Source: Pseudomonadota bacterium
GTDB lineage: Bacteria; Pseudomonadota; Gammaproteobacteria; Burkholderiales; Rhodocyclaceae
NCBI GenBank assembly: GCA_018262195.1
Contig: JAGTRS010000012.1
Coordinates: 1-64,000, forward strand
Direction of reading: 5' to 3'
Length of the DNA: 64,000 nt
Below are positions 1-64,000 of this stretch, piece by piece (within the stretch, counting starts at the first letter, position 1; each line of letters opens with the position of its first letter). The notes beneath the pieces were generated by a model, which ran no database searches, was not told the DNA's origin, and was given only the letters and a program-made list of their open reading frames with translations. The position numbers and the translations under genes are program-made.

Positions 1-669
1 CGGGGCTTCCCAGAAGCGCTGGTTGGCCATGTTGATGGCGAATTCCTTGGTGTCGGCCGGGATCTGCACGTTTTCCTGGGTCAGGATGAACTGGCCCTGC
101 TCGCGATCAAGGGTAAAGACGGCGACGCCGTCGCCGACAGTCAGCACCAGCAGCGTCGTTGGGCCGTAAACCGCGTAGCCGGCTGCAACCTGGGCGGTGC
201 CAGCTTGCAGGAAAGCACGTTCAGCGGCTTCCGGCGTGCTCAGGTCGGCGCCTTCAGGGCATTTGAGTACCGAGAAGATGGTACCGATCGAGACGTTGAC
301 GTCGATGTTGGATGAGCCGTCGAGCGGATCAAAGGTGAGCAGGTATTCGCCCTTGGGGAAACGGTGCGGCACCAGGTGCGGCAGGTCCATTTCCTCGGAG
401 GCCATGGCGGCGAGGTGGCCACCCCATTCGTTGGCATCGAGCAGGATGTCGTTGGACAGGACGTCGAGCTTTTTCTGGGCTTCGCCCTGAATGTTGTCGC
501 TGCCGGCTTCGCCCAGTACGCCGCCCAGTCCGCCCTTGCCGATGGCAATGGAAATGGCCTGGCAGGCGCGGGATACGACTTCAATCAGAAGCTTGAGGTC
601 GCCGGTGATGACACCCTTGTTGCGTTGTTCTTCGGTGAGATAACGAGCCAGCGTGCGCTGCTGTGCCAT
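1..669 (-). CDS. fbp: Fructose-1,6-bisphosphatase class I (3' end outside window)
   Basis: Cytosolic gluconeogenic enzyme that hydrolyses fructose 1,6-bisphosphate to fructose 6-phosphate. The first 223 of the family's roughly 335 residues are visible and the frame stays open to the window edge. The family signature FDPLDGSSN is at residues 113-121, with the acidic metal ligands D114 and D117 and the EE pair at 92-93. The ATG at 669 is preceded by an AGGAG ribosome site. It is the nearest gene to the GGDEF-EAL gene on the same strand, 33 bases away, but nothing links them in function. The identification is firm; only the C-terminus is missing. Confidence 0.95.
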
Positions 670-702
670 GGGGACTCCTGCATCAATGACAAAAGCAGGA
701 TT

Positions 703-3186
703 TTACTCCGCGGCGTCCCGGGCGTGCAGGAAGGCGAACGCAGCGGCACCGGTCAGGGGCTTGCTGAACAGGAAGCCCTGAACTTCGTCGCAGCCATTGG
801 AGCGCAGGAGTTCGTGCTGATCCTCGGTTTCGACCCCTTCGGCGATGACGTTCAGGCCGAGGGAGTGGGCCAGCGCAATGGTGCCGAAGGCAATGGCCCG
901 ATCGTTGAGGTCGTGTTCGATATCGGCGACGAAGGAGCGGTCGATTTTCAGGTGGTCGATCGGGAACAGCTTCAGATAGGCCAGCGATGAATAGCCGGTG
1001 CCGAAGTCGTCGATGGCCAGCGTGACGCCCATCCGGCCCAGTCGCTCGAGGATCAGGACGGCCTCCTGCGGGTTTTCCATCACCGAGCTTTCGGTGATTT
1101 CGAGTTCGAGCAGCTCTGCCGGTAGCCCCGAGGTGGTCAGCGCATTGGCGACGGTTTCGCAGAAGTCCCGGCGTCGCAACTGCCTGGCCGAGACGTTGAC
1201 AGCCATCCGGATTGGTTTCAGTCCTGCGTTGATCCAGCGCGCCATTTCGTTGCAGGCGGTGGACAATACCCAATCGCCGATTTCGACAATCATGCCGGTT
1301 TCCTCGGCCACCGGAATGAAGCGGGCGGGAGAGATCATGCCGTCAGTCGGGTGATGCCAGCGGAGCAGTGCTTCAACACCGGTCGGTCTGACGTCGTGGG
1401 CCCGGAACTGCGGCTGGAAGACCAGGCTGAGTTCATTGCGGGCGATGGCATGGCGCAGCTTTCGCTCGATGTTCAGGCGCTCGGCTGCCGTGCGGTTCAT
1501 GTCCGCGGCAAAGAACTGGTAGTTGTTACGGCCGGCCGCCTTGGCGTGGTACATCGCTGTGTCGGCATTTTTGAGGACGATGTCTCCGTCTGCCCCGTCG
1601 TCCGGGAAAATGCTGATGCCAATCGATGGGCTGGTGTGCAGTTCGTGGCCTTCGGCCTCGATGGATGTGGAGAGTGCCGAGATGATCTTGCCGGCGACAA
1701 TGGCTGCATCGGCCGGGGAGGTGATGCCGGGCAGGATGATGACGAACTCGTCACCGCCCAGGCGGGCCACGAAATCGGTTTCCCTGACCAGGTTCGACAG
1801 GCGGCAGGCGACTTCGCGCAGCAGTTCATCACCGACCTGATGGCCCAGGGTGTCGTTGATGACCTTGAAACGGTCGAGGTCGATGAACATGATAGCCACC
1901 GTCCAGCCGTGCCGGCGTGCTTCCGGCAATAGCTGGGCAAGGCGCATCAGCAGTGCCAGGCGATTCGGCAGGCCGGTCAAGGCGTCGTGCTGGGCAATGT
2001 GCCGCATGCGATCCTCGGCCTGCTTGCGCTCGGTAATATCGGCCAGAATCCAGACGTAATGAGCAGGCAGGCCGCTTTGTGGATCGTCTACGCGATTGAT
2101 CCGGGCGCCGGCCGGGAAATTGTTGCCATTTTTCTGGGTGACTTCGAGCTCGCCACTCCAGGAGCCGCGCAGCGATATCTGCTCCTGAAAATCTTGCTGC
2201 GACAGTCCCTCGTCAAGGTTGATCAGTCCAAATACGGTTTGACCAATCAGCTCAAATGACTCGTAGCCGGTCATCTGGGTGGTGGCCGGATTGATCGACA
2301 GGATGCGGTGCGCTTCGTCCGTGAAAATGATGCCGGCCGGTGTATGGCTGTAAACTTTTTGTGCCAGTTGCTCGCGTTCGGCACTGGTGCGCCGCTCGGT
2401 GATGTCGGTATATACCGTGACAAATCCCCCGTCGGGCAGCGGAACGCCTCTCACTTCAAGGGTTTTTCCGTTCGGTCGGGTGCGTTCGAAATAGTGTGGG
2501 GTCAGATTCCGGGCTCGTTGCATCATGGTGGCAACGAGTGTCTCCGGATCACCGGGGCCATATTCCCCGCGCAGCGCATTGAAACGGAAAAGTGTTTCGA
2601 TCGAAATGCCGGGTTGCACCAATTCGCTTGGTACCTCCAGTAGCCGCGAAAACTCCGAGTTGAAGAGGACGAGTTTTGCGTCGCTGTCAAACAGGGTGAC
2701 GGCGCTGGGAATGCTTTCAATAACCGTCTGCAACTGATTGTGCTGCGTCTGGAGCGCTGTCTCAGCGGCTTTTCGCTCCGTGATATCGGTGTAGGTCGTG
2801 ATGAAGCCGACCAGCTGCTGATCCATGAACAGTGGCTCACCCTGAACGAGGTGAGTGTGTCCGTTCGGTCGGGTCCGTTCGAAGCAGTGCGCTTCGAATT
2901 TATTGGCCAGCGCCATGATGCGTTCGACGTGCTGTTCAACGTCTCCCGGTCCGTACTCGCCGCGACCGGCAGGGATGCGGATCAACTCGGAAAAGTGAAC
3001 ACCTTCATAAACTGCCTCGGCCGGCAGGTTCAGAACGTTGATGAAACCCTGGTTCCAGACGCGCAGGCGCAACTGCTCGTCAAAGACGCTGATGCCCTGC
3101 GGCATATTGGATACCACCGCTTGCAGATAAGCCAACTGGCGGCCGATGTCGGCCGATGGCAGCGAGAGTGCGTTTGGTGATGTCAA
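703..3186 (-). CDS. PAS-PAS-PAS-GGDEF-EAL c-di-GMP turnover protein
   Basis: Predicted cytoplasmic sensor that makes and/or breaks cyclic di-GMP. Order: two PAS_7-like domains (about 25-140 and 155-265), a third PAS (about 275-385), GGDEF (about 393-558, intact GGDEF at 477-481) and EAL (about 572-820; EALLR at 605-609, DDFGTGYSS at 726-734, IAEGVE at 781-786). The first two PAS units repeat the blocks RGEYGPGD and FERTRPNG, so they look like an internal duplication. No membrane segment is visible. The only start that keeps the N-terminal PAS is a TTG at 3186, since an in-frame stop lies just upstream and the next ATG is inside the PAS fold. Both catalytic motifs look intact, so the net activity cannot be read from sequence. 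Confidence 0.9.
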   Translation of the reverse strand: MTSPNALSLPSADIGRQLAYLQAVVSNMPQGISVFDEQLRLRVWNQGFINVLNLPAEAVYEGVHFSELIRIPAGRGEYGPGDVEQHVERIMALANKFEAHCFERTRPNGHTHLVQGEPLFMDQQLVGFITTYTDITERKAAETALQTQHNQLQTVIESIPSAVTLFDSDAKLVLFNSEFSRLLEVPSELVQPGISIETLFRFNALRGEYGPGDPETLVATMMQRARNLTPHYFERTRPNGKTLEVRGVPLPDGGFVTVYTDITERRTSAEREQLAQKVYSHTPAGIIFTDEAHRILSINPATTQMTGYESFELIGQTVFGLINLDEGLSQQDFQEQISLRGSWSGELEVTQKNGNNFPAGARINRVDDPQSGLPAHYVWILADITERKQAEDRMRHIAQHDALTGLPNRLALLMRLAQLLPEARRHGWTVAIMFIDLDRFKVINDTLGHQVGDELLREVACRLSNLVRETDFVARLGGDEFVIILPGITSPADAAIVAGKIISALSTSIEAEGHELHTSPSIGISIFPDDGADGDIVLKNADTAMYHAKAAGRNNYQFFAADMNRTAAERLNIERKLRHAIARNELSLVFQPQFRAHDVRPTGVEALLRWHHPTDGMISPARFIPVAEETGMIVEIGDWVLSTACNEMARWINAGLKPIRMAVNVSARQLRRRDFCETVANALTTSGLPAELLELEITESSVMENPQEAVLILERLGRMGVTLAIDDFGTGYSSLAYLKLFPIDHLKIDRSFVADIEHDLNDRAIAFGTIALAHSLGLNVIAEGVETEDQHELLRSNGCDEVQGFLFSKPLTGAAAFAFLHARDAAE

Positions 3187-3284
3187 TTGAGTAGGTGAAT
3201 CGAACGAGCAATACTAAATAATAGCTCAGCGTCCCGCGAGAGGCTATCGGTTAGATCGTATTTTTCAAATATGGTGATTATTTG

Positions 3285-3839
3285 TTATAAATTCCATTTG
3301 ATTGAGCAGCCGATTGAGGCTGCCTGTTCGCTCGGCCCCTGTCCGGTAAGGGCGATTTTGCGCATCGCTTCAAATAGTTCGCGGCGGGCATCCGCTGGGG
3401 CGGGCGCCCGCCCGGAGGCGTCGAGCCGGCCACGATATTGCAGTTCAAGCTGGCTGTTGTAGCCGAAGAAATCCGGAGTGCAAACGGCGCCATAGGCGCG
3501 GGCGACGGACTGGTTTTCGTCGTAAAGGTAGGGAAAGGGAAAGGCGAGTTCTTTGGCCCACTGCTGCATCGATTCCGGGGAGTCTTCCGGATAAGCGGTG
3601 ACGTCATTGCTCATGATCGCGACGCAACCGATGCCGTGGGTGGCGAGTTCGCGGCAGTCGCGGATCAGGCGGTCGATGATGGCCTTGACGTAGGGGCAGT
3701 GGTTGCAGATGAACATGACCAGCAAGCCATTGGCGCCACGGCAGCTGGATAGTGTGTGGCGCCGGCCGTCAGTGCCAGGCAGGTCGAAATCGATGGCGGG
3801 TTGACCGAAATCGCACACGGGAGGGTTCAAGGCGACCAT
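3285..3839 (-). CDS. Thioredoxin-fold peroxiredoxin-like protein
   Basis: A 184-residue thioredoxin-like protein of the AhpC/TSA-related type often annotated as thioredoxin family protein. It has a CNHC redox motif at residues 45-48 followed by PYVK, and no signal peptide, so it is probably a cytoplasmic thiol oxidoreductase. The ATG at 3839 is chosen over a longer frame beginning at 3890 because GGAG precedes it at a normal distance and the extra residues would run into the divergent rsmE start. Its substrate is unknown. The intergenic space to rsmE is about 40 bases and must hold both promoters. Confidence 0.8.
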   Translation of the reverse strand: MVALNPPVCDFGQPAIDFDLPGTDGRRHTLSSCRGANGLLVMFICNHCPYVKAIIDRLIRDCRELATHGIGCVAIMSNDVTAYPEDSPESMQQWAKELAFPFPYLYDENQSVARAYGAVCTPDFFGYNSQLELQYRGRLDASGRAPAPADARRELFEAMRKIALTGQGPSEQAASIGCSIKWNL

Positions 3840-3880
3840 GTTTCTCCACTCCAAAAGGCATTTCGCCCATAATAGCACCG

Positions 3881-4618
3881 ATGAATTCACCCCGTTTTTA
3901 CTGCCGAGAAGCCCTCTCTCCGGGGGCGCATGTTGAACTTCCTGAGCCTGTGGCGCGCCATGCGGTGCGGGTATTGCGCCTGCCGCCCGGCGCGCCGATG
4001 GTGCTCTTCGACGGACGCGGCGGCGAGTATCCGGCGCATATCGAGCGTATCGAGCGTGATCGGGTATTCGCCGTGCTCGGTGCCTGGTGCGAAACAGAGC
4101 GTGAATCGCCGCTGGCGATCACGCTGGTGCAGGCTCTGCAGGCTGGCGACAAGATGGATTTCACCATCCAGAAGGCTGTCGAGCTCGGTGTGCGCGACAT
4201 CGTACCGGTCGAAAGCCGGCGCAGTGTCATTCGTCTGGCCGGTGATCGGGCGGCCAAGCGGGTGGCCCACTGGCAGGGTGTTGCCGCTTCGGCCTGCGAG
4301 CAGTGCGGGCGGAATCAGGTGCCGCTGGTGGCGCCGCTGGAAAAAATTGAAAACTGGCTGGCCAGGCCGGCCAATGGCGTGTTGCGACTGATGCTGGCGC
4401 CGGATGCCGAGGAGTCTCTGGCCTCGATTCGGCCGGTCGGTGAGGTACAACTGTTGATCGGGGCCGAAGGGGGGCTTGATCCGCAGGAAGTGATGGCGGC
4501 GAAGCAGGCCGGTTTTCAGGCGGTTCGCATGGGGCCGCGTGTTTTGCGCACAGAAACGGCGGGCCTGGCTGCGTTGGCAGCAATGCAGGCGCTGTGGGGC
4601 GACTTCAGGGAGGGGTAA
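3881..4618 (+). CDS. rsmE: 16S rRNA m3U1498 methyltransferase
   Basis: SPOUT-class methyltransferase that N3-methylates U1498 in the 30S decoding region using S-adenosylmethionine. The protein is 245 residues, the usual length: an N-terminal PUA-like part (about 1-70) and a C-terminal trefoil knot. The knot carries IGAEGG at 193-198 and MGPRVLRTETA at 217-227, the AdoMet-binding signature. The ATG at 3881 starts exactly at the conserved N-terminus; no ribosome site is seen, and a CATAAT hexamer ends only 7 bases before it, so the message may be leaderless. It is followed after 3 bases by the PPK2 gene and is probably co-transcribed with it. Confidence 0.93.
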   Translation: MNSPRFYCREALSPGAHVELPEPVARHAVRVLRLPPGAPMVLFDGRGGEYPAHIERIERDRVFAVLGAWCETERESPLAITLVQALQAGDKMDFTIQKAVELGVRDIVPVESRRSVIRLAGDRAAKRVAHWQGVAASACEQCGRNQVPLVAPLEKIENWLARPANGVLRLMLAPDAEESLASIRPVGEVQLLIGAEGGLDPQEVMAAKQAGFQAVRMGPRVLRTETAGLAALAAMQALWGDFREG

Positions 4619-4621
4619 AGC

Positions 4622-6130
4622 ATGTTTGAATCAGCAGAGTTGGGCCACAAGGTCGACAAGAAGACCTTCAAGACTGAAGTGCCGAAACTGCGTGCCGAGT
4701 TGCTTGACGTGCAGTACGACATGCTGCAAAAGAAGGAATTTCCGGTTGTCATCCTGATCAGCGGCGTTGATGGCAGCGGCAAGGGCGAAACGATCAATCT
4801 GCTTTATTCGTGGATGGACCCGCGCCATATTTCCACCCTGGCCTTTTCGGCGCCAAGCGATGAAGAGGTGTCACGTCCCTACATGTGGCGTTACTGGCGT
4901 GCCCTGCCGCCCAAGGGCAAGGTCGGCATCTTTGCCGGCTCCTGGTATTCGCAGCCGATTACCGATCGCATCAATGGCGACATGCGCCGTTCCGAACTGG
5001 ATGAACGTCTCGACGACATCAACCGTTTCGAGGCCATGCTGGTCAATGAAGGGGCGCTGGTCCTGAAGTTCTGGTTCCATTTGTCGAAGGATGGTCAGAA
5101 GACGCGCATCAAGGCGCTGGAAAAGGATCCACGTACCGCCTGGCGCGTCACAAAGGAAAGTTATGACCGGCTGAAGACCTACAACCGTTTGCAGCAGGTG
5201 GCCGGCCATGTGCTGCGCGTGACCAACACCGCCCATGCGCCGTGGATCATTGTTGAAGGCACCGATGACGAATATCGTTCGCTGACCGTCGGCCGCATCG
5301 TGCTTGATGCGATGAAACGCCGCCTGAATCAGGAAGGCCTGCAGCGCGTGCCGGTGGCGCCGCCCATCGTGCATCCGATCGACAAGAAGAATGTGCTCAG
5401 CGAACTGGATCTGACCCAGAAACTGACCAAGAAGGATTACGAGTCGGAGCTGGCCAAATATCAGGCCCGGTTGTCGGAGCTGGTGCGTGATCCGCGTTTT
5501 GTGGGAAAGCGTTCGCTGGTGCTGGTCTTCGAAGGTTCGGATGCGGCCGGCAAGGGCGGCAGCATCCGGCGAGTCGGGGCATCGATGGACGCCCGGCAGT
5601 ACCAGATCATCCCGATTGCCGCACCGACCGAAGAAGAGCGGGCGCAGCCCTACCTGTGGCGTTTCTGGCGGCACCTGCCGCGCACCGGGCGGGCGGCGAT
5701 TTTCGACCGCTCCTGGTATGGCCGCGTGCTGGTCGAGCGGGTCGAAGGTTTCTGCGCCGAGGCCGACTGGTTGCGCGCCTATGCCGAGATCAATGATTTC
5801 GAGCACCAGCTGGTCGATTCCGGCGCCATCGTCGTCAAGTTCTGGCTGCAGATCAGTGCCGACGAACAGTTACGTCGCTTCAAGGAGCGCCAGGACACCG
5901 AGTTCAAGCGCTTCAAGATCACCGATGAAGACTGGCGCAACCGCGAAAAGTGGGACGATTACGTTACGGCGGTCTGCGACATGGTGGACCGGACCTCGAC
6001 CGGGCTGGCGCCGTGGACCTTGGTCGAAGCGAACGACAAGAACTTCGCCCGGGTTAAAGTATTGAAAACCCTGTGCGAGCGCCTCGAAACGGCGTTGAAG
6101 GACGACGACGGAAAATATACGGAAAAATGA
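4622..6130 (+). CDS. pap: Polyphosphate:AMP phosphotransferase (two-domain PPK2)
   Basis: Cytoplasmic enzyme of the two-domain PPK2 class, which phosphorylates AMP to ADP using polyphosphate. Two homologous halves are visible. Walker A motifs are GVDGSGKG at 48-55 and GSDAAGKG at 305-312. The C-terminal half has the expected IFDRSWYGR (360-368), while the equivalent in the N-terminal half is IFAGSWYSQ (103-111), which lacks the Asp and Arg. Catalysis is therefore probably carried by the C-terminal half. At 502 residues it matches the family length. It sits 3 bases after rsmE and overlaps argA by 4 bases (ATGA), so translation is likely coupled. It links polyphosphate stores to adenylate charge. 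Confidence 0.9.
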   Translation: MFESAELGHKVDKKTFKTEVPKLRAELLDVQYDMLQKKEFPVVILISGVDGSGKGETINLLYSWMDPRHISTLAFSAPSDEEVSRPYMWRYWRALPPKGKVGIFAGSWYSQPITDRINGDMRRSELDERLDDINRFEAMLVNEGALVLKFWFHLSKDGQKTRIKALEKDPRTAWRVTKESYDRLKTYNRLQQVAGHVLRVTNTAHAPWIIVEGTDDEYRSLTVGRIVLDAMKRRLNQEGLQRVPVAPPIVHPIDKKNVLSELDLTQKLTKKDYESELAKYQARLSELVRDPRFVGKRSLVLVFEGSDAAGKGGSIRRVGASMDARQYQIIPIAAPTEEERAQPYLWRFWRHLPRTGRAAIFDRSWYGRVLVERVEGFCAEADWLRAYAEINDFEHQLVDSGAIVVKFWLQISADEQLRRFKERQDTEFKRFKITDEDWRNREKWDDYVTAVCDMVDRTSTGLAPWTLVEANDKNFARVKVLKTLCERLETALKDDDGKYTEK

Positions 6131-7446
6131 GCGATACCCCTTACGACGAGCATTTCGTCTCCTGGTTTCGGGCGGTCACGCCCTACATCAATGCCTTTCG
6201 CGGGCGGACCTTCGTCATCGCCTTCGGCGGCAAGGCGGTGGCCAGCGAGTTCGCCAAGACGCTGGCCTACGACGTGAACCTGCTGGTCAGCCTCGGCATC
6301 CGGCTGGTGCTGGTGCATGGGGCGCGACCGCAGATCGAGGAAGAGCTGCGCGAGAAGAATCTCGAATCGGTCTATCACCGCGGCTATCGGGTGACTGATG
6401 CGGCGGCGCTCGATTGCGTGCTCGACGCCGTGGGCAGCGTCTATCTCGAGATTGAGGCCATGCTGTCGCAGGGCTTGCCCAACACGCCGATGGCCAACAG
6501 CCGCATCCGGGTGATCGGCGGTAATTTCATCACCGGCCAGCCGATCGGCGTGCTTGACGGCATCGACATGCATTACGCCGGCAAGGTGCGCAAGGTGGAC
6601 GCCGAAGGCATCAATGCCCAGCTTGGCCTGGGCAATATCGTGCTGCTGAACTGCGAAGGCCCGTCGCCGACTGGCGAAATCTTCAACCTGCAGATGGAAG
6701 AAGCAGCCGAGGCCGTGGCAACGGCAATCAAGGCCGACAAGCTGGTTTACCTGACCGACAGCACCGGCGTTACCGACAAGAACGGCGAGATGCTGGATGC
6801 GATGACGGCCGACGAAGCATCGCAACTGCTGCGCGATGCCGACTGGCTGACGACCGACATCAAGCGTTACCTGCCCTGCGCCGTGCGGGCCAGCCGGACC
6901 GGCGTCGGCCGCGTGCATCTGATCGGTTTCGAGCAGGATGGTGCGCTGTTGCGCGAGCTATTCACCCATGACGGCGTCGGGACGGTGGTTACCCGCGAAT
7001 CGCTGGAAAACATCCGCGAAGCCAAGCCGGACGACATCGCCGCGCTGATCGCCCTGATCGAGCCGATGGAGCAGGAAGGCGTCCTGGTGCACCGGCCGCG
7101 CGAACTGCTCGAACGCGAAATCGACCGCTTCTCCATCATGCTGCACGATGGCATCATCGTCGGCTGCGCGGCGCTCTACATGCATTCCGAGGACGAGGCC
7201 GAACTGGCTTGTCTGGCTGTCAGCACGGAGCACCGCGAGTGGGGTTACGGCGAACAACTGATGATCCGCATCGAGCAGCGGGCCCGCAAGGCCGGCATCA
7301 AACGGTTGTTCGTGCTGACCACGCGCACCGAGCACTGGTTTGTCGAGCGCGGCTTCAAGCTCGGCTCAGTGGATGACCTGCCGGCCAACAAGCGGGACAT
7401 GTACAACTATCAACGGCGCTCCAAGGTGCTGTTCAAAACCTTATAA
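6127..7446 (+). CDS. argA: N-acetylglutamate synthase
   Basis: First step of arginine biosynthesis: acetyl-CoA plus glutamate gives N-acetylglutamate. The 439-residue protein has an N-terminal amino-acid-kinase fold (about 20-290, with FGGKAV near the start), which in this family mainly serves arginine feedback, and a C-terminal GNAT acetyltransferase domain (about 300-439, with GYGEQLMIRIEQRARKAG). Start is the ATG at 6127, overlapping the stop of the upstream gene as ATGA; a longer frame from 6073 would sit wholly inside that gene. The stop codon coincides with a TATAAT box that probably drives yggX. Confidence 0.94.
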   Translation: MSDTPYDEHFVSWFRAVTPYINAFRGRTFVIAFGGKAVASEFAKTLAYDVNLLVSLGIRLVLVHGARPQIEEELREKNLESVYHRGYRVTDAAALDCVLDAVGSVYLEIEAMLSQGLPNTPMANSRIRVIGGNFITGQPIGVLDGIDMHYAGKVRKVDAEGINAQLGLGNIVLLNCEGPSPTGEIFNLQMEEAAEAVATAIKADKLVYLTDSTGVTDKNGEMLDAMTADEASQLLRDADWLTTDIKRYLPCAVRASRTGVGRVHLIGFEQDGALLRELFTHDGVGTVVTRESLENIREAKPDDIAALIALIEPMEQEGVLVHRPRELLEREIDRFSIMLHDGIIVGCAALYMHSEDEAELACLAVSTEHREWGYGEQLMIRIEQRARKAGIKRLFVLTTRTEHWFVERGFKLGSVDDLPANKRDMYNYQRRSKVLFKTL

Positions 7447-7447
7447 T
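7442..7447 (+). promoter_or_regulatory. Candidate -10 box for yggX
   Basis: A perfect TATAAT overlapping the argA stop, 30 bases before the yggX ATG. No convincing -35 hexamer is visible at the normal distance. It would let yggX be expressed apart from argA. Confidence 0.45.
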
Positions 7448-7477
7448 TTCCCCAAACCTAATTTCACGGAGTTTTAA

Positions 7478-7750
7478 ATGGCACGTACCGTCAATTGCAT
7501 CAAGCTCGGCCGCGAGGCTGAAGGCCTCGACCACCCGCCCTATCCGGGCCCGCTGGGTCAGCGCATCTTTGAACAAGTTTCCAAGGAAGCCTGGCAGCAG
7601 TGGATCAAGATGCAGACCATGCTCATCAACGAAAATCGTCTGAATCTGGTCGATGCCAAGCATCGCAAATACCTGGCTGAACAGGTCGAGAAGCATTTCT
7701 TCGGCGAAGGTGCAGATCAGATCCAGGGCTACGTTCCGCCGGCCGCCTGA
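7478..7750 (+). CDS. yggX: Probable Fe(II)-trafficking protein YggX
   Basis: A 90-residue protein matching the YggX family over its whole length: [10 protein letters not shown] at the N-terminus with the conserved Cys7, then the central EAWQQW...INE block and a GYVPP end. In Enterobacteria the family protects iron-sulfur clusters from oxidative damage. The ATG has a GGAG ribosome site 9 bases upstream. It is followed directly by a rho-independent terminator. Recognition is firm; the biochemical role follows from the family. Confidence 0.95.
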
Positions 7751-7767
7751 TCTTTTTCGGCCCATGA

Positions 7768-7797
7768 AAAACCCCGCTGCGGCGGGGTTTTGTTATT
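7768..7797 (+). terminator. Rho-independent terminator after yggX
   Basis: A perfect 10-bp stem AAAACCCCGC / GCGGGGTTTT with a TGCG loop, followed by GTTATTT. It ends the rsmE-pap-argA-yggX transcript. Confidence 0.9.
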
Positions 7798-7917
7798 TCA
7801 GGCGTCGAATTTGGCAAGCCAGCCAATAACGCTTTGCTTGATTTCCTGAGCCTCTCCCGATCCATCGCAAACGACGGTGTGCCGGCCTTGGTCAGGCCTG
7901 GCCAATATGCCAGTCAT
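7798..7917 (-). CDS. Possible small ORF or gene remnant (39 aa)
   Basis: A minus-strand frame starting with ATG at 7917 and ending in the flank of the yggX terminator. Its end reads IKQSVIGWLAKFDA, which has a protein-like composition, and the frame stays open upstream to a stop near 7972, with a possible TTG start at 7956. No ribosome site is placed correctly and I do not recognise a family. It may be a decayed C-terminal fragment. Weak support. Confidence 0.2.
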   Translation of the reverse strand: MTGILARPDQGRHTVVCDGSGEAQEIKQSVIGWLAKFDA

Positions 7918-7988
7918 CCCTCTGTAACATCGGCCGGCTAGTGTGCCGGCCAAAGGTTCGTGACGGCGGGATTAAATTGCAACTACTG

Positions 7989-8879
7989 ATGCGCAGGGCT
8001 GGCGGGGCATTGTCGCTACTATTGGTGGTGCTGCAGCTCGGCGCCTGTTCGCCACGCCAGATGATCGTTGGTAGCCTGGCCGACGAGTTGGCCACTCAGG
8101 GGCAAGGCAGCGAGACTGATCTCGAATTGCTGCGCGATGCCGCGCCCTTCCATCTGAAACTCTCGGAATCCATCCTGCGGCAGGATCCGGGGCATCTGGC
8201 GCTGACGGAGTCGGTGGCTGCCGGTTTTACCCAGTACGCCTACGCCTTTGTTGCCTTCGAGGCAGAGCAGATCGAGGCGAAGGATGCCAAAGCGGCCGAG
8301 CGCCTGCGCCAGCGCGCCGCCAGACTTTACGAACGGGCCCATCGCCATGCCATGCGCGGGCTGGAAATGGCCACCCCGGGCTTTGCCAAGGCCTTGGCCG
8401 GTGCGCAGGCAAAGGACTGGCCAGCAATCCGGCCGGAGCAGGTGGGGCTTGCCTACTGGGCTGCCGCTTCCTGGGGCGGCTGGATTTCGCTCTCCAAGGA
8501 TGCTCCCGATGTCGTCGCCGATCTGCCGCTCGCCGTGCGTCTGGCGCAGCGCGCCTGGGCGGTCGATCCGGATTGGGGGCAAGGGACGCTGACCGGCCTG
8601 CTCGGCACTTTCGAGGCGGCGCGACCGGGCGGCAGTCAGAAGGAGGCGCTGGCCTATTTCGATCAGTCCATTGCGCAATCAGGCGGCAAGAGCGCCGGGG
8701 CGCTGCTCGCCAAGGCCGAGGCTTACGCCCAACCGGCCGGCGATCGCGAACAGTTTGAAAGCCTGCTCAGGCAGGCGCTGGCCATCAGGGATGAGGCCGG
8801 CAGCCCGCAGGCCCTGCAAAACGAAGTGATGCGCCGGCGGGCGCGCTGGCTGCTGGACAAGAGCGACGACCTGTTCTGA
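7989..8879 (+). CDS. TRAP transporter TatT-like lipoprotein
   Basis: Predicted periplasmic lipoprotein of the TRAP-associated T-component (TatT) family, built from TPR-like helices. The signal peptide ends in the lipobox LGAC; C20 from the chosen ATG would be lipidated. In the known family (Treponema TatT/TatP) the trimeric T-protein docks the substrate-binding P-protein. Here the DctP-like gene follows after 28 bases and the fused permease after that, which supports the call. The start could be a TTG at 7977, because a GGCGGGA ribosome site lies 5 bases before it and 17 before the ATG at 7989. Either start gives a workable signal peptide. Confidence 0.75.
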   Translation: MRRAGGALSLLLVVLQLGACSPRQMIVGSLADELATQGQGSETDLELLRDAAPFHLKLSESILRQDPGHLALTESVAAGFTQYAYAFVAFEAEQIEAKDAKAAERLRQRAARLYERAHRHAMRGLEMATPGFAKALAGAQAKDWPAIRPEQVGLAYWAAASWGGWISLSKDAPDVVADLPLAVRLAQRAWAVDPDWGQGTLTGLLGTFEAARPGGSQKEALAYFDQSIAQSGGKSAGALLAKAEAYAQPAGDREQFESLLRQALAIRDEAGSPQALQNEVMRRRARWLLDKSDDLF

Positions 8880-8907
8880 GGCGTCAATAAAAAAACCGGA
8901 GAAAACG

Positions 8908-9915
8908 ATGAAGATACTGGGCAAACTGGCCATGCTGCTCCTTGGCGGAGTGCTGGCAATGAACGTGCTGGCGGCCGACAAGCAACTGCGCATCGGCACG
9001 CTGGCACCAAAAAACTCGCTCTACCACCGTCAATTGATGGAACTGGGCGAAGCCTGGCGCACCGCGCAGGGCGGCAGCGCCAAGTATCTCGTTTATCCGG
9101 ATGGCAGCCAGGGCGGCGAAACCGACATGGTTCGCCGCATGCGCATCGGCCAGTTGCAGGGCGGCCTGCTCTCGGTGGTTGGCTTGCGCGAGATCGAGCC
9201 GTCGATCGCCGCGCTGCAGAACATGCCTTTGATGTTCAAGAACTGGGAAGAGGTCGACTACGTTCGCGAAAAGATGCGGCCGGGCATGGAAAAGAAGTTC
9301 CTCGACAAGGGCTTCGTCGTGCTCGCCTGGGGTGATGCCGGCTGGGTACGCTTCTTCTCGAAGGAAGCCGCCGTGCGTCCGGACGACTTCAAGAAAATGA
9401 AGTTCTTCGCCTGGGGCAGCGAGATCGAGCAGCAGGAGATCATGAAGAGCCTCGGCTACACGCCGGTGCCGCTGGAAACTGGCGACATCCTGCCGGCCAT
9501 CCAGACCGGCATGATCAACGCCGTGCCATCGACGCCGTATTTTGCGCTGGCGACGCAGATCTACACCACCGCCAGCAACATGCTCGATCTCAACTGGGCA
9601 CCTATCGTCGGTGCGCTGGTCATCACCAAGAAGGCCTGGGATGAACTGACGCCGGAAGGCCAGGTTGCCGTGCGCGAAGCTGGTGCCAAGGCCGGCGTGC
9701 AACTGCGCGCCAAGGCCCGACAGGAAGTTGATGAAGCGGTCGAGGCGATGAAGAAGCGCGGCCTGACGGTCAACAAGCCGAACGCCGAGCAGGCGAAGGA
9801 ATGGAATGATCTGGCCGACAAGCTCTACCCGCGCATTCGCGGCAAGATGGTGCCGGCCGACACCTTTGACGAGGTGGTCGGCCACCTGAAGGCCTATCGC
9901 GCCGGCAAAAAGTAG
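8908..9915 (+). CDS. TRAP transporter substrate-binding protein (DctP family)
   Basis: A 335-residue periplasmic solute receptor. The N-terminal signal peptide (hydrophobic core LAMLLLGGVLAM, cleavage after VLA) is followed by IRIGTLAP-like strand 1 and the usual DctP architecture. In TRAP systems this protein hands substrate to the QM permease in a Na+ or H+ driven uptake. A GGAG ribosome site precedes the ATG. It lies between the TatT-like gene and the permease (3-base gap), so all three form one operon. The substrate is not readable; TatT-linked TRAP systems have been proposed to carry hydrophobic acids, which is only a family-based hint. Confidence 0.85.
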   Translation: MKILGKLAMLLLGGVLAMNVLAADKQLRIGTLAPKNSLYHRQLMELGEAWRTAQGGSAKYLVYPDGSQGGETDMVRRMRIGQLQGGLLSVVGLREIEPSIAALQNMPLMFKNWEEVDYVREKMRPGMEKKFLDKGFVVLAWGDAGWVRFFSKEAAVRPDDFKKMKFFAWGSEIEQQEIMKSLGYTPVPLETGDILPAIQTGMINAVPSTPYFALATQIYTTASNMLDLNWAPIVGALVITKKAWDELTPEGQVAVREAGAKAGVQLRAKARQEVDEAVEAMKKRGLTVNKPNAEQAKEWNDLADKLYPRIRGKMVPADTFDEVVGHLKAYRAGKK

Positions 9916-9918
9916 GCG

Positions 9919-11754
9919 ATGGCTGCGCTGCGCCGGCTGGGCGCCTCACTTGGGCAGTTCGATGCGCTGATCGCCGGCGGGGCGCTGGCCCTGATGCTGC
10001 TGATTCCGCTGCTCGAAATCGGGCTGCGTCCGTTGTTCGGCCGGGGCATCGAGAATGCCCCGGTACTGGTCCAGCATCTCGGGCTGGTGCTGGCAATGTT
10101 TGGCGCGCTGGTCGCCGAGCGCGGCCAGCATCTGAGTTCGCTCGGCGCCGGTTTTGCCGCCGCTGGCAACCCGCTGGTCCGCACCACAGCCCAAGTCTTC
10201 GCCCAAGCCAGTGCCGCCGTGCTGTGCGGCATGTTGACCCAGACCAGCTGGACCTTCGTGGCCAGCGAGATGGAAGCACCCCGCGACATCGCCTACGGCA
10301 TCGCCGGCTGGATGGTCGAGATCGCCATGCCCATCGGCTTTGCGGTGCTTGGCTGCAAGCTCGCCGGGCGCATCACGGAGCATCTGCCTGGCCGGATTGT
10401 CCTCGGCCTGCTGTTGCCGCTAGGCGGCTTCCTGTTCGCCAGCTATTTCGACGGCAGCACGCTGCCGTTCTGGCCTTTTGCCATCTGGTTGATCGCTGTG
10501 CTGCTCTGCGGTGCGCCGATCTTCGCCGTGCTTGGCGGTCTGGCGCTGGCCCTGTTCTGGAGTGAAGGGCAGCCGCTGGCCTCGGTGCCGCTCAGTCATT
10601 ACCAGATCACCGTCAATCCCTCGTTACCCGCCCTGCCGCTATTCACGCTGGCCGGCTTGCTCTTTGCCCGCACCGGTGCGGCGGCGCGGCTGGGTACTTT
10701 ATTCACCGCCCTGTTTGGCAATGGGGTCAGCGGCACGGCCATTGCGGCCGCGGTGCTCTGTTCCTTCTTCACCGCCTTCACGGGCGGTAGCGGCGTGACC
10801 ATCCTGGCCCTCGGCGGTCTGTTGCTGCCGCTGCTGACCAAGGCCGGCTTTCCGGAGCAGCGCGGCATCAGCCTGGTGACCAGTGCCAGCGCCCTGGGCG
10901 TGCTGCTGGCGCCGTCGGTGCCGTTGATCATGTACGCCATCATCGCCCGCGTGCCGATCAATACCATGTTCCTGGCTGGCGTGCTGCCGGCGGTGGTGAT
11001 GGTTGGCTTTTTGCTGCTGGTCGGTGGCTATCTGCGCCGTGGGGCAACTGCTGCGGCCATTGCTTCGGAGCCGCACAACTTCAGCGCTGTTCGCCCGGCC
11101 CTGTGGGCGGCCAAGTGGGAGCTGCTAGCACCGGTGGTCGCCATCGGTTCGCTGGTCAGCGGCATCGCCACCCCGACTGAAAGTGCCGCGCTGACGGCGG
11201 CCTACGCCTTGTTGACGCAGGCGCTGGCGCATCGCGAGCTGGACTGGCCGCACATTCGCCGAGCCCTGGCCGATTGCGCCGAAGTGATCGGCGGCATCAT
11301 GGTCATCCTCGGCATGGCGCTGGGCCTGACCAACTATCTCGTCGATGCCGGCATTCCCGATGCAGCCATCGACTGGGTGCAGTCGGTGTTGCCCAACAAG
11401 TTCGCCTTCCTGATCGCCCTCAACCTCTTCCTGCTGCTGGCCGGTGCCCTGATGGAAATCTACGCTGCCATCGTCGTGCTGGTGCCGCTGCTGCTGCCGG
11501 TGGCGATCAGCTACGGCATCGATCCGGTGCACTTCGGCGTGATCTTCCTGGCCAATATCGAAATGGGCTTCCTCTGCCCGCCGGCCGGGATGAACATCTA
11601 TTTCGCCTCAGCGATGTTCGGCAAGTCGATCCGCTATGTGGCTGTCTCGGTGTTACCCGCCGTGCTGGCCATGCTGCTCGGCGCCCTGACGATTTCGGCG
11701 CTGCCTTTTCTGGCCACCTGGCTGCCAGGATTGTTCGGGTTGGGGGCTGGTTAG
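9919..11754 (+). CDS. TRAP transporter fused permease (DctQ-DctM)
   Basis: A 611-residue inner-membrane permease. The first about 165 residues hold four hydrophobic helices like the small DctQ subunit; from about 185 onward there are a dozen or more helices typical of the large DctM subunit, with the conserved LFTLAGLLFARTG, GGSGVTI and PTESAALTAAYAL blocks. Separate Q and M genes are the more common form, so this is a natural fusion. It follows the DctP gene by 3 bases. Its stop overlaps the stop of the convergent BON gene by 4 bases, leaving no room for a terminator between them. Confidence 0.88.
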   Translation: MAALRRLGASLGQFDALIAGGALALMLLIPLLEIGLRPLFGRGIENAPVLVQHLGLVLAMFGALVAERGQHLSSLGAGFAAAGNPLVRTTAQVFAQASAAVLCGMLTQTSWTFVASEMEAPRDIAYGIAGWMVEIAMPIGFAVLGCKLAGRITEHLPGRIVLGLLLPLGGFLFASYFDGSTLPFWPFAIWLIAVLLCGAPIFAVLGGLALALFWSEGQPLASVPLSHYQITVNPSLPALPLFTLAGLLFARTGAAARLGTLFTALFGNGVSGTAIAAAVLCSFFTAFTGGSGVTILALGGLLLPLLTKAGFPEQRGISLVTSASALGVLLAPSVPLIMYAIIARVPINTMFLAGVLPAVVMVGFLLLVGGYLRRGATAAAIASEPHNFSAVRPALWAAKWELLAPVVAIGSLVSGIATPTESAALTAAYALLTQALAHRELDWPHIRRALADCAEVIGGIMVILGMALGLTNYLVDAGIPDAAIDWVQSVLPNKFAFLIALNLFLLLAGALMEIYAAIVVLVPLLLPVAISYGIDPVHFGVIFLANIEMGFLCPPAGMNIYFASAMFGKSIRYVAVSVLPAVLAMLLGALTISALPFLATWLPGLFGLGAG

Positions 11755-12413
11755 CGGTTCTCGACCGGTGCCGCCAGCGGCGGCGGGGTGTGGGCGCCGA
11801 GGCGCGCGTTGTCGAGGCGGCGCGTTTCTTCTTCGGGGATGATTTCCAGCACATTGACTACCTTGCGCACGCCGTCGGTGGTCCGGGCGATGGCGACGGC
11901 GACTTTTGCCTCGCGTTCATTGACCAGGCCCATCAGGAACAGCGTGCCATTTTCGGTCAGTGGCTTGATGTGATTGGCCGACAACTGGTTCGAGTCGATC
12001 AGGCGGGCCTTGAACTTGGAAGAAACGAAGGCGTCGTTGCTGCGCGATGAAAAGGACGCTTGTGGGGCGACGACCAGTTCGTTATGAACCTGGCGAATGC
12101 CCTCGATTTTTTCAGCCATTGCGCCAATGGCTTGCCGGGCCTCGTCGCTCGGCACTTCGCCGGTCACCAGCAGGTTCCGGTTGAAGGCCGTGAAATTGAC
12201 GTGGGAGCGATCCCGGTACTCGGCCGGAAGGCGGTTGCTGCCTTTCCACTCCGAGGTTTCGTCATCGGCCTGGGTGCCGGTCGAACGGCGGTCATGGACG
12301 CTGATCATGGTGGCGGCGGTGCCGGTGACGAGCAGGGCTGGCACGCAGGCATTGAGGGCCGGCAACATCCCTAGAATCAGCAGCGCGGCTCGAAATGAGT
12401 GAGGTGTTTGCAT
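11751..12413 (-). CDS. BON-domain outer-membrane lipoprotein (DolP-like)
   Basis: A 220-residue lipoprotein with a signal peptide and the lipobox LNAC, followed by two BON domains (about 70-115 and 135-195). This is the layout of DolP/YraP, which supports outer-membrane integrity and envelope quality control. The C-terminal tail is Pro-rich. A start with AAGG spaced 9 bases upstream supports the ATG at 12413. The DolP context usual in other bacteria (yraN, diaA) is absent here, so orthology is likely but not shown. Confidence 0.78.
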   Translation of the reverse strand: MQTPHSFRAALLILGMLPALNACVPALLVTGTAATMISVHDRRSTGTQADDETSEWKGSNRLPAEYRDRSHVNFTAFNRNLLVTGEVPSDEARQAIGAMAEKIEGIRQVHNELVVAPQASFSSRSNDAFVSSKFKARLIDSNQLSANHIKPLTENGTLFLMGLVNEREAKVAVAIARTTDGVRKVVNVLEIIPEEETRRLDNARLGAHTPPPLAAPVENR

Positions 12414-12480
12414 GTTCGGCCTTTGTCGCAGGGTCGGTTATTCGTTGCCGCCAGATCTCCGACGGGGCTGCATGCAGTGT

Positions 12481-12651
12481 TCAGGCGACTCGGTTCAATA
12501 GCCAGGCGATCAGCATGCCGCAGGGTAGGGCGACCATGGCGACGATGGCGCTGGTTTTCTTGATGCCCCGGGCTTGTTCTTCGATGAATTGCTCCATGCC
12601 GTCGAACAGTTCAGGGAATGTGGCGATGTCGTTGCGATCCGGTTTTTGCAT
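12481..12651 (-). CDS. Small single-helix membrane protein (56 aa)
   Basis: A short gene on the minus strand. It begins MQKPDRNDIATF, continues with an acidic amphipathic stretch (ELFDGMEQFIEEQ) and ends with one hydrophobic helix (about 34-53, VAMVALPCGMLIAWLL). A GGAG ribosome site 9 bases before the ATG supports translation. No family recognised. It lies 67 bases upstream of the BON lipoprotein gene on the same strand and may be transcribed with it. The N-terminus should be cytoplasmic, with the helix acting as a C-terminal tail anchor; that topology is inferred. Confidence 0.6.
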   Translation of the reverse strand: MQKPDRNDIATFPELFDGMEQFIEEQARGIKKTSAIVAMVALPCGMLIAWLLNRVA

Positions 12652-12777
12652 ATGAAACTCCGTGGGCTGTTCCTGTGAGGCTCAGACGTCACTATCGCCA
12701 GTCATTGTTGCAGGGGCGTTAAAGTTTTTCGCAGGCACTCATCCTGCGCCAGGCAGCAGAAATTGAAGGGGCGGTTT

Positions 12778-13227
12778 TCAAAAGCGGCGCAGCAACAGGT
12801 GTCGGCCATCGAGACTGCTGTTGCGGATTTCGACGAAGCCGAAATCGCGAAAGCGTCGTGTCTTGGTGGCTGAGACCAGCACCCGGCCGGACTTGAAGGT
12901 TTTCTCGAGCCACTCGAGGCGAGCCTTGATCAGCGCCCGGCCAATGCCCTTGCCGCGTCGCTCGGGAGCCACGGCGGACAGGTAGAGGATGTGCGTCTTC
13001 GAGGCCCAGTCGGCGGCCTTGACGCCGCCAACGGCGAGGACTTCGCCGGCCTCCATGGCGATGAAGAACTGTCGGTAGAAAACCGGGTCGGTGGTGGTCA
13101 GTTCCTGGGTGACCCGCTTGGCGCCATAGCGCTCAGGGTCGCCAAAGGCGTTGACGATCAGCGTGACGCTCGCGTCGACCAGAAGGGGACTGCTGGTGTC
13201 CAGCGTATCGATGCGGATTTTTGCCAT
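12778..13227 (-). CDS. GNAT family N-acetyltransferase
   Basis: A 149-residue single-domain GNAT protein. The acetyl-CoA pyrophosphate-binding motif A reads APERRGKGIGRALI around residues 92-105, preceded by a typical beta-4 strand (HILYLSAV). Substrate unknown. It starts 6 bases after the stop of the Cys-rich small protein gene, so the two are probably co-transcribed. Nothing in the neighbourhood names a target. Confidence 0.82.
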   Translation of the reverse strand: MAKIRIDTLDTSSPLLVDASVTLIVNAFGDPERYGAKRVTQELTTTDPVFYRQFFIAMEAGEVLAVGGVKAADWASKTHILYLSAVAPERRGKGIGRALIKARLEWLEKTFKSGRVLVSATKTRRFRDFGFVEIRNSSLDGRHLLLRRF

Positions 13228-13233
13228 CGTGGC

Positions 13234-13473
13234 TCAAGTGACCAGCGCAAGGGCTCGGCGCAGCCGATCAGCACCCTCGGCCGCACGCTGTGCTTCCTGA
13301 CGGTTGATTTCGGTTTGTTGCCGACCGAAAGAGTCGCGTTCGCCCCGACTGCGGAATGCTGCTTCGATGCTGCGCACGCAGCGCCAGCGATAGCCTTGCC
13401 GGGTAGGGAACAGGCGCATCTGGTCCTTCGGGTGATGCACACGGCAGCAGTAGCAGAACAGTGTTTCCGTCAT
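13234..13473 (-). CDS. Cys/His-rich small protein, possible zinc ribbon (79 aa)
   Basis: The N-terminus reads MTETLFCYCCRVHH and is followed by another Cys near residue 32 in a RWRCV context; the second half is charged and helical (Arg, Glu, Gln, Ala). The CxCC..HH cluster plus the later Cys could bind one zinc ion. I do not recognise a named family. It has an AGG ribosome site and is 6 bases upstream of the GNAT gene. The function is unknown. Confidence 0.6.
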   Translation of the reverse strand: MTETLFCYCCRVHHPKDQMRLFPTRQGYRWRCVRSIEAAFRSRGERDSFGRQQTEINRQEAQRAAEGADRLRRALALVT

Positions 13474-13676
13474 GACAACCTCGCAGAATAATTCGGCTCT
13501 GTTGGCAGGATGCGGCTGCTTTGTTACCGCAGCGTGACTGAAGAAAATATTGGTGATCTTGGCAACCTAAACCTCGAAACGATGCGGGAATTGAGATGTG
13601 GGTGGCGCTTTTCACCGTCATGGTGCTGCAATCTTTGCCTCCTAAACTGACCATCCCGTTCCCTGGATGTTTGCCA

Positions 13677-15512
13677 ATGATTGTCATGATTGACGAGGAA
13701 GTCGTGGAGTTGCAGCGAATCATGGCCGAGGGGCTTCTGTTCCCGGTTTTTCAGCCGATTGTCGATTTTCGGGTACGGGCCATTCTCGGGTACGAGTCGT
13801 TGATGCGCGGTCCTGTGGACAGTGCCTTGCACTGGCCGGATCAGCTCTTTGGCGCCGCTGCCCGTCATGGGTTGTCACAGGATCTGGAGCATGCCTGCCG
13901 GGACGCCAGTTTGCGGGCCTTTGCGGCTCAAAGGCTGGCCGGACGTCTATTCCTCAACGTCACCCCGGGCTGCCTGCTCGATCCGCGTTTGATGAACGGC
14001 CACACGCGTGCCTTGCTCAATGAGCTAGGAATTGCCCCGAACCGTATTGTTCTCGAATTGACCGAAAATCAGCAGATCACCGACATGCCGGGCATCCTCG
14101 AGGCCTTGCACCATTATCGCGGGCGAGGCTTCCAGATTGCCATCGATGACCTTGGCGAGGGCTTCGCCAACCTGCGCATGTGGTCCGATCTGCGGCCGGA
14201 ATTTGTCAAGATCGACAAGCATTTCGTCGACGGCATTGCTGACGACAGGATCAAGTTCCACTTCGTTCGTGCGATGCAGGATCTGGCAGAGATCTGCAAT
14301 GCCTCACTGGTCGCCGAAGGCATCGAGCGTTCCGAGGATTTCATCTGCATCCGCGACATGGGGATCGCCTGCGGCCAAGGTTATTTCATCGCCCGGCCGG
14401 AGAGCCATCCCTTGCGCCAGTTATCCGGTCCGGTGATGTCGGCGCTTGACCAGCAGTCGCTCTCCTTGTCACCGATGACCGGCGGCCCCGGCAAGTTGCC
14501 GACGGCACGAACCCTGCTCAAACCGATTGAGGCGGTGCCGATGAATGCGAGCAATGCGACGGTCATAGCCCGCTTCGAGGCTGATCCTGACCTTGATGTC
14601 CTGCCTGTCGTGCAAGGGACGCAACCGGTCGGAATGATCAACCGGCACAGCATGATCGACCGCTTCGCCCGGCCTTTTCGCAAGGAGTTGTTCGGGCGCA
14701 AGAGCTGCGAGCTGTTCATGGATCAGGCGCCGCTTATCGTCGATCAGCATGCCACCATCCAGGAGCTGGCGATGATGCTGTCGATGGCCCCCAAGCATTA
14801 TCTGTTCGATGGATTCATCGTCACCGGCGAAGGAAAATACCTTGGTGTCGGGAGTAGTCACGACCTGATGGCAACCATTACCGAGATGCAACTCAGCGCC
14901 GCCCGCTACGCCAATCCGCTGACCCAGCTGCCCGGCAATGTGCCGATCAATGAACATGTCGACCGCATGCTGTCGGCGGCCAACCCGTTTGTGGCGGCCT
15001 ATATCGACATAGACGACTTCAAGCCATTCAACGACACCTTCGGCTATCGACGCGGCGACGACGTGATCCAGACCCTTGCCCGTCTGTTGTGTGAGGCCGC
15101 CGACGAGCGGATGGATTTTGTCGGCCATATCGGTGGTGACGACTTTTTCGTGATATTCCGTAGTGCCGACTGGGAAATGCGCTGTTGGCAAGTGATCAGC
15201 AGCTTTGCCGAGGCGATGGGCAACATGCTGGGCATCGACGAGCGGCTGCGGGGTGGTTACATGGCGGAAAATCGGCGAGGTGAGCTAAGTTTTCAGCCCT
15301 TGCCGACACTCTCCATCGGCGCCGTCCGGATTGCTGCGGGTGAGTGCGAATCACACCGCGAAGTAGCGGCCGCCGCATCGATCGCCAAGAAGCAGGCCAA
15401 GAAAAAAGCCAAGCAGGCGGCTAACGAACCATTGGGCGGTAGTCTGTTCATCGAACGTCGCCGATTGGGGGCGGGTGATGCTGTCGCGTCAGTGGGGCGG
15501 ACTTTGAACTGA
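13677..15512 (+). CDS. EAL-CBS-GGDEF c-di-GMP protein with degenerate GGDDF
   Basis: A 611-residue cytoplasmic protein. The order is reversed compared with most: EAL domain first (about 15-250; E40-S-L, LNV at 93-95, ELTEN at 127-131, DDLG at 157-160, VKIDK at 177-181, VAEGIE at 212-217), a CBS pair (about 275-400), then GGDEF (about 410-560) whose signature is GGDDF at 486-490. The EAL residues look sufficient for phosphodiesterase activity; the GGDDF site is probably weak or regulatory. The CBS pair suggests adenylate-type ligand control. The C-terminus is Lys-rich. The ATG at 13677 follows GGATG; an ORF start at 13596 adds an unlikely hydrophobic leader. Monocistronic. Confidence 0.85.
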   Translation: MIVMIDEEVVELQRIMAEGLLFPVFQPIVDFRVRAILGYESLMRGPVDSALHWPDQLFGAAARHGLSQDLEHACRDASLRAFAAQRLAGRLFLNVTPGCLLDPRLMNGHTRALLNELGIAPNRIVLELTENQQITDMPGILEALHHYRGRGFQIAIDDLGEGFANLRMWSDLRPEFVKIDKHFVDGIADDRIKFHFVRAMQDLAEICNASLVAEGIERSEDFICIRDMGIACGQGYFIARPESHPLRQLSGPVMSALDQQSLSLSPMTGGPGKLPTARTLLKPIEAVPMNASNATVIARFEADPDLDVLPVVQGTQPVGMINRHSMIDRFARPFRKELFGRKSCELFMDQAPLIVDQHATIQELAMMLSMAPKHYLFDGFIVTGEGKYLGVGSSHDLMATITEMQLSAARYANPLTQLPGNVPINEHVDRMLSAANPFVAAYIDIDDFKPFNDTFGYRRGDDVIQTLARLLCEAADERMDFVGHIGGDDFFVIFRSADWEMRCWQVISSFAEAMGNMLGIDERLRGGYMAENRRGELSFQPLPTLSIGAVRIAAGECESHREVAAAASIAKKQAKKKAKQAANEPLGGSLFIERRRLGAGDAVASVGRTLN

Positions 15513-15592
15513 ATTGGCTTGCCTGTTGCCCTGATTTCCGAGAACGACTGGGTGGTGCGAATTTCTGCTTCTGGGCCGGCCAGTTCGATCGG

Positions 15593-17737
15593 TCAGCGAT
15601 TCATTGACAGCCATTTCAGCAAGGTCTCGTACAGCCTGTCGGGATCGACCGGCTTGCCGATATGGTCGTTCATGCCGGCCTCAAGACAGAACTGACGATC
15701 TGCATCGAAGGCATTGGCTGTCATGGCGACAATAGGCGTCTTTTCGTAGCCCGGAAGCTGACGCACCGCTTGCGTTGCTTCAATGCCGTTAAGGTTCGGC
15801 ATCTGCATGTCCATCAGGATCAGGTCATAGCGATTTTGTCTGGCCATTGCCAGCGCCTGCACGCCGTCTTCAGCCAGATCGACATCAAGTCCGGCGACCT
15901 CCAGCAAGCAACGGGAGACTTCCTGATTCACCGGCTCATCTTCAGCGACCAGAATGCGGGCTCCGGAAAATTTGGTGCGTAGTTGTGCTTCGGCTTGTTC
16001 CGTTGCAGGCGCTGGATCTGTCGACTGGACATCACCCGACTTGCCGAGTCGGGCGGTGAACCAGAAAGTGCTTCCTTTGCCCACTTCGCTCACAACACCT
16101 ACGTCGCCACCCATCAAGCGCGCCAGGCTCTTGGTAATGGCAAGCCCCAGGCCACTGCCTCCGTACTTGCGGGTCATTGACCCATCAGCCTGCTCGAAGG
16201 CCATGAAGAGGCGCTTTTGATCTTCAGCCGAAATGCCGATGCCGCTGTCCTCTACTTCAAAACGCAACATCACGCCGTCCGGTGTGTTTTGAAGCAAGCG
16301 CACACGTATGCTGACCCGGCCCTGCTCCGTGAACTTGATTGCGTTACCGGCAAAGTTGAGCAAGATCTGGCTGAGTCGTACAGGGTCGCCCTGTAATGAA
16401 AGACCGGCAAGGTCATTTGGCAGGTCAACGGCCAGCTCAATTCCCTTGTCGATTGCACTCTGTTCGATGATGGCCAATACGCTTTCGATTACGGTCCCGA
16501 GTCCAAAACGTTTGCTTTCCAGTGTCAGCCGCTCGGCTTCAATCCTCGAAAGATCCAGGACGTCGTTGATCAGGACGAGCAGGTGCTGTGCGGCACGATC
16601 CACCTTGACCAGTTGATCCCGCTGCTTGGGATCGGTGGCCTTGTTGAGTGCCAGGCAGGTCATTCCAATGATGGCGTTCATCGGTGTCCGCAACTCGTGA
16701 CTCATGTTGGCGAGGAAGGTGTTCTTGGCCCGATTCGCTGCTTCGGCCATGTCCTTGGCCAGGGAGAGGTCCGCAGTGCGGGCAAAGACCTGCTCCTCCA
16801 GATGCTCGCGATGGCGCTTCAATTCTGCCTCGGTTCGCAGGCGATCGGTCACGTCACGATCAACACCCTGAAATCCGACGACTATGCCATTGTCATCGAA
16901 GATCGGCGAGGCATTCGATTCGAGCCCAATATAGCTGCCCCCTTTGGTGCGCCATCGAATCAGAAGATCACACCAGCCACACTTATTCTTCGTCGCTGCT
17001 GAAATTGTGTCGAGCTGCCTGGCCATGTCGTCGGGGTGAACGAGACTTAGGGGATCCGTCTGGAAAAACTCATCCCGACTCAAGCCAAGCATTCTCAGGC
17101 CGCGATCATTCGTATAGGTAAGCTTTACCTTTCCGGTTGTGCTGATTGCCCATATCCAGTCCGCGGAGTTCTCAGCCAGGCTGCGATAACGCATCTCGCT
17201 TTCATGCAGCAGGCGGTCTGCCTGGCGATGCTGCAGCATATTGAAGATACGGTCGGCCAGGTAGCTGCCAAACAGGCGAATGAACTTGTTGTCCAGGTCG
17301 TTGAACGGCTCATTCCTTGCCGCAACGCTGAGTAGTGCAATACACCGCTCAGCGCGAATAAAGGGGAGTACCAGTATCTCGGTAATGCCTCGCCCTGCGA
17401 GATGTTCGGGTGGGTTTCCGGCGTCGGAAGGGAGTCTCGCATTGAGTATGGTTGGGCGCTGCAACGCCCAGTGGTACTCGTCCCAAGCCGACAAGGCGGG
17501 CGCCTCGGCCAGTATTGCTTCGCCACGCGCGCCATCGACAAGAAGATAACCGGCAGCATCCACGACAACCAGTCGCCAGGCTGCAACATTGGCAAAGTAT
17601 TTCCAGCGTGTTGCGACGCGTCGTGCGAGCTGGGCCAAGTCATCGACAGCCTGGATGTCCTCCAGTAGCTGAACCAGCGCCTCATACCTGACCAGTTGAT
17701 GAGTTGCAGGGAAGTTCCAGTGTTGTGAAATGGTCAT
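15593..17737 (-). CDS. Hybrid sensor histidine kinase (GAF-PAS-HisKA-HATPase-REC)
   Basis: A 714-residue soluble kinase without membrane helices. Order: GAF-like domain (about 15-170), PAS (about 185-305), HisKA with phospho-acceptor H347 in [10 protein letters not shown], HATPase_c ([16 protein letters not shown]), and a C-terminal receiver with the LILMDMQMP phospho-Asp block. No Hpt domain is present, so output needs another protein. The first true ATG is at 17737; the frame also allows a TTG at 17761. It starts 24 bases after the stop of the AhpD-like gene, same strand, so the pair is probably an operon. The GAF ligand is unknown. Confidence 0.87.
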
Positions 17738-17761
17738 GAAGCGCGGTCTTGGCGACCTCAA

Positions 17762-18322
17762 TCAGAGTATGGCGCGATACTCAGGGTCAAGGTCCAGTTT
17801 CAGTGTGCTGGTGTAGACATTGAACATGGTAGCGAGATCGATCACGGCAATGATTTCGCAAATTTCTTCCTTGCTGAAGCCGTCATCCATCAAGATTTCG
17901 AAATCTTCATCGGTGACACCATTGGCGTCGGTGACAACTTTCGACGCGAAATCAACCACCGTTCGATAGTAGGCAGGCAGATTGGTGGCTGCGTCGGATC
18001 CGAAGAAACCCTTGAGATCATCGAAGGCCAGCGTCTTGTCCAGACCCAGTACGGCCTGGGCGTGGCAGGCTGTGCAATAGCGTGCCCCGTTCTTGGCGGA
18101 CACCACGAAAACGATCATTTCCTTGAGGGGTAGTGGCAGTGAGCCGCCGAACAAGGTGCCCTTGGCGCGCTCCCAATAGGAACGAGCCAGCGCGGCACTG
18201 TGTCCGAGGCTGCGCAGCCAGAGGGGTACTGAGGTCGCGCCGGTGGTCCGCATGAAGTCATCGTAAACGGCACGCGTTTCGGCAGAAGCATCGGTGTATT
18301 CAGTCAATATGTAACGTTGCAT
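17762..18322 (-). CDS. AhpD-like carboxymuconolactone decarboxylase family protein
   Basis: A 186-residue all-helical protein of the CMD/AhpD family. The redox motif CTACH is at 83-87 (CxxC followed by His), as in AhpD-type alkylhydroperoxidases, and is preceded by the KEMIVFVVSAKNG helix typical of the fold. Such proteins act as disulfide reductases or peroxidases. The ATG at 18322 has a strong GGAAGGA ribosome site; upstream codons in the longer frame are not needed. It is the first gene of a likely two-gene unit with the hybrid kinase, which suggests a redox or organic peroxide signal. That link is inference. Confidence 0.82.
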   Translation of the reverse strand: MQRYILTEYTDASAETRAVYDDFMRTTGATSVPLWLRSLGHSAALARSYWERAKGTLFGGSLPLPLKEMIVFVVSAKNGARYCTACHAQAVLGLDKTLAFDDLKGFFGSDAATNLPAYYRTVVDFASKVVTDANGVTDEDFEILMDDGFSKEEICEIIAVIDLATMFNVYTSTLKLDLDPEYRAIL

Positions 18323-18761
18323 CTTTATCCTTCCCTTTGCCATTGCAGATCGTTGCCAAGCCCTCGGACTCTTAAATATTACACCCCTCTCCAACGATCC
18401 CGCACTTCAGGATGCTCAGGGCACAAGGCAATCGCTCACACGTCCCATGGCGGTGGAAAGATTTATTCTCTTGAATGCGTTTCGAGGGACGAATCGGGAG
18501 ACGAAGGTCTTCAAACAGCAAGACTTTGACGGTGGCGGATGCTGCACTCGGGGCGCTGGATTTGGTGCAGGGGGACAAATCAGACACTGCATCGCCTTGG
18601 CACACCCAACCATCGTATTGGCGAAAAATAAGGCCGCGAACCCAGTGGAAGTTCGATTGGGTTGCACGGTCTCGTTACCGATTGCTGTATTTCAAAACCC
18701 GGTAGCGGCAAAAAACTTTGCGCTCAGGCGGGGTGAGTCTACGGACTTGCCAGTCGAGGGG
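18323..18761. other. Intergenic region without a supported gene (439 bases)
   Basis: Between the AhpD-like gene and the end of phoR. An 83-codon minus-strand frame (18416-18667, GTG start) is Cys/Pro-rich and has no ribosome site; overlapping plus-strand frames are equally unconvincing. The part next to the AhpD-like gene must contain its promoter. I see no clear terminator for phoR. Confidence 0.5.
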
Positions 18762-20054
<1,293 letters not shown>

Positions 20055-20059
20055 GTCGC

Positions 20060-20746
20060 TCAGGCTCCCCGGAAGCGGTAGCCTGTGCCGCGCACGGTTT
20101 CGACCCGTTCATGGTTGCCCGAGGCTTCAAGGGCGGCACGCAGGCGGCGAATGTGCACATCGACCGTGCGTTCCTCGATGAAGACATGGTCGCCCCACAC
20201 TTCGTCGAGCAACTGGGCGCGGGTATAGACGCGCTCGGCATGGGTCATGAAGAAGAAGAGCAGGCGGAACTCGGTCGGCCCCAGTTCGATCGGCTGACCG
20301 CTGGCCAGCACGCGATGGGTCGCCGGGTTGAGTGCCAGCGTGCCGATTTCGACCGCTTCGCCAGCCAGATGCGGCGCCCGACGGCGCAATACGGCGCGGA
20401 CGCGGGCGACCATTTCCTTGGGCGAGAAAGGCTTGGTGATGTAATCGTCAGCGCCAGCTTCGAGGCCCTGGACCTTGTCTTCTTCATGGACGCGGGCGGT
20501 CAGCATGATGATCGGCAATTCGCGGGTCCGCTCATCGGCCCGGATCTTCTTGGCCAAGGCAACGCCGGATTGACCAGGCAGCATCCAGTCGAGAATCACC
20601 AGGTCGGGCAGCGCAGCGCGGATGGCCGATTCGGCCTCCTCGGCGCTACCGGCACGAACGACGAGAAAGCCGGCATGCTTGAGGTTGATCGTGACGAGTT
20701 CCTGGATCGCCGGCTCGTCTTCGACCACCAGAATGGTCGGTGTCAC
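20060..20746 (-). CDS. phoB: Phosphate regulon response regulator PhoB
   Basis: OmpR-type response regulator: receiver domain with phospho-acceptor D53 in ILDWMLPG and a C-terminal winged helix (about 130-225) ending in VRGTGYRF. It binds Pho boxes and activates phosphate-starvation genes. The start is GTG, preceded by AAGGAG, and overlaps the phoU stop as GTGA. At 228 residues it has the family length. The Pho box before pstS in this window is its expected target. Confidence 0.96.
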   Translation of the reverse strand: MTPTILVVEDEPAIQELVTINLKHAGFLVVRAGSAEEAESAIRAALPDLVILDWMLPGQSGVALAKKIRADERTRELPIIMLTARVHEEDKVQGLEAGADDYITKPFSPKEMVARVRAVLRRRAPHLAGEAVEIGTLALNPATHRVLASGQPIELGPTEFRLLFFFMTHAERVYTRAQLLDEVWGDHVFIEERTVDVHIRRLRAALEASGNHERVETVRGTGYRFRGA

Positions 20747-21432
20747 TGCGCCTTCTCCTTGGTGTGCCGGATGTCGCGGCCTTCGACGACATAGACGACC
20801 TGCTCGGAGATGTTCTTGGCGTGGTCGCCAATGCGCTCGATGGCGCGGGCGATCCAGATGATGTCGATGGAGGTGGTGATGGTCCGTGGGTCTTCCATCA
20901 TGTGCGTGATCAACTGGCGGATGATCGACTTGAACTCGGCATCGACGTCGCTATCGGCGCGGATTACATCGGCGGCTTGTGGCGTGTCGAGGCGTGCAAA
21001 GGCGTCGAGTGCCTGACGGACCATGGTCAGCGCCGCTTCGGCCAGATGGCGGACGCCAACACCGTATTGGCCTGGCAGATGGCCGTTTTCATAGATGCGG
21101 CGAACACCCTTGGCAATCTTCTTGGCTTCGTCACCAGCGCGCTCCAGATCGGTCACGATCTTGCTGATGCCGAGGATCAGTCGCAGGTCGGAGGCGGTCG
21201 GCTGACGCTTGGCGATGATGTGGGCGCAGTCGTCGTCGATGGCCTTTTCAAGTTCATTCACCTTGCGGTCGGTCTCGACGATGGTCTTGACGCTGGCCAC
21301 TTCGCCGGTGGAGTAGGCTTCGATGGCTGCGGAAACCTGGGTTTCGACCAGGCCGCCCATTTGCAGTACATGGGTGCGCAAACGGCTGAGTTCTTCGTCG
21401 AACTGGCTGGAAAGGTGTTGGCTTTCGTTCAT
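20743..21432 (-). CDS. phoU: Phosphate signalling protein PhoU
   Basis: Cytoplasmic negative regulator that connects the Pst transporter with PhoR. The 229-residue protein shows the two PhoU three-helix repeats, each with its metal-binding motif: DLERAGDEAKKI in the first and AIERIGDHAKNI in the second. An AAGGGGAT ribosome site precedes the ATG. It follows pstB by 13 bases and overlaps phoB. Confidence 0.96.
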   Translation of the reverse strand: MNESQHLSSQFDEELSRLRTHVLQMGGLVETQVSAAIEAYSTGEVASVKTIVETDRKVNELEKAIDDDCAHIIAKRQPTASDLRLILGISKIVTDLERAGDEAKKIAKGVRRIYENGHLPGQYGVGVRHLAEAALTMVRQALDAFARLDTPQAADVIRADSDVDAEFKSIIRQLITHMMEDPRTITTSIDIIWIARAIERIGDHAKNISEQVVYVVEGRDIRHTKEKAQ

Positions 21433-21445
21433 GTCGATCCCCTTC

Positions 21446-22225
21446 TTAGCCCATGCGGCCGGTAATGTAGTCTTCAGTGCGCTTGTCCTGTGGCTTGATG
21501 AAGATCTCGTCGGTCTTGCCGAACTCGATCAGCTCGCCCAGATACATGTAGGCCGTGTAGTCCGAAACGCGGGCAGCCTGTTGCATGTTGTGGGTAACAA
21601 TCAGGATGGTGACGCGCTTCTTGAGTTCGTGCACCAGCTCTTCGATGGCGCCGGTGGCGATCGGGTCAAGCGCCGAGGTCGGCTCGTCGAAGAGCAGGAG
21701 TTCCGGGTCGGTGGCCAGGGCGCGGGCAATGCACAGACGCTGCTGCTGACCGCCGGAAAGGTTCGGGGCCATGTCCTGCAGGCGGTCCTTTACTTCGTCC
21801 CAGATCGCGGCGCCCTTGAGGGCGTGCTCGACCTTGTCGTCGAGGGCGCGCTTGTTGTTCTCGCCACGAACGCGCAGGCCGTAGGCGACGTTTTCGTAGA
21901 TGGTCTTCGGGAAGGGGTTCGGTTTCTGGAACACCATGCCGACGCGCATGCGAACTTCGATCGGATCGACTTCCGGCGACAGCAGGTTGGTGTTGTCCGG
22001 GAAGAAACGGATCTCGCCTTCGTAGCGATTGCCCGGGTAGAGATCGTGCATGCGGTTGAAGCTGCGCAGGTAGGTCGATTTGCCGCAACCGGAAGGGCCG
22101 ATCAGGGCGGTGACCTTCTTGTCGTAGATCGGCATGTTGATGCCCTTGAGCGCCTTGGCTTCACCATAATAAAAATTGAGGTTGCGGGCTTCGGCCTTGA
22201 GGGTAGGGTTGTCGTGAATCTGCAT
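21446..22225 (-). CDS. pstB: Phosphate ABC transporter ATP-binding protein PstB
   Basis: ATPase of the high-affinity phosphate importer. Walker [11 protein letters not shown]-loop in [10 protein letters not shown], signature LSGGQQQR, Walker [13 protein letters not shown] and the switch His in IVTHNM are all present. The ATG at 22225 is preferred because GGAG lies 6 bases before it; an ATG at 22237 and a TTG at 22258 lack a ribosome site. This gives 259 residues, the usual size. It lies 56 bases after pstA. Confidence 0.96.
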
Positions 22226-22281
22226 TTGCGACTCCATTTCGAGTTTCGTTGTGGGCAATTAATTCGCGTTGACCGCGGCAA

Positions 22282-23220
22282 TTACCACTTGATGTTCTTG
22301 CGCATTTTGTAGCGTAGATAAATCGCTATGGCATTCATGCTGAGCACCATGGCCATCAGGACGAAGCCGGCGGCGGCGGCATTCACTTCGAAGGCCGGGT
22401 CCGGGCGCGAAGTCCAGTTGAAGATCTGGATCGGCATCACGGTGAAGGGCGACATCACCCAGTCGAACAGGCCGGCCGTTACACCTGGGCTGACTTCGGT
22501 GAAGGGCACCGGTGGCAGGAAGGCGATGAAGGTCAGGGCGCCGATGGTGATGATCGGTGCTGTTTCACCGATGGCGCGTGCCAGGCCGATGATCACGCCA
22601 GTCAGGATGCCGGGCATGGCGTAGGGGATGATGTGGTAGCGGCAGGTCTGCCAGCGCGTCGCACCGACCGCCATCGAGCCTTCGCGGATCATCGCCGGAA
22701 TGGCGCGGATCGCTTCGCGAGTGGAAACGATGATGATCGGCAGGATGAGCAGCGCCAGCGTCAGACCGGCCGACAGGATGCTCTGGCCGAAGCCGAACTG
22801 GTAGACGAAGATGCCGAGGGCGAGCAGGCCATAAACGATTGATGGCACCGCTGCCAGATTGGTGATGTTGATCTCGATAATCTCGGTGATCCAGTTGCGC
22901 TTGGCATATTCCTCGAGATAGACGCCAGCTGCGACGCCGATCGGCACGGCAGCCAGGGCGGTGACCAGCATGACCAGTAGTGAGCCGACCCAGGCGGACA
23001 GGATGCCGGCCTGCGTGGCGCGCCGCGAGGCGAAGTTGAGGAAGAAATCAACGGTGAAACGCTCCGAGCCTTTGGCCACCATGTCGGAAACCAGCAGCAC
23101 GATTACGAGCAGCGCGACAGCCAGACAGAAGATGCCGAGCACCTTGAAAATGGTGTCCTTGAGCTTGCCCTTGGCGATCAGGGCGCGGATTTGTTCCGTT
23201 GTGAGAATGCTCGATGACAT
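22282..23220 (-). CDS. pstA: Phosphate ABC transporter permease PstA
   Basis: Inner-membrane permease subunit with about six hydrophobic helices and the ABC permease EAA-type loop (SMAVGATRWQT). It pairs with PstC to form the phosphate channel. The ATG at 23220 shares its A with the stop of pstC (TGATG) and has a GGGAGAA ribosome site. A longer frame to 23253 would overlap pstC and is not needed. Confidence 0.95.
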   Translation of the reverse strand: MSSSILTTEQIRALIAKGKLKDTIFKVLGIFCLAVALLVIVLLVSDMVAKGSERFTVDFFLNFASRRATQAGILSAWVGSLLVMLVTALAAVPIGVAAGVYLEEYAKRNWITEIIEINITNLAAVPSIVYGLLALGIFVYQFGFGQSILSAGLTLALLILPIIIVSTREAIRAIPAMIREGSMAVGATRWQTCRYHIIPYAMPGILTGVIIGLARAIGETAPIITIGALTFIAFLPPVPFTEVSPGVTAGLFDWVMSPFTVMPIQIFNWTSRPDPAFEVNAAAAGFVLMAMVLSMNAIAIYLRYKMRKNIKW

Positions 23221-24167
23221 CAGTAGTTCTCCCGATATCGGCGGCGCAGCCACTGGCCGAGGATATTGAACATCAGGGTGATCAGAATCAGCGTCAGGCC
23301 GGCGGCGAAGATGGTCTGGTAGCCGATCGAGCCGTGCGGCAGATCGCCGAGGGCGACCTGGACGATGAAGGAGGTGATGGTTGCGGCCGGTTCCATCGGA
23401 TTCCAGGTCAGGTTCGGCTGCATGCCGGCGGCAACGGCGAGAATCATCGTTTCACCGACCGCGCGCGAAATGGCCAGGATGTAGGAGGCAGCTAGACCGG
23501 AGAAAGCGGCCGGGACGACGACGTGCAGAGCGGTATACAAACGGGTCGAACCCAGCGCATAGGAGCCTTCGCGCAGGCTCATCGGCACGGCGCGCATGGC
23601 ATCCTCGGACAACGAGGCGATGTACGGCACGATCATGATGCCCATGACCAGGCCGGCAGAAAGCAGCGAGAACCCGGGCAGCGACGGAATCAGCTTCTGC
23701 AGCAGCGGGGTAACCATGAGCAGTGCGAAGTAGCCGAAAACGATGGTCGGGATACCGCCTAGCAACTCAAGAATCGGCTTCGCGACTTCACGCACTTTGC
23801 CGTGGGCGAATTCGGACAGGTAGATGGCGATGATCGTCCCCATCGGGATGGCGACGACGAGGGCCACGAGCGAGGAAACGAGGGTGCCGGAAATGAGCAC
23901 CATGATGCCGAAGTGGGCATCATCGAATAGCGGGGTCCATTGCGTGTCGGTCAGGAAGTCGATGATGCTGACATGCTGAAAGAACTGGACTGACTCGGAA
24001 ACGAGAACATAGACGATGCCGATGGTGGTCAGCACCGACACGGCAGCCGCTGCGAAGAGCAGCGCTTCGATGATGCGCTCGCTGACGTGGCGCATGGCTT
24101 TCCGCGACAGGCGGTCGCTGACCATTGGCAGGTCGGAGGGTGTGTTGGCTGTCATAGCGTGATTCAC
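23220..24167 (-). CDS. pstC: Phosphate ABC transporter permease PstC
   Basis: Inner-membrane permease subunit, 315 residues. It has several hydrophobic helices and an EAA-type loop (SYALGSTRLY). The GTG at 24167 is chosen because AGGA lies 8 bases before it, whereas the ATG four codons later has no site at a good distance. It is separated from pstS by a region with two stem-loops. Confidence 0.95.
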   Translation of the reverse strand: MNHAMTANTPSDLPMVSDRLSRKAMRHVSERIIEALLFAAAAVSVLTTIGIVYVLVSESVQFFQHVSIIDFLTDTQWTPLFDDAHFGIMVLISGTLVSSLVALVVAIPMGTIIAIYLSEFAHGKVREVAKPILELLGGIPTIVFGYFALLMVTPLLQKLIPSLPGFSLLSAGLVMGIMIVPYIASLSEDAMRAVPMSLREGSYALGSTRLYTALHVVVPAAFSGLAASYILAISRAVGETMILAVAAGMQPNLTWNPMEPAATITSFIVQVALGDLPHGSIGYQTIFAAGLTLILITLMFNILGQWLRRRYRENY

Positions 24168-24187
24168 TTGAAGATTCCTTTCGGAGT

Positions 24188-24239
24188 GAAGCCCGACCGC
24201 AGCCGGGCTTCTGCGTCTGGCGAACCGAAGTTCGCCAGA
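24188..24239 (-). promoter_or_regulatory. Tandem stem-loops between pstS and pstC
   Basis: Two perfect inverted repeats: GAAGCCCG / CGGGCTTC (24188-24195 and 24204-24211) and TCTGGCGAA / TTCGCCAGA (24216-24224 and 24231-24239, 6-base loop). Neither is followed by a T-run on the minus strand. They are well placed to stabilise the 3' end of pstS mRNA and reduce read-through, so the binding protein is made in excess of the permease. That role is inferred. Confidence 0.65.
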
Positions 24240-24246
24240 TCGGAGC

Positions 24247-25248
24247 TTACATCTTTGCTTCGCGCTTCATCAGCTCTTCAATGGTAATGCCAATTTCATT
24301 ATGGCCGCCGAACACGGTGCCGATCTTGTTCTTCTTGATGTGCTCAAGGTTGCCGGCATAAGCAGAGGTCGGCAACGGAACGTACTTGACTTCCTTGGTC
24401 AGCGCAGCGCCGTTCTTCATGTAGAACTCGACGAACTCCTTGACCTCGGGCTTCTGCAACGACTTGGCCTTGACGTAGACGAAGATCGGACGCGACAGCG
24501 GCGCGTAGGTGCCGTTTTCGACATTGGCAGCAGACGGCTCAACAGCCTTGCCGGTTTTCGGATTGACGATCGGCAGCGCCTTCAGTTTGGCGGTGTTCTC
24601 GGCGTAGTAGGCGTAGCCAAAGTAGCCGATGGCATTAACGTCACGCGAAACGCCCTGCACCAGCACATTGTCGTCTTCGGAAGCGGTGTAGTCGCCGCGC
24701 GAGGACTTGGCTTTGCCGACCATGGCTTCGGTGAAATACTCGAAGGTGCCGGAGTCAGCGCCGGCACCGAACAACTTGACCGGCGCATCAGGCCAGGCCG
24801 GGTTGATCTGGTTCCACTTCATGATCTTGCCCTGGGCTGCCGGTTCCCACAGCATCTTCATTTCGGCAACGGTGGCCTGCTTGAGGAATGCATTCTTCGG
24901 GTTAATGACGACGGTCAGGGCATCAAAGGCGACCGGCATTTCGATGTACTCGACGCCTGCCGCCTTGCACAGCTCCATCTCCGCCTTGGTGATCGGGCGG
25001 GAGGCGTTGGAGAAGTCGGTCTCGTCACGACAGAATTTCTTGAAGCCGCCACCTGTTCCAGAAATGCCGACAGTCACCTTGATGGCGTTCTTCTTGGCTT
25101 TCTGGAATTCTTCGGCAACTGCTTCGGTGATCGGATAAACGGTCGAAGAACCGTCGATCTTGATGACCTGAGCCTGGGCTGCATGGGCGCCAAACAGGGC
25201 GACACCGGCTACGGCCAGGGCGGAAACGAGCTTGGAATACTTGAACAT
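24247..25248 (-). CDS. pstS: Phosphate-binding periplasmic protein PstS
   Basis: Periplasmic phosphate receptor of the Pst ABC importer. A signal peptide (MFKYSKLVSALAVAGVALFG, cleavage after AQA) precedes the mature start VIKIDGSSTVYPITEAVAEE, and the phosphate-binding GSGTGGGFKKF-like and SGTFEYFTEA regions are present. The 333-residue length fits. AGGAG precedes the ATG. It is the first gene of the pstSCAB-phoUBR cluster and has a Pho box upstream. Confidence 0.96.
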   Translation of the reverse strand: MFKYSKLVSALAVAGVALFGAHAAQAQVIKIDGSSTVYPITEAVAEEFQKAKKNAIKVTVGISGTGGGFKKFCRDETDFSNASRPITKAEMELCKAAGVEYIEMPVAFDALTVVINPKNAFLKQATVAEMKMLWEPAAQGKIMKWNQINPAWPDAPVKLFGAGADSGTFEYFTEAMVGKAKSSRGDYTASEDDNVLVQGVSRDVNAIGYFGYAYYAENTAKLKALPIVNPKTGKAVEPSAANVENGTYAPLSRPIFVYVKAKSLQKPEVKEFVEFYMKNGAALTKEVKYVPLPTSAYAGNLEHIKKNKIGTVFGGHNEIGITIEELMKREAKM

Positions 25249-25300
25249 TAGGTAACTCCTGCACAGGGTTGGGATTAACGCTGTGCAGGTTACCGATCGT

Positions 25301-25320
25301 TTGTTACAGCCAGATGACAG
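25301..25320 (-). promoter_or_regulatory. Pho box of the pst operon
   Basis: On the minus strand it reads CTGTCATCTGGCTGTAACAA: a perfect CTGTCAT half, a 4-base spacer and CTGTAAC, close to the PhoB consensus. It lies about 50 bases before the pstS ATG, with TAACCT (25287-25292) as a possible -10. It is part of a longer perfect inverted repeat (TTGTTACAGCC at 25301-25311 and GGCTGTAACAA at 25320-25330). Confidence 0.85.
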
Positions 25321-25354
25321 GCTGTAACAAACGGAATCGAGACTTACTTTTGGC

Positions 25355-25921
25355 CTATTTTGAAGGGCGTCCGGTCTTGATGCGTTCGACGCGAGCCATC
25401 ACTGCCTTCAACTCGGCATCGTTGAGTGCCGCCAGCAAGGCGATGCCGCCACGCAGCAGTTCGCTTTTCTTGGTTTCGCTGCCGAGCGCGGCCATTCGTT
25501 TCTTTAGCTCGGCGATTCTTGCGTACTCAGCTTCCGGCATCGCATAGCTATCGCGTACCAGCTTGATCTTTTTCGCTTTGGCAGGCTTGGCCGACTTTTG
25601 GGTCGGCGCGGTTTCCTGCTTCATTACTTTCGGCTGGTCGTACTTGATGGCCTGGGCTTTGACCAGCGCATCCGCCAACACCTTCTGGTGCTTGGCAACG
25701 GTTTCCTGAACCTGGGTGGGCTTGCGCGCAGGCTTTGCCTTGACGGGCGGCAGTGTCGCAGACGCTTCTGCTGCAACCGGCGCTGCAGCAGTTGAGGCCG
25801 TGCTCGCGGTAGCCTTCGGCTTGATCTCGGCCTTCGGCGCAGTGCGCGGGACCAGTTTTTTCGGTGGTTTCGGTGTGGCTGCCTGCTTGGCTGCGACATC
25901 TTTCTTGTTCTGTTCGCTCAT
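25355..25921 (-). CDS. Lys/Ala/Pro-rich protein with RHH-like C-terminus
   Basis: A 188-residue basic protein. The first about 120 residues are low-complexity (Lys, Ala, Pro, Thr), like histone-type tails. The C-terminal part (about 125-188), reading VRDSYAMPEAEYARI followed by KKSELLRGGIALL, has the strand-helix-helix spacing of a ribbon-helix-helix DNA-binding fold. It is therefore probably a nucleoid-associated or regulatory DNA-binding protein. The ATG at 25921 has a GGGAGA site. It is transcribed toward the pst promoter region and is divergent from rpiA. The RHH call is by eye. Confidence 0.6.
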   Translation of the reverse strand: MSEQNKKDVAAKQAATPKPPKKLVPRTAPKAEIKPKATASTASTAAAPVAAEASATLPPVKAKPARKPTQVQETVAKHQKVLADALVKAQAIKYDQPKVMKQETAPTQKSAKPAKAKKIKLVRDSYAMPEAEYARIAELKKRMAALGSETKKSELLRGGIALLAALNDAELKAVMARVERIKTGRPSK

Positions 25922-26051
25922 CTTGTTCTCCCTGAAAAACAGCATGATGAGTTTAGCGATTTATGAATCGTGCAAAGTTAAACTTTTATGAACATTTGGG
26001 CAAAGACGCCACAGGTTTAAAATGCGGCCCAACCCATTCAGGAGCATCATC

Positions 26052-26720
26052 ATGACCCAGGACGAACTCAAGCAGGCCGTTGCCCAGGCCGCCGCCGACT
26101 ATGTGGCGCAAACCGCACCGGCCGGCAGCATCATCGGCGTTGGCACCGGCTCGACGGCTAATTTCTTTATCGACGCGCTGGCGCCGCTCAAGGATAGATA
26201 CAAGGGCGCTGTCGCCAGTTCCGAAGCCACCCGTAAGCGCCTCGAAGGGCATGGCATCGCAGTTTTCGACCTCAATGATGTTGAAGATATCCCGGTTTAT
26301 GTCGATGGTGCCGATGAAATCGATGCCGGCCTGAACATGATCAAGGGCGGTGGTGGTGCGCTGACGCGCGAAAAAATCGTCGCAGCCGTGGCCCGGGAAT
26401 TCGTTTGTATCTGCGACGGCTCCAAGCTGGTCGAGACGATGGGCAAGTTCCCGCTGCCGGTCGAAGTCATCCCGATGGCTCGTGCCCAGGTTGCCCGCGA
26501 ATTGGCCAGGCTGGGTGGCACACCGGTGCTGCGTGAGGGTTTCGTCACCGACAACGGCAATATCATCCTCGACGTCAAAGGTTTGTCGATCACCGATCCG
26601 AAAGGCCTGGAAGCGCAAATCAACCAGATCACGGGCGTCGTCACCAATGGCCTGTTCGCCGTGCGTCCGGCAAACCTGCTGCTGCTCGGTACGGCCGAAG
26701 GCGTCAAAACCATACGCTGA
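26052..26720 (+). CDS. rpiA: Ribose-5-phosphate isomerase A
   Basis: Interconverts ribose 5-phosphate and ribulose 5-phosphate in the pentose phosphate pathway. The 222-residue protein has the family motifs [21 protein letters not shown] and [12 protein letters not shown], the last with the catalytic-region Lys and Glu. GGAG precedes the ATG at 26052; the upstream in-frame codons lack a site. It is followed by the phasin gene after 71 bases. Confidence 0.95.
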
Positions 26721-26791
26721 TTTTCAATTCGTTCATCGTTCTGTCATGTCGCGGCGCTAAGCTGCCTCTGAAAAATCTCCCCGGAGCCACC

Positions 26792-27355
26792 ATGTTTCTC
26801 TCTGCCCACGAAATTGCCCAGAGCCGCGAGCACGCGTTGAGCAATCTCCTTGGCTTGTCGGCCACTTGCATCGATGCCACCCGGCGTCTTGCTGAACTGC
26901 TTTCGTCTTCCAGTCGCGAAGCGATTCATCATGGGAGCAAGCATCTCGCCTTGTTCGGCCACGGCCAGCTCGAATCAATGACGCAGTTTCCGGCCACGGC
27001 CTGGCTGGAAAACACCGCCCGGGCCAGCCGTCTGCTCGATAGTTCACTGGATATTCTCGGTGAAACCCAGAAGGCGATGATTCGTAGTGCTGAGGCCCAG
27101 GTTCGAGTGTTTGACGAAATGGTTTTTGCCGTCATTAACCGTGCTTCGAAAAGCAGTCCCTGGGAAGCGGAAATAGCCCTGAAGGCGATGAAAACGACGC
27201 TGCAAGGTGCCGAACAGACGCTGCACAACATGAGCGATGCCGCCATTGAAACCGTTGCGCTGGCTGAACACGAAGCGCATCAGGTGGTCGAAACCCTGAC
27301 GGAAAGCAAGCCGGCAGTACGCAAGCGGGCGGCCGTTCGCAACACCAGCAAATGA
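26792..27355 (+). CDS. Phasin family protein
   Basis: A 187-residue, largely helical protein resembling phasins, which coat polyhydroxyalkanoate granules: the long amphipathic helices (LLGLSATCIDATRRLAELL; AQVRVFDEMVFAVINRASKS) and a Lys/Arg-rich tail are characteristic. No membrane helix. It has its own terminator right after. Presence of a phasin suggests PHA storage, as in many Rhodocyclales. No phaC/phaB genes are in the window. Confidence 0.75.
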   Translation: MFLSAHEIAQSREHALSNLLGLSATCIDATRRLAELLSSSSREAIHHGSKHLALFGHGQLESMTQFPATAWLENTARASRLLDSSLDILGETQKAMIRSAEAQVRVFDEMVFAVINRASKSSPWEAEIALKAMKTTLQGAEQTLHNMSDAAIETVALAEHEAHQVVETLTESKPAVRKRAAVRNTSK

Positions 27356-27394
27356 TCATCGCTGACAAATAACTAGAAACTCCGCTCCATCGCT

Positions 27395-27420
27395 GCCCGG
27401 CTCTGCGCCGGGCTTTTTTT
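27395..27420 (+). terminator. Rho-independent terminator after the phasin gene
   Basis: Perfect 7-bp stem GCCCGGC / GCCGGGC with a TCTGC loop, followed directly by seven T residues. Confidence 0.92.
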
Positions 27421-27566
27421 CGCCTGTCAGGAATACCTGGCTGCTAGTTTCTTGCAGTATGCCTGGCCGAATCTTTACGACATTTTTACGTCTCGGCAGC
27501 CAGAATGGTCAGCGTTTTTACACAGGGCGACCTAATCTGTAGTTATCCCGTCATTGGCGAAACGAG

Positions 27567-29105
27567 ATGGAAAACAAGGCTTCATTGCTGGATGAAAGTC
27601 CGGAAAGAATCACTCCCGTACAGGGCTGGCTACTCACCATTCTGGCCTGTGTCGGCACGACGATAATTGCCACGCCCTTGCTGGGGTATCTCGATCTGGC
27701 CAATATCGTCATGCTCTTCCTGCTCACCGTTCTGCTGGTCGCGGTGAAGCTGGGTCGCAATGCGGCCATCCTGGCCTCCATTCTCAGCGTTCTTCTGTTC
27801 GACATTTTCTTCGTGCCGCCCCGCTTTTCACTGGCGGTCAGCAATATCCAGTATCTGGTTACTTTTGCCGTGATGCTGGTGACGGCGCTGATTACTGCCC
27901 ACCTTGCCGCAGGGTTGAGGCAGCGCGCGCTGGAATCCCAGTCGCGAGAAAAACGGGCCCAGGCCCTGTACCAATTGGCTCGTGAACTGGCCGGCACATT
28001 GACGACCGGGCAAGTCATCGAAATAGCCCGGTCGTTCATCAGGACGCAACTGAATGCTCAGTCCGCAGTCCTGTTGCCGCATCCAGAAGATGAAGGGCTG
28101 AGCATCGTTCCACCATCAGAATCCCCGCCCATCGAGATGCATCTTGCTCTGGTGGCCTTTAAAAGTGGCCAGGTGGTGCGCAGCGACGAAGTGAGTGGCA
28201 TGGGCTATGCACCGCTGTATTTGCCACTGCGTGCCTCGATGCGGATGCGAGGTGTTCTGGCCATCCGGTTCGCCGACGATGTGGCAGAACCCTCAACCGA
28301 AACCACCTTGTTACTGGAAACCCTGGCCTCCCTGATCGCGGTTGCCGTTGAGCGGCTCCATTACGTTGATGTGGCGCAGGCTACGCAAGTCAAAATGCTG
28401 ACCGAACGCCTGCGCAGTTCCATCCTGTCGGCACTCTCCCACGATCTGCGTACCCCGCTGACCGCCATGGTGGGCCTGGCCGACTCCTTGTTCCTGATCA
28501 AGCCGCCGTTACCCGTTACCGCCCTTGAAACGGCTCAGGCATTGCATGAACAAGCCGACCGGCTGGCCGGGCTGGTGGCCAATCTCCTCGACATGGCCCG
28601 CCTCAATGCCGGCGAGGTGACCCTGCGCCGGGAGTGGCAGCCGCTCGAGGAAGTGGTCGGTGCCGGCATCAAGTTATTGGGTAATGCCCTTGCCAATCAC
28701 CCGGTCAAGGTCGACCTTCCCAGGGATTTGCCGCTCCTGGAGTTTGACGCCGTCCTGATCGAACGCGTGCTGTGCAATCTTCTGGAGAATGCTGCCAAGT
28801 ACTCCCCCGATGGCACGCCACTGCTGCTGGCAGCCGAGCAGGAGGCGGATGTGGTTCGGGTAAGCATCAGCGATCACGGCCCGGGATTTCCGGCCAAACG
28901 GCGTGACGACCTGTTCAAGATGTTTGTGCGGGGAGAAAGTGAATCCGGGAAGCCGGGAACCGGACTCGGTCTCGCCATCTGCAAAGCCATCGTGGAAGCC
29001 CATGGCGGAACCATCAATGCCGATAACCGGCCCGATGGCGGTGCCTGTGTCAGCTTTACCCTGCCCAAGGGCATGCCGCCGGTAGTCGAGGAGGAACTGG
29101 CATGA
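27567..29105 (+). CDS. Shortened KdpD-type sensor kinase (no N-terminal KdpD/Usp domains)
   Basis: A 512-residue membrane kinase matching the C-terminal half of KdpD. It has four closely spaced hydrophobic helices of the DUF4118 type (about 20-115), a GAF-like domain (about 130-265), HisKA with H292 in ALSHDLRTP and HATPase_c (DHGPGFP, GTGLGLAICKAIVE). Full KdpD is near 890 residues; the N-terminal cytoplasmic KdpD and Usp-like domains are absent, and the ATG sits directly before the membrane part. It overlaps the KdpE-like gene as ATGA and lies upstream of kup. No kdpFABC genes are visible, so it probably senses another K+ or envelope signal. Confidence 0.83.
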   Translation: MENKASLLDESPERITPVQGWLLTILACVGTTIIATPLLGYLDLANIVMLFLLTVLLVAVKLGRNAAILASILSVLLFDIFFVPPRFSLAVSNIQYLVTFAVMLVTALITAHLAAGLRQRALESQSREKRAQALYQLARELAGTLTTGQVIEIARSFIRTQLNAQSAVLLPHPEDEGLSIVPPSESPPIEMHLALVAFKSGQVVRSDEVSGMGYAPLYLPLRASMRMRGVLAIRFADDVAEPSTETTLLLETLASLIAVAVERLHYVDVAQATQVKMLTERLRSSILSALSHDLRTPLTAMVGLADSLFLIKPPLPVTALETAQALHEQADRLAGLVANLLDMARLNAGEVTLRREWQPLEEVVGAGIKLLGNALANHPVKVDLPRDLPLLEFDAVLIERVLCNLLENAAKYSPDGTPLLLAAEQEADVVRVSISDHGPGFPAKRRDDLFKMFVRGESESGKPGTGLGLAICKAIVEAHGGTINADNRPDGGACVSFTLPKGMPPVVEEELA

Positions 29106-29794
29106 ACGCGACACCCGCCAAAGTGCTGATCATCGAGGACGAAAAGCAGATTCGCCGCTTCGTGCGGGTTGCGGTCGAAGAAGAGGGTTGCCTGGTCAGC
29201 GAGGCCGAAACGATGAGCCAGGGGCTGCTTGAAGCCGGATCCCGGAAGCCCGACCTGTTGATTCTTGACCTCGGTCTGCCCGACGGGAATGGCATCGACC
29301 TGATCCGCGACTTGCGCAGCTGGTCGGATGTGCCGGTACTTATTCTTTCTGCCCGTTCGCAGGAGAACGACAAGATTGATGCGCTGGATGCTGGGGCCGA
29401 CGATTATCTGACCAAGCCCTTCAGCGTCGGCGAACTGCGGGCACGCGTCAGGGCTTTGCTGCGCCGCCGCAGTCGGAGCGGCGAGGCTGCATCTCCCGTC
29501 ATCGAGTTCGGGAAGGTCTCGGTGGATATGTCGCGTCGCGTGGTGGAGCGTGATGGCGAGCCAGTGCATCTGACGCCCATTGAATATCGCTTGCTTTCAA
29601 CCCTGCTGGCACACCCTGGCAAGGTACTGACCCAGCGCAATCTGCTGCGGGAAATCTGGGGCCCATCCTTCGTTGAGAGCAGCCATTACCTGCGAGTGTA
29701 TGTCGGACACTTGCGGCAAAAACTCGAAGACGATCCGACGCAACCGAAGCATTTCCTGACTGAAACCGGCGTCGGTTATCGCTTCCAGCCATAA
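29102..29794 (+). CDS. KdpE-like OmpR-family response regulator
   Basis: A 230-residue regulator: receiver domain with D56 in LLILDLGLPDGNG and a winged-helix domain ending in ETGVGYRFQP. The RDLRSWSDVPVLILSARSQE block is typical of KdpE. It overlaps the kinase gene by 4 bases, so the two form a two-component pair. The kup gene follows after 10 bases, which suggests it is part of the same transcript or its target. Confidence 0.88.
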   Translation: MNATPAKVLIIEDEKQIRRFVRVAVEEEGCLVSEAETMSQGLLEAGSRKPDLLILDLGLPDGNGIDLIRDLRSWSDVPVLILSARSQENDKIDALDAGADDYLTKPFSVGELRARVRALLRRRSRSGEAASPVIEFGKVSVDMSRRVVERDGEPVHLTPIEYRLLSTLLAHPGKVLTQRNLLREIWGPSFVESSHYLRVYVGHLRQKLEDDPTQPKHFLTETGVGYRFQP

Positions 29795-29804
29795 CGGGGA
29801 TTTC

Positions 29805-31685
29805 ATGCAAAAAGAACAAGACAAGAAGCGTCTGGCGACGCTGACGCTGGCCGCCCTCGGGGTTGTTTATGGTGACATTGGCACCAGCCCCCTGTATTCC
29901 ATCAAGGAGGTATTTGGCGGAGCCCACCATCCGGTGCCGATTACGCCGGATAACGTCCTCGGCATTCTGTCGCTATTCTTCTGGTCGCTCATCATCGTGG
30001 TGACACTGAAATACGTGTTCTTCATCATGCGAGCCAATAACCGGGGCGAGGGCGGCATCATCGCGCTGATGACCCTGGCAATGCACAAGGGGGTTGCCGG
30101 TTCCTGGCAACAAAAGATGCTGGTGATGCTCGGCTTGTTTGGTGCTGCGTTGTTCTATGGGGACGGCATCATCACACCCGCCATTTCAGTCCTCTCGGCG
30201 GTCGAGGGGCTGGAAATACTGACCCCGGCCTTCAAGCCGTACATCATGCCCATTACGCTGATCACGCTGGTCGGGTTGTTTGTCTTCCAGCGTCGCGGGA
30301 CGGCCAGCGTTGGCGCACTGTTCGGGCCGGTCATGCTGCTCTGGTTTGCCGTGCTGGCTATCCTCGGGGCTGCTGCCATTATCGATAACCCGGCGGTTCT
30401 CGCGGCCCTCAACCCAGTGCACGCGTTCCGATTCCTGACCGGCAATTCCCTGCTCGGCTTCTTCGCGCTGGGGGCGGTGGTGCTGTGCATCACTGGTGGT
30501 GAAGCACTGTATGCCGACATGGGGCATTTCGGTGCGAAGCCGATTCAGTATGCCTGGCTGGGGTATGTCCTGCCGGCATTGCTCCTCAACTATTTTGGTC
30601 AGGGCGCCCTCCTGTTGGCTGACCCGGCCAGCGTCGAAAATCCGTTTTATCTGCTCGCTCCGGAGTGGGGGCGATATCCCCTGGTTGCCCTGGCGACCGT
30701 GGCGACGGTGATTGCATCGCAAGCTGTGATCTCAGGTGCGTTCTCCATCACCCAGCAGGCCATTCAGCTCGGCTACACGCCGCGTCTGGAAATCCAGCAC
30801 ACCTCTGATCGGGAAATCGGACAGATCTACCTGCCGGCGATCAACTGGATGATGCTCATTGCCATCATCGCGCTGGTCATCGAATTCGGCTCCTCTTCCA
30901 ACCTGGCAGCGGCCTACGGGATTGCCGTCACCGGCACGATGCTGATTACCAATATCCTGGCCATCGCCGTTGCCGTGCGGCTCTGGAACTGGAGTCCCAC
31001 CCGGGCAATCCTGGGTGCCACGCCTTTCATCTGCATTGATCTGGGCTTCTTCCTGGCCAATTCCGTCAAGATTCCCGATGGCGGCTGGTTCCCGCTTGTC
31101 TTTGGTCTGGCGGTCTTCATCCTGCTGACGACCTGGAAGCGGGGGCGCGAATTGCTCGGGCTGCGCCTGGCGGCCGATGCCATGCAGTTGAAGCCCTTTG
31201 CCACCGATATCGTTGGCAGTGGCGTTGAGCGAGTTTCGGGAACCGCCATTTTCATGACACCCGATCCGGAACTGGTGCCCCACGCCATGCTGCACAGCCT
31301 GAAACACTACAAGGCCCTGCACGAGCAGGTCATCGTGATGAGTGTGAAGGTCTTCGATGTGCCCCATGTACCGGATGTGGATCGCGTCGAGGTGCATCGT
31401 CTGAGCAATAATTTCAGCCAGGTTGTCGTGCAGTATGGCTTCAAGGACGAACCGGATATTCCCGCGGCGCTGGCGTTGTGTCGGGAGTCAGGCCTGGCTA
31501 TCGAACCGATGGATACCTCCTTCTTCCTGGGGCGCGAGACCTTGATTCCGAAACTGGGTTCCGAGATGGCTTACTGGCGGGAGCTCTTGTTCGTGGCGAT
31601 GTTCCGTAATGCCGGCAGTGCAACGGCTTTCTTCAAGATTCCGTCGAATCGCGTTGTCGAGCTTGGTTCGCAAGTGGTGCTTTGA
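29805..31685 (+). CDS. kup: Low-affinity potassium transporter Kup
   Basis: Inner-membrane K+ uptake protein (K+/H+ symport in characterised members), 626 residues. It has the family start LAALGVVYGDIGTSPLYS and a dozen hydrophobic helices in the first about 460 residues, followed by a cytoplasmic C-terminal domain. The ATG is 10 bases after the KdpE-like gene. The context puts a constitutive-type K+ transporter under a possible dedicated two-component control, which is unusual. Confidence 0.95.
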   Translation: MQKEQDKKRLATLTLAALGVVYGDIGTSPLYSIKEVFGGAHHPVPITPDNVLGILSLFFWSLIIVVTLKYVFFIMRANNRGEGGIIALMTLAMHKGVAGSWQQKMLVMLGLFGAALFYGDGIITPAISVLSAVEGLEILTPAFKPYIMPITLITLVGLFVFQRRGTASVGALFGPVMLLWFAVLAILGAAAIIDNPAVLAALNPVHAFRFLTGNSLLGFFALGAVVLCITGGEALYADMGHFGAKPIQYAWLGYVLPALLLNYFGQGALLLADPASVENPFYLLAPEWGRYPLVALATVATVIASQAVISGAFSITQQAIQLGYTPRLEIQHTSDREIGQIYLPAINWMMLIAIIALVIEFGSSSNLAAAYGIAVTGTMLITNILAIAVAVRLWNWSPTRAILGATPFICIDLGFFLANSVKIPDGGWFPLVFGLAVFILLTTWKRGRELLGLRLAADAMQLKPFATDIVGSGVERVSGTAIFMTPDPELVPHAMLHSLKHYKALHEQVIVMSVKVFDVPHVPDVDRVEVHRLSNNFSQVVVQYGFKDEPDIPAALALCRESGLAIEPMDTSFFLGRETLIPKLGSEMAYWRELLFVAMFRNAGSATAFFKIPSNRVVELGSQVVL

Positions 31686-31722
31686 TGGAAGGGGATGGCT
31701 GCCGTTCCGGATAACGATTGAC

Positions 31723-31740
31723 GCGATGGCATGCCATCGC
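31723..31740. repeat. Perfect 18-bp palindrome
   Basis: GCGATGGCATGCCATCGC is its own reverse complement. It lies between kup and the DUF4239-like gene and could be an operator or, as RNA, a 7-bp stem with a CATG loop. No T-run follows. Confidence 0.8.
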
Positions 31741-31781
31741 CCAGACTCGTACAGTTCAATCGATTAATCGGACTTACGAAA

Positions 31782-32558
31782 ATGCCCACCAGCAACTGGC
31801 ATATTTATGATCACTACGGCTATGCCTTTCTGGCCGTTGTCGGGACCTTTGGCGCGGTCGCTGCTGTCCAGTGGGTGCTGCACCGGCCGCGCTGGGCTGG
31901 CTGGATCGGCTCTTTGCAGGGGGTGGCGCCGCCTTTCATCAACATTATCGGGGTGCTGTTCGGCCTGACCCTGGCCTTCCTGGCCAATGACACCTGGAGT
32001 GCCCATGACCGGGCGATGAATGCCGTGTTCAAGGAGGCCGACTCGCTGCGCAGTATCGGCATTCTGTCCCGCCAGTTGGCCGAGCCTTTACGTAGCGAAG
32101 TGGGCGTCGCGCTCTCCCGCTACGGTCGGGCCAGTGCGGCCGAATGGCCGATGCTGGCGGCCCGCCAGTCGAGCGCTGAAGTGACCGCTTTGGCCGATTC
32201 GCTGCTTACCCTGCTTGCCAGCCCGAAGATTGTCGCCAGCGCCGGGGAGAACGTGCAGGCCCTGATGCTGCGCAAGGCGATCGAAATTCGCGATGAGCGC
32301 GATTTGCGCATCGGCCTGAGCCAGACCCACGTCAATCCGCTTAAATGGCTGGGCATGGCTTTCCTCGGTTTCCTGACCCTGCTTTCCGTATCCGTTGTGC
32401 ACGTCGACAAACCGCGTGCAGCGATGGTCGCCGTCATTCTTTTTGCGCTCGCCGCCGCCCCGACTGCCGCCATCGTGTTGATCCAGGGCAATCCGTTCCA
32501 GCAGCCGACCTCAGTGAATCCAGCACCGATTCTCGAAGCGGTTGGCGATCAGCATTGA
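31782..32558 (+). CDS. DUF4239-like (bestrophin-like) membrane protein
   Basis: A 258-residue inner-membrane protein with hydrophobic helices near residues 11-31, 45-65, about 190-210 and 215-235, and a soluble helical middle part. The layout resembles DUF4239 proteins, distantly compared with bestrophin anion channels. Function unknown. The ATG at 31782 gives a plausible N-terminus; another in-frame ATG at 31731 lies inside the 18-bp palindrome. Neither has a clear ribosome site. Its position after kup is suggestive of an ion-transport role, but nothing more. Confidence 0.6.
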   Translation: MPTSNWHIYDHYGYAFLAVVGTFGAVAAVQWVLHRPRWAGWIGSLQGVAPPFINIIGVLFGLTLAFLANDTWSAHDRAMNAVFKEADSLRSIGILSRQLAEPLRSEVGVALSRYGRASAAEWPMLAARQSSAEVTALADSLLTLLASPKIVASAGENVQALMLRKAIEIRDERDLRIGLSQTHVNPLKWLGMAFLGFLTLLSVSVVHVDKPRAAMVAVILFALAAAPTAAIVLIQGNPFQQPTSVNPAPILEAVGDQH

Positions 32559-32711
32559 GCGCAAAAACAATGCTGATCGTACCGCTTGGTGCCGGAAGAT
32601 ACTCCCGAGAAGCCCATTCAAGTGCCATCCCCGGCTGGGAAACGAATTGACAAAAATGTAGTATTTGATATATTGTATTTGGCTCAGGCGTTCAATATTC
32701 AGGACAAATTC

Positions 32712-33869
32712 GTGACGCAGACTCCGATCCATCCTCAACATGAAATGACCATTCTGGTCGTTGATGACACGCCCTTCAATCTGACACTGATGTCGGCGGT
32801 CCTCAAGAAGCATTACAACGTCAAAGAGGCTTCTTCAGGCGTTGATGCGCTGGCGATGATCCGCTCGGGGCCAATGCCGGATCTCATCCTGCTCGACATC
32901 ATGATGCCCAAAATGGATGGCTACGAGGTCTGCCGGCAACTCAAGGCTGATCCTGCGACGGCCAATATCCCGGTAATCTTCCTGACGGCCAACGTTTCCA
33001 GCGACGATGAAGAGAAAGGCTTTGAACTCGGGGCGGTCGATTACATCACCAAGCCGATCAAGCAGCGGGTTGTGCTGGCCCGGATCAAGACGCATCTCCA
33101 GCTCAAGGCCTCGGCGGATTTTCTCGAAGACAAGGCGGCCTATCTGGAAAACGAGGTGGCACGCCGCTCTCAGGAGATCGAGGCAATTCAGGATGTCACC
33201 ATCCTCGCCATGGCCTCAATGGCCGAAACGCGGGATAACGAAACCGGCAACCACATCCGGCGTACCCAGTTTTATGTTCGCGCCCTGGCCGAAAAGCTGC
33301 GCCAGCATCCACGCTTCTCAAGCTTCCTCTCCGAGCGAACCATCAACATGCTGTTCAAGTCAGCGCCGTTGCACGATATCGGCAAGGTTGGCATCCCGGA
33401 CCACATCCTGCTCAAGCCAGGCCGCTTCACGCCTGAGGAGTTCGAGGTCATGAAGGCGCATACGACTCTGGGGCGCGATGCGATCATCAATGCCGAACGC
33501 CGCCTGGGGATCAGCGTCGAGTTCCTGAAATACGCCAAGGAGATTGCCTACAGTCATCAGGAGAAATGGGATGGCAGTGGCTACCCGGAAGCACTGGCCG
33601 GTGATGCGATTCCTGTTTCGGCCCGCATCATGGCGGTGGCCGATGTTTACGACGCACTAATCAGCCGTCGCCCGTACAAGAACCCTTTCCCGCATGACAA
33701 GGCGGTCGAGATGATCATCGAGGGGCGGGGCAGCCACTTCGATCCCGATATGGTCGATGCCTTCGTCGAACTTCAGGACGAATTCTTCGCCATCAGCCAG
33801 CGCTATGCCGACAGCGACGCGGATATCGAGGAAAAGACGCGTCAGATCGAACGGATGCGCAGCACCTGA
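32712..33869 (+). CDS. Response regulator with HD-GYP c-di-GMP phosphodiesterase domain
   Basis: RpfG-type protein of 385 residues. The receiver domain has D62 in LLDIMMPKMDG; after a short coiled linker (about 125-165) the HD-GYP domain has H221-D222 in HDIGKVGIPDHILLKPG and HQEKWDGSGYP at 282-292. It should hydrolyse c-di-GMP when phosphorylated. The start is a GTG at 32712 with AGGA 7 bases upstream; the ATG at 32745 and a TTG at 32586 have no such site. No kinase gene is adjacent. Confidence 0.9.
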   Translation: MTQTPIHPQHEMTILVVDDTPFNLTLMSAVLKKHYNVKEASSGVDALAMIRSGPMPDLILLDIMMPKMDGYEVCRQLKADPATANIPVIFLTANVSSDDEEKGFELGAVDYITKPIKQRVVLARIKTHLQLKASADFLEDKAAYLENEVARRSQEIEAIQDVTILAMASMAETRDNETGNHIRRTQFYVRALAEKLRQHPRFSSFLSERTINMLFKSAPLHDIGKVGIPDHILLKPGRFTPEEFEVMKAHTTLGRDAIINAERRLGISVEFLKYAKEIAYSHQEKWDGSGYPEALAGDAIPVSARIMAVADVYDALISRRPYKNPFPHDKAVEMIIEGRGSHFDPDMVDAFVELQDEFFAISQRYADSDADIEEKTRQIERMRST

Positions 33870-33925
33870 TCGGGTGCTCCTGCCTGCCACGCCGGGTGGC
33901 AGCACCGCCCACCCGATGTCCTGTT

Positions 33926-35125
33926 TCACTCCTTGATCGGCTGGACCTTGCTCGCCGCCAGCTTGGCCCGTTCCCGGGCCTGATCGGTGTTGTCGCCATT
34001 GGCGACAGCAACCCCCATGCGCCGCTTCTTGAACGCTTCCGGCTTGCCGAATAGCCGCAGGTCGGTGCGCGGCACCGCCAGCGCCTGCTCCAGCCCTTCG
34101 AAGGCAATACCCTTTTCTTCCATGCCGCCGTAGATGACCGCCGAGGCGCCCACTTCGCGCAAGGCGGTATCGACGGGCAGGCCGAGGATGGCGCGGGCGT
34201 GTAGTTCGAATTCCGAGAAGCGCTGCGAACAGAGCGTGACCAGCCCGGTATCGTGCGGCCGGGGGCTGACTTCCGAGAACCAGACCATGTCACCCTTGAC
34301 GAACAATTCAACGCCGAACAGGCCGCGGCCACCCAGGTTGCCGGTGACGGCGGCGGCGATTTCCTGCGCCCGATGCAGGGCGGCCGGGGTCATCGCCTGC
34401 GGCTGCCATGATTCGACATAGTCGCCGCCGATCTGCACGTGGCCGATTGGCTCGCAGAAGTGAGTCACCACTTCTCCGCTGGTGTTCCGGGCGCGGACGG
34501 TGAGCAGGGTGATTTCGTAATCGAAGTCGATGAAGCCCTCGACGATGACCCGGCCCTGATTGACCCGGCCACCACTGGCCGCGTAATCCCAGGCTTTCTG
34601 GACATCGTCCGGACCGCGCAGCAGCGACTGGCCCTTGCCGGACGATGACATGGTGGGTTTGACGATGCAGGGGTAGCCAATACCGGCATCGATGGCAGCC
34701 TGCAGTTCGGCCAGTGAATCAGCAAATTGGTACGGCGAGGTCGGCAGGCCGAGTTCCTCGGCAGCCAGCCGGCGGATGCCTTCGCGGTTCATGGTCAGCT
34801 TGGCGGCACGGGCGGTCGGGATCACTTCGGCCAGGCCGGCCGCTTCGATCTCGACCAGCGTGTCGGTGGCAATGGCTTCGATTTCCGGCACGATCAGGTG
34901 CGGCTTTTCCTGCTCGACCAGCTGGCGCAGCGCTGCACCGTCGGTCATCGAAATGACGTGGGCGCGATGGGCCACCTGATGGCCCGGGGCGTTTTCGTAG
35001 CGGTCGACGGCGATCACTTCTACGCCCAGGCGCTGCAGCGCGATGATCACTTCCTTGCCGAGTTCGCCGGCACCGAGCAGCATGACGCGCAGGGCTGAGG
35101 GGGAAAGCGGGGTGCCGATTTTCAT
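33926..35125 (-). CDS. purT: Formate-dependent GAR transformylase (PurT)
   Basis: Purine biosynthesis enzyme that formylates glycinamide ribonucleotide with formate and ATP, replacing folate-dependent PurN. The 399-residue ATP-grasp protein has [20 protein letters not shown] near the N-terminus, the [12 protein letters not shown] nucleotide loop and the [10 protein letters not shown] metal and substrate motif. GAGG precedes the ATG. It is monocistronic, facing away from the ArnT-like gene. Confidence 0.95.
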
Positions 35126-35232
35126 GGTTTGCCTCGAAGGTCGATGGAGAAAGTCGGGCGAATTTAGGCGTCGGCTGCAGCAACGTCAAGTCGGCACAAT
35201 GCCGGTGGTCGGGGAAGCTGGCTGCCCTGCCT

Positions 35233-35238
35233 TATAAT
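35233..35238 (+). promoter_or_regulatory. -10 box very close to the start of the ArnT-like gene
   Basis: Perfect TATAAT with only 6 bases before the ATG at 35245. If used, transcription would begin at or within the start codon, giving a leaderless message. No -35 match is seen. Confidence 0.35.
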
Positions 35239-35244
35239 GCCGCG

Positions 35245-36885
35245 ATGCAAGCCAGACCACTCCTTCACTCCATCGAGCGCTTCCTGCTGTCGCCGTTCAG
35301 CCTGGTGCTGGCGATCGTGATTGCCTTCGTGCTCAATGCCTATAGCCTGCCGCTGACCGACGTCGACGAAGGGGCGTTTTCCGAGGCAACGCGCGAAATG
35401 ATGGCGCGCGGCAACCTGATCTCGCCGACCCTGAACGATGCGCCGCGCCACGACAAGCCGATCCTGATCTACTGGGCGCAGGCCGTGTCGGTCAGCGTGC
35501 TTGGCGTCAGTGAAATCGGCTTCCGGCTACCGTCGATCATTGCCAGCATTCTCTGGCTGGTCTTCCTCTACCGCTTCTGCCTGCGCCATGCCGACCGGCG
35601 AACTGCCCAGGTCGCTTCGCTGGTCATGGCCTTGTCGCTGGCGGTTGGCTTCATCGCCAAGGCCGCGATTTCGGATGCCCTGCTCAATCTGTTCATCGCC
35701 CTGTCGATGTTCGGTATCTACGATTTCTTCTGTGCCAGTCGGGATGGCAAGAGCCCAAAACAGATCCGCCGGCTCCTGTTCTTCGTCTATGCCATGCTCG
35801 GCCTTGGGTTCCTGACCAAGGGGCCGGTTGCCGTGATGTTCCCGCTGCTGATCAGCGGCATCTTCTTTGTTTCGGCCGGTGCCTGGCGCGACTGGTTGAA
35901 GGCCGCCTTTTTCTGGCCGGGTTGGCTGCTCTTCCTGGCCATTGTTGTGCCCTGGCATGTGTTGGTCTATCTCGATCAGGGCGACGCCTTCTTCCGTGGC
36001 TTCTATCTGAAACACAACCTGAACCGCTACTCCAATACCTTCGAAGGGCATGGCGGCAAGTGGTATTACTACCTCGTCGTGCTGCCTTTCGTGCTGATGC
36101 CTTTCACCGGCTGGCTGTTCGCCATCGTCGGCAAGCTGCTCAAGAAACTGCGCTCGGCGCCGCTCGGCATGGCTTCTGGCGAAGGCCTGCTGGAACGCTA
36201 TCTTGTCCTGTGGTTCGTGGTCGTCTTCGGCTTCTTCTCCTTCTCCGGGACGCAGCTGCCGCACTACCTTCTTTATGGCTGCACGCCGGTGTTCATCCTG
36301 CTCGCCCGTTATCGACCCGAGTTCGAACGCCGCTGGCTGGCCTATGTGCCACTGATAGCCTTTGCCCTGCTGCTCGCCGCGCTGCCAGAAGTGCTGGTCT
36401 TTGCTGCCGGCAAGGCCGCCAAGCCCTTTGAAAAAATGCTGCTCGACGGGCTGGTTGCCGCATTCTCCGACGAGGCGCGCTGGTTGTTGCCTCTGCTGGC
36501 AGTCGCCGTCATCGCGCTCGCCCTTTGGCGCGCCCTGCCGGTCTGGCAGGGACTGGTCATCGCCGGCCTGCTGCAGGCGCTGGTCGTTGCAACGGTCATC
36601 GCGCCACGTGTAATTGGTGTGACTCAAGGTCCGATCCGCGAGGCAGCCATGGTTGCCCAGCAAAGTGGCGGTACGGTGGTGGCCTGGCGCATCATCATGC
36701 CCAGCTTCAGCGTCTATCGTCAGTCGGCGACCCCGACCCGGATACCTGTCGAGGGCGAACTGGTGCTGACCCGTACCGACCGCCAGCATGAGGTGCAAAA
36801 GCTGCTGGCGCCGGGGCTGGTACTACGTGAGGTTTATCAACGTAGCTTCGTCACTCTGGCTCGCGTCGAACCAGGGAAGCCGTAA
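35245..36885 (+). CDS. ArnT-like glycosyltransferase family 39 membrane protein
   Basis: A 546-residue multi-spanning inner-membrane protein. It has the GT39/PMT-type first periplasmic loop with the catalytic acidic pair (DVDEGAFSEATREM, about residues 35-48) followed by about eleven further hydrophobic helices and a short soluble C-terminus. Such enzymes move a sugar from undecaprenyl phosphate onto lipid A or another envelope acceptor; ArnT adds aminoarabinose. No arnBCADEF genes are near, so the donor is open. It overlaps the PAP2 gene by one base (TAATG). Confidence 0.82.
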   Translation: MQARPLLHSIERFLLSPFSLVLAIVIAFVLNAYSLPLTDVDEGAFSEATREMMARGNLISPTLNDAPRHDKPILIYWAQAVSVSVLGVSEIGFRLPSIIASILWLVFLYRFCLRHADRRTAQVASLVMALSLAVGFIAKAAISDALLNLFIALSMFGIYDFFCASRDGKSPKQIRRLLFFVYAMLGLGFLTKGPVAVMFPLLISGIFFVSAGAWRDWLKAAFFWPGWLLFLAIVVPWHVLVYLDQGDAFFRGFYLKHNLNRYSNTFEGHGGKWYYYLVVLPFVLMPFTGWLFAIVGKLLKKLRSAPLGMASGEGLLERYLVLWFVVVFGFFSFSGTQLPHYLLYGCTPVFILLARYRPEFERRWLAYVPLIAFALLLAALPEVLVFAAGKAAKPFEKMLLDGLVAAFSDEARWLLPLLAVAVIALALWRALPVWQGLVIAGLLQALVVATVIAPRVIGVTQGPIREAAMVAQQSGGTVVAWRIIMPSFSVYRQSATPTRIPVEGELVLTRTDRQHEVQKLLAPGLVLREVYQRSFVTLARVEPGKP

Positions 36886-37721
36886 TGAACGATCAGGCAC
36901 TGCATGCCCGGAATCCGCTTTTTGATGCCTCCATGCTCGGCCTTTGCCTGCTTTTTGCCGGGGCGCTCGGCGCGCTTGGCTTGAGCGGCGACTGGTACTA
37001 CGGTTTCATTCCTGCCCAGGGGGCCAGCCTGGTCTTGCCCGCTGTTTTCTGGGAATCGCTCACCACGCTCGGTGACGGCCGCATCCAGTTGGCCTTGGTC
37101 TTGCCTTTCTGCCTGCGCTATCCGCGGGTTTTCTGGGCGCTGTTCCTCGGATCGATCCTCGCCGCAATGATCAGCCGCGGCGTCAAAGTCTGGTTTCCAA
37201 TGCCGCGCCCGGCTGCCGTGCTCGATGCCAGCCAGATCACCATCATCGGCGCCCGTCTGACGGCGCACAGTTTTCCATCCGGCCATACCGTCTCGGCCTT
37301 CTCCTTCGTTGTGGCGTGGCTCGCCTTGCTCGGCTGGTGGCGTGCCCTGCCCATCGTTGTGCTGGCTGCGCTGGCCGGTTTCTCGCGGATCGCCGTGGGC
37401 GCGCACTGGCCGGTCGACGTGCTGGCCGGGGCCTTGATCGGGATTGCAGGCGGTTGGGCCGGCCTGCGCCTGAGTCGCCATTTCCGTTGGGGGCTTGGTG
37501 TTCGGGCGCACTGGACACTGATCGGAGCAGCAGTCATCGCGGTGGCCACCCTGCCGTTCGATGGCCAGGGCTACCCAGACTCATTGCCCTGGCGGATCGT
37601 CGCCTGCCTGTGGGGGCTGGGCGGCTTCGTGCTGGTCTATCTGCTGCCCCTGTTGCGCCACGGCTGGCAGGCAGTGAATCGGCCGTTGGCAGGGCTGGCC
37701 GCGGAACCCCGCGCAATCTAG
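36885..37721 (+). CDS. PAP2 superfamily membrane phosphatase
   Basis: A 278-residue inner-membrane protein with all three PAP2 signatures: KVWFPMPRP (101-109), PSGH (131-134) and SRIAVGAHWPVD (167-178). It has about six or more helices. Family members remove phosphate from undecaprenyl pyrophosphate, phosphatidate or lipid A. Coupling with the ArnT-like gene suggests action on a polyprenyl-phosphate or lipid A phosphate, possibly recycling the carrier left by the glycosyl transfer. Substrate not determinable from sequence. Confidence 0.85.
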   Translation: MNDQALHARNPLFDASMLGLCLLFAGALGALGLSGDWYYGFIPAQGASLVLPAVFWESLTTLGDGRIQLALVLPFCLRYPRVFWALFLGSILAAMISRGVKVWFPMPRPAAVLDASQITIIGARLTAHSFPSGHTVSAFSFVVAWLALLGWWRALPIVVLAALAGFSRIAVGAHWPVDVLAGALIGIAGGWAGLRLSRHFRWGLGVRAHWTLIGAAVIAVATLPFDGQGYPDSLPWRIVACLWGLGGFVLVYLLPLLRHGWQAVNRPLAGLAAEPRAI

Positions 37722-38195
37722 GCATTCAATCCGTCAAGTATCGCTGGAGTGGAGTGGCTGGTTAGAGATGACTTTTCTGACGGATAAAATCGAGATTGTT
37801 GCGGCAGAGATTTGATCGTTTCCGCCAACAGGCCATCTCGCCGAGCCAAAAATACCTGCCAATCAATGCCGTTTGATGTCCAGGTGGCAAGCATCCGCAG
37901 GCGTAACCAGAACGGATAAGAAAGTGCATGGCAGTAGCCCACGGTGAAGGTGACCGGGGCTGCCTGCCATTGTTTTCAGATAAGCCTGGTGCCCAGCAGC
38001 CGAATCCTCAGCCAGGAGCCAGATGAGGGCCATTGTTATGTCAATTCGCTAACGGCATAGCCCCTGCTGCAGCTATCACCAAAGGCATACCTATTGCATA
38101 GGCGGCTTACCAATTCATAGTCCGGTCAACCGGGGTTTCCCCGATGCGCCGCCGGAAGAATTCATTCAAAGTTTTCTACTGAAAAGGAAACTTTA
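37722..38195. other. Intergenic region, possibly decayed coding DNA (474 bases)
   Basis: No supported gene. A 74-codon minus-strand frame (37718-37942, GTG start) has protein-like composition and an adjacent frame just upstream is also open, as if a gene had been broken by a frameshift. The plus-strand promoter of the following kinase should lie near its 3' end; TTGCAT (38094-38099) and CATAGT 16 bases later is a weak candidate. Confidence 0.4.
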
Positions 38196-41100
38196 TTGAT
38201 GATCAAGTCCGGCAGTCAAACGCGCGTCAATTCGGGGACCTGCCTGCCCGTTGAAGCTTTTGGCGAGGAGCAAGGCAAAGACAGGGGAATAAAACCAGGG
38301 AAAACAGGCCGTCCGGGCTTGGCTCAGGGCTATACGGGCCTCATTTTGATTGCCTTGTCCGCCCTGAGTCTGATGGCTTTTCTGCTCTGGCAAGGCTACC
38401 AGGATGCGATGCGCACTGCGGAGCACACTTCGCGCGGTGTTCTGGCAATCTATGAATCCCACCTCAACGCCTCGTTGGGGCGGGCCGATGCTGCCCTGAT
38501 TGAGATCGGGGCCTCCGCTCGCCCGCGCTTCGCAGCGGGCAACGCCAGTAACGATAACTGGAGCGGCACTACTGATGCCTTGGTGCGACGTCTCGGCCAG
38601 TCGGCCGAAATTGACGGCGTCTACCTGATCGATGCCAACGGGCGGCTCCGCTACAGCTCGGATACCTCAGTTTCCGGCCTCGATCTGTCTGACCGTGACT
38701 ATTTTCGCAAACTGCACGATGCCCCGCTGCAAGGCATGGTCACTTCCGGGCTGCTGGTGCTGCGTACGACCGGCCAGCCTAGCATCATGCTGGCGCGGGC
38801 GGTGATCGGTACTGAAGGCGACTTTCTCGGCGTTGTCGGAATGACGCTGAATGTCGGCCATTTCGCGGAAATCCTCGACCGGGTGGACCTGGGGCCGCGA
38901 GGTTTCTTGGCCATCAGCAATGCCGAAGATGGACAGACTATCCTGCGCCGGCCATTGCAGAAAGAGTCGCCAATGGTCCAGATACAATCAGAACTTCTGC
39001 GCGGACACCTGACGAACAAGCCGGAAGGGAGTTTTCTCGCCACCGATCCGATTGACGGTGTTGAGCGCCTGATCAGCTTTTGCCGGGTCCGCAACTACCC
39101 GTGGCAGGTGGTCGCCGGTGTCGCCAAGCAGGAAATCCTGGCTGACTGGTGGAAACGCCTGTACGTGACCGCTGCCGCAATGGCCATCTTGCTCCTCGCC
39201 GGCTGGCTGATGTCGCGACGCATCATTCGCAGCAATCGCGCCCTGGAAGCAGGTGCCGCTCGCCTCGCCCAGCTATCGCTGGCTGTCGAACAAAATCCGA
39301 ATGCAGTGATCATGACCGACCTGGCGGGCATCATCACCTATGTCAATCCAGCCTTTGTCGAAATGAGCGGTTATTCCCCGGAAGAGGCTCTGGGGCAAAA
39401 GGCATCCATGCAGAAGTCCGGACAAAGCCCACCGGAAACCTATATTTCCCTGCGGCAAACGCTGGAGCGCGGCGATGTCTGGAGCGGCGAATTCATCAAT
39501 CGCAGCAAGAATGGCCGGCTGCGCACCGATTTCGCCCGCGTTTCGCCGATCCGTAATGGATCGGGCGAAATTTTCGGCTATCTGTCGATTCAGGAAGACA
39601 TCAGCGAACGCAAGGCGCTGGCCCGTGAACTCGATCTCCATCGTCACCACCTGAGCGAACTCGTCGAGGTAAGAACACAGCAACTGGCTGATGCCAACAA
39701 AGTGCTGGCGGCGCTCAATGCCGAGGTCACCGAGCTTTATAACAGCGCTCCTTGCGGCTACCACACGCTGAGTGCGGACGGCCTGATCGTGCGCATCAAC
39801 GATACCGAACTCGCCTGGCTCAACGCCACACGCCCGGAGATCGAGTACCGGCTCCGATTCGTCGATCTTCTGGCCGAAGAGTGCCGGCCACTGCTGCTCG
39901 ATCAACTGGCCAATCTGCGCCAGGTCGAAACGACACTCAGTCTGGAAGTCGAATTGCTGCGAGCCGATGGCCAACGCGTTCCCGTCGTTCTCAACATGCG
40001 CGCCGTCTTTGCCGATGATGGTTCGCTCGCTCATGTGCTGGCCACGGTCTTTGCAGATGCCGAGCGCCGCAACCGGGAAAGGCGCATTCGCAACCTGAAC
40101 GCTTCGCTCATGGAGCGTGCCATCGATCTCGAGCGTGCCCGGGATGCGGCGGAAGCCGCCAATCGCAGCAAGAGTGCCTTTCTGGCCAACATGAGCCACG
40201 AAATCCGGACGCCGATGAATGCCATTCTCGGCTTCACGCATGCCTTGCTACGCGACACCCTGCAGGAGCAGCAGCGGGCGAGCCTGAAAAAGATTGGCGA
40301 CGCAGCCCAGCATCTCCTGTCGGTGATCAACGACATCCTCGACATATCGAAGATAGAGGCCGGCAAAGTCATCCTCGAACCGGGTGACTTCCGTATAGAT
40401 ACGGTTTTCGAGCGGGCCATCACCCTGGTCGCCGGCAAGGCCGAGGAAAAAGGCCTTCAGGTGCGGCACAGCATCGCGCCGCAACTACTTGGTGAAGTGC
40501 GCGGCGACGCCATGCGTCTGGGCCAGATCATGCTCAACATTCTCGGGAACGCTGTCAAATTCACGGATAACGGGCAGATCAAACTGAGCGCCGGGCTACA
40601 GAAGCGGGAGGGGGAACGGCTGCTGGTACGCTTCAGCATCAGCGACAGTGGCATCGGCATCGATCCCGCCGCACAGCAACGGCTTTTCTCGCCGTTTGAG
40701 CAGGCTGATGCCTCGACCACGCGCCGCTACGGTGGCAGCGGCCTGGGCCTGGCAATCAGTCGGCGGCTCGTCGAAATGATGGGCGGTGAAATCGGACTCG
40801 ACAGCCAGCCGGGGCAAGGCAGCACCTTCTGGTTTACCGCCTGGTTCGACGCGGTGGCCGACAAGCCTACCGCGATGATGGCAGTGCCGGCCACAAACGA
40901 GAGCGTCGAAGAGATCCTGCGGCGCAAATACGCCGGTTGCTCGGTGCTGGTCGCCGAGGACAACCCGATCAACCAGGAGGTCATCTGTTTCTTCCTGCAG
41001 GAGATTGGTTTTAATCCAATCTGCGCCGACAACGGCCGCCTTGCTTTGGATATCGCCGGAAAGACCTCCTGTGCGCTGATCCTGATGGACATGCTGATGC

Positions 41101-41330
41101 CGGAAATGGACGGCATAGAAGCCACGCGCCGGCTGCGTAGCCAACCGGGCTTCGACAACGTGCCGATCATCGCCCTGACCGCCAGCGCCTTTGACGACGA
41201 CCGCCAGCGCTGCCTCGCCGCCGGCATGGACGATCACATGGGCAAGCCCATCGACCCCAAGATCTTCTTCCCAACCCTGCTGCGCTGGCTTGAGTCCGGA
41301 CGTACCCCGGTCTTGTCAGCAATCTCCTGA
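38196..41330 (+). CDS. Membrane hybrid histidine kinase (periplasmic sensor, PAS2, HisKA, HATPase, REC)
   Basis: A 1044-residue kinase. Helix 1 (about 48-66) and helix 2 (about 325-343) flank a periplasmic double-Cache-like domain (YLIDANGRLRYSSDT, SDRDYFRKL). Inside follow two PAS domains (about 360-480 and 510-630), HisKA with H668 in ANMSHEIRTP, HATPase_c ([26 protein letters not shown]) and a receiver with D965 in LILMDMLMPEMDG. No Hpt. AAGGA precedes the ATG. The chemoreceptor gene follows after 9 bases, so signal reception by the two proteins is probably related. The Cache ligand is unknown. Confidence 0.88.
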   Translation: MMIKSGSQTRVNSGTCLPVEAFGEEQGKDRGIKPGKTGRPGLAQGYTGLILIALSALSLMAFLLWQGYQDAMRTAEHTSRGVLAIYESHLNASLGRADAALIEIGASARPRFAAGNASNDNWSGTTDALVRRLGQSAEIDGVYLIDANGRLRYSSDTSVSGLDLSDRDYFRKLHDAPLQGMVTSGLLVLRTTGQPSIMLARAVIGTEGDFLGVVGMTLNVGHFAEILDRVDLGPRGFLAISNAEDGQTILRRPLQKESPMVQIQSELLRGHLTNKPEGSFLATDPIDGVERLISFCRVRNYPWQVVAGVAKQEILADWWKRLYVTAAAMAILLLAGWLMSRRIIRSNRALEAGAARLAQLSLAVEQNPNAVIMTDLAGIITYVNPAFVEMSGYSPEEALGQKASMQKSGQSPPETYISLRQTLERGDVWSGEFINRSKNGRLRTDFARVSPIRNGSGEIFGYLSIQEDISERKALARELDLHRHHLSELVEVRTQQLADANKVLAALNAEVTELYNSAPCGYHTLSADGLIVRINDTELAWLNATRPEIEYRLRFVDLLAEECRPLLLDQLANLRQVETTLSLEVELLRADGQRVPVVLNMRAVFADDGSLAHVLATVFADAERRNRERRIRNLNASLMERAIDLERARDAAEAANRSKSAFLANMSHEIRTPMNAILGFTHALLRDTLQEQQRASLKKIGDAAQHLLSVINDILDISKIEAGKVILEPGDFRIDTVFERAITLVAGKAEEKGLQVRHSIAPQLLGEVRGDAMRLGQIMLNILGNAVKFTDNGQIKLSAGLQKREGERLLVRFSISDSGIGIDPAAQQRLFSPFEQADASTTRRYGGSGLGLAISRRLVEMMGGEIGLDSQPGQGSTFWFTAWFDAVADKPTAMMAVPATNESVEEILRRKYAGCSVLVAEDNPINQEVICFFLQEIGFNPICADNGRLALDIAGKTSCALILMDMLMPEMDGIEATRRLRSQPGFDNVPIIALTASAFDDDRQRCLAAGMDDHMGKPIDPKIFFPTLLRWLESGRTPVLSAIS

Positions 41331-41339
41331 AGGTTATCC

Positions 41340-43382
41340 ATGACTCGAAAACGTTTTGCTGATCTGTCGCTCGCCACGCGCCTGAATCTGGTGGTCTGTT
41401 CCGCGCTGCTCGTTCTCGTGATGGCCGGTAGCGGGCTGTTGGGCAACCGGCTCGGTGCGCATCTGGAGCAGAAGCGCCTGGACGAGGTGACGGCAACCAA
41501 TAGCCTGATCGTCAGCATGATCTCGGCCTTTGCCGAAAACCAGGAAAAGGGCGTTGCGGAACTGACGCGTGCCTTGCTTCTGCTGTTTCCCGAGGGGTTT
41601 GCGAGCGAGCCGGCCGCCGCACAAAGTGCAGCCGGGCCGAAGCAGCCACTCCTGCGTTCAGGCAATACCCCGGTCAGCAGCGCTTCTCCACAGCTGGATC
41701 GCTTTGCTGCCGCCACCCACGGCATCGCTTCCATCCTTGTCCGCAATGGCGGCAATTTCATCCGTGTCGCCAGTTCGGTGCGCAAGGAAGATGGCAGCCG
41801 TGCTGTCGGCATGCCACTGGAAGACAATCATCCTGCCTTGCCCCTGTTGCTCAGGGGCGAGTCCTACAGCGGCCGGGCAAGCTTCCTCGGGCGCGACTAT
41901 GTGGCCCACTACGAACCGGTCAAGGATGAAGCCGGTCGCGTCATTGCCGCACTGGTTGTCGGTACCGACACGACCGAAGCCCTCAAGACGTTGAAGAAGA
42001 AAATTCTGGCGGTCAAGATTGGTGAAACCGGCTACCCCTACATCGTCGAGTCTGGCAGCAAGCCAGGCATCCTGGTCGCCCACCCGACCAAGGAAGGACA
42101 AAGCCTGCTTGACGCACGGGATGGCAACGGGCGGGAGTTCGTCAAAGACATGCTGGCTGCCCGTCAGGGCCTGAGTCGCTATCCCTGGATCAACAGCGAA
42201 CTGGGCGAAACCGCGGCGCGCGACAAATATGCGGTTTTTTCCACCTATGACCGCTGGCAGTGGCTGGTCGTCACCGGTGGCTACACAGATGAACTCTCGC
42301 GCGAAGTTGCTCCGGTGCGTAACAGCGTTCTGGCGGCAGGAGCCTTCCTTCTGCTGGCTGCCGCCGGGCTGATGCTGGTGGTCACCCGGCAATGGATTAC
42401 CCGCCCTCTGCAGCACACCATGCTGGCCATGGACCGTATCGCGGCCGGCGATCTCGGTCAGCCGGTCGAAGTTCGCGGCAACGACGAGGTTGGCCGGCTG
42501 CTGCGTGCCACGGAAAGCATGCGCCGCCAACTGGCCGAGGCGATCGCCGCCATTCGCTCCACCGCAGACGAACTGGTGGCGAGCGCGCGCGACCTGGCGG
42601 GGGCGGCTGCGGGCGTCTCCGGTATTTCGAACCAGCAGAGTGAACAGGCGGCAGCGATGGCAGCCGGGGTCGAGCAGATGATGGTCAGCATCCAGCAGGT
42701 CGCCGACTATTCGAGCGAAGCACGCCAGATGTCGGCGCTTGCCGAAGACACCTCCCGCCAGGGCGCCAGCGTCATCGCCGCCACGGTGAACGGCATGTCG
42801 GGCATTGCCCAGACTGTTCGCAGCGCTTCCGAAAGTGTCATTTCGCTGGGTGCCAAATCGCAGGAAATCAGCGTCATCGTTCAGGCGATCAAGGAAATTG
42901 CCGAACAGACCAATCTCCTTGCCCTCAATGCGGCCATCGAAGCCGCGCGGGCGGGCGAGCAGGGGCGCGGTTTTGCCGTTGTCGCCGACGAGGTGCGCAA
43001 GCTGGCCGAACGTACCCGGAAATCGACCGGCGAAATCGCCGAGATGATCGAGGGCGTCCAGGGCCAGACCCAGAGCGCCGTAACGGCCATGCAGCAAGGG
43101 GTGGCGCAGGTTGAAGCCGGCGTTGGCATGGCCCTTCAGGCAGGCAGCAGCATGGATGGCATCCGCAACAGCGCGCTGCAGGTCGCCGAGGCCGTCGAGG
43201 GTATTTCCGCCTCGCTGGCCGAACAGAGCGCCGCCAGTGGCGACATCAGCCGCAACGTCGAGGCGATTGCCATCCAGGCCGAAAACAACAGCGATCAGGC
43301 AGGGCGTACCTCGGTCGCGGCAACTCAACTCGAACGCCTCGCCCAGTCGCTGAAGGAGAAGGTCGCCCGCTTTCGCAGTTGA
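41340..43382 (+). CDS. Methyl-accepting chemotaxis protein
   Basis: A 680-residue transmembrane chemoreceptor. Helix 1 (about 16-34), a large periplasmic Cache_3/Cache_2-type domain (about 35-325, including [22 protein letters not shown]), helix 2 (about 330-350), HAMP (about 350-405) and a cytoplasmic signalling domain. The conserved hairpin tip runs [20 protein letters not shown] from about residue 519. The C-terminus ends at ARFRS with no CheR-tethering pentapeptide. It is 9 bases after the hybrid kinase and ends 12 bases from the convergent NarL-type gene. Confidence 0.92.
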
Positions 43383-43394
43383 ATGAAGTCCGGC

Positions 43395-44039
43395 CTACAG
43401 TTCCGAGATGCCCTGCCGGATGGCGTAACGCACCAGGCCGGCAATATCCTGGATGCCAAGCCGGTTCATGATCTGTGCCCGGTAAGTTTCGACAGTCTTG
43501 ATGCTGACGCCCAGTGTGAAGGCGATTTCCTTGGTCCGCTGGCCATCGGCGATCAGCTTCAGGACTTCCATCTGGCGGGCGGTCAGGCCGTCGCGGTGAT
43601 CCGAAGTGCGAACCCGGGCCAGGTAGGCATCGACCACCTGCCGCGAGATGCTGGCCGATAGCCAGTTGCCGCCGTTCATCACAGTCCGCACCGCCTGTTC
43701 AAGCTCTTGCGGTGCCGCCGTCTTGAGCACATAGCCGACCGCGCCGAGGCGCATCGCGGCAATAACATGCTCCTCGGTGTCGTGCATGGAAAGCATGATG
43801 ACCCGGATGCCGGGATGAACTGCCTTGATGTTCTCCAGAGTTTGCAAGCCGGTCCTGCCAGGCATGGCGATGTCGAGGATGGCAACATCGGGCAGCAGTT
43901 CGCCGGCCAGGAGGCAGGCCTGGGTGCCATCGCCAGCCTCGGCAACCACCTGAAAACCATCTACTGCCTCGAGCAGGGCTTTGACGCCGGCGCGCACCAG
44001 GTTGTGATCATCGGCAAGAAGGATGCGTATCAGTGGCAT
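43395..44039 (-). CDS. NarL/FixJ-type response regulator
   Basis: A 214-residue regulator with an N-terminal receiver (phospho-Asp in DVAILDIAMPG, about residue 54) and a C-terminal LuxR-type helix-turn-helix (LTARQMEVLKLIADGQRTKEIAF then SVKTVETYRAQIMNRLGI-like). It begins 2 bases after the DUF4118-PAS kinase gene ends, so they are a cognate pair. Its targets are not visible here. Confidence 0.92.
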   Translation of the reverse strand: MPLIRILLADDHNLVRAGVKALLEAVDGFQVVAEAGDGTQACLLAGELLPDVAILDIAMPGRTGLQTLENIKAVHPGIRVIMLSMHDTEEHVIAAMRLGAVGYVLKTAAPQELEQAVRTVMNGGNWLSASISRQVVDAYLARVRTSDHRDGLTARQMEVLKLIADGQRTKEIAFTLGVSIKTVETYRAQIMNRLGIQDIAGLVRYAIRQGISEL

Positions 44040-44041
44040 AG

Positions 44042-46273
44042 TCAGGGCGGCAAGGGAAAGGAGGCGGCAACTTCAGTACCGGCGCCTGGACGGGTGTTGA
44101 TGTTGAAATGTCCGCCCAGGGCGGTCACCCGTTCGCGCATGCTGATCAGGCCAAGCGAGGCGAGGTTGCGCAGCTTCCGGAAGGTTTCATCGAGATCGAA
44201 ACCGACGCCATCATCCTTGATCGAGAGATGCAGCCCATCGATCTCCAGCGAGAGCGCTATCGAGAGTTTGGCCGCTTTCGAGTGGCGCAGGGCATTCGAT
44301 ACCGCCTCCTGCAGCACGCGGAAACAGGCCAGTTCCAGCGCCGGGGCCAGCCGCTGATCCTGCAGGTTCTGCTGCAGGTCGATGCAGATGTCAGTGCTGC
44401 CGGCAATCTGGCTCACATGCCAGCGCACCGCCGATGCCAGACCCAGGTCGTCGAGGACCGGCGGACGTAGCCGCCGGGCGATGTCGCGGGTGGTCTCGAT
44501 CAACTCTTCGACATTGGCCACCCCTTCGTGAATGATCATCCGTCCGCGGGGACTGTCACCCAGCACCATGAACAGGGAGTGCAGATGCAGTTGCAGGCTG
44601 GTCAGCGTCTGACCAATATGGTCGTGCAGTTCCAGTGAAAGCAGGCGCTTCTCTTCCTCCTGGAGGGCAAGATACTTGGTGGTCATCGCCTGGAGCTGCG
44701 CTGTTGCCACGGACTGCAACTCTTGCGAGCGCTTGAGTTCGCTAATTTCAAAATAGGAAACCACTGCACCTCCGGCCGCACTGCGCAAGGGCAGTACACT
44801 GAGGTTGAACCAGCGGCGACCACTGGCTGACTCGCACAGGCATTCAGCAGCGAAATGCCCGGCCTTACTCTGCAACAGGTCGAGCACGGCACGCTCGATT
44901 GCCGGACCGTTTCCCTCGTTGCCCTGGTCGTCAAGGGTGTGGGATGCGTTGCGACAGACCTCGAGAAAATTGCTACCGACCCCGGTGCGCCAGAGATCCT
45001 CGGGCGCACCGCCATTTTCTTCGGCAAAACGGTGCCAGGATTCATTGACCGCGACAATCATCCCATCCCGGTCAAGCACGGCTGTTTGCGCTCCAATCGA
45101 ATCGAGCACGGCACGATTCAGTTCGGCGCTGGCCTGCAGCGCCATCTCGGATTGCCGCAGCTCGGTAATGTCGATTGCCACGCCGCCGAGCATGGTTGGC
45201 GCGCCGGGCGTGGAAATCGGAAACTTGATGCTCTGCCACAGACGTCGCCGTCCGGCGGGGTCGATGGTTTCCTCCTCCGCTTCAACTGCCTCACCCTTGG
45301 TATAGACGGTGGCATCGGCCTCGGCCAGGCGGGCAACCACCGCCGCCGGCATCACGGCTGAAGGATGCTTGCCCAGCCACTGTTCACGGGGGGTGCCCAA
45401 GGCCTCGCCCCAGGCCTTGTTGAGATAGACGTAATTGCCAGCCGCATCCTTGATCCAGGCGACGGCCGGAATGGCATCCATGAAGGCATGAAATTTTTCT
45501 TCTGCCGCCTTTTCCTGCGCCTCGGCCCGATAGCGTTCGCTGACATCGCGGACAACAGCGCTCCAGCACCCGTCGGCAAACTTCACCGCTGTCACCTCGA
45601 CCGGGCAGCGAGTGTCCCATCTGGTCTGCAAACTCCACTTGCTGGGCATGGTGCTGAGCTGCCCGCATGGCGCGGCAGCGGCCAAAAGTCCATCGATGTC
45701 GCAATCGGGAATCAGGCGCGCAATATTCTGTCCGACCAGCTCTTCTCGAGAGTAGCCGACCATGGCGCAGAGGCGGGAATTGACCTCGATGAAATCGCCA
45801 TTTGCCGCAGTGACGAACATGCCATCCATCGCCTGCTCGAACACTAGCTGGAATCGCGCTTCGCCCGCCTGTCTGCCCGCTCGGCGCGCCCGCAAATACA
45901 GATGTTCGTGCACACTGCTGACGAGGATGCCACTGGTCACGAAAACAAAGATCAGGATCAACAACCATGGCGTCTCGAGCGTAAAACTGAGTTGTTGCGG
46001 CAGGAAAAAATACCAGATCAGCAGGGTGCTGAGCATGGTTGCGATGATTCCGCCCCACAGACGGCCAATCAGGACCGCGAAAAATACCGTCGGGAAAAAC
46101 AGAAACCAGGCGTAGGGCTGGATGTAGTGCCAGTAAGACCATTGGACGATGCAGACCAGCACCGGCAGCAGGCTTGCCAGAAGGACGCGCTGCCACGCAA
46201 CTTGCTCGGAAGTCGAGTCAGTTACGTGCTGTCTCCAGTTTGGGAAGCGCAACATGGGATGTCCGGTTAGCAT
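44042..46273 (-). CDS. DUF4118-PAS-HisKA_3 sensor kinase
   Basis: A 743-residue membrane kinase of the NarX/DegS class. Four hydrophobic helices (about 28-115) resemble the KdpD-type DUF4118 membrane domain; three PAS-like domains follow (about 130-235, 245-370, 385-490), then the HisKA_3 dimerisation helix with H550 in LELHDHIGQTL and a short HATPase (DDGVGFD). The ATG at 46273 has no clear ribosome site and a second ATG at 46255 is possible. It is the partner of the NarL-type regulator immediately downstream. Confidence 0.88.
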   Translation of the reverse strand: MLTGHPMLRFPNWRQHVTDSTSEQVAWQRVLLASLLPVLVCIVQWSYWHYIQPYAWFLFFPTVFFAVLIGRLWGGIIATMLSTLLIWYFFLPQQLSFTLETPWLLILIFVFVTSGILVSSVHEHLYLRARRAGRQAGEARFQLVFEQAMDGMFVTAANGDFIEVNSRLCAMVGYSREELVGQNIARLIPDCDIDGLLAAAAPCGQLSTMPSKWSLQTRWDTRCPVEVTAVKFADGCWSAVVRDVSERYRAEAQEKAAEEKFHAFMDAIPAVAWIKDAAGNYVYLNKAWGEALGTPREQWLGKHPSAVMPAAVVARLAEADATVYTKGEAVEAEEETIDPAGRRRLWQSIKFPISTPGAPTMLGGVAIDITELRQSEMALQASAELNRAVLDSIGAQTAVLDRDGMIVAVNESWHRFAEENGGAPEDLWRTGVGSNFLEVCRNASHTLDDQGNEGNGPAIERAVLDLLQSKAGHFAAECLCESASGRRWFNLSVLPLRSAAGGAVVSYFEISELKRSQELQSVATAQLQAMTTKYLALQEEEKRLLSLELHDHIGQTLTSLQLHLHSLFMVLGDSPRGRMIIHEGVANVEELIETTRDIARRLRPPVLDDLGLASAVRWHVSQIAGSTDICIDLQQNLQDQRLAPALELACFRVLQEAVSNALRHSKAAKLSIALSLEIDGLHLSIKDDGVGFDLDETFRKLRNLASLGLISMRERVTALGGHFNINTRPGAGTEVAASFPLPP

Positions 46274-46485
46274 TTAATCGATGCCCAAGGGCACACGCAA
46301 GCGCCAGCCTGTTCAAGCCGTTCGCACGCTCCAAAGGCCGATCAAACGGATGCAGCGGGCAAGCGCTGCCTTGTATCCGGGATTTGTCTCCGTAGTTGCG
46401 CCCGGCCTTCAGGCCGGATCTATAAAAATATGACACCTGTGCCCGCAAAAGGTTTCAAGGCGCGATTCAATTTGAATAATATTTC

Positions 46486-46734
46486 TCAGGAATCAACCGC
46501 GACTGTTTCGCGCCCGTGCCTGTAACAAACTGACGCGGAGTATGGCCAGATAAGCCATGCCTGCCAATTAGGGGAGTTCGCACCGGTCGCCTCGAAAAAC
46601 CTGATGGGCGCCAAGGGGGGCGGTGTCGCGACAGAGTCAATTGCCGTTCCCGGCGGCAGAATGAAGAACTCCGGGCTGGACGGCTGGCTGAATTCGGCAA
46701 TCTCGTTCGTCTTGCTGTTCTGAAAAAGCACCAT
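46486..46734 (-). CDS. Uncertain small ORF (82 aa)
   Basis: A minus-strand frame starting MVLFQNSKTNEIAEF and containing PSSPEFFILPPGTAIDS. Composition and codon use are gene-like in the first half and less so later. No ribosome site is seen and no family recognised. It would be divergent from the plcP-like gene and its start lies 65 bases from that gene's ATG. It could be a real orphan gene or a chance frame. Confidence 0.3.
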   Translation of the reverse strand: MVLFQNSKTNEIAEFSQPSSPEFFILPPGTAIDSVATPPPLAPIRFFEATGANSPNWQAWLIWPYSASVCYRHGRETVAVDS

Positions 46735-46758
46735 GGCCGAAACAAAAGCTTAACGAAG

Positions 46759-46776
46759 CCGTAACTTCCGGGTCAC
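46759..46776 (+). promoter_or_regulatory. Candidate Pho box before the plcP-like gene
   Basis: Reads CCGTAACTTCCGGGTCAC: two 7-base half-sites (CCGTAAC, GGGTCAC) with a 4-base spacer, each 5 of 7 to CTGTCAC. A third, poorer copy (GCTTAAC, 46748-46754) is in phase 11 bases upstream. CATTAT at 46784-46789 could be the -10. Weaker than the pstS box. Confidence 0.4.
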
Positions 46777-46798
46777 GGGGCCGCATTATCGTGCGGGC

Positions 46799-47602
46799 AT
46801 GCCCAAGGTCAGATCCGTTTTTCTCTCTGATATCCACCTTGGCACGCGGGCGTGCCAGGCGGACAGACTTCTCGATTTCCTGCGCGAACATCCGGCCGAA
46901 CAGACCTATCTGATCGGCGATATCGTCGATTTCTGGGCGATGAGCCGGAGCATCAACTGGTCGCAGGCCCAGAACACCGTTGTCCAGAAACTGCTGCGCC
47001 GGGCGCGGCATGGGGATCGGGTGGTGTTCATTCCCGGCAACCACGACGAGGTGCTGCGCGAATACTGCGGCATCGTCTTCGGCGATGTCGAAGTCGTCGA
47101 TGAACTGGTCCATGAAACGGCCGATGGCCGGCGCTTCCTGCTCATTCACGGCGACCAGTTCGATCAGGTGACGCGCCATCATCGCTGGGTGGCCGTGCTT
47201 GGCGATCATGCCTACGAACTGCTGGTGCGCATCAACACACTGTTGTCGTGGGGGCGGCGCAAGCTGGGTATCGCCGGCTACTGGTCACTGGCCGGTTACG
47301 CCAAGCGTAAGGTCAAGACGGCGCTGACCTTTATTTTCGATTTCGAGGAATCCGCCATCCACCACGCCAAGGAGCGCGGGCTGGATGGCGTGATCTGCGG
47401 ACACATCCATTGGGCGACGATCCGTGAGCTTGATGGCCTGACTTATGTGAATTGCGGCGACTGGGTCGATTCCTGTACGGCCATCGTTGAACACTTCGAT
47501 GGCCGGCTGGAGCTGGTGACCTGGGCGGAGGCGAAACCGGTCCGCATGCTGGCCGCGCCCGTGCCGACGGCCGAGCCCGTCGCTGAAACAGTGGAGGCGT
47601 GA
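46799..47602 (+). CDS. plcP: PlcP-like metallophosphoesterase (LpxH-related, phospholipase C type)
   Basis: A 267-residue calcineurin-like phosphoesterase of the COG2908 group. Metal-binding motifs: D11-x-H13, GD at 40-41, GNHD at 80-83, HGDQFD at 117-122 and CGHIH at 200-204. Database names are often UDP-2,3-diacylglucosamine diphosphatase (LpxH), but the VVQKLLRRARHGDRVVFIPG and YWSLAGYAKRKVKTA regions and direct coupling to a glycosyltransferase match PlcP, which removes the headgroup of phospholipids to give diacylglycerol in phosphate-starved bacteria. The ATG is supported by the conserved start although no ribosome site is clear. The glycosyltransferase follows after one base. LpxH remains the alternative. 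Confidence 0.7.
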   Translation: MPKVRSVFLSDIHLGTRACQADRLLDFLREHPAEQTYLIGDIVDFWAMSRSINWSQAQNTVVQKLLRRARHGDRVVFIPGNHDEVLREYCGIVFGDVEVVDELVHETADGRRFLLIHGDQFDQVTRHHRWVAVLGDHAYELLVRINTLLSWGRRKLGIAGYWSLAGYAKRKVKTALTFIFDFEESAIHHAKERGLDGVICGHIHWATIRELDGLTYVNCGDWVDSCTAIVEHFDGRLELVTWAEAKPVRMLAAPVPTAEPVAETVEA

Positions 47603-47603
47603 A

Positions 47604-48785
47604 ATGCGCGTACTGATGGTTTCCGATGTTTATTTCCCTCGCGTCAACGGCGTTTCGACGTCCATCGAGACATTTCGCCGCACGCTGGTGGCGCAGGGCG
47701 TTGAGGTCCGGCTGGTCGTGCCGCGTTATGGCGACGAACCTGAGGAGGAGGGCGTCATTCGTGTCGCCGGCCGGCCGGTGCTGGGGGATCCGGAAGATCG
47801 CCTGGTTGGCTGGCGGGCGATGCATCATGCAGTGCTTGAAGCGGCCAGAGACTGTGATCTGATCCATATCCAGACCCCGTTCATCGCCCACTATGCCGGC
47901 CTGAAGGCAGCGCGCCAGCTTGGCCTGCCGGTGGTGGCGACGTACCACACGCTGTTCGAGGAATACCTGCAGCACTACGCCAGGTTCATTCCGTCAGGTT
48001 GGTTGCGCGGCCAGGCGCGCGCCTTTTCCCGGCGCCAATGCAATCAGCTCGACGCCGTGATCGTACCTTCGACCGCAATGCGGCAGCGACTGGATAGCTA
48101 CGGGGTGACGTCACCCATGCATGTGTTGCCGACTGGCATTCCGATGGCGCAGTTCGCCGGGGGCGACGGCTTGGCCTTCCGTCTGCGCCATGGCATTGCC
48201 GCGGACAGGCCGATGGCGCTGTTCGTTGGCCGGGTGGCGCATGAGAAGAACATCGGTTTCCTGCTCGAAGCGCTGGTCCATGCCCGGCAGATGCGACCCG
48301 ATACCCTGCTCGTCATCGCCGGCGAGGGGCCAGCCATGAACGACCTGAAGGCGCAGACCGCGGCACTGGGATTGCAGGATTCGGTCATCTTCATCGGCTA
48401 CCTTGACCGCAAGCAGGCTTTGCCAGACTGCTATGCGGCGGCTGATGTCTTTGTTTTTGCCTCGCGTACCGAAACGCAGGGGCTGGTCCTGATCGAAGCG
48501 CTGGCCGCTGGGGTGCCCGTGATCGCCCTGTCCGAAATGGGGACAACGGATATTCTGGCGCCCGGGCGTGGTGCGTTTTCGCCGCCGCCCAATCCAAAGG
48601 CTTTCGGTGAAGCGCTCGGTCATTTCCTCAATCATCCGGCGGCATGGCGTCACCTTTACGACGAGGCGCCGCACTATGCCTTGGAATGGACAGATGTGGC
48701 GATGGCCGAAAGGCTGGCGAATCTCTACCGCCAGATGGCAGGCGTGCGATTTGCTACGGAAATGCCTTTGAGTGCGACCGCGTGA
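47604..48785 (+). CDS. GT4 glycosyltransferase, probable diacylglycerol glycosyltransferase (Agt-like)
   Basis: A 393-residue soluble or membrane-associated retaining glycosyltransferase. The N-terminus MRVLMVSDVYFPRVNGVSTS and the C-terminal EX7E region (FASRTETQGLVLIEALAAGV) are characteristic of GT4 enzymes that glycosylate diacylglycerol. It starts one base after the PlcP-like stop, so translation is coupled, and its likely acceptor is the diacylglycerol that PlcP releases. Sugar donor unknown (UDP-glucose, galactose or glucuronate are possible). A mannosyltransferase role would be the alternative. Confidence 0.72.
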   Translation: MRVLMVSDVYFPRVNGVSTSIETFRRTLVAQGVEVRLVVPRYGDEPEEEGVIRVAGRPVLGDPEDRLVGWRAMHHAVLEAARDCDLIHIQTPFIAHYAGLKAARQLGLPVVATYHTLFEEYLQHYARFIPSGWLRGQARAFSRRQCNQLDAVIVPSTAMRQRLDSYGVTSPMHVLPTGIPMAQFAGGDGLAFRLRHGIAADRPMALFVGRVAHEKNIGFLLEALVHARQMRPDTLLVIAGEGPAMNDLKAQTAALGLQDSVIFIGYLDRKQALPDCYAAADVFVFASRTETQGLVLIEALAAGVPVIALSEMGTTDILAPGRGAFSPPPNPKAFGEALGHFLNHPAAWRHLYDEAPHYALEWTDVAMAERLANLYRQMAGVRFATEMPLSATA

Positions 48786-48796
48786 TTGAAGAACCG

Positions 48797-49000
48797 ATGA
48801 CTGAACAGTTCGAACAGGCTTGCAGCATTTGCCGCTACTTCAGGGCAGTGGACGGGCTGACCGGTGCTTGCCACCGTTTTCCGCCCATCTTTGCCGGGGA
48901 AAGCTCACCGAAGGAAACGCACCACTGGCGTTTTCCCATCGTCAGCGTGCATGCCTGGTGCGGCGAGTTTGTGTCGAAGACCGTGGCCTGGCGATCTTAA
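48797..49000 (+). CDS. Small Cys-rich metal-binding-type protein (67 aa)
   Basis: Contains CSICRYF, ACHRFPP and AWCGEF: four cysteines in a CxxC...C...C pattern together with the WCGEF ending, as seen in small proteins that bind iron-sulfur or zinc (a similar pattern occurs in the small subunits of benzylsuccinate synthase). No signal peptide. The ATG at 48797 is chosen; a GTG at 48782 would overlap the glycosyltransferase stop as GTGA and is a real alternative. It is the third gene of the plcP unit. Its stop overlaps that of the convergent cNMP-domain gene by 4 bases. Confidence 0.68.
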   Translation: MTEQFEQACSICRYFRAVDGLTGACHRFPPIFAGESSPKETHHWRFPIVSVHAWCGEFVSKTVAWRS

Positions 49001-49362
49001 ATTGAGGTGACCAGTTGATTCAGGTTGCGCAGGCGTTCGGCCATCACGCGCATGACCTGGGTGGCGAAGAAAGGCGTCTGCTGGACCAGGAACTGGAAGC
49101 GTTTTTCATCGACCGCGACGAACTCGCAATCAGTTGTCGCGATGACACTGGCCGAACGCGGTCCGGGCAGGACGATGCCCACTTCACCGACGATGCTGCC
49201 GTGCTGCAAGGTTTCCACGATCCGGTTGTGGACCACCACATCGGCTGAGCCGGTGGCCAGCACGAACATCATGTGTCCCTCTTCGCCTTCGCGGAACAGG
49301 GCTTGTCCGGCCGGAACGCGAATCATGGTCGGGTTGTGGGCGAAGAGTTCGATGGAGATCAT
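48997..49362 (-). CDS. Stand-alone cyclic-nucleotide-binding domain protein
   Basis: A 121-residue protein consisting only of a cNMP-binding beta-roll (GQALFREGEEGHMMFVLATG, GSIVGEVGIVLPGPRSASV). The phosphate-binding cassette has the usual GE...RSAS pattern. There is no DNA-binding helix-turn-helix after the domain, so unlike CRP it cannot act alone as a transcription factor. AGGA lies about 9 bases before the ATG. Ligand and partner unknown. Confidence 0.82.
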   Translation of the reverse strand: MISIELFAHNPTMIRVPAGQALFREGEEGHMMFVLATGSADVVVHNRIVETLQHGSIVGEVGIVLPGPRSASVIATTDCEFVAVDEKRFQFLVQQTPFFATQVMRVMAERLRNLNQLVTSI

Positions 49363-49455
49363 GGCAAAGAATCCTGTGTGAGCTTAATCCGCCCTTTTAT
49401 CACGGGTGTTCGGCCAGATTTGTTTCATTTTTATTACAACCAAGTGTCAGTTGAT

Positions 49456-50151
49456 CTAGAACAATTTTGGCGAGATCAGCCGGAGACCGATGGAAACCCA
49501 ATGCTGGTCGGCAATATGGCCGAACTGGCTGCCGTAGGTGGTGTCGATCTGGACGTGGTTGGGCACGATCCAGTGACGAATGCCGACCTGGAAATACGGA
49601 TTGCCCTTGTCCTGGCCATAACTCTCGGCGATCAGCCAGGTTTGCGCAGTTAGCTGCGTTTCGCTGCCGATGCCCCAAGTCAGACGGTTTTCCTGATTTT
49701 CACGTTCGCGGGTGTAGCCGAGATTGGTGTGGATGACCAGGCGGTCATCGGCCAGCGAAAAGCTGACCGGCACGTAGAAATACGGGTGCCCCGAGTGAGT
49801 GTTACCCGGCTGGGTGGCATAACCGGCCGCCAGGCCGATGCCGTAGCCGTTGGTTTCCAGTGGCTTGAACAGCGTCTTGCCCTGGATCACCGTGGCGCCG
49901 CTGTCCTGATGGCTGTTGGTGTAGGCCAGCGCACCACCGAGGGTCAATTCAAAGTTGCCACCAGGATTGCAGGCGGGCAGGGCCCACAGTTCGCGCTGCT
50001 TGCCGTGCAGATGCACCCAGGACTCGACCTGACAGGCGCCGTTATCGGTCAGCCGGGCATCGTCGGTGATCATCGGACGGGCGGCATGGGCTGCCGGAAT
50101 GGCGGCGAGCAGGGTGAACAGGACGAGCTTGGAGCGCATGAGCAAAGGCAT
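49456..50151 (-). CDS. Predicted outer-membrane beta-barrel protein
   Basis: A 231-residue exported protein: signal peptide MRSKLVLFTLLAAIPAAHAA (from the second Met), two cysteines (about 40 and 61) that could form a disulfide, then alternating short beta-strands rich in Tyr, Thr, Gly and ending in a Phe (RLISPKLF), as in outer-membrane barrels. No family name is certain. It is divergent from dgkA; about 100 bases separate the two starts. Start at 50151 or 50139. Confidence 0.6.
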   Translation of the reverse strand: MPLLMRSKLVLFTLLAAIPAAHAARPMITDDARLTDNGACQVESWVHLHGKQRELWALPACNPGGNFELTLGGALAYTNSHQDSGATVIQGKTLFKPLETNGYGIGLAAGYATQPGNTHSGHPYFYVPVSFSLADDRLVIHTNLGYTRERENQENRLTWGIGSETQLTAQTWLIAESYGQDKGNPYFQVGIRHWIVPNHVQIDTTYGSQFGHIADQHWVSIGLRLISPKLF

Positions 50152-50174
50152 AACTGATCTAGGTTAGGGTGCAA

Positions 50175-50204
50175 TTGTGACATCTCAGTGACGCCGCCTG
50201 TCAT
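50175..50204 (+). promoter_or_regulatory. Candidate Pho box before dgkA
   Basis: TTGTGACATCTCAGTGAC (50175-50192) holds two 7-base half-sites 11 bases apart, each 5 of 7 to CTGTCAC, followed by an exact CTGTCAT at 50198-50204, 12 bases on. It lies 49 or more bases before the dgkA ATG, in the shared divergent region. Confidence 0.42.
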
Positions 50205-50252
50205 CAAAGCTTAGCCAAGCCTGACTAAGGTGGGGGCTTTCACGGAGATGTC

Positions 50253-50669
50253 ATGCAGGAACCCTCTTCTCACGATCTGGGCCTTGATCCGGCCAACGAA
50301 TCCCCTTTCAAGGGCAAGACCGGCCTGCGCCGGGTCTGGAATGCCTTCAGTTACTCGATGGCCGGTCTGAAGGCGGCCTATCTGTGCGAAGACGCCTTCC
50401 GGCAGGAGGTGTGGCTCGCCGTGTTGCTGATTCCGACTGCCTTCCTGCTGCCGGTGCCTTGGCTGGCGCGCGGCTTGATGATCGCCAGCGTGCTGCTGGT
50501 GCTGGTTGTCGAACTGCTCAACTCGGCCATCGAGGCGGTGGTCGATCGTGTCAGCCTGGAGAACCATCGGCTGGCCAAGCGGGCCAAGGATATCGGCAGC
50601 GCGGCGGTCCTCATTTCGCTGCTCATGGTCATCGTGGTCTGGGTTTGCGTCTTGCTGGAGAGCTTGTGA
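50253..50669 (+). CDS. dgkA: Diacylglycerol kinase
   Basis: Small trimeric inner-membrane kinase that phosphorylates diacylglycerol to phosphatidate with ATP. The 138-residue protein has three hydrophobic helices and the family motif VELLNSAIEAVVDR (86-99) with E87, N90 and E94. It has a longer hydrophilic N-terminus (about 25 residues) than E. coli DgkA. GGAG lies before the ATG. The GT4 gene overlaps its stop by one base (TGATG), so the kinase and the glycosyltransferase, both acting on or near diacylglycerol, are translated together. Confidence 0.92.
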   Translation: MQEPSSHDLGLDPANESPFKGKTGLRRVWNAFSYSMAGLKAAYLCEDAFRQEVWLAVLLIPTAFLLPVPWLARGLMIASVLLVLVVELLNSAIEAVVDRVSLENHRLAKRAKDIGSAAVLISLLMVIVVWVCVLLESL

Positions 50670-51790
50670 TGTCGATCGCCATTGCCTTTGTTACCGAAAC
50701 CTTTCCACCCGAGGTTAACGGCGTGGCGATGACTGTCGGCCGGTTGGTTGGTGGCCTGCGCGAGCGCGGCCACCGGGTCAGCGTCATCCGGCCGAGCCAG
50801 GGCAAGGCTGACGCGAGCAGCGAGCATGAATTGACCCTGCCTGGGTTCCCGCTGCCCGGCTATCCCGGCCTGCGCTTTGGCTTGCCAGCCTGGCGTCGGC
50901 TGGCCCGGCAATGGCGGCAGAGCCGGCCCGATCTGGTGCACGTGGTGACCGAAGGGCCGCTTGGCTGGTCGGCGGTCAATGTCGCACGACGGATGGGCAT
51001 TCCGGTGACCTCCGGATTCCATACCAATTTTGACCGTTACAGCGTGCATTACGGACTGGGCTGGATGCGCCCGGCGGTTGCGGCTTACCTGCGCACCCTG
51101 CATCGACGGACGCTGGCGACCATGGTGCCGACTGCTGCGCTGGCGGCCGATCTGGCGGGTGAAGGCTTGCGCGGTGTGCGGGTTGTCGGGCGTGGGGTCG
51201 ATGCCTCGCTGTTCGATCCGGCCCGGCGCAGTGCCGAATTGCGCAGTACCTGGGGCGTGGAGGGTGAAGGTCCCGCCTGTCTCTATGTCGGCCGAATGGC
51301 CGCCGAGAAGAATCTGGCACTGGTCGAGAAATGCTTTGCGGCGATTCAGGTCTGGCACCCCAAGGCAAAAATGATCTGGGTTGGCGATGGCCCCTCCACC
51401 AAGCAACTGGCCAGCGATCACCCGGATCATCATTTTGCCGGCGTGCGGATCGGTGAGGATCTGGCTGCACACTATGCGAGTGCAGATCTGTTTCTCTTTC
51501 CCAGTCTGACTGAGACCTACGGCAACGTGGTGGCCGAGGCGATGGCCAGCGGTTTGCCGGTGCTGGCCTATCGCAGCGCGGCGGCCGCCGAGTTGATTGT
51601 CGATGGCGAAAATGGCCGCCTGGTGGCGCCGGGCGACGAGGATGGCTACAAACGCGCCGGGCTGGATCTGGTGTCGGATCTGGAGAGGCTGCCCGTGCTT
51701 GGTGCGGCGGCCAGGGGCTCAATGTTGTCCCACCACTGGTCGGTGGTTGTTGAACGCTTTGAGACGGTCATGCGGGAAGCGATGGCCTGA
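50669..51790 (+). CDS. Second GT4 glycosyltransferase (MgtA/Agt-like)
   Basis: A 373-residue GT4 enzyme. The N-terminus VTETFPPEVNGVAMTVGRL and the EX7E block FPSLTETYGNVVAEAMASGL are clear. It resembles GDP-mannose-dependent mannosyltransferases of the MgtA type as well as lipid glycosyltransferases. It is distantly related to the GT4 protein encoded at 47604. The start at 50669 overlaps the dgkA stop as TGATG; frames extending further upstream are shadows of dgkA. Co-expression with dgkA points to a diacylglycerol or glycolipid acceptor. Confidence 0.78.
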   Translation: MSIAIAFVTETFPPEVNGVAMTVGRLVGGLRERGHRVSVIRPSQGKADASSEHELTLPGFPLPGYPGLRFGLPAWRRLARQWRQSRPDLVHVVTEGPLGWSAVNVARRMGIPVTSGFHTNFDRYSVHYGLGWMRPAVAAYLRTLHRRTLATMVPTAALAADLAGEGLRGVRVVGRGVDASLFDPARRSAELRSTWGVEGEGPACLYVGRMAAEKNLALVEKCFAAIQVWHPKAKMIWVGDGPSTKQLASDHPDHHFAGVRIGEDLAAHYASADLFLFPSLTETYGNVVAEAMASGLPVLAYRSAAAAELIVDGENGRLVAPGDEDGYKRAGLDLVSDLERLPVLGAAARGSMLSHHWSVVVERFETVMREAMA

Positions 51791-51797
51791 CGGCCAG

Positions 51798-52172
51798 CTA
51801 CGGAAACATCTGCTCCAGTCGGGTCTGCAGTGCCGTCGGGGTGAAGGGTTTGACGATATAGCCTGCGGCGCCGCTCTGCATGGCATCCAGCACGTTGTCG
51901 CGCTGACCCTCGGCGGTAATCATCAGCACCGGGATATGGGCCAGATTTGGGTCAGCCTTGATCGCCCGGAGGAGGGCGAGGCCATCCATTTCCGGCATGT
52001 ACCAGTCGGAAACGACCAGGCCGATCTTCTTGTGCTCTTGCAGGCGGGCCAAGGCGGATTGGCCGTTGGCAGCCTGATAGATGTCGGTGAAACCGGCTCG
52101 CTTGAGCACTTCGACGATAACGCTGCGCATCGAGGCAAAATCATCAACAACCAGGGCGGTAGGTTTTGTCAT
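51798..52172 (-). CDS. Stand-alone CheY-like receiver protein
   Basis: A 124-residue single receiver domain: acidic pair DD (about 9-10), phospho-Asp in GLVVSDWYMPEMDGL (about residue 54), the Thr in VLMITAEG and the Lys in YIVKPFTP. No output domain. It resembles CheY-type proteins of chemotaxis or phosphorelays. The ATG at 52172 is preferred to a GTG at 52181; neither has a clear ribosome site. Its kinase could be one of the hybrid kinases in this window, but nothing proves it. Confidence 0.88.
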   Translation of the reverse strand: MTKPTALVVDDFASMRSVIVEVLKRAGFTDIYQAANGQSALARLQEHKKIGLVVSDWYMPEMDGLALLRAIKADPNLAHIPVLMITAEGQRDNVLDAMQSGAAGYIVKPFTPTALQTRLEQMFP

Positions 52173-52232
52173 AGGCGGCACGCGTCAGGGGAAGTCAGTG
52201 TTTCATCCTGCCGGAATCGCTGTCAAGGCAAG

Positions 52233-52847
52233 TTATTCAGTGACGTGCCGGATTTCGACGATGGCCGGATCGTCGCCATGATCGATCAGCAGGCGCTTGA
52301 CGCGATCCTGCCAGAGATTACCGAAGAGCCTGATATCGGTAGTGTTGGCCGTGCCATTGATGATGCGAGGCAGGAGTTCGCCGAGCATGGGATCGGCCGG
52401 CACCCGCTGAGGGTGAAATACGCAGTCGACCGCAGCGCCCGTGTCGCGGCGTGTAAAACGCATTCCAACGACCTCGGCGTCGCCAAACTTCAGCAAGCCG
52501 CGTCTGGCATGTTGTCCGCCCAGCCCCTTGAAGCCCCCATCCCCGGCGGCGCCGGTCAATAGTGAGGCAACGCTGGCAATCACCCCGGCTACCCCGCTGT
52601 CGAAATGCTCATGCAGGGTCACGGCGATGTTGCCGCGTAATGGCGTATCCTTGCCATAAAGCGCACGCAGCGCCCGGACGGTCATCAGCCATGCACCAGC
52701 CACCGTCGGACAGGAGTGCCCGGCCAGTTTGACCGCGTCGGCAAAGACGTATTCGATCAGCCCGCCTTCGGCAGCGCCAAGCAAATCGGCCAGTGGATCG
52801 CGCAGGGTGATTGTGGGGATTCTGGCAAAGAATTCAGGCAGCAGCAT
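52233..52847 (-). CDS. FmdE-like domain protein
   Basis: A 204-residue protein whose N-terminal region KLAGHSCPTVAGAWL resembles the HxCP metal or cofactor motif of the FmdE family, first named from formylmethanofuran dehydrogenase operons but widespread in bacteria with unknown roles. Later it has a HEHFDSGVAGV segment with two more His. No other methanofuran or molybdenum genes are near. GAGGAG precedes the ATG. It lies upstream of the CheY-like gene on the same strand, 60 bases apart. Confidence 0.55.
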   Translation of the reverse strand: MLLPEFFARIPTITLRDPLADLLGAAEGGLIEYVFADAVKLAGHSCPTVAGAWLMTVRALRALYGKDTPLRGNIAVTLHEHFDSGVAGVIASVASLLTGAAGDGGFKGLGGQHARRGLLKFGDAEVVGMRFTRRDTGAAVDCVFHPQRVPADPMLGELLPRIINGTANTTDIRLFGNLWQDRVKRLLIDHGDDPAIVEIRHVTE

Positions 52848-52989
52848 GGCGGTCTCCTCGGGTGCTTATTGTGTTTGCTTCGCTGTCCGGAGACCTTGAT
52901 TTCGGTCATGAGCGACTGGTGCTTCGAGGACCGTCAGAAGCCGGCAGAGGGCTTCTTTTGTTCATGATAAAAGCATGATTCGTCGTTTA

Positions 52990-53050
52990 CCAATATGTCA
53001 TTGGTTTCGGATTGGGCAATGCTTGACAAATATGACATGCTGGATAGGCT
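52990..53050 (+). promoter_or_regulatory. Promoter and possible operator of the substrate-binding protein gene
   Basis: TTGACA (53023-53028) with TAGGCT 16 bases downstream is a plausible sigma-70 promoter. Just upstream is the inverted repeat CCAATATGTCATTGG (52990-53004, 5-bp arms). TGTCAT or TGACAT words recur around the promoter. Confidence 0.5.
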
Positions 53051-53082
53051 TTGTCTTTGTCATACAAAGAGATGTCAATAAC

Positions 53083-54225
53083 ATGAACTGGAAACTGATG
53101 TTTGGGGGCGTCATCGGGGCGCTGGGTTTTCTTGCCTCAAGCCATGTCTGGGCTGAGGCAGGGGTAAGCGAGAGCACGATTCTGGTTGGGCAGTCGGTGC
53201 CGCTCAGCGGGCCTTCGCAGGAACTGGGCAGTGACATGAAGCTGGGTATTCAGTTGTATTTTGACCATGTGAATGGCCAAGGAGGCATCAACGGTCGAAA
53301 GCTCGAACTGAAGTCGCTGGATGACGGCTATGAGCCTGATCGCACGGCCGCCAATACGCGCCAGCTGACCGGAAAAGACGGCGTATTTTCCTTGCTTGGC
53401 TATGTCGGTACGGCAACCAGCATGGCGGCCTTGCAAGTCTCGAATCCGGCCAAGGTGCCATTCGTCGGTGCATTTTCGGGGGCGGAATCGCTGCGCAACC
53501 CCTTCAGTCGTTACGTGTTCAATATCCGGGCGAGCTACGCCGAAGAGTGCGAGCGGATCGTTGAGCAATTCACCTCCCTGAACGTCAAGCGCATTGCGGT
53601 GTTTTTCCAGAATGACAGTTTCGGCCGGTCCGTTCAGAGCGGTGTCGAGCGCGCCATGGAGAAACGCGGCTTGCAACTGGTCGGCAGCGCGCCGATCGAG
53701 CGGAACTCGGTCAATGTTGCACCGGCCGCCAAAACCCTTGCGACAGCGCGTCCTGACATGGTGATCATGGCTGTGACCTACAAGGCGGGTGCCGCCTTCG
53801 TTAACGCCATTCGCGCCGAAGGGGTTGCGCCGCAGTTTTATACCGGTTCATTCATTGGACCTCAGGCGCTGGCCAAGGAGTTGGGGGCCAATGGGGCCGG
53901 GGTAGGTGTTTCGCAGGTTGCTCCCTTCCCTTGGTCGATCAATGCGCCGGTCGTCCGCGAATACCAGAAGCTGCTGACCAAGGCCGATGCGAAGGCAGAG
54001 CCTTCTTACGTCAGTCTGGAAGGCTTCATTGCTGCGAAGGTTTTTGCAGAAGGTGTGAAGCGTGCCGGCAAGGATCTGACCCGCGAAAAATTCATCAGCG
54101 CCATGGAAAGCATGCACAACTATGATGCCGGTGGCTATCAGGTCAGCTTTGGTCCGAACGACCATAACGGATCAAAGTTCGTCGAATTGACGGTGCTCCG
54201 CCGTGACGGCAAATACATGCGCTGA
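53083..54225 (+). CDS. Branched-chain amino-acid-type substrate-binding protein (orphan)
   Basis: A 380-residue periplasmic protein of the LivJ/LivK-like Peripla_BP_6 family. Signal peptide from MNWKLMFGG with cleavage after VWA, then the mature domain starting ILVGQSVPLSGPSQELG. The ligand pocket type would fit an amino acid or similar small molecule. No livHMGF permease or ATPase genes are near, so it must work with a transporter elsewhere or feed a sensor. The ATG at 53083 is the only start giving a proper signal peptide. It ends at a clear terminator. Confidence 0.85.
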   Translation: MNWKLMFGGVIGALGFLASSHVWAEAGVSESTILVGQSVPLSGPSQELGSDMKLGIQLYFDHVNGQGGINGRKLELKSLDDGYEPDRTAANTRQLTGKDGVFSLLGYVGTATSMAALQVSNPAKVPFVGAFSGAESLRNPFSRYVFNIRASYAEECERIVEQFTSLNVKRIAVFFQNDSFGRSVQSGVERAMEKRGLQLVGSAPIERNSVNVAPAAKTLATARPDMVIMAVTYKAGAAFVNAIRAEGVAPQFYTGSFIGPQALAKELGANGAGVGVSQVAPFPWSINAPVVREYQKLLTKADAKAEPSYVSLEGFIAAKVFAEGVKRAGKDLTREKFISAMESMHNYDAGGYQVSFGPNDHNGSKFVELTVLRRDGKYMR

Positions 54226-54260
54226 GCGCTTTGTGGCAGGTTAGCTGCCAGGAAAACAGA

Positions 54261-54283
54261 AGGCCGTCCTTGGACGGCCTTTG
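54261..54283. terminator. Rho-independent terminator between convergent genes
   Basis: Stem AGGCCGTC / GACGGCCT with a CTTG loop, followed by TTTG on the plus strand. It closes the substrate-binding protein transcript; gloA ends 22 bases further on the other strand and may share the stem. Confidence 0.8.
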
Positions 54284-54304
54284 TCATTGCGGCTATTGGC
54301 TGGG

Positions 54305-54688
54305 TTAGGCGCGCTGGATCAATTCGATCTTGTAGCCGTCCGGATCTTCGACAAAGGCGATGATCGTGCTGCCATGTTTCATCGGGCCGGCTTCACGGAT
54401 CACCTTGCCGCCGCGCGCCTTGATCTCGGTGCAGGCTGATGCCGCATCCGGCACGGCCAGGGCGACGTGGCCGTAGCCGTTGCCGAGTTCGTAGGCCGGC
54501 GTGTCCCAGTTGTGGGTCAGTTCGAGTACGGCTTCCTTGTCTTCCGGGCCGTAGCCGACGAAGGCCAGCGTAAAGCGGCCTTCGGGGTAATCCTGGCGGC
54601 GAATTAGCTGCATGCCGAGGATTTCGGTGTAGAAAGCAATCGATTTGTCGAGATCGCCGACGCGGATCATGGTGTGCAGAATGCGCAT
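54305..54688 (-). CDS. gloA: Lactoylglutathione lyase (glyoxalase I)
   Basis: Converts the methylglyoxal-glutathione hemithioacetal to lactoylglutathione. The 127-residue protein has the expected metal ligands: H5, E56 in VLELTHNW, H74 in GYGHVAL and E122 in YKIELIQ. The set matches the Ni-type enzyme. It is the last gene of the glyQ-glyS-gmhB-plsC-ygjP-gloA row, 10 bases after ygjP. Confidence 0.95.
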
Positions 54689-54698
54689 GCTGTTTCCT

Positions 54699-55421
54699 TT
54701 AGAGATGCGGTATTTGCCGGGCCAAGCGGCGCAGTTCGAGGCGGCGCGCTTTCCAGTCCGGGCAGAGTTGTTCCACCACAGACCAGAAGCGCGGGCTGTG
54801 GTTCATTTCCTTGAGGTGTGCCAGTTCATGGCAGACAACATAATCGACAACGTTCAGCGGCATCAGCACCAGGCGCCAGTTCAGCGAGATGTCGCCACGG
54901 TGATTGCAGCTACCCCAGCGGGTACGGGCCGATGAAAGCCGCAAGGGGGGCGTGCTGGCGGTGCCGAGTTGGGGGGCGTAAATTCTGAGCCGTTCGGTAA
55001 ACACGGCCCGCGCTTTCTCGCGCAGGGCCTTCTCAAGCAGTGCGTTGAGATCGCCGGCGCTGGCCGGGTGAAGGTAGAGTGTGCCGGGGCCGAATTGCCA
55101 GCGGGCACGGCCAATGGTGGTGAGCGCAAGGGTCAGCGGCTCGCCCAATACGGAAATGACCGTACCGTCGGCAATTGCCAGCTTGCCGGGGGTAGGGTGG
55201 TCGCGCCAAGTGGCTAGCTTGTCGAGCACCCACTCGCCATGCTGGTGAATCAGTTTTTCGATGTCGCCAATCCGAGCACGGGTCGGGGCGCCGACCCGCA
55301 GGCCGCGATGGTCGATGGTCAGGCCGATTGTGCGTCGCTGGCTGCGCCGCAATTGATACGCAACGTCCGCACCGGCAATGGCGATGCGGTGGCTTGTTTC
55401 AGGTGGCGTTATGCTGGGCAT
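54699..55421 (-). CDS. YgjP-like zinc metallopeptidase (DUF45/SprT-like)
   Basis: A 240-residue protein with the zinc site HELAH at 198-202 and a third His at 208 ([11 protein letters not shown]), preceded by the SARTRWGSC family signature at 164-172. This is the YgjP/WLM-type fold; the natural substrate is not known. The start overlaps the end of plsC by 23 bases in another frame, which is long but consistent with the first ATG and the conserved N-terminal region. Confidence 0.88.
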
Positions 55422-56151
55422 CCGAGTAACGGTGCGGCGAGATGCGGTGCATCTCGTCTTCGATCCATGCTTCGGCCTTCTGGTTGACCTCGGCTTCGGT
55501 CATGCCGGTGGCGTCGAAGGCCGGGCCAATACTGACGGTGATGGTGCCCGGCGTTTTCAGGAAAGCCTGGCGCGGCCAGAGTTCGCCGGCGTCGTGGGCG
55601 ATCGGTACGACCTTGCAGCCAACCCGGGTGGCAAGATAGGCGCCGCCTGGCTTGTAGCGTTTCTTGTGGCCTGGCGCGACGCGTGTGCCTTCCGGGAAGA
55701 GGATGACATAGAAGCCCTGTTGTAGCCGTTCGCGGCCTTGGGTGACGACCTGGTCAAGCGCATCCTTGCCGGCAGCGCGGTCGATGGAAATCATCTTCAT
55801 GGCGGCCAGGCCCCAGCCGACCAGCGGTACCTTGAGCAATTCCTTCTTGAGTACGAAAACGCAGTAGGCACCATGCGGCACGTAGTCCTGCAGCGTCATG
55901 GTTTCCCAGGCCGACTGGTGCTTGGCGAGAATGACGCAAGGTTCCTGCGGCATGTTTTCCAGGCCGATGACCTTCGGACGAATGCCGAGAATGTTCTCGA
56001 CACCGAACTGAATGCCGAGGCGCCACAGTTTGCCGAAGCGGTAGCCCCAGAGGCCGCGCAAGACCAGTGCAGCGACGACGACGAGCGGTGCGGTCAGGAT
56101 GGACCAGACCAAGGCGTAGGCCATGAAGACGCTGGAGCGCAGGGTTTTCAT
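55399..56151 (-). CDS. plsC: 1-acyl-sn-glycerol-3-phosphate acyltransferase
   Basis: Makes phosphatidate from lysophosphatidate in the inner membrane. The 250-residue protein has an N-terminal hydrophobic helix (about 9-33), the catalytic HQSAWE (H78-x4-E83; Glu replaces the usual Asp of HX4D, a common variant) and the glycerol-phosphate motif FPEGTR (152-157). Its ATG overlaps the gmhB stop (ATGA). Confidence 0.93.
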   Translation of the reverse strand: MKTLRSSVFMAYALVWSILTAPLVVVAALVLRGLWGYRFGKLWRLGIQFGVENILGIRPKVIGLENMPQEPCVILAKHQSAWETMTLQDYVPHGAYCVFVLKKELLKVPLVGWGLAAMKMISIDRAAGKDALDQVVTQGRERLQQGFYVILFPEGTRVAPGHKKRYKPGGAYLATRVGCKVVPIAHDAGELWPRQAFLKTPGTITVSIGPAFDATGMTEAEVNQKAEAWIEDEMHRISPHRYSDAQHNAT

Positions 56152-56699
56152 GGCGTTGTTTCCTTGAGGATGGAATCGACGGCGGCCGAAAGGTCGCGAA
56201 ACTCCAGCGTGCCTTCCGGCAGATCACCTTCTGACTTGGTTTTTTCGCCCTTGCCGGTCAGCACCAGCATCGGCAAACAACCGACGGCGGCACAGGCCTG
56301 CAGATCGCGCAGCGAGTCGCCTATGGCGGGAACGCCCTTGAGCTCGACATTCAGCGTTTCCGAAATGCGCTTGAACATGCCGGGTTTAGGCTTCCGACAG
56401 TCACACTTTGAGTCGGCCGCGTGCGGGCAGTAGAAAATTGCATCGATCCGGCCGCCCAAGGCCACCACGGCCTTGTGCATCTTGGTGTGGATCTGGTTCA
56501 GGGTTTCCATGTCGAACAGGCCACGCCCGACGCCCGACTGATTGGTCGCGACGACCACCTTGTAACCACTCTGGCTGAGGCGGGCGATGGCTTCCAGGCT
56601 GCCCGGGATCGGCTTCCACTCGGCCGGGTTCTTGATGAACTGGGCGGAATCGAAGTTGATGACGCCGTCGCGGTCGAGAATGACAAGTTTCGTGGGCAT
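56148..56699 (-). CDS. gmhB: D,D-heptose 1,7-bisphosphate phosphatase
   Basis: Dephosphorylates heptose 1,7-bisphosphate at C7 in LPS core heptose synthesis. A 183-residue HAD enzyme: the nucleophile motif LDRDG (8-12), NQSGVGRG, and the zinc-binding CPH...CDCRKPKPGM loop. The ATG at 56699 has AAGGG 9 bases upstream; an ATG three codons earlier is too close to it. It lies 16 bases after glyS. Confidence 0.92.
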   Translation of the reverse strand: MPTKLVILDRDGVINFDSAQFIKNPAEWKPIPGSLEAIARLSQSGYKVVVATNQSGVGRGLFDMETLNQIHTKMHKAVVALGGRIDAIFYCPHAADSKCDCRKPKPGMFKRISETLNVELKGVPAIGDSLRDLQACAAVGCLPMLVLTGKGEKTKSEGDLPEGTLEFRDLSAAVDSILKETTP

Positions 56700-56715
56700 G
56701 GCGGCCATCCCTTGC

Positions 56716-58824
56716 TTAGGCGGAAAGCTTGGAAATATCGGCGACCTGGTTCATCGCCACATGCAGCTTGGCCAGCAGGCCGAGGCGGTTGGCACGCAGG
56801 GCTGGATCGTCGGCATTGACCATGACGCCGTCGAAGAAACTGTCGACCGGCGCTCGCAACGCGGCCAGCGCCTGCAGTGACTCGGTGTAGTCGCCGGTGA
56901 CGAAGGCCGCATCGGCCTGCGGTACGACCTCCACGAGCGCGTCGTGCAGGGCGATTTCAGGAGCTTCCTTGAGAAGGGCGCTATCAACCGTCGGCTCGAC
57001 AGGGTTTTCGACCTTCTTCAGGATATTGCTGACCCGCTTGTTGGCAGCAGCCAGGGCGGCGGATTCCGGCAGGGCGGCGAAGGCGCGCACGGCGGCAAGG
57101 CGCTTCGGGATGTCGCCCAGACGTTGCGGCCGCTGCGACACTACCGCATCGACTTCCTGCGCCGTGTAACCCTGCTCGCGCAGGCTACCGGCCAGCCGGT
57201 CGTAAATGAAGTCGGCCAGCGCGGCCTCGGCTGGTTTGAAACCGTCGACCGAGGCGAATGGGGCGGCGGCGGTTTGCAGCAGTTGATCCAGCGGCAGGGC
57301 GAGATCACCTTCGCTCAGCATGCGGATGACGCCGAGGGCGTGGCGGCGTAGCGCGAACGGGTCGCGGTCGCCGGTCGGAATCTGGCCGATGCCGAACATG
57401 CCAACCAGCGTTTCCAGCTTGTCGGCCAGCGCCACGACGGTGCCGACCTGGCCTCGCGGCAAGGTGTCGCCGGCGAAACGCGGCTTGTAGTGGTCTTCGA
57501 CGGCGTCGGCTACATCGGCGTTGAGGCCGTCATGCAGGGCGTAGTAGCGGCCCATGGTGCCCTGCAACTCCGGGAATTCGCCGACCATGTCGGTCAGCAG
57601 ATCGGCCTTGGCCAGGACGGCTGCCTGTTCGGCGTGCAGCGCGAGCGCTTCGCCGCCGAGCGACTGGCCGATGGTGCGGGCAATTGCGGCGACGCGCTGC
57701 ATGCGCTCGCCCTGAGTGCCCAGCTTGTTGTGATAGACGACCTTGGACAGTCCGATGACGCGGGATTCCAGCGATTTCTTGCGATCCTGGTCGAAGAAGA
57801 ACTTGGCATCCGCCAGACGCGGGCGGACGACGCGCTCGTTGCCGCCGATCACGGCGGAAGCGTCTTCCGGGCTGATGTTGCTGACGACGAGGAACTTGTT
57901 GGTCAGCTTGCCGGCCGCATCGAGCAGCGGGAAGTACTTCTGGTTGGCCTTCATGGTCAGGATCAGGCATTCCTGCGGCACGGCGAGGAATTCTTCTTCG
58001 AACTGGCCGATCAGGACATTCGGGCGCTCGACCAGTGCGGTCACTTCGTCGAGCAGCGCGTCGTCGTCGATCGGCTTGCCGCCGGCCTTGGCGGCAGCAG
58101 CTGCAAGCTGGCGGGCGATTTCGGCACGACGCTCGGCGAAGGAGGCGATGACAGCGCCGTCGGTAGCGAGCTTGGTGGCGTATTCGTCGGCGTTGGCGAA
58201 AACGACCGGATCAACGGCAGCTTCAAAACGGTGACCATGCGTTTCGCGGCCGGAAGTCAGACCAAGGATGGCGAGCGGCACAACATCGCTGCCGTGCAGG
58301 GCAACGAGGCCATGCGCCGGGCGCACGAAATTGACGCTGCTCCAGCCGTCCTGCAGCTGGTAGCTCATGACCTTGGGGATGGGCAGCGCAGCGAGGGCGG
58401 CTTCGAGCGCCTTCTGCAGGCCTTCGGACAGCGTGGAACCCTTGGCCAGGCTTTCATAGAACAGCACGTCAGCCTTGCCGTCATTTTCGCGGCGCAGGTT
58501 GGGCACGCATGAAGCGTCGGCGCCGAGTGCGGCCAGTTTCTTGAGCAGGGCCGGCGTGGCGTTGCCGGCAGCGTCGAGGCCAACGGCGACCGGCATGAGT
58601 TTCTGGACCACCGGCTTGTCGGCGGCGACGGCAGCGACTTCGGTGACGTGGGCAGCCAGGCGGCGCGGCGACGCGTAGGCGGTGACGACGGCGCCATCGG
58701 TGGTCAGGCCGTCTTTCTTCAGTGCGGCAGCCAGTGTCTGGGCAAACACTTCGCCCAGCTTCTTGAGCGCCTTGGGCGGCAGTTCTTCAACAAACAGTTC
58801 AACGAGCAGATTTTTTGACGACAT
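56716..58824 (-). CDS. glyS: Glycyl-tRNA synthetase beta subunit
   Basis: The tRNA-binding subunit of the bacterial alpha2-beta2 glycyl-tRNA synthetase, 702 residues. It starts LLVELFVEELPPKALKKLGE, and the HGHRFEA, RPRLADAKFFFDQDRKKSLESR and DPFALRRHALGVIRML blocks are typical. It begins 1 base after the glyQ stop with no ribosome site of its own, so it depends on coupled translation. Confidence 0.97.
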   Translation of the reverse strand: MSSKNLLVELFVEELPPKALKKLGEVFAQTLAAALKKDGLTTDGAVVTAYASPRRLAAHVTEVAAVAADKPVVQKLMPVAVGLDAAGNATPALLKKLAALGADASCVPNLRRENDGKADVLFYESLAKGSTLSEGLQKALEAALAALPIPKVMSYQLQDGWSSVNFVRPAHGLVALHGSDVVPLAILGLTSGRETHGHRFEAAVDPVVFANADEYATKLATDGAVIASFAERRAEIARQLAAAAAKAGGKPIDDDALLDEVTALVERPNVLIGQFEEEFLAVPQECLILTMKANQKYFPLLDAAGKLTNKFLVVSNISPEDASAVIGGNERVVRPRLADAKFFFDQDRKKSLESRVIGLSKVVYHNKLGTQGERMQRVAAIARTIGQSLGGEALALHAEQAAVLAKADLLTDMVGEFPELQGTMGRYYALHDGLNADVADAVEDHYKPRFAGDTLPRGQVGTVVALADKLETLVGMFGIGQIPTGDRDPFALRRHALGVIRMLSEGDLALPLDQLLQTAAAPFASVDGFKPAEAALADFIYDRLAGSLREQGYTAQEVDAVVSQRPQRLGDIPKRLAAVRAFAALPESAALAAANKRVSNILKKVENPVEPTVDSALLKEAPEIALHDALVEVVPQADAAFVTGDYTESLQALAALRAPVDSFFDGVMVNADDPALRANRLGLLAKLHVAMNQVADISKLSA

Positions 58825-58825
58825 A

Positions 58826-59770
58826 TCAGGCAGCTTTCTTTGCGTTCTGTTCTTCCAGCTTGGCCAGCACTTCGGCGGCCCATTCCTTCGGCGCCATCGG
58901 GAAGCCGAGGCGGGCGCGGGAATCGAGGTAGGCTTGCGCCACGGCGCGGGCCAGGTTGCGGATTCGGCCGATGTAGGCGGCGCGCTCGGTGACCGAGATA
59001 GCTCCGCGGGCGTCGAGCAGGTTGAAGGTGTGGGCGGCTTTCAGAACTTGCTCGTAGGCGGGCAAGGCCAGCTGGTTGCCCATCAGGTGCACAGCGGTTT
59101 CTTCATGCTTGCCGAAGGCGTGGAACAGGAAGTCGACGTTGCTGTGCTCGAAGTTATAGGCCGACTGCTCGACTTCGTTCTGGTGATAGACGTCGCCGTA
59201 GGTCAGGCCTTCGGTCCACGTCAGGTCGAAAACGTTCTCGACGCCCTGCAGATACATGGCCAGACGTTCGATGCCGTAGGTGATTTCGCCGGTGATCGGT
59301 TTGCAGTCGATGCCGCCGACCTGCTGGAAGTAGGTGAATTGCGTCACTTCCATGCCGTTCATCCAGACTTCCCAACCAAGGCCCCAGGCGCCCAGCGTCG
59401 GGTTTTCCCAGTCGTCTTCAACGAATCGGACATCGTTTTTCTTGAGGTCGAAGCCAAGCGCTTCGAGCGAGCCGAGGTAAAGCTCAAGAATGTTGTCTGG
59501 TGCGGGTTTCAGAACGACCTGGTACTGGTAGTAGTGCTGCATCCGGTTCGGGTTTTCGCCGTAACGACCATCCTTCGGGCGGCGCGACGGCTGCACGTAG
59601 GCCGCTTTCCAGGGTTCCGGGCCGATGGCGCGCAGGAAGGTGGCAGTGTGGCTGGTACCGGCGCCGACTTCCATGTCGTAGGGCTGAAGCAGGGCGCAGC
59701 CCTTGTCGCTCCAGTATTGCTGCAGGCGCAGGATGATTTCCTGAAAGCTCGGTTTTTTGGTGGTGCTCAT
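58826..59770 (-). CDS. glyQ: Glycyl-tRNA synthetase alpha subunit
   Basis: Catalytic class II subunit, 314 residues. The conserved [20 protein letters not shown] and [12 protein letters not shown]-terminus, [19 protein letters not shown] and the [19 protein letters not shown] block are all present. The ATG at 59770 is the first ATG; upstream codons only offer TTG. It heads the operon glyQ-glyS-gmhB-plsC-ygjP-gloA and is divergent from msrA. Confidence 0.97.
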
Positions 59771-59889
59771 CGGATGCAATCGGTGATGTTCGGAGACTCA
59801 TGATTTTACTTGCTTTTGCCACGGATGGCGCGGAACGAAGGCTGGGGCATACTGTCTGCAACATGTGTGGATAAATAACGGGAATAACG

Positions 59890-60441
59890 ATGCCGGATAC
59901 GATGACTACGCAAAAAACCACGCTGGCCGGAGGCTGCTTCTGGTGCACCGAGGCGGCTTTCGAGCAACTTGATGGCGTGATTTCGGTGCTGCCTGGCTAT
60001 ATGGGCGGGCACGACCCGCAGCCGACCTATGAATCTGTATGCCGGGGCGACAGTGGCCACGCCGAAGTCGTGCAGATCGAGTTCGATCCGGCGAAGATTG
60101 ATTTTGAGACGCTGCTGACGGCCTTTTTCACAATTCACGACCCGACCACCTTGAATCGGCAGGGCCATGACGCAGGCACGCAATACCGCTCGGCCATTTT
60201 CTGCCACGATGCCAGCCAACAGGCACTGGCGCAGGCCATGATCGCCCGCCTTAACGGCGATGGTGTCTGGAGTTCGCCCATCGTCACCGAGGTTACCCCG
60301 GCCTCGACATTCTTCGTTGCCGAGGAATATCACCACCAGTATTTCCGGCGTAATCCACATCAGGGTTATTGCATGGCGGTGGTGGCCCCCAAGGCTCAGA
60401 AACTGCGCAAGGTATTTGCCGATCGCCTGAAGCCGGCGTGA
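59890..60441 (+). CDS. msrA: Peptide-methionine (S)-S-oxide reductase
   Basis: Repairs methionine-S-sulfoxide in proteins. The catalytic motif GCFWC (C16, C19) is at the N-terminus, with the MGGHDPQPTYESVCRGDSGHAEVVQI block after it. A Cys in HQGYCMAVV near the C-terminus is a candidate resolving Cys. No signal peptide, so cytoplasmic. GGGA lies before the ATG. Monocistronic; the next gene has its own strong promoter. Confidence 0.95.
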   Translation: MPDTMTTQKTTLAGGCFWCTEAAFEQLDGVISVLPGYMGGHDPQPTYESVCRGDSGHAEVVQIEFDPAKIDFETLLTAFFTIHDPTTLNRQGHDAGTQYRSAIFCHDASQQALAQAMIARLNGDGVWSSPIVTEVTPASTFFVAEEYHHQYFRRNPHQGYCMAVVAPKAQKLRKVFADRLKPA

Positions 60442-60782
60442 GTCAACCTGACGGTCAGCGGGGAAAAATCGCAAAAATTGAAATGGCCGAGAACCGGCGA
60501 TCTGAACCGCTTTCCGGGCAGCTTTTGCAAAAGGACGATGGGATTTCTGTTGCGGCAATGCAACACAAATAGTCTGTTGCCACCGACCGCAGATTGACAA
60601 TATCTATATAAATCAATATAGTGGAATCAATGCTGCGGTGCAGCATCGGTCGTCGCGGTAAATCACATTATTTGGCCGCGATCTCCAGTGATCCCATTCC
60701 GGGGCCTGGCCGATGTCGTACCCCCTGTAACCGTTCGCTGTCGAGGAAGCTTCTTGGCAGTGGCAACAGTGAAGGAGGTCGC
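60442..60782. other. Intergenic and long 5' leader of the lytic transglycosylase gene
   Basis: About 150 bases after msrA without a gene, then a strong promoter and a roughly 155-base leader. Stems in the leader: ATGCTGC-GGT-GCAGCAT (60630-60646), TCGCGG / CCGCGA (60653-60658 and 60676-60681), and CTGTC / GGCAG around GAAGCTTC (60738-60760). The whole leader is also open in frame with the downstream gene. Confidence 0.55.
60594..60622 (+). promoter_or_regulatory. Strong sigma-70 promoter
   Basis: TTGACA (60594-60599), a 17-base AT-rich spacer and TATAGT (60617-60622): 6 of 6 and 5 of 6 to consensus. Expected start of transcription near 60629. Confidence 0.88.
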
Positions 60783-61514
60783 ATGTTTACCTCAACAGTT
60801 TTTCCCTCATCGATGTTGCGGCTTTCTGCTGCTGCGTCCTCAATGTTCCAGAAGTTCCTGATGTTGGCCGGCGTGTTTTTCGTGCTGGCTCTGGTCGGCG
60901 TCCAGAGTGGCAATCCCACCATGCTTGGCGGCCTGAAATCGCTGATGCCGGCGAGCGAAGCAGTCTCGCTCGATGACGAACTGGCGGTAGAAGATATCGA
61001 CCCCGCTACCGAGACCCTCAGTGCCCGCATGCGCGGTGCGATGGATTATGTTTCCCGCCGATATCGCGTGGCGCCGGATGCCCTCGAACCTATTTTTGCC
61101 ACGGCCCAGGCCACCGGCCGACAATTGCATCTCGACCCGCTGCTGATCATCGCCGTCATTGGTATCGAATCGCGCTTCAACCCGTTCTCGGAAAGCGTCG
61201 TTGGTGCCAAGGGGCTGATGCAGGTCATGCCCCGTTTTCATCAGGACAAGTTGCCGGAGGATGCCGATCAGGCAGCCTTCCTCAATCCGGTGATCAATGT
61301 CCAGGTCGGGGCCAAGGTCCTGCAGGAATCGATCCGTCGCAACGGAGGGCTGGAAAGCGGCCTGCAGCAGTTCGGCGGGGCGACCAGCGATCCGGACCGG
61401 CGCTACGCCAGCAAGGTGCTGGCCGAAAAGCAGCGTCTTGAACAGGCCGTCCAGCACCTGCGTGCCAGCCGTAACACCCAGGCTGCCGTGGCTGGCGCCA
61501 GCAAGGCCGGTTAA
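60783..61514 (+). CDS. Membrane-anchored lytic transglycosylase (SLT domain)
   Basis: A 243-residue peptidoglycan-cleaving enzyme. An N-terminal hydrophobic segment (about 24-42) probably anchors it in the inner membrane, with the catalytic domain in the periplasm. The SLT domain (about 105-230) has catalytic E129 in GIESRFNP and GAKGLMQVMP (141-150). The ATG at 60783 has a GGAGG ribosome site. The frame is open back to 60621, so a longer form starting at ATG 60630 is formally possible. Confidence 0.87.
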   Translation: MFTSTVFPSSMLRLSAAASSMFQKFLMLAGVFFVLALVGVQSGNPTMLGGLKSLMPASEAVSLDDELAVEDIDPATETLSARMRGAMDYVSRRYRVAPDALEPIFATAQATGRQLHLDPLLIIAVIGIESRFNPFSESVVGAKGLMQVMPRFHQDKLPEDADQAAFLNPVINVQVGAKVLQESIRRNGGLESGLQQFGGATSDPDRRYASKVLAEKQRLEQAVQHLRASRNTQAAVAGASKAG

Positions 61515-61522
61515 GGGCCTGC

Positions 61523-61538
61523 GCCCGCTTCGGCGGGC
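61523..61538. terminator. Hairpin between convergent genes
   Basis: Perfect GCCCGC-TTCG-GCGGGC stem with a stable tetraloop, 9 bases after the transglycosylase stop. No T-run, so termination strength is uncertain; it could serve both strands. Confidence 0.5.
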
Positions 61539-61544
61539 TGGAAC

Positions 61545-62396
61545 TTAAAGCCCGTTGGCTGGCAGGTCGTCGTCGATGAAGGCGACCAGTTCGCGAACGA
61601 AGCGTTCGCGCTGCCACTGGTGCGGCGAATGGTCGGTGCCCTCATAAATGCGCAGCACGGCGTTCGGGATGTTGTCGGCGACGTATTGCGCTGTCGACGA
61701 GTGGTAGAAATTGCTTTCGCCGCCGTAGACCAGCAGGGTCGGTAGCGGAATGTTGGCCAGCACGTCGCGATAGTCGGCGGCGGTCAGGCTCAGCCAGCAG
61801 TTGATCAGCGGCTCCGGGTTCTGGGCCTGTAGTGCGGCGCGCGAGCGTTGCCAGCCTGAGGCATTCTGCAGGTACTTCTCCTCGGCCCGCTTGTTCAAGC
61901 CGTGCGCCGTCAATTTCAGCACGCCCTCGGCAAAATCGTCGCGCAGCCAGGACACCAGCTCGTCGTTACGGTCGACGCCAAAATCCCCGTAAATCCCGTG
62001 TTCCCAGTCGTCGGCCGTCAGCAGCCTGGGCGACTGGTCGATCAGGCACAGCTTGCCGAGGCCGTGCGTGCCGTGGTCGCGCAGGTATTGCCACAGCGTC
62101 AGCGCGCCCATTGAGTGGCCAACGGCGGTGGCATCGTGCAGGCCGTAGTGGTCAATCAGATTTTTCAGGTCACGTGCCATGCGCTCGACGGTGGCCGAGC
62201 CGGGGTGGCCAAGCGTGTGGCCGCCATGACCGCGCGCATCCCAGCGAAAGACGCGATGATGGGCGTTCAGTTCGCCCAGGAAGGGGAACCATTCCTGGCT
62301 GCTTGACGTCCAGCCATGGAGCAGGATCAGCGGCGACCCCTCGCCGGAAATCCGGACGTGGATCTTCTCGCCATCTTCGGCCACGAAATGGGTCAT
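61545..62396 (-). CDS. Alpha/beta hydrolase
   Basis: A 283-residue serine hydrolase of the alpha/beta fold. LILLHGWTSSS forms the oxyanion region, the nucleophile elbow is GHSMG with S95, and the catalytic His lies in GTDHSPHQW near residue 258. No signal peptide, so cytoplasmic. Substrate unknown. It is divergent from the metallo-beta-lactamase-fold gene, 61 bases between starts. Confidence 0.85.
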   Translation of the reverse strand: MTHFVAEDGEKIHVRISGEGSPLILLHGWTSSSQEWFPFLGELNAHHRVFRWDARGHGGHTLGHPGSATVERMARDLKNLIDHYGLHDATAVGHSMGALTLWQYLRDHGTHGLGKLCLIDQSPRLLTADDWEHGIYGDFGVDRNDELVSWLRDDFAEGVLKLTAHGLNKRAEEKYLQNASGWQRSRAALQAQNPEPLINCWLSLTAADYRDVLANIPLPTLLVYGGESNFYHSSTAQYVADNIPNAVLRIYEGTDHSPHQWQRERFVRELVAFIDDDLPANGL

Positions 62397-62428
62397 CGCT
62401 CAACTCTTTGAAATCGCAAGGCCGCCAG

Positions 62429-62434
62429 TATAAT
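62429..62434 (+). promoter_or_regulatory. Candidate -10 box of the MBL-fold gene
   Basis: Perfect TATAAT with TTTGAA (62407-62412) 16 bases upstream as a weak -35. It precedes a GGAGG ribosome site. Confidence 0.55.
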
Positions 62435-62457
62435 CGCCGGCGTCAATACGGAGGAGT

Positions 62458-63408
62458 ATGGAAATGTTCGACTGGAGAGACTACGGCAACGGCATCATCG
62501 CTTTCGACGCCGGCTACGTGCGCCCGATCCTGGCCGCGATCCACATGATCGTCGACGATGGCCGCGTCGCCTTCATCGACACCGGCAGCAACGACTCGCT
62601 GCCCAATGTGCTGGAAGCGCTGAACAAGGTCGGCCTGGGGCGCGAGGCAGTCGATTACGTCATCCTGACTCACATCCACCTCGACCATGCCGGTGGCGCC
62701 GGTGCGCTGATGCGCGAATTCCCCAATGCCAAGCTGGTTGTGCATCCACGCGGTTCGCGCCACATGGCCGAACCTTCCAAGCTGGTCGCCGGCGTTACCG
62801 CCGTCTACGGCAAGGAATATGTCGACACCGTTTACGGCAACATCCTGCCCATACCGGCCGAGCGCATCATCGACGCCCACGAAGGCCTGACCCTGCAACT
62901 AGGCAGCAGCGAACTGCTCTGCATCGACACGCCGGGACACGCCAAACACCACATCTGCATCGTCGACCAGAAGGCCAATGCCATCTTCACCGGCGACATG
63001 TTCGGGCTTTCCTACCGCGAATTCGACGTCGATGGCCGCCAGTTCATCCAGCCGACCACCAGCCCGACCCAGTTCGATCCGGCAGAAATGCGCACATCCA
63101 TTGACCGCCTGCTCGGCTACGCTCCGCAGGCCATGTATCTGACCCACTACGCGCAGGTGCATGATGTGCCGGCCCGAGGCGCCGATCTACACCGCCGCCT
63201 CGACGCCCACGTCGCCATCGCCGAAGCGCATGCCAATGACGGCGAAACGCGCCATGCCGCGACCAAGCAGGAACTCACAGCTTATCTGCTGGCTGAATTG
63301 CGCAGTCATGGCTGCACGCTGCCCGAAGGGACCATCCTTGACATCCTCGCCACCGACCTCGAACTCAACGTGCAGGGTCTGACTTGGTGGCTGGATCACC
63401 GAGGCTGA
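62458..63408 (+). CDS. MBL-fold metallo-hydrolase
   Basis: A 316-residue metallo-beta-lactamase-fold protein. The metal-binding motif THIHLDHAGG is at 71-80, with further ligands in HPRGSRHM, DTPGHAKHH and TGDMF. The C-terminal helical extension (about 240-316) is beyond the core fold. No signal peptide. Substrate unknown; the family includes glyoxalase II, lactonases and phosphodiesterases. GGAGG precedes the ATG at 62458; a second ATG at 62464 is also possible. Confidence 0.87.
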   Translation: MEMFDWRDYGNGIIAFDAGYVRPILAAIHMIVDDGRVAFIDTGSNDSLPNVLEALNKVGLGREAVDYVILTHIHLDHAGGAGALMREFPNAKLVVHPRGSRHMAEPSKLVAGVTAVYGKEYVDTVYGNILPIPAERIIDAHEGLTLQLGSSELLCIDTPGHAKHHICIVDQKANAIFTGDMFGLSYREFDVDGRQFIQPTTSPTQFDPAEMRTSIDRLLGYAPQAMYLTHYAQVHDVPARGADLHRRLDAHVAIAEAHANDGETRHAATKQELTAYLLAELRSHGCTLPEGTILDILATDLELNVQGLTWWLDHRG

Positions 63409-63419
63409 TTCGCGGTTTG

Positions 63420-63440
63420 CCTCGCCATGAGCGAGGTTTG
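63420..63440 (+). terminator. Possible terminator after the MBL-fold gene
   Basis: CCTCGC-CATGA-GCGAGG stem followed by TTTG. Short T-run, so only moderate support. Confidence 0.5.
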
Positions 63441-63501
63441 ATGTGCGCCTGACTCGCGAACCGGCGGCCAACCGGAAAATCTCCCGAGGTTGAAATGTCG
63501 C

Positions 63502-63525
63502 AGCCGGCTCGCGAATGAGCCGGCT
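63502..63525. terminator. Hairpin at the end of lnt
   Basis: Perfect 9-bp stem AGCCGGCTC / GAGCCGGCT with a 6-base loop, touching the lnt stop codon. No long T-run on the minus strand. Confidence 0.5.
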
Positions 63526-64000
63526 CAGTCCTTGTGACGTCGCGTTCCCATTTGGCTGATGAGGCCGAAAACCGCCATCAGCCCCAACGACAGCCAGTTT
63601 CCAAAACGCACGTAGGGCGTCAAGCCTTCGTAGGCGTGGACTTCGCCTATCAGGACGCCGGTCGTGAATGGTTCCAGCACAGCCTGCACTCGTCCGTCGG
63701 CATTGAGGATGGCGGTCATGCCGGTATTGGTGGCACGCAGCATCGGGCGGCCGGTTTCGGCGGCGCGCATCTGGGCGATTTGGAGGTGTTGCGGCTGAGC
63801 CAGCGAACGGCCGAACCAGGCGGTGTTCGACAGGTTGGCGAGGATGCCGGCCGCGGGCAGGGCGCGGATGATTTCTTCGCCGAAGACGTCTTCGTAGCAA
63901 ATGTTGATCGCGACCTTCTGGCCTGCCACGGCAAGTGGTAGCTGCGTTTCCGGGCCGCGCGTGAACGACGACATCGGGATGTTGGCGTAGGCCATGAACC
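63525..64000 (-). CDS. lnt: Apolipoprotein N-acyltransferase, C-terminal part (5' end outside window)
   Basis: Inner-membrane enzyme that adds the third acyl chain to lipoproteins. Only the C-terminal about 157 residues are visible: the nitrilase-type catalytic domain with the active-site Cys in NICYEDVFG, the following NLSNTAWFG and QMRAAETGRPMLRATNTG blocks, and the final hydrophobic helix (LSLGLMAVFGLIS). The frame is open past 64000. The window holds lipoproteins (TatT-like, BON) that would be its substrates. Confidence 0.93.
   Translation of the reverse strand, partial: FMAYANIPMSSFTRGPETQLPLAVAGQKVAINICYEDVFGEEIIRALPAAGILANLSNTAWFGRSLAQPQHLQIAQMRAAETGRPMLRATNTGMTAILNADGRVQAVLEPFTTGVLIGEVHAYEGLTPYVRFGNWLSLGLMAVFGLISQMGTRRHKD

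Follow-up and report, generated by a model that had tools for sequence, protein, structure and literature searches.

In the 64,000-nucleotide stretch of DNA analysed here (the window), positions 46799–51790 carry a group of genes that we read, with a probability of roughly 0.8, as a PlcP-Agt lipid-remodelling module under Pho control that includes a diacylglycerol kinase of its own. The reading is directly supported by the identities of the genes, the grouping of the PlcP and Agt2 proteins with studied enzymes, the conserved clustering and a Pho-box-like sequence at plcP; from sequence we infer all of the enzyme activities, which sugar GT1 uses, what DgkA does and control by PhoB, most of all that of dgkA-agt2 in the window genome. 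At low phosphate, PhoB would turn on plcP, and PlcP would take the phosphate-bearing head groups off membrane phospholipids to leave diacylglycerol (DAG). Agt2 would put glucuronic acid on DAG, giving the anionic GADG, and GT1 would most likely put glucose on it, giving the neutral MGDG, both membrane lipids without phosphorus; DgkA would phosphorylate the DAG not used by either transferase, returning it to phospholipid synthesis and so guarding against DAG build-up. Phosphate-saving lipid remodelling had been proposed in the first-pass annotation of this DNA, and the clustering across genera, the Pho-box-like promoters and the olsB-like, pstC and phoU neighbours described below support it.

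Gene layout and conservation of the cluster

The plcP gene (46799–47602, + strand) encodes a predicted PlcP-type phospholipase C, a COG2908-like metallophosphoesterase of 267 residues (PF00149, 48 bits). Its stop codon, TGA, has its last base at 47602 and GT1 starts with ATG at 47604, leaving the single base between them that had been noted earlier; GT1 (47604–48785, +) encodes a GT4 glycosyltransferase of 393 residues (PF13439 and PF00534), predicted to be a glucosyl-diacylglycerol synthase. The diacylglycerol kinase gene dgkA (50253–50669, +; 138 residues; PF01219, DAGK_prokar, 116.8 bits) overlaps agt2 (50669–51790, +; 373 residues; PF13439 and PF00534), which encodes an Agt2-type GT4 enzyme and predicted glucuronosyl-diacylglycerol synthase; the overlap, also described before, is one base (TGATG). 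Genes of the pst system had been placed in the same window, and PstA (22282–23253, −) and PstS (24247–25248, −) both score above their NCBIfam cut-offs. The host is a freshwater-type bacterium. Contamination of the source assembly is 9.95%, and a genome of the same genus with 0% contamination (G290) has the genes arranged as in the window.

It is confirmed that the four genes are grouped more than by chance, because the same four are clustered, with gaps of under 3 kb, in 25 of 81 sampled genomes of the family (the window's included), from 20 genera and in at least four arrangements; in one of the 25 (G261), GT1 is a fragment at a contig end. The full cluster is absent from 29 of the 54 genomes with plcP, some of which contig ends perhaps explain, and 40 clusters among the 81 genomes hold dgkA and an agt gene. 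With partial plcP matches in G202 and G245 left out, plcP and agt1 occur together in 48 of the 81 genomes, one without the other in 6 and 5, and neither in 22 (Fisher's exact test, P = 5 × 10−10); plcP and agt2 are likewise tied (P = 2 × 10−8). In a draw from the class, 44 genomes have both genes among the matches listed, and in at least 11 of them, the window's and at least 10 others, dgkA and plcP are no more than 5 kb apart (P = 4 × 10−14, with genomes taken as independent though two pairs share a genus).

No fifth gene common to all clusters was found in 47 loci. An OlsB-like acyltransferase gene, the most frequent real neighbour, stands beside the cluster in 13 of them, and PstC, PhoU and CYTH-CHAD genes in eight, four and six, respectively; recurring neighbour groups were named by HMM from one representative each, and several other groups were shadow ORFs. 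Between GT1 and dgkA lie a small Cys-rich ORF (48797–49000, +; 67 residues), with no Pfam or NCBIfam match at E 0.001, a stand-alone cNMP-binding-domain protein (48997–49362, −; 121 residues; PF00027, 63.6 bits) and, from structure prediction, a 12-stranded outer-membrane barrel with the fold of KdgM/NanC-type porins (49456–50151, −). These had been put forward as possible new parts of the pathway. All three are indeed present, but only one other locus of the 47, L149 from the same genus, has them in its cluster, where the Cys-rich counterpart, in the same place, is 66% identical and the cNMP counterpart 68%; they are therefore accessory at best.

Pho-box-like promoter sequences

Candidate sites were scored as 7-mers at 11-bp spacing, with weights that we set from the published consensus (C or A, and T or C, allowed) after the repeats in the window had been seen; p values are from 1000 dinucleotide shuffles and are uncorrected for the several promoters. 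This score replaced a search with the consensus CTGTCATNNNNCTGTCAT, which at up to three mismatches gave 8 matches against 3.98 expected, none at plcP and one, with three mismatches, at 50237–50254. Shortly 5′ of the plcP start lies a PhoB-box-like site of three units (GCTTAAC-4-CCGTAAC-4-GGGTCAC; 46748–46776, +; three-unit p = 0.001, two-unit p = 0.003), each of which has a Pho-like unit aligned with it in L149. The two strands of the window together have six sites with such a three-unit score, compared with 0, 0, 0, 0 and 1 in five shuffled windows, and the positive control, pstS, gave a two-unit p of 0.001.

A Pho score of at least 16 was reached by 27 of 33 plcP promoters of the family loci, compared with 21 of 150 control stretches (Fisher's exact test, P = 7 × 10−14), taken upstream of frames of at least 250 residues in the same loci, many of which are not genes and some of which may overlap real promoters. 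Among these controls 26 of 150, well over 5%, passed a p of 0.05, so that the p values of single promoters are too hopeful. GT[CA]A pairs in 27 of the 33 plcP promoters (omitting L145, L159, L166 and L184, together with L156 and L160, no start codon found) stand 11 bp apart 14 times and 22 bp apart five times, the remaining distances in the range 5–30 bp each occurring zero to three times. We predict a Pho box 5′ of plcP, where PhoB-box-like tandem repeats stand in the window as in most of the relatives examined.

Further PhoB-box-like sites lie 5′ of the cNMP gene (CTGACAC-4-TTGTAAT-4-ATGAAAC; 49422–49450, −; three-unit p = 0.002, two-unit p = 0.001), its second and third units aligning with Pho-like units in L149, and 5′ of the barrel gene (GCGTCACTGAGATGTCAC; 50177–50194, −; two-unit p = 0.004, three-unit p = 0.08), the L149 counterpart of which has p values of 0.002 (two-unit) and 0.005 (three-unit). 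For dgkA-agt2, a possible, unproven PhoB half-site pair, CTGTCATCAAAGCTTAGC (50198–50215, +), starts the best three-unit site 5′ of dgkA (p = 0.26), and the best two-unit site of this promoter lies elsewhere, at 50175–50192 (p = 0.05). The stretch CCTGTCATCAAAGCTTAG of the dgkA-agt2 promoter is identical in L149, where the half-site pair has a p of 0.08. None of four dgkA-headed promoters passed 0.05, as against three of five headed by agt2.

Enzyme identities and alternative readings

The first-pass annotation had called the product of 46799–47602 PlcP-like and had proposed a COG2908 tree and a search for a separate lpxH; both bear the call out. In a tree of 48 rows, for which all but the references and LpxH were gathered by searching with the window protein and then thinned, other COG2908 branches being undersampled, the protein falls on the side of the PlcP references, split from LpxH at an SH-aLRT of 100. 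It is 51–53% identical to P. aeruginosa PlcP and 49–51% to that of S. meliloti, which we take, from species and neighbours, to be the experimentally studied enzymes; the reference PlcP and Agt genes were recognised by their neighbours (plcP followed by a glycosyltransferase gene, plcH-plcR and a glycosyltransferase gene, or AHL-synthase and LuxR genes beside plcP). Its motifs SDIHL, GDIVDFW, GNHD, HGDQ and GHIH presumably serve in metal binding. That it is instead LpxH, acting in lipid A synthesis beside a GT4 pair for LPS or exopolysaccharide, is extremely improbable: relatives do carry the database name UDP-2,3-diacylglucosamine diphosphatase and the protein matches the LpxH model TIGR01854 weakly, but its 45.7–45.9 bits lie below the cut-off of 190.35 and are as low as those of the P. 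aeruginosa (44.5) and S. meliloti (38.9) PlcP proteins. The genome has an LpxH of its own (C39:151567–152253; 254.5 bits; E = 10−61 to a solved LpxH), with GNRD where the window protein has GNHD, and the tree split and this separate gene lead us to reject an LpxH identity, which the Pho-box-like promoter at plcP also argues against; by its sequence, the protein is PlcP-type. The two GT4 genes, previously taken together as Agt enzymes, fared differently in a thinned tree of 32 rows: the agt2 protein groups with PA0842-type Agt2 (support 97; 49% identity over 375 residues to the transferase encoded next to plcH-plcR in P. aeruginosa) and is predicted to be a GADG synthase of that type, whereas GT1 forms a separate GT4 clade (support 100), which, with 31% identity to Agt1 and 28% to Agt2 of P. 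aeruginosa, leads us to reject an Agt1 (PA3218-type) identity. In the available part of PMC8528852, PA0842 makes GADG, PA3218 makes MGDG and purified P. aeruginosa Agt2 accepts UDP-glucose to some extent, so that Agt2 alone might make both lipids. This and the position of GT1 outside the Agt1 grouping leave some room for GT1 to extend Agt2 products to di-glycosyl lipids or to use another sugar, with MGDG not made by GT1, which we judge unlikely. Weakly against this, GT1 ranks best on the alpha-MGlcDAG synthase model after GlcN-PG synthase (125.8, far under the cut-off of 400, the highest of four Agt-like proteins scanned; among the matches listed it reaches no NCBIfam cut-off), and a source names 2 of the 120 relatives listed 1,2-diacylglycerol 3-alpha-glucosyltransferase. 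Addition of glucose to DAG, giving neutral MGDG, is the most likely activity predicted for GT1. The genome encodes three NDP-sugar dehydrogenases over cut-off, and therefore a supply of UDP-glucuronate is possible.

DgkA has the DAGK_prokar domain with its conserved active-site region, in which we assume the residues to have their usual roles, and matches a solved diacylglycerol kinase (3ze4, E = 2 × 10−28), sharing LNSAIEAVVDR and RAKD.GSAAVLI. Even if PlcP-Agt remodelling is real, this kinase could have an unrelated role, for example in reusing the DAG that glucan synthesis or lipid A modification releases, its place in the cluster reflecting either chance or a regulation that envelope genes share. 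In keeping with this, dgkA is general (77 of 81 family genomes), and because it is nearly universal its presence is not significantly tied to that of plcP in these genomes (Fisher's exact test, P = 0.11), position alone tying the two; the Pho box at the window dgkA is weak; and a second DgkA gene lies 16 bp from a match to an EptA-type phosphoethanolamine transferase, so that DgkA serves other DAG makers. The EptA-side copy may, however, already do that job. The cluster copies are mostly kin in a DgkA tree (6 label changes, where shuffled labels give 18.1; many forks are weak, and row NC_L099 is a mislabelled duplicate of CL_L166), and the four genes cluster in 20 family genera, with dgkA near plcP in at least eight further genera of the class. 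Flanks were read in four of the ten class genomes with that proximity, and each has a transferase gene there, GT1-type in three and Agt1-type in one (G113, L022). We thus consider an unrelated role improbable, rather more so than another activity for GT1. EptA was rejected as a general partner of the second DgkA; this type occurs in 13 of the 81 genomes (E 10−60) and lies within 1 kb of dgkA in only three (the window's, G236 and G248). More tentatively, and at slightly less than even odds, the Rhodocyclales lipid swap may be a regulated branch point, in which a dedicated DgkA copy sets the split of PlcP-made DAG between glycolipid and phospholipid, each DAG-making enzyme has its own kinase (the second DgkA, kept beside EptA, being the other), the glucolipid GT4 lies outside the Agt1 clade and an acyltransferase gene of the OlsB-like (ornithine-lipid) kind heads the same gene run in some relatives.

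Significance and comparison with known systems

Bacteria of the Dechloromonas/Azonexus type are linked to phosphorus removal in wastewater. If our reading is true, PlcP-Agt lipid remodelling extends to them and DgkA gains a concrete partner in phosphate starvation; it also suggests that 'LpxH' genes adjoining glycosyltransferase and diacylglycerol kinase genes in other phosphate islands merit re-examination.

The pathway is less new than had been implied, since PlcP-Agt systems are published and DagK has been reported with PlcP in P. putida BIRD-1 (PMC5082522). In the accessible text of that paper, both count among the lipid-remodelling proteins that are enriched when phosphate is low; the printed list of proteins missing in the phoBR mutant does not name DagK, although the discussion calls the set PHO-dependent. 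The pairing there is a proteomic list, with no gene cluster in that text. A literature search for PlcP with diacylglycerol kinase, covering neither subscription papers, preprints nor supplements, otherwise returned only an unrelated wheat paper, and in the part of PMC13086504 available, where plcP occurs with dgkA, the latter is a gene-table entry. For PlcP in Betaproteobacteria, the papers listed were PMC13086504, PMC5438359, PMC8319176 and PMC11837527. The marine plcP type 2 clusters (PMC4796936) share plcP, an adjoining DAG glycosyltransferase gene and predicted Pho boxes, but differ in lineage and gene set; the word kinase is absent from the main text of that paper. The HIMB59 phosphate islands, compared by gene names alone from part of PMC10734472, likewise hold pst, phoR-phoB and DGK genes along with others labelled LpxH, RfaG or glycosyltransferase; their authors regarded the glycosyltransferase and DGK as having no direct phosphorus-related function. 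The eptA/mcr and dgkA pair, in the text seen of PMC7559476, also joins a DAG-producing enzyme to a DAG kinase, and such a pair occurs in the window genome, but there it is the transfer of phosphoethanolamine to lipid A, and not PlcP, that yields the DAG. In the P. aeruginosa system (PA3219-PA3218 and PA0842), plcP also adjoins a GT4 gene, the PlcP and Agt2 clades are those of the window and the promoters are Pho-box-like. Its agt2, however, stands apart, beside plcH-plcR, its stretches shown have no dgkA annotated, and the window GT1 comes from another GT4 clade. The pathway is thus of a known type, and the gene combination is most likely a variant of it.

Gene layout and the identity of PlcP

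The four genes of the proposed phosphate-starvation module were confirmed in the layout given by the first-pass annotation: the PlcP-type phospholipase C gene plcP (46799-47602), the GT4 glycosyltransferase gene GT1 one base after it (47604-48785), the diacylglycerol (DAG) kinase gene dgkA (50253-50669) and, overlapping dgkA by one base, a second GT4 gene, agt2 (50669-51790). The source assembly measures 4.23 Mb (completeness 99.8%, contamination 9.95%), and the names carried by near relatives indicate Ferribacterium, Dechloromonas and Azonexus, thus Rhodocyclales. About 9 kb upstream of plcP, a PAP2-type phosphatase adjoins an ArnT/PMT-like glycosyltransferase (35245-37721, forward strand).

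The PlcP-like nature proposed for the first protein was borne out. It scored 45.9 bits on the LpxH model TIGR01854 against a cut-off of 190.35, close to the P. aeruginosa (44.5) and S. meliloti (38.9) reference PlcPs, with which it shares 51-53% and 49-51% identity, respectively. The two references come from records filed as plasmids and are presumably PA3219 and SMc00171, judged by species and gene context; a glycosyltransferase gene directly follows the former, and AHL-synthase and LuxR-type genes lie alongside the latter. LpxH (the genome's own and three solved proteins) separated with support 100 from PlcP (the window protein, both references, and thinned family and class rows) in a 48-row tree. 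A separate lpxH is present on contig C39, its product scoring 254.5 bits on TIGR01854 and resembling solved LpxH (E 1e-61).

Two glycosyltransferases of different kinship

The second GT4 enzyme (GT2, the agt2 product) shares 49% identity with the P. aeruginosa glycosyltransferase adjoining plcH-plcR, taken here as Agt2 (PA0842), and falls inside the Agt2 clade (support 97). GT1 forms its own clade (support 100), separate from the Agt1-type enzymes (99), and shows 31% identity to P. aeruginosa Agt1 and 28% to Agt2. Among 29 plcP loci of the class, an Agt1-type gene adjoins plcP in 21 (47-54% identity) and a GT1-type gene in three (L007-L009), while the 1.5-kb flanks of the remaining five hold neither. 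Besides plcP and an Agt1-type gene, the class loci L015, L020 and L032 each carry an extra partial glycosyltransferase at their edge, 40-44% identical to GT1. On plasmid pTs417 of the purple sulfur bacterium Candidatus Thiodictyon syntrophicum (L190:3491-5664), a plcP-type gene diverges from a GT1-type gene whose product is 52% identical to GT1.

In P. aeruginosa, Agt1 makes neutral glucosyl-DAG (MGDG) and Agt2 anionic glucuronosyl-DAG (GADG) (PMC8528852). From its kinship, GADG is the predicted product of the window Agt2. GT1 may make MGDG, given its likeness to DAG glucosyltransferase models, on which it scores far under the cut-offs.

DgkA and the conserved cluster

Among 81 family genomes, plcP occurs in 54, dgkA in 77, GT1 in 53 and agt2 in 55, and all four form one cluster (gaps <3 kb) in 25, the window's included, from 20 genera. 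At least four arrangements were found (e.g. plcP-GT1-dgkA-agt2 and GT1-dgkA-agt2-plcP); a fifth stands at a contig end. Because the genes are rearranged yet stay together, DgkA would belong to the module, and this conserved togetherness is the strongest sign of its membership. In the class draw, plcP was present in 64 of 229 genomes, and dgkA lay within 5 kb of it in at least 11 of the 44 plcP genomes with a listed dgkA (the window's and 10 others from eight further genera); the flanks seen for four of the 10 hold a GT1-type gene in three and an Agt1-type gene in one.

The genome's second dgkA, on contig C2, is convergent with a phosphoethanolamine transferase gene of EptA type, whose product scores 569.9 bits on NF028537, where the cut-off is 500. 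The two matches lie 16 bp apart (pair at L178:386-2453); such pairs <1 kb apart also occur in two other genomes (G236 and G248). In the DgkA tree, which has many weak forks and one mislabelled row, cluster copies are mostly separate from the others (six label changes, 18.1 when shuffled). Since EptA-type enzymes release DAG (PMC7559476), as PlcP does, the arrangement suggests that each DAG source may have its own kinase.

Promoters, neighbours and known systems

Upstream of plcP, GT[CA]A words in 27 promoters showed spacings of 11 bp (14 times) and 22 bp (five times), against 0-3 times for any other distance of 5-30 bp; all 33 promoters gave 15 and five. Two-unit scores reached shuffle p<0.05 at 29/33 plcP, 10/10 agt1, 11/11 olsB, 3/5 agt2 and 0/4 dgkA heads, and in 26/150 control stretches; scores ≥16 were found for 27/33 plcP (Fisher 7e-14), 5/11 olsB and 21/150 controls. 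Raw two- and three-unit p values in the window were 0.003 and 0.001 for plcP, 0.001 and 0.002 for the cNMP gene, 0.004 and 0.08 for the barrel gene, 0.05 and 0.26 for dgkA, 0.55 and 0.91 for rpiA, and 0.001 and 0.045 for pstS, the positive control. In the window (46748-46801) and at the same-genus locus L149, TTATCGTG or CTATCGTG comes after the final Pho-like unit, just a few bases ahead of the plcP ATG, and the transcript may therefore be almost leaderless.

Among 47 loci, only L149 was found to share the cNMP, Cys-rich and barrel genes with the window. The cNMP gene encodes a stand-alone cyclic-nucleotide-binding domain protein and has a three-unit Pho-box-like site upstream (gene and site together 48997-49450, reverse strand); two of the three units can be aligned with L149. 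The barrel (49456-50151, reverse strand), whose homologues carry PF27733, has a predicted 12-stranded, KdgM/NanC-like channel fold and a Pho-box-like site upstream, and is a candidate outer-membrane phosphate-starvation channel. An OlsB-like acyltransferase gene occurs at 13 of the 47 loci (169 bits for the one protein scanned; OlsB model cut-off 320), heading the run before agt1 at six and before dgkA at one; the window genome has one outside the cluster (C45, 65%). PstC (eight), PhoU (four) and CYTH-CHAD (six) groups also recur, each named by HMM from one representative. On a Mitsuaria sp. 7 plasmid (L071:4914-7980), the polyphosphate kinase gene ppk1 lies directly downstream of a plcP-type gene, with no annotated transferase gene in that stretch.

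The PlcP-Agt pathway with Pho boxes is already established (PMC4796936, PMC8528852), DagK is reported together with PlcP in phosphate-starved P. putida (PMC5082522), and phosphate islands are described with genes called LpxH, GT and DGK (PMC10734472). The literature searched yielded neither the plcP-GT-dgkA-agt2 cluster itself, nor a GT1 of a clade other than Agt1, nor a betaproteobacterial case shown by experiment.
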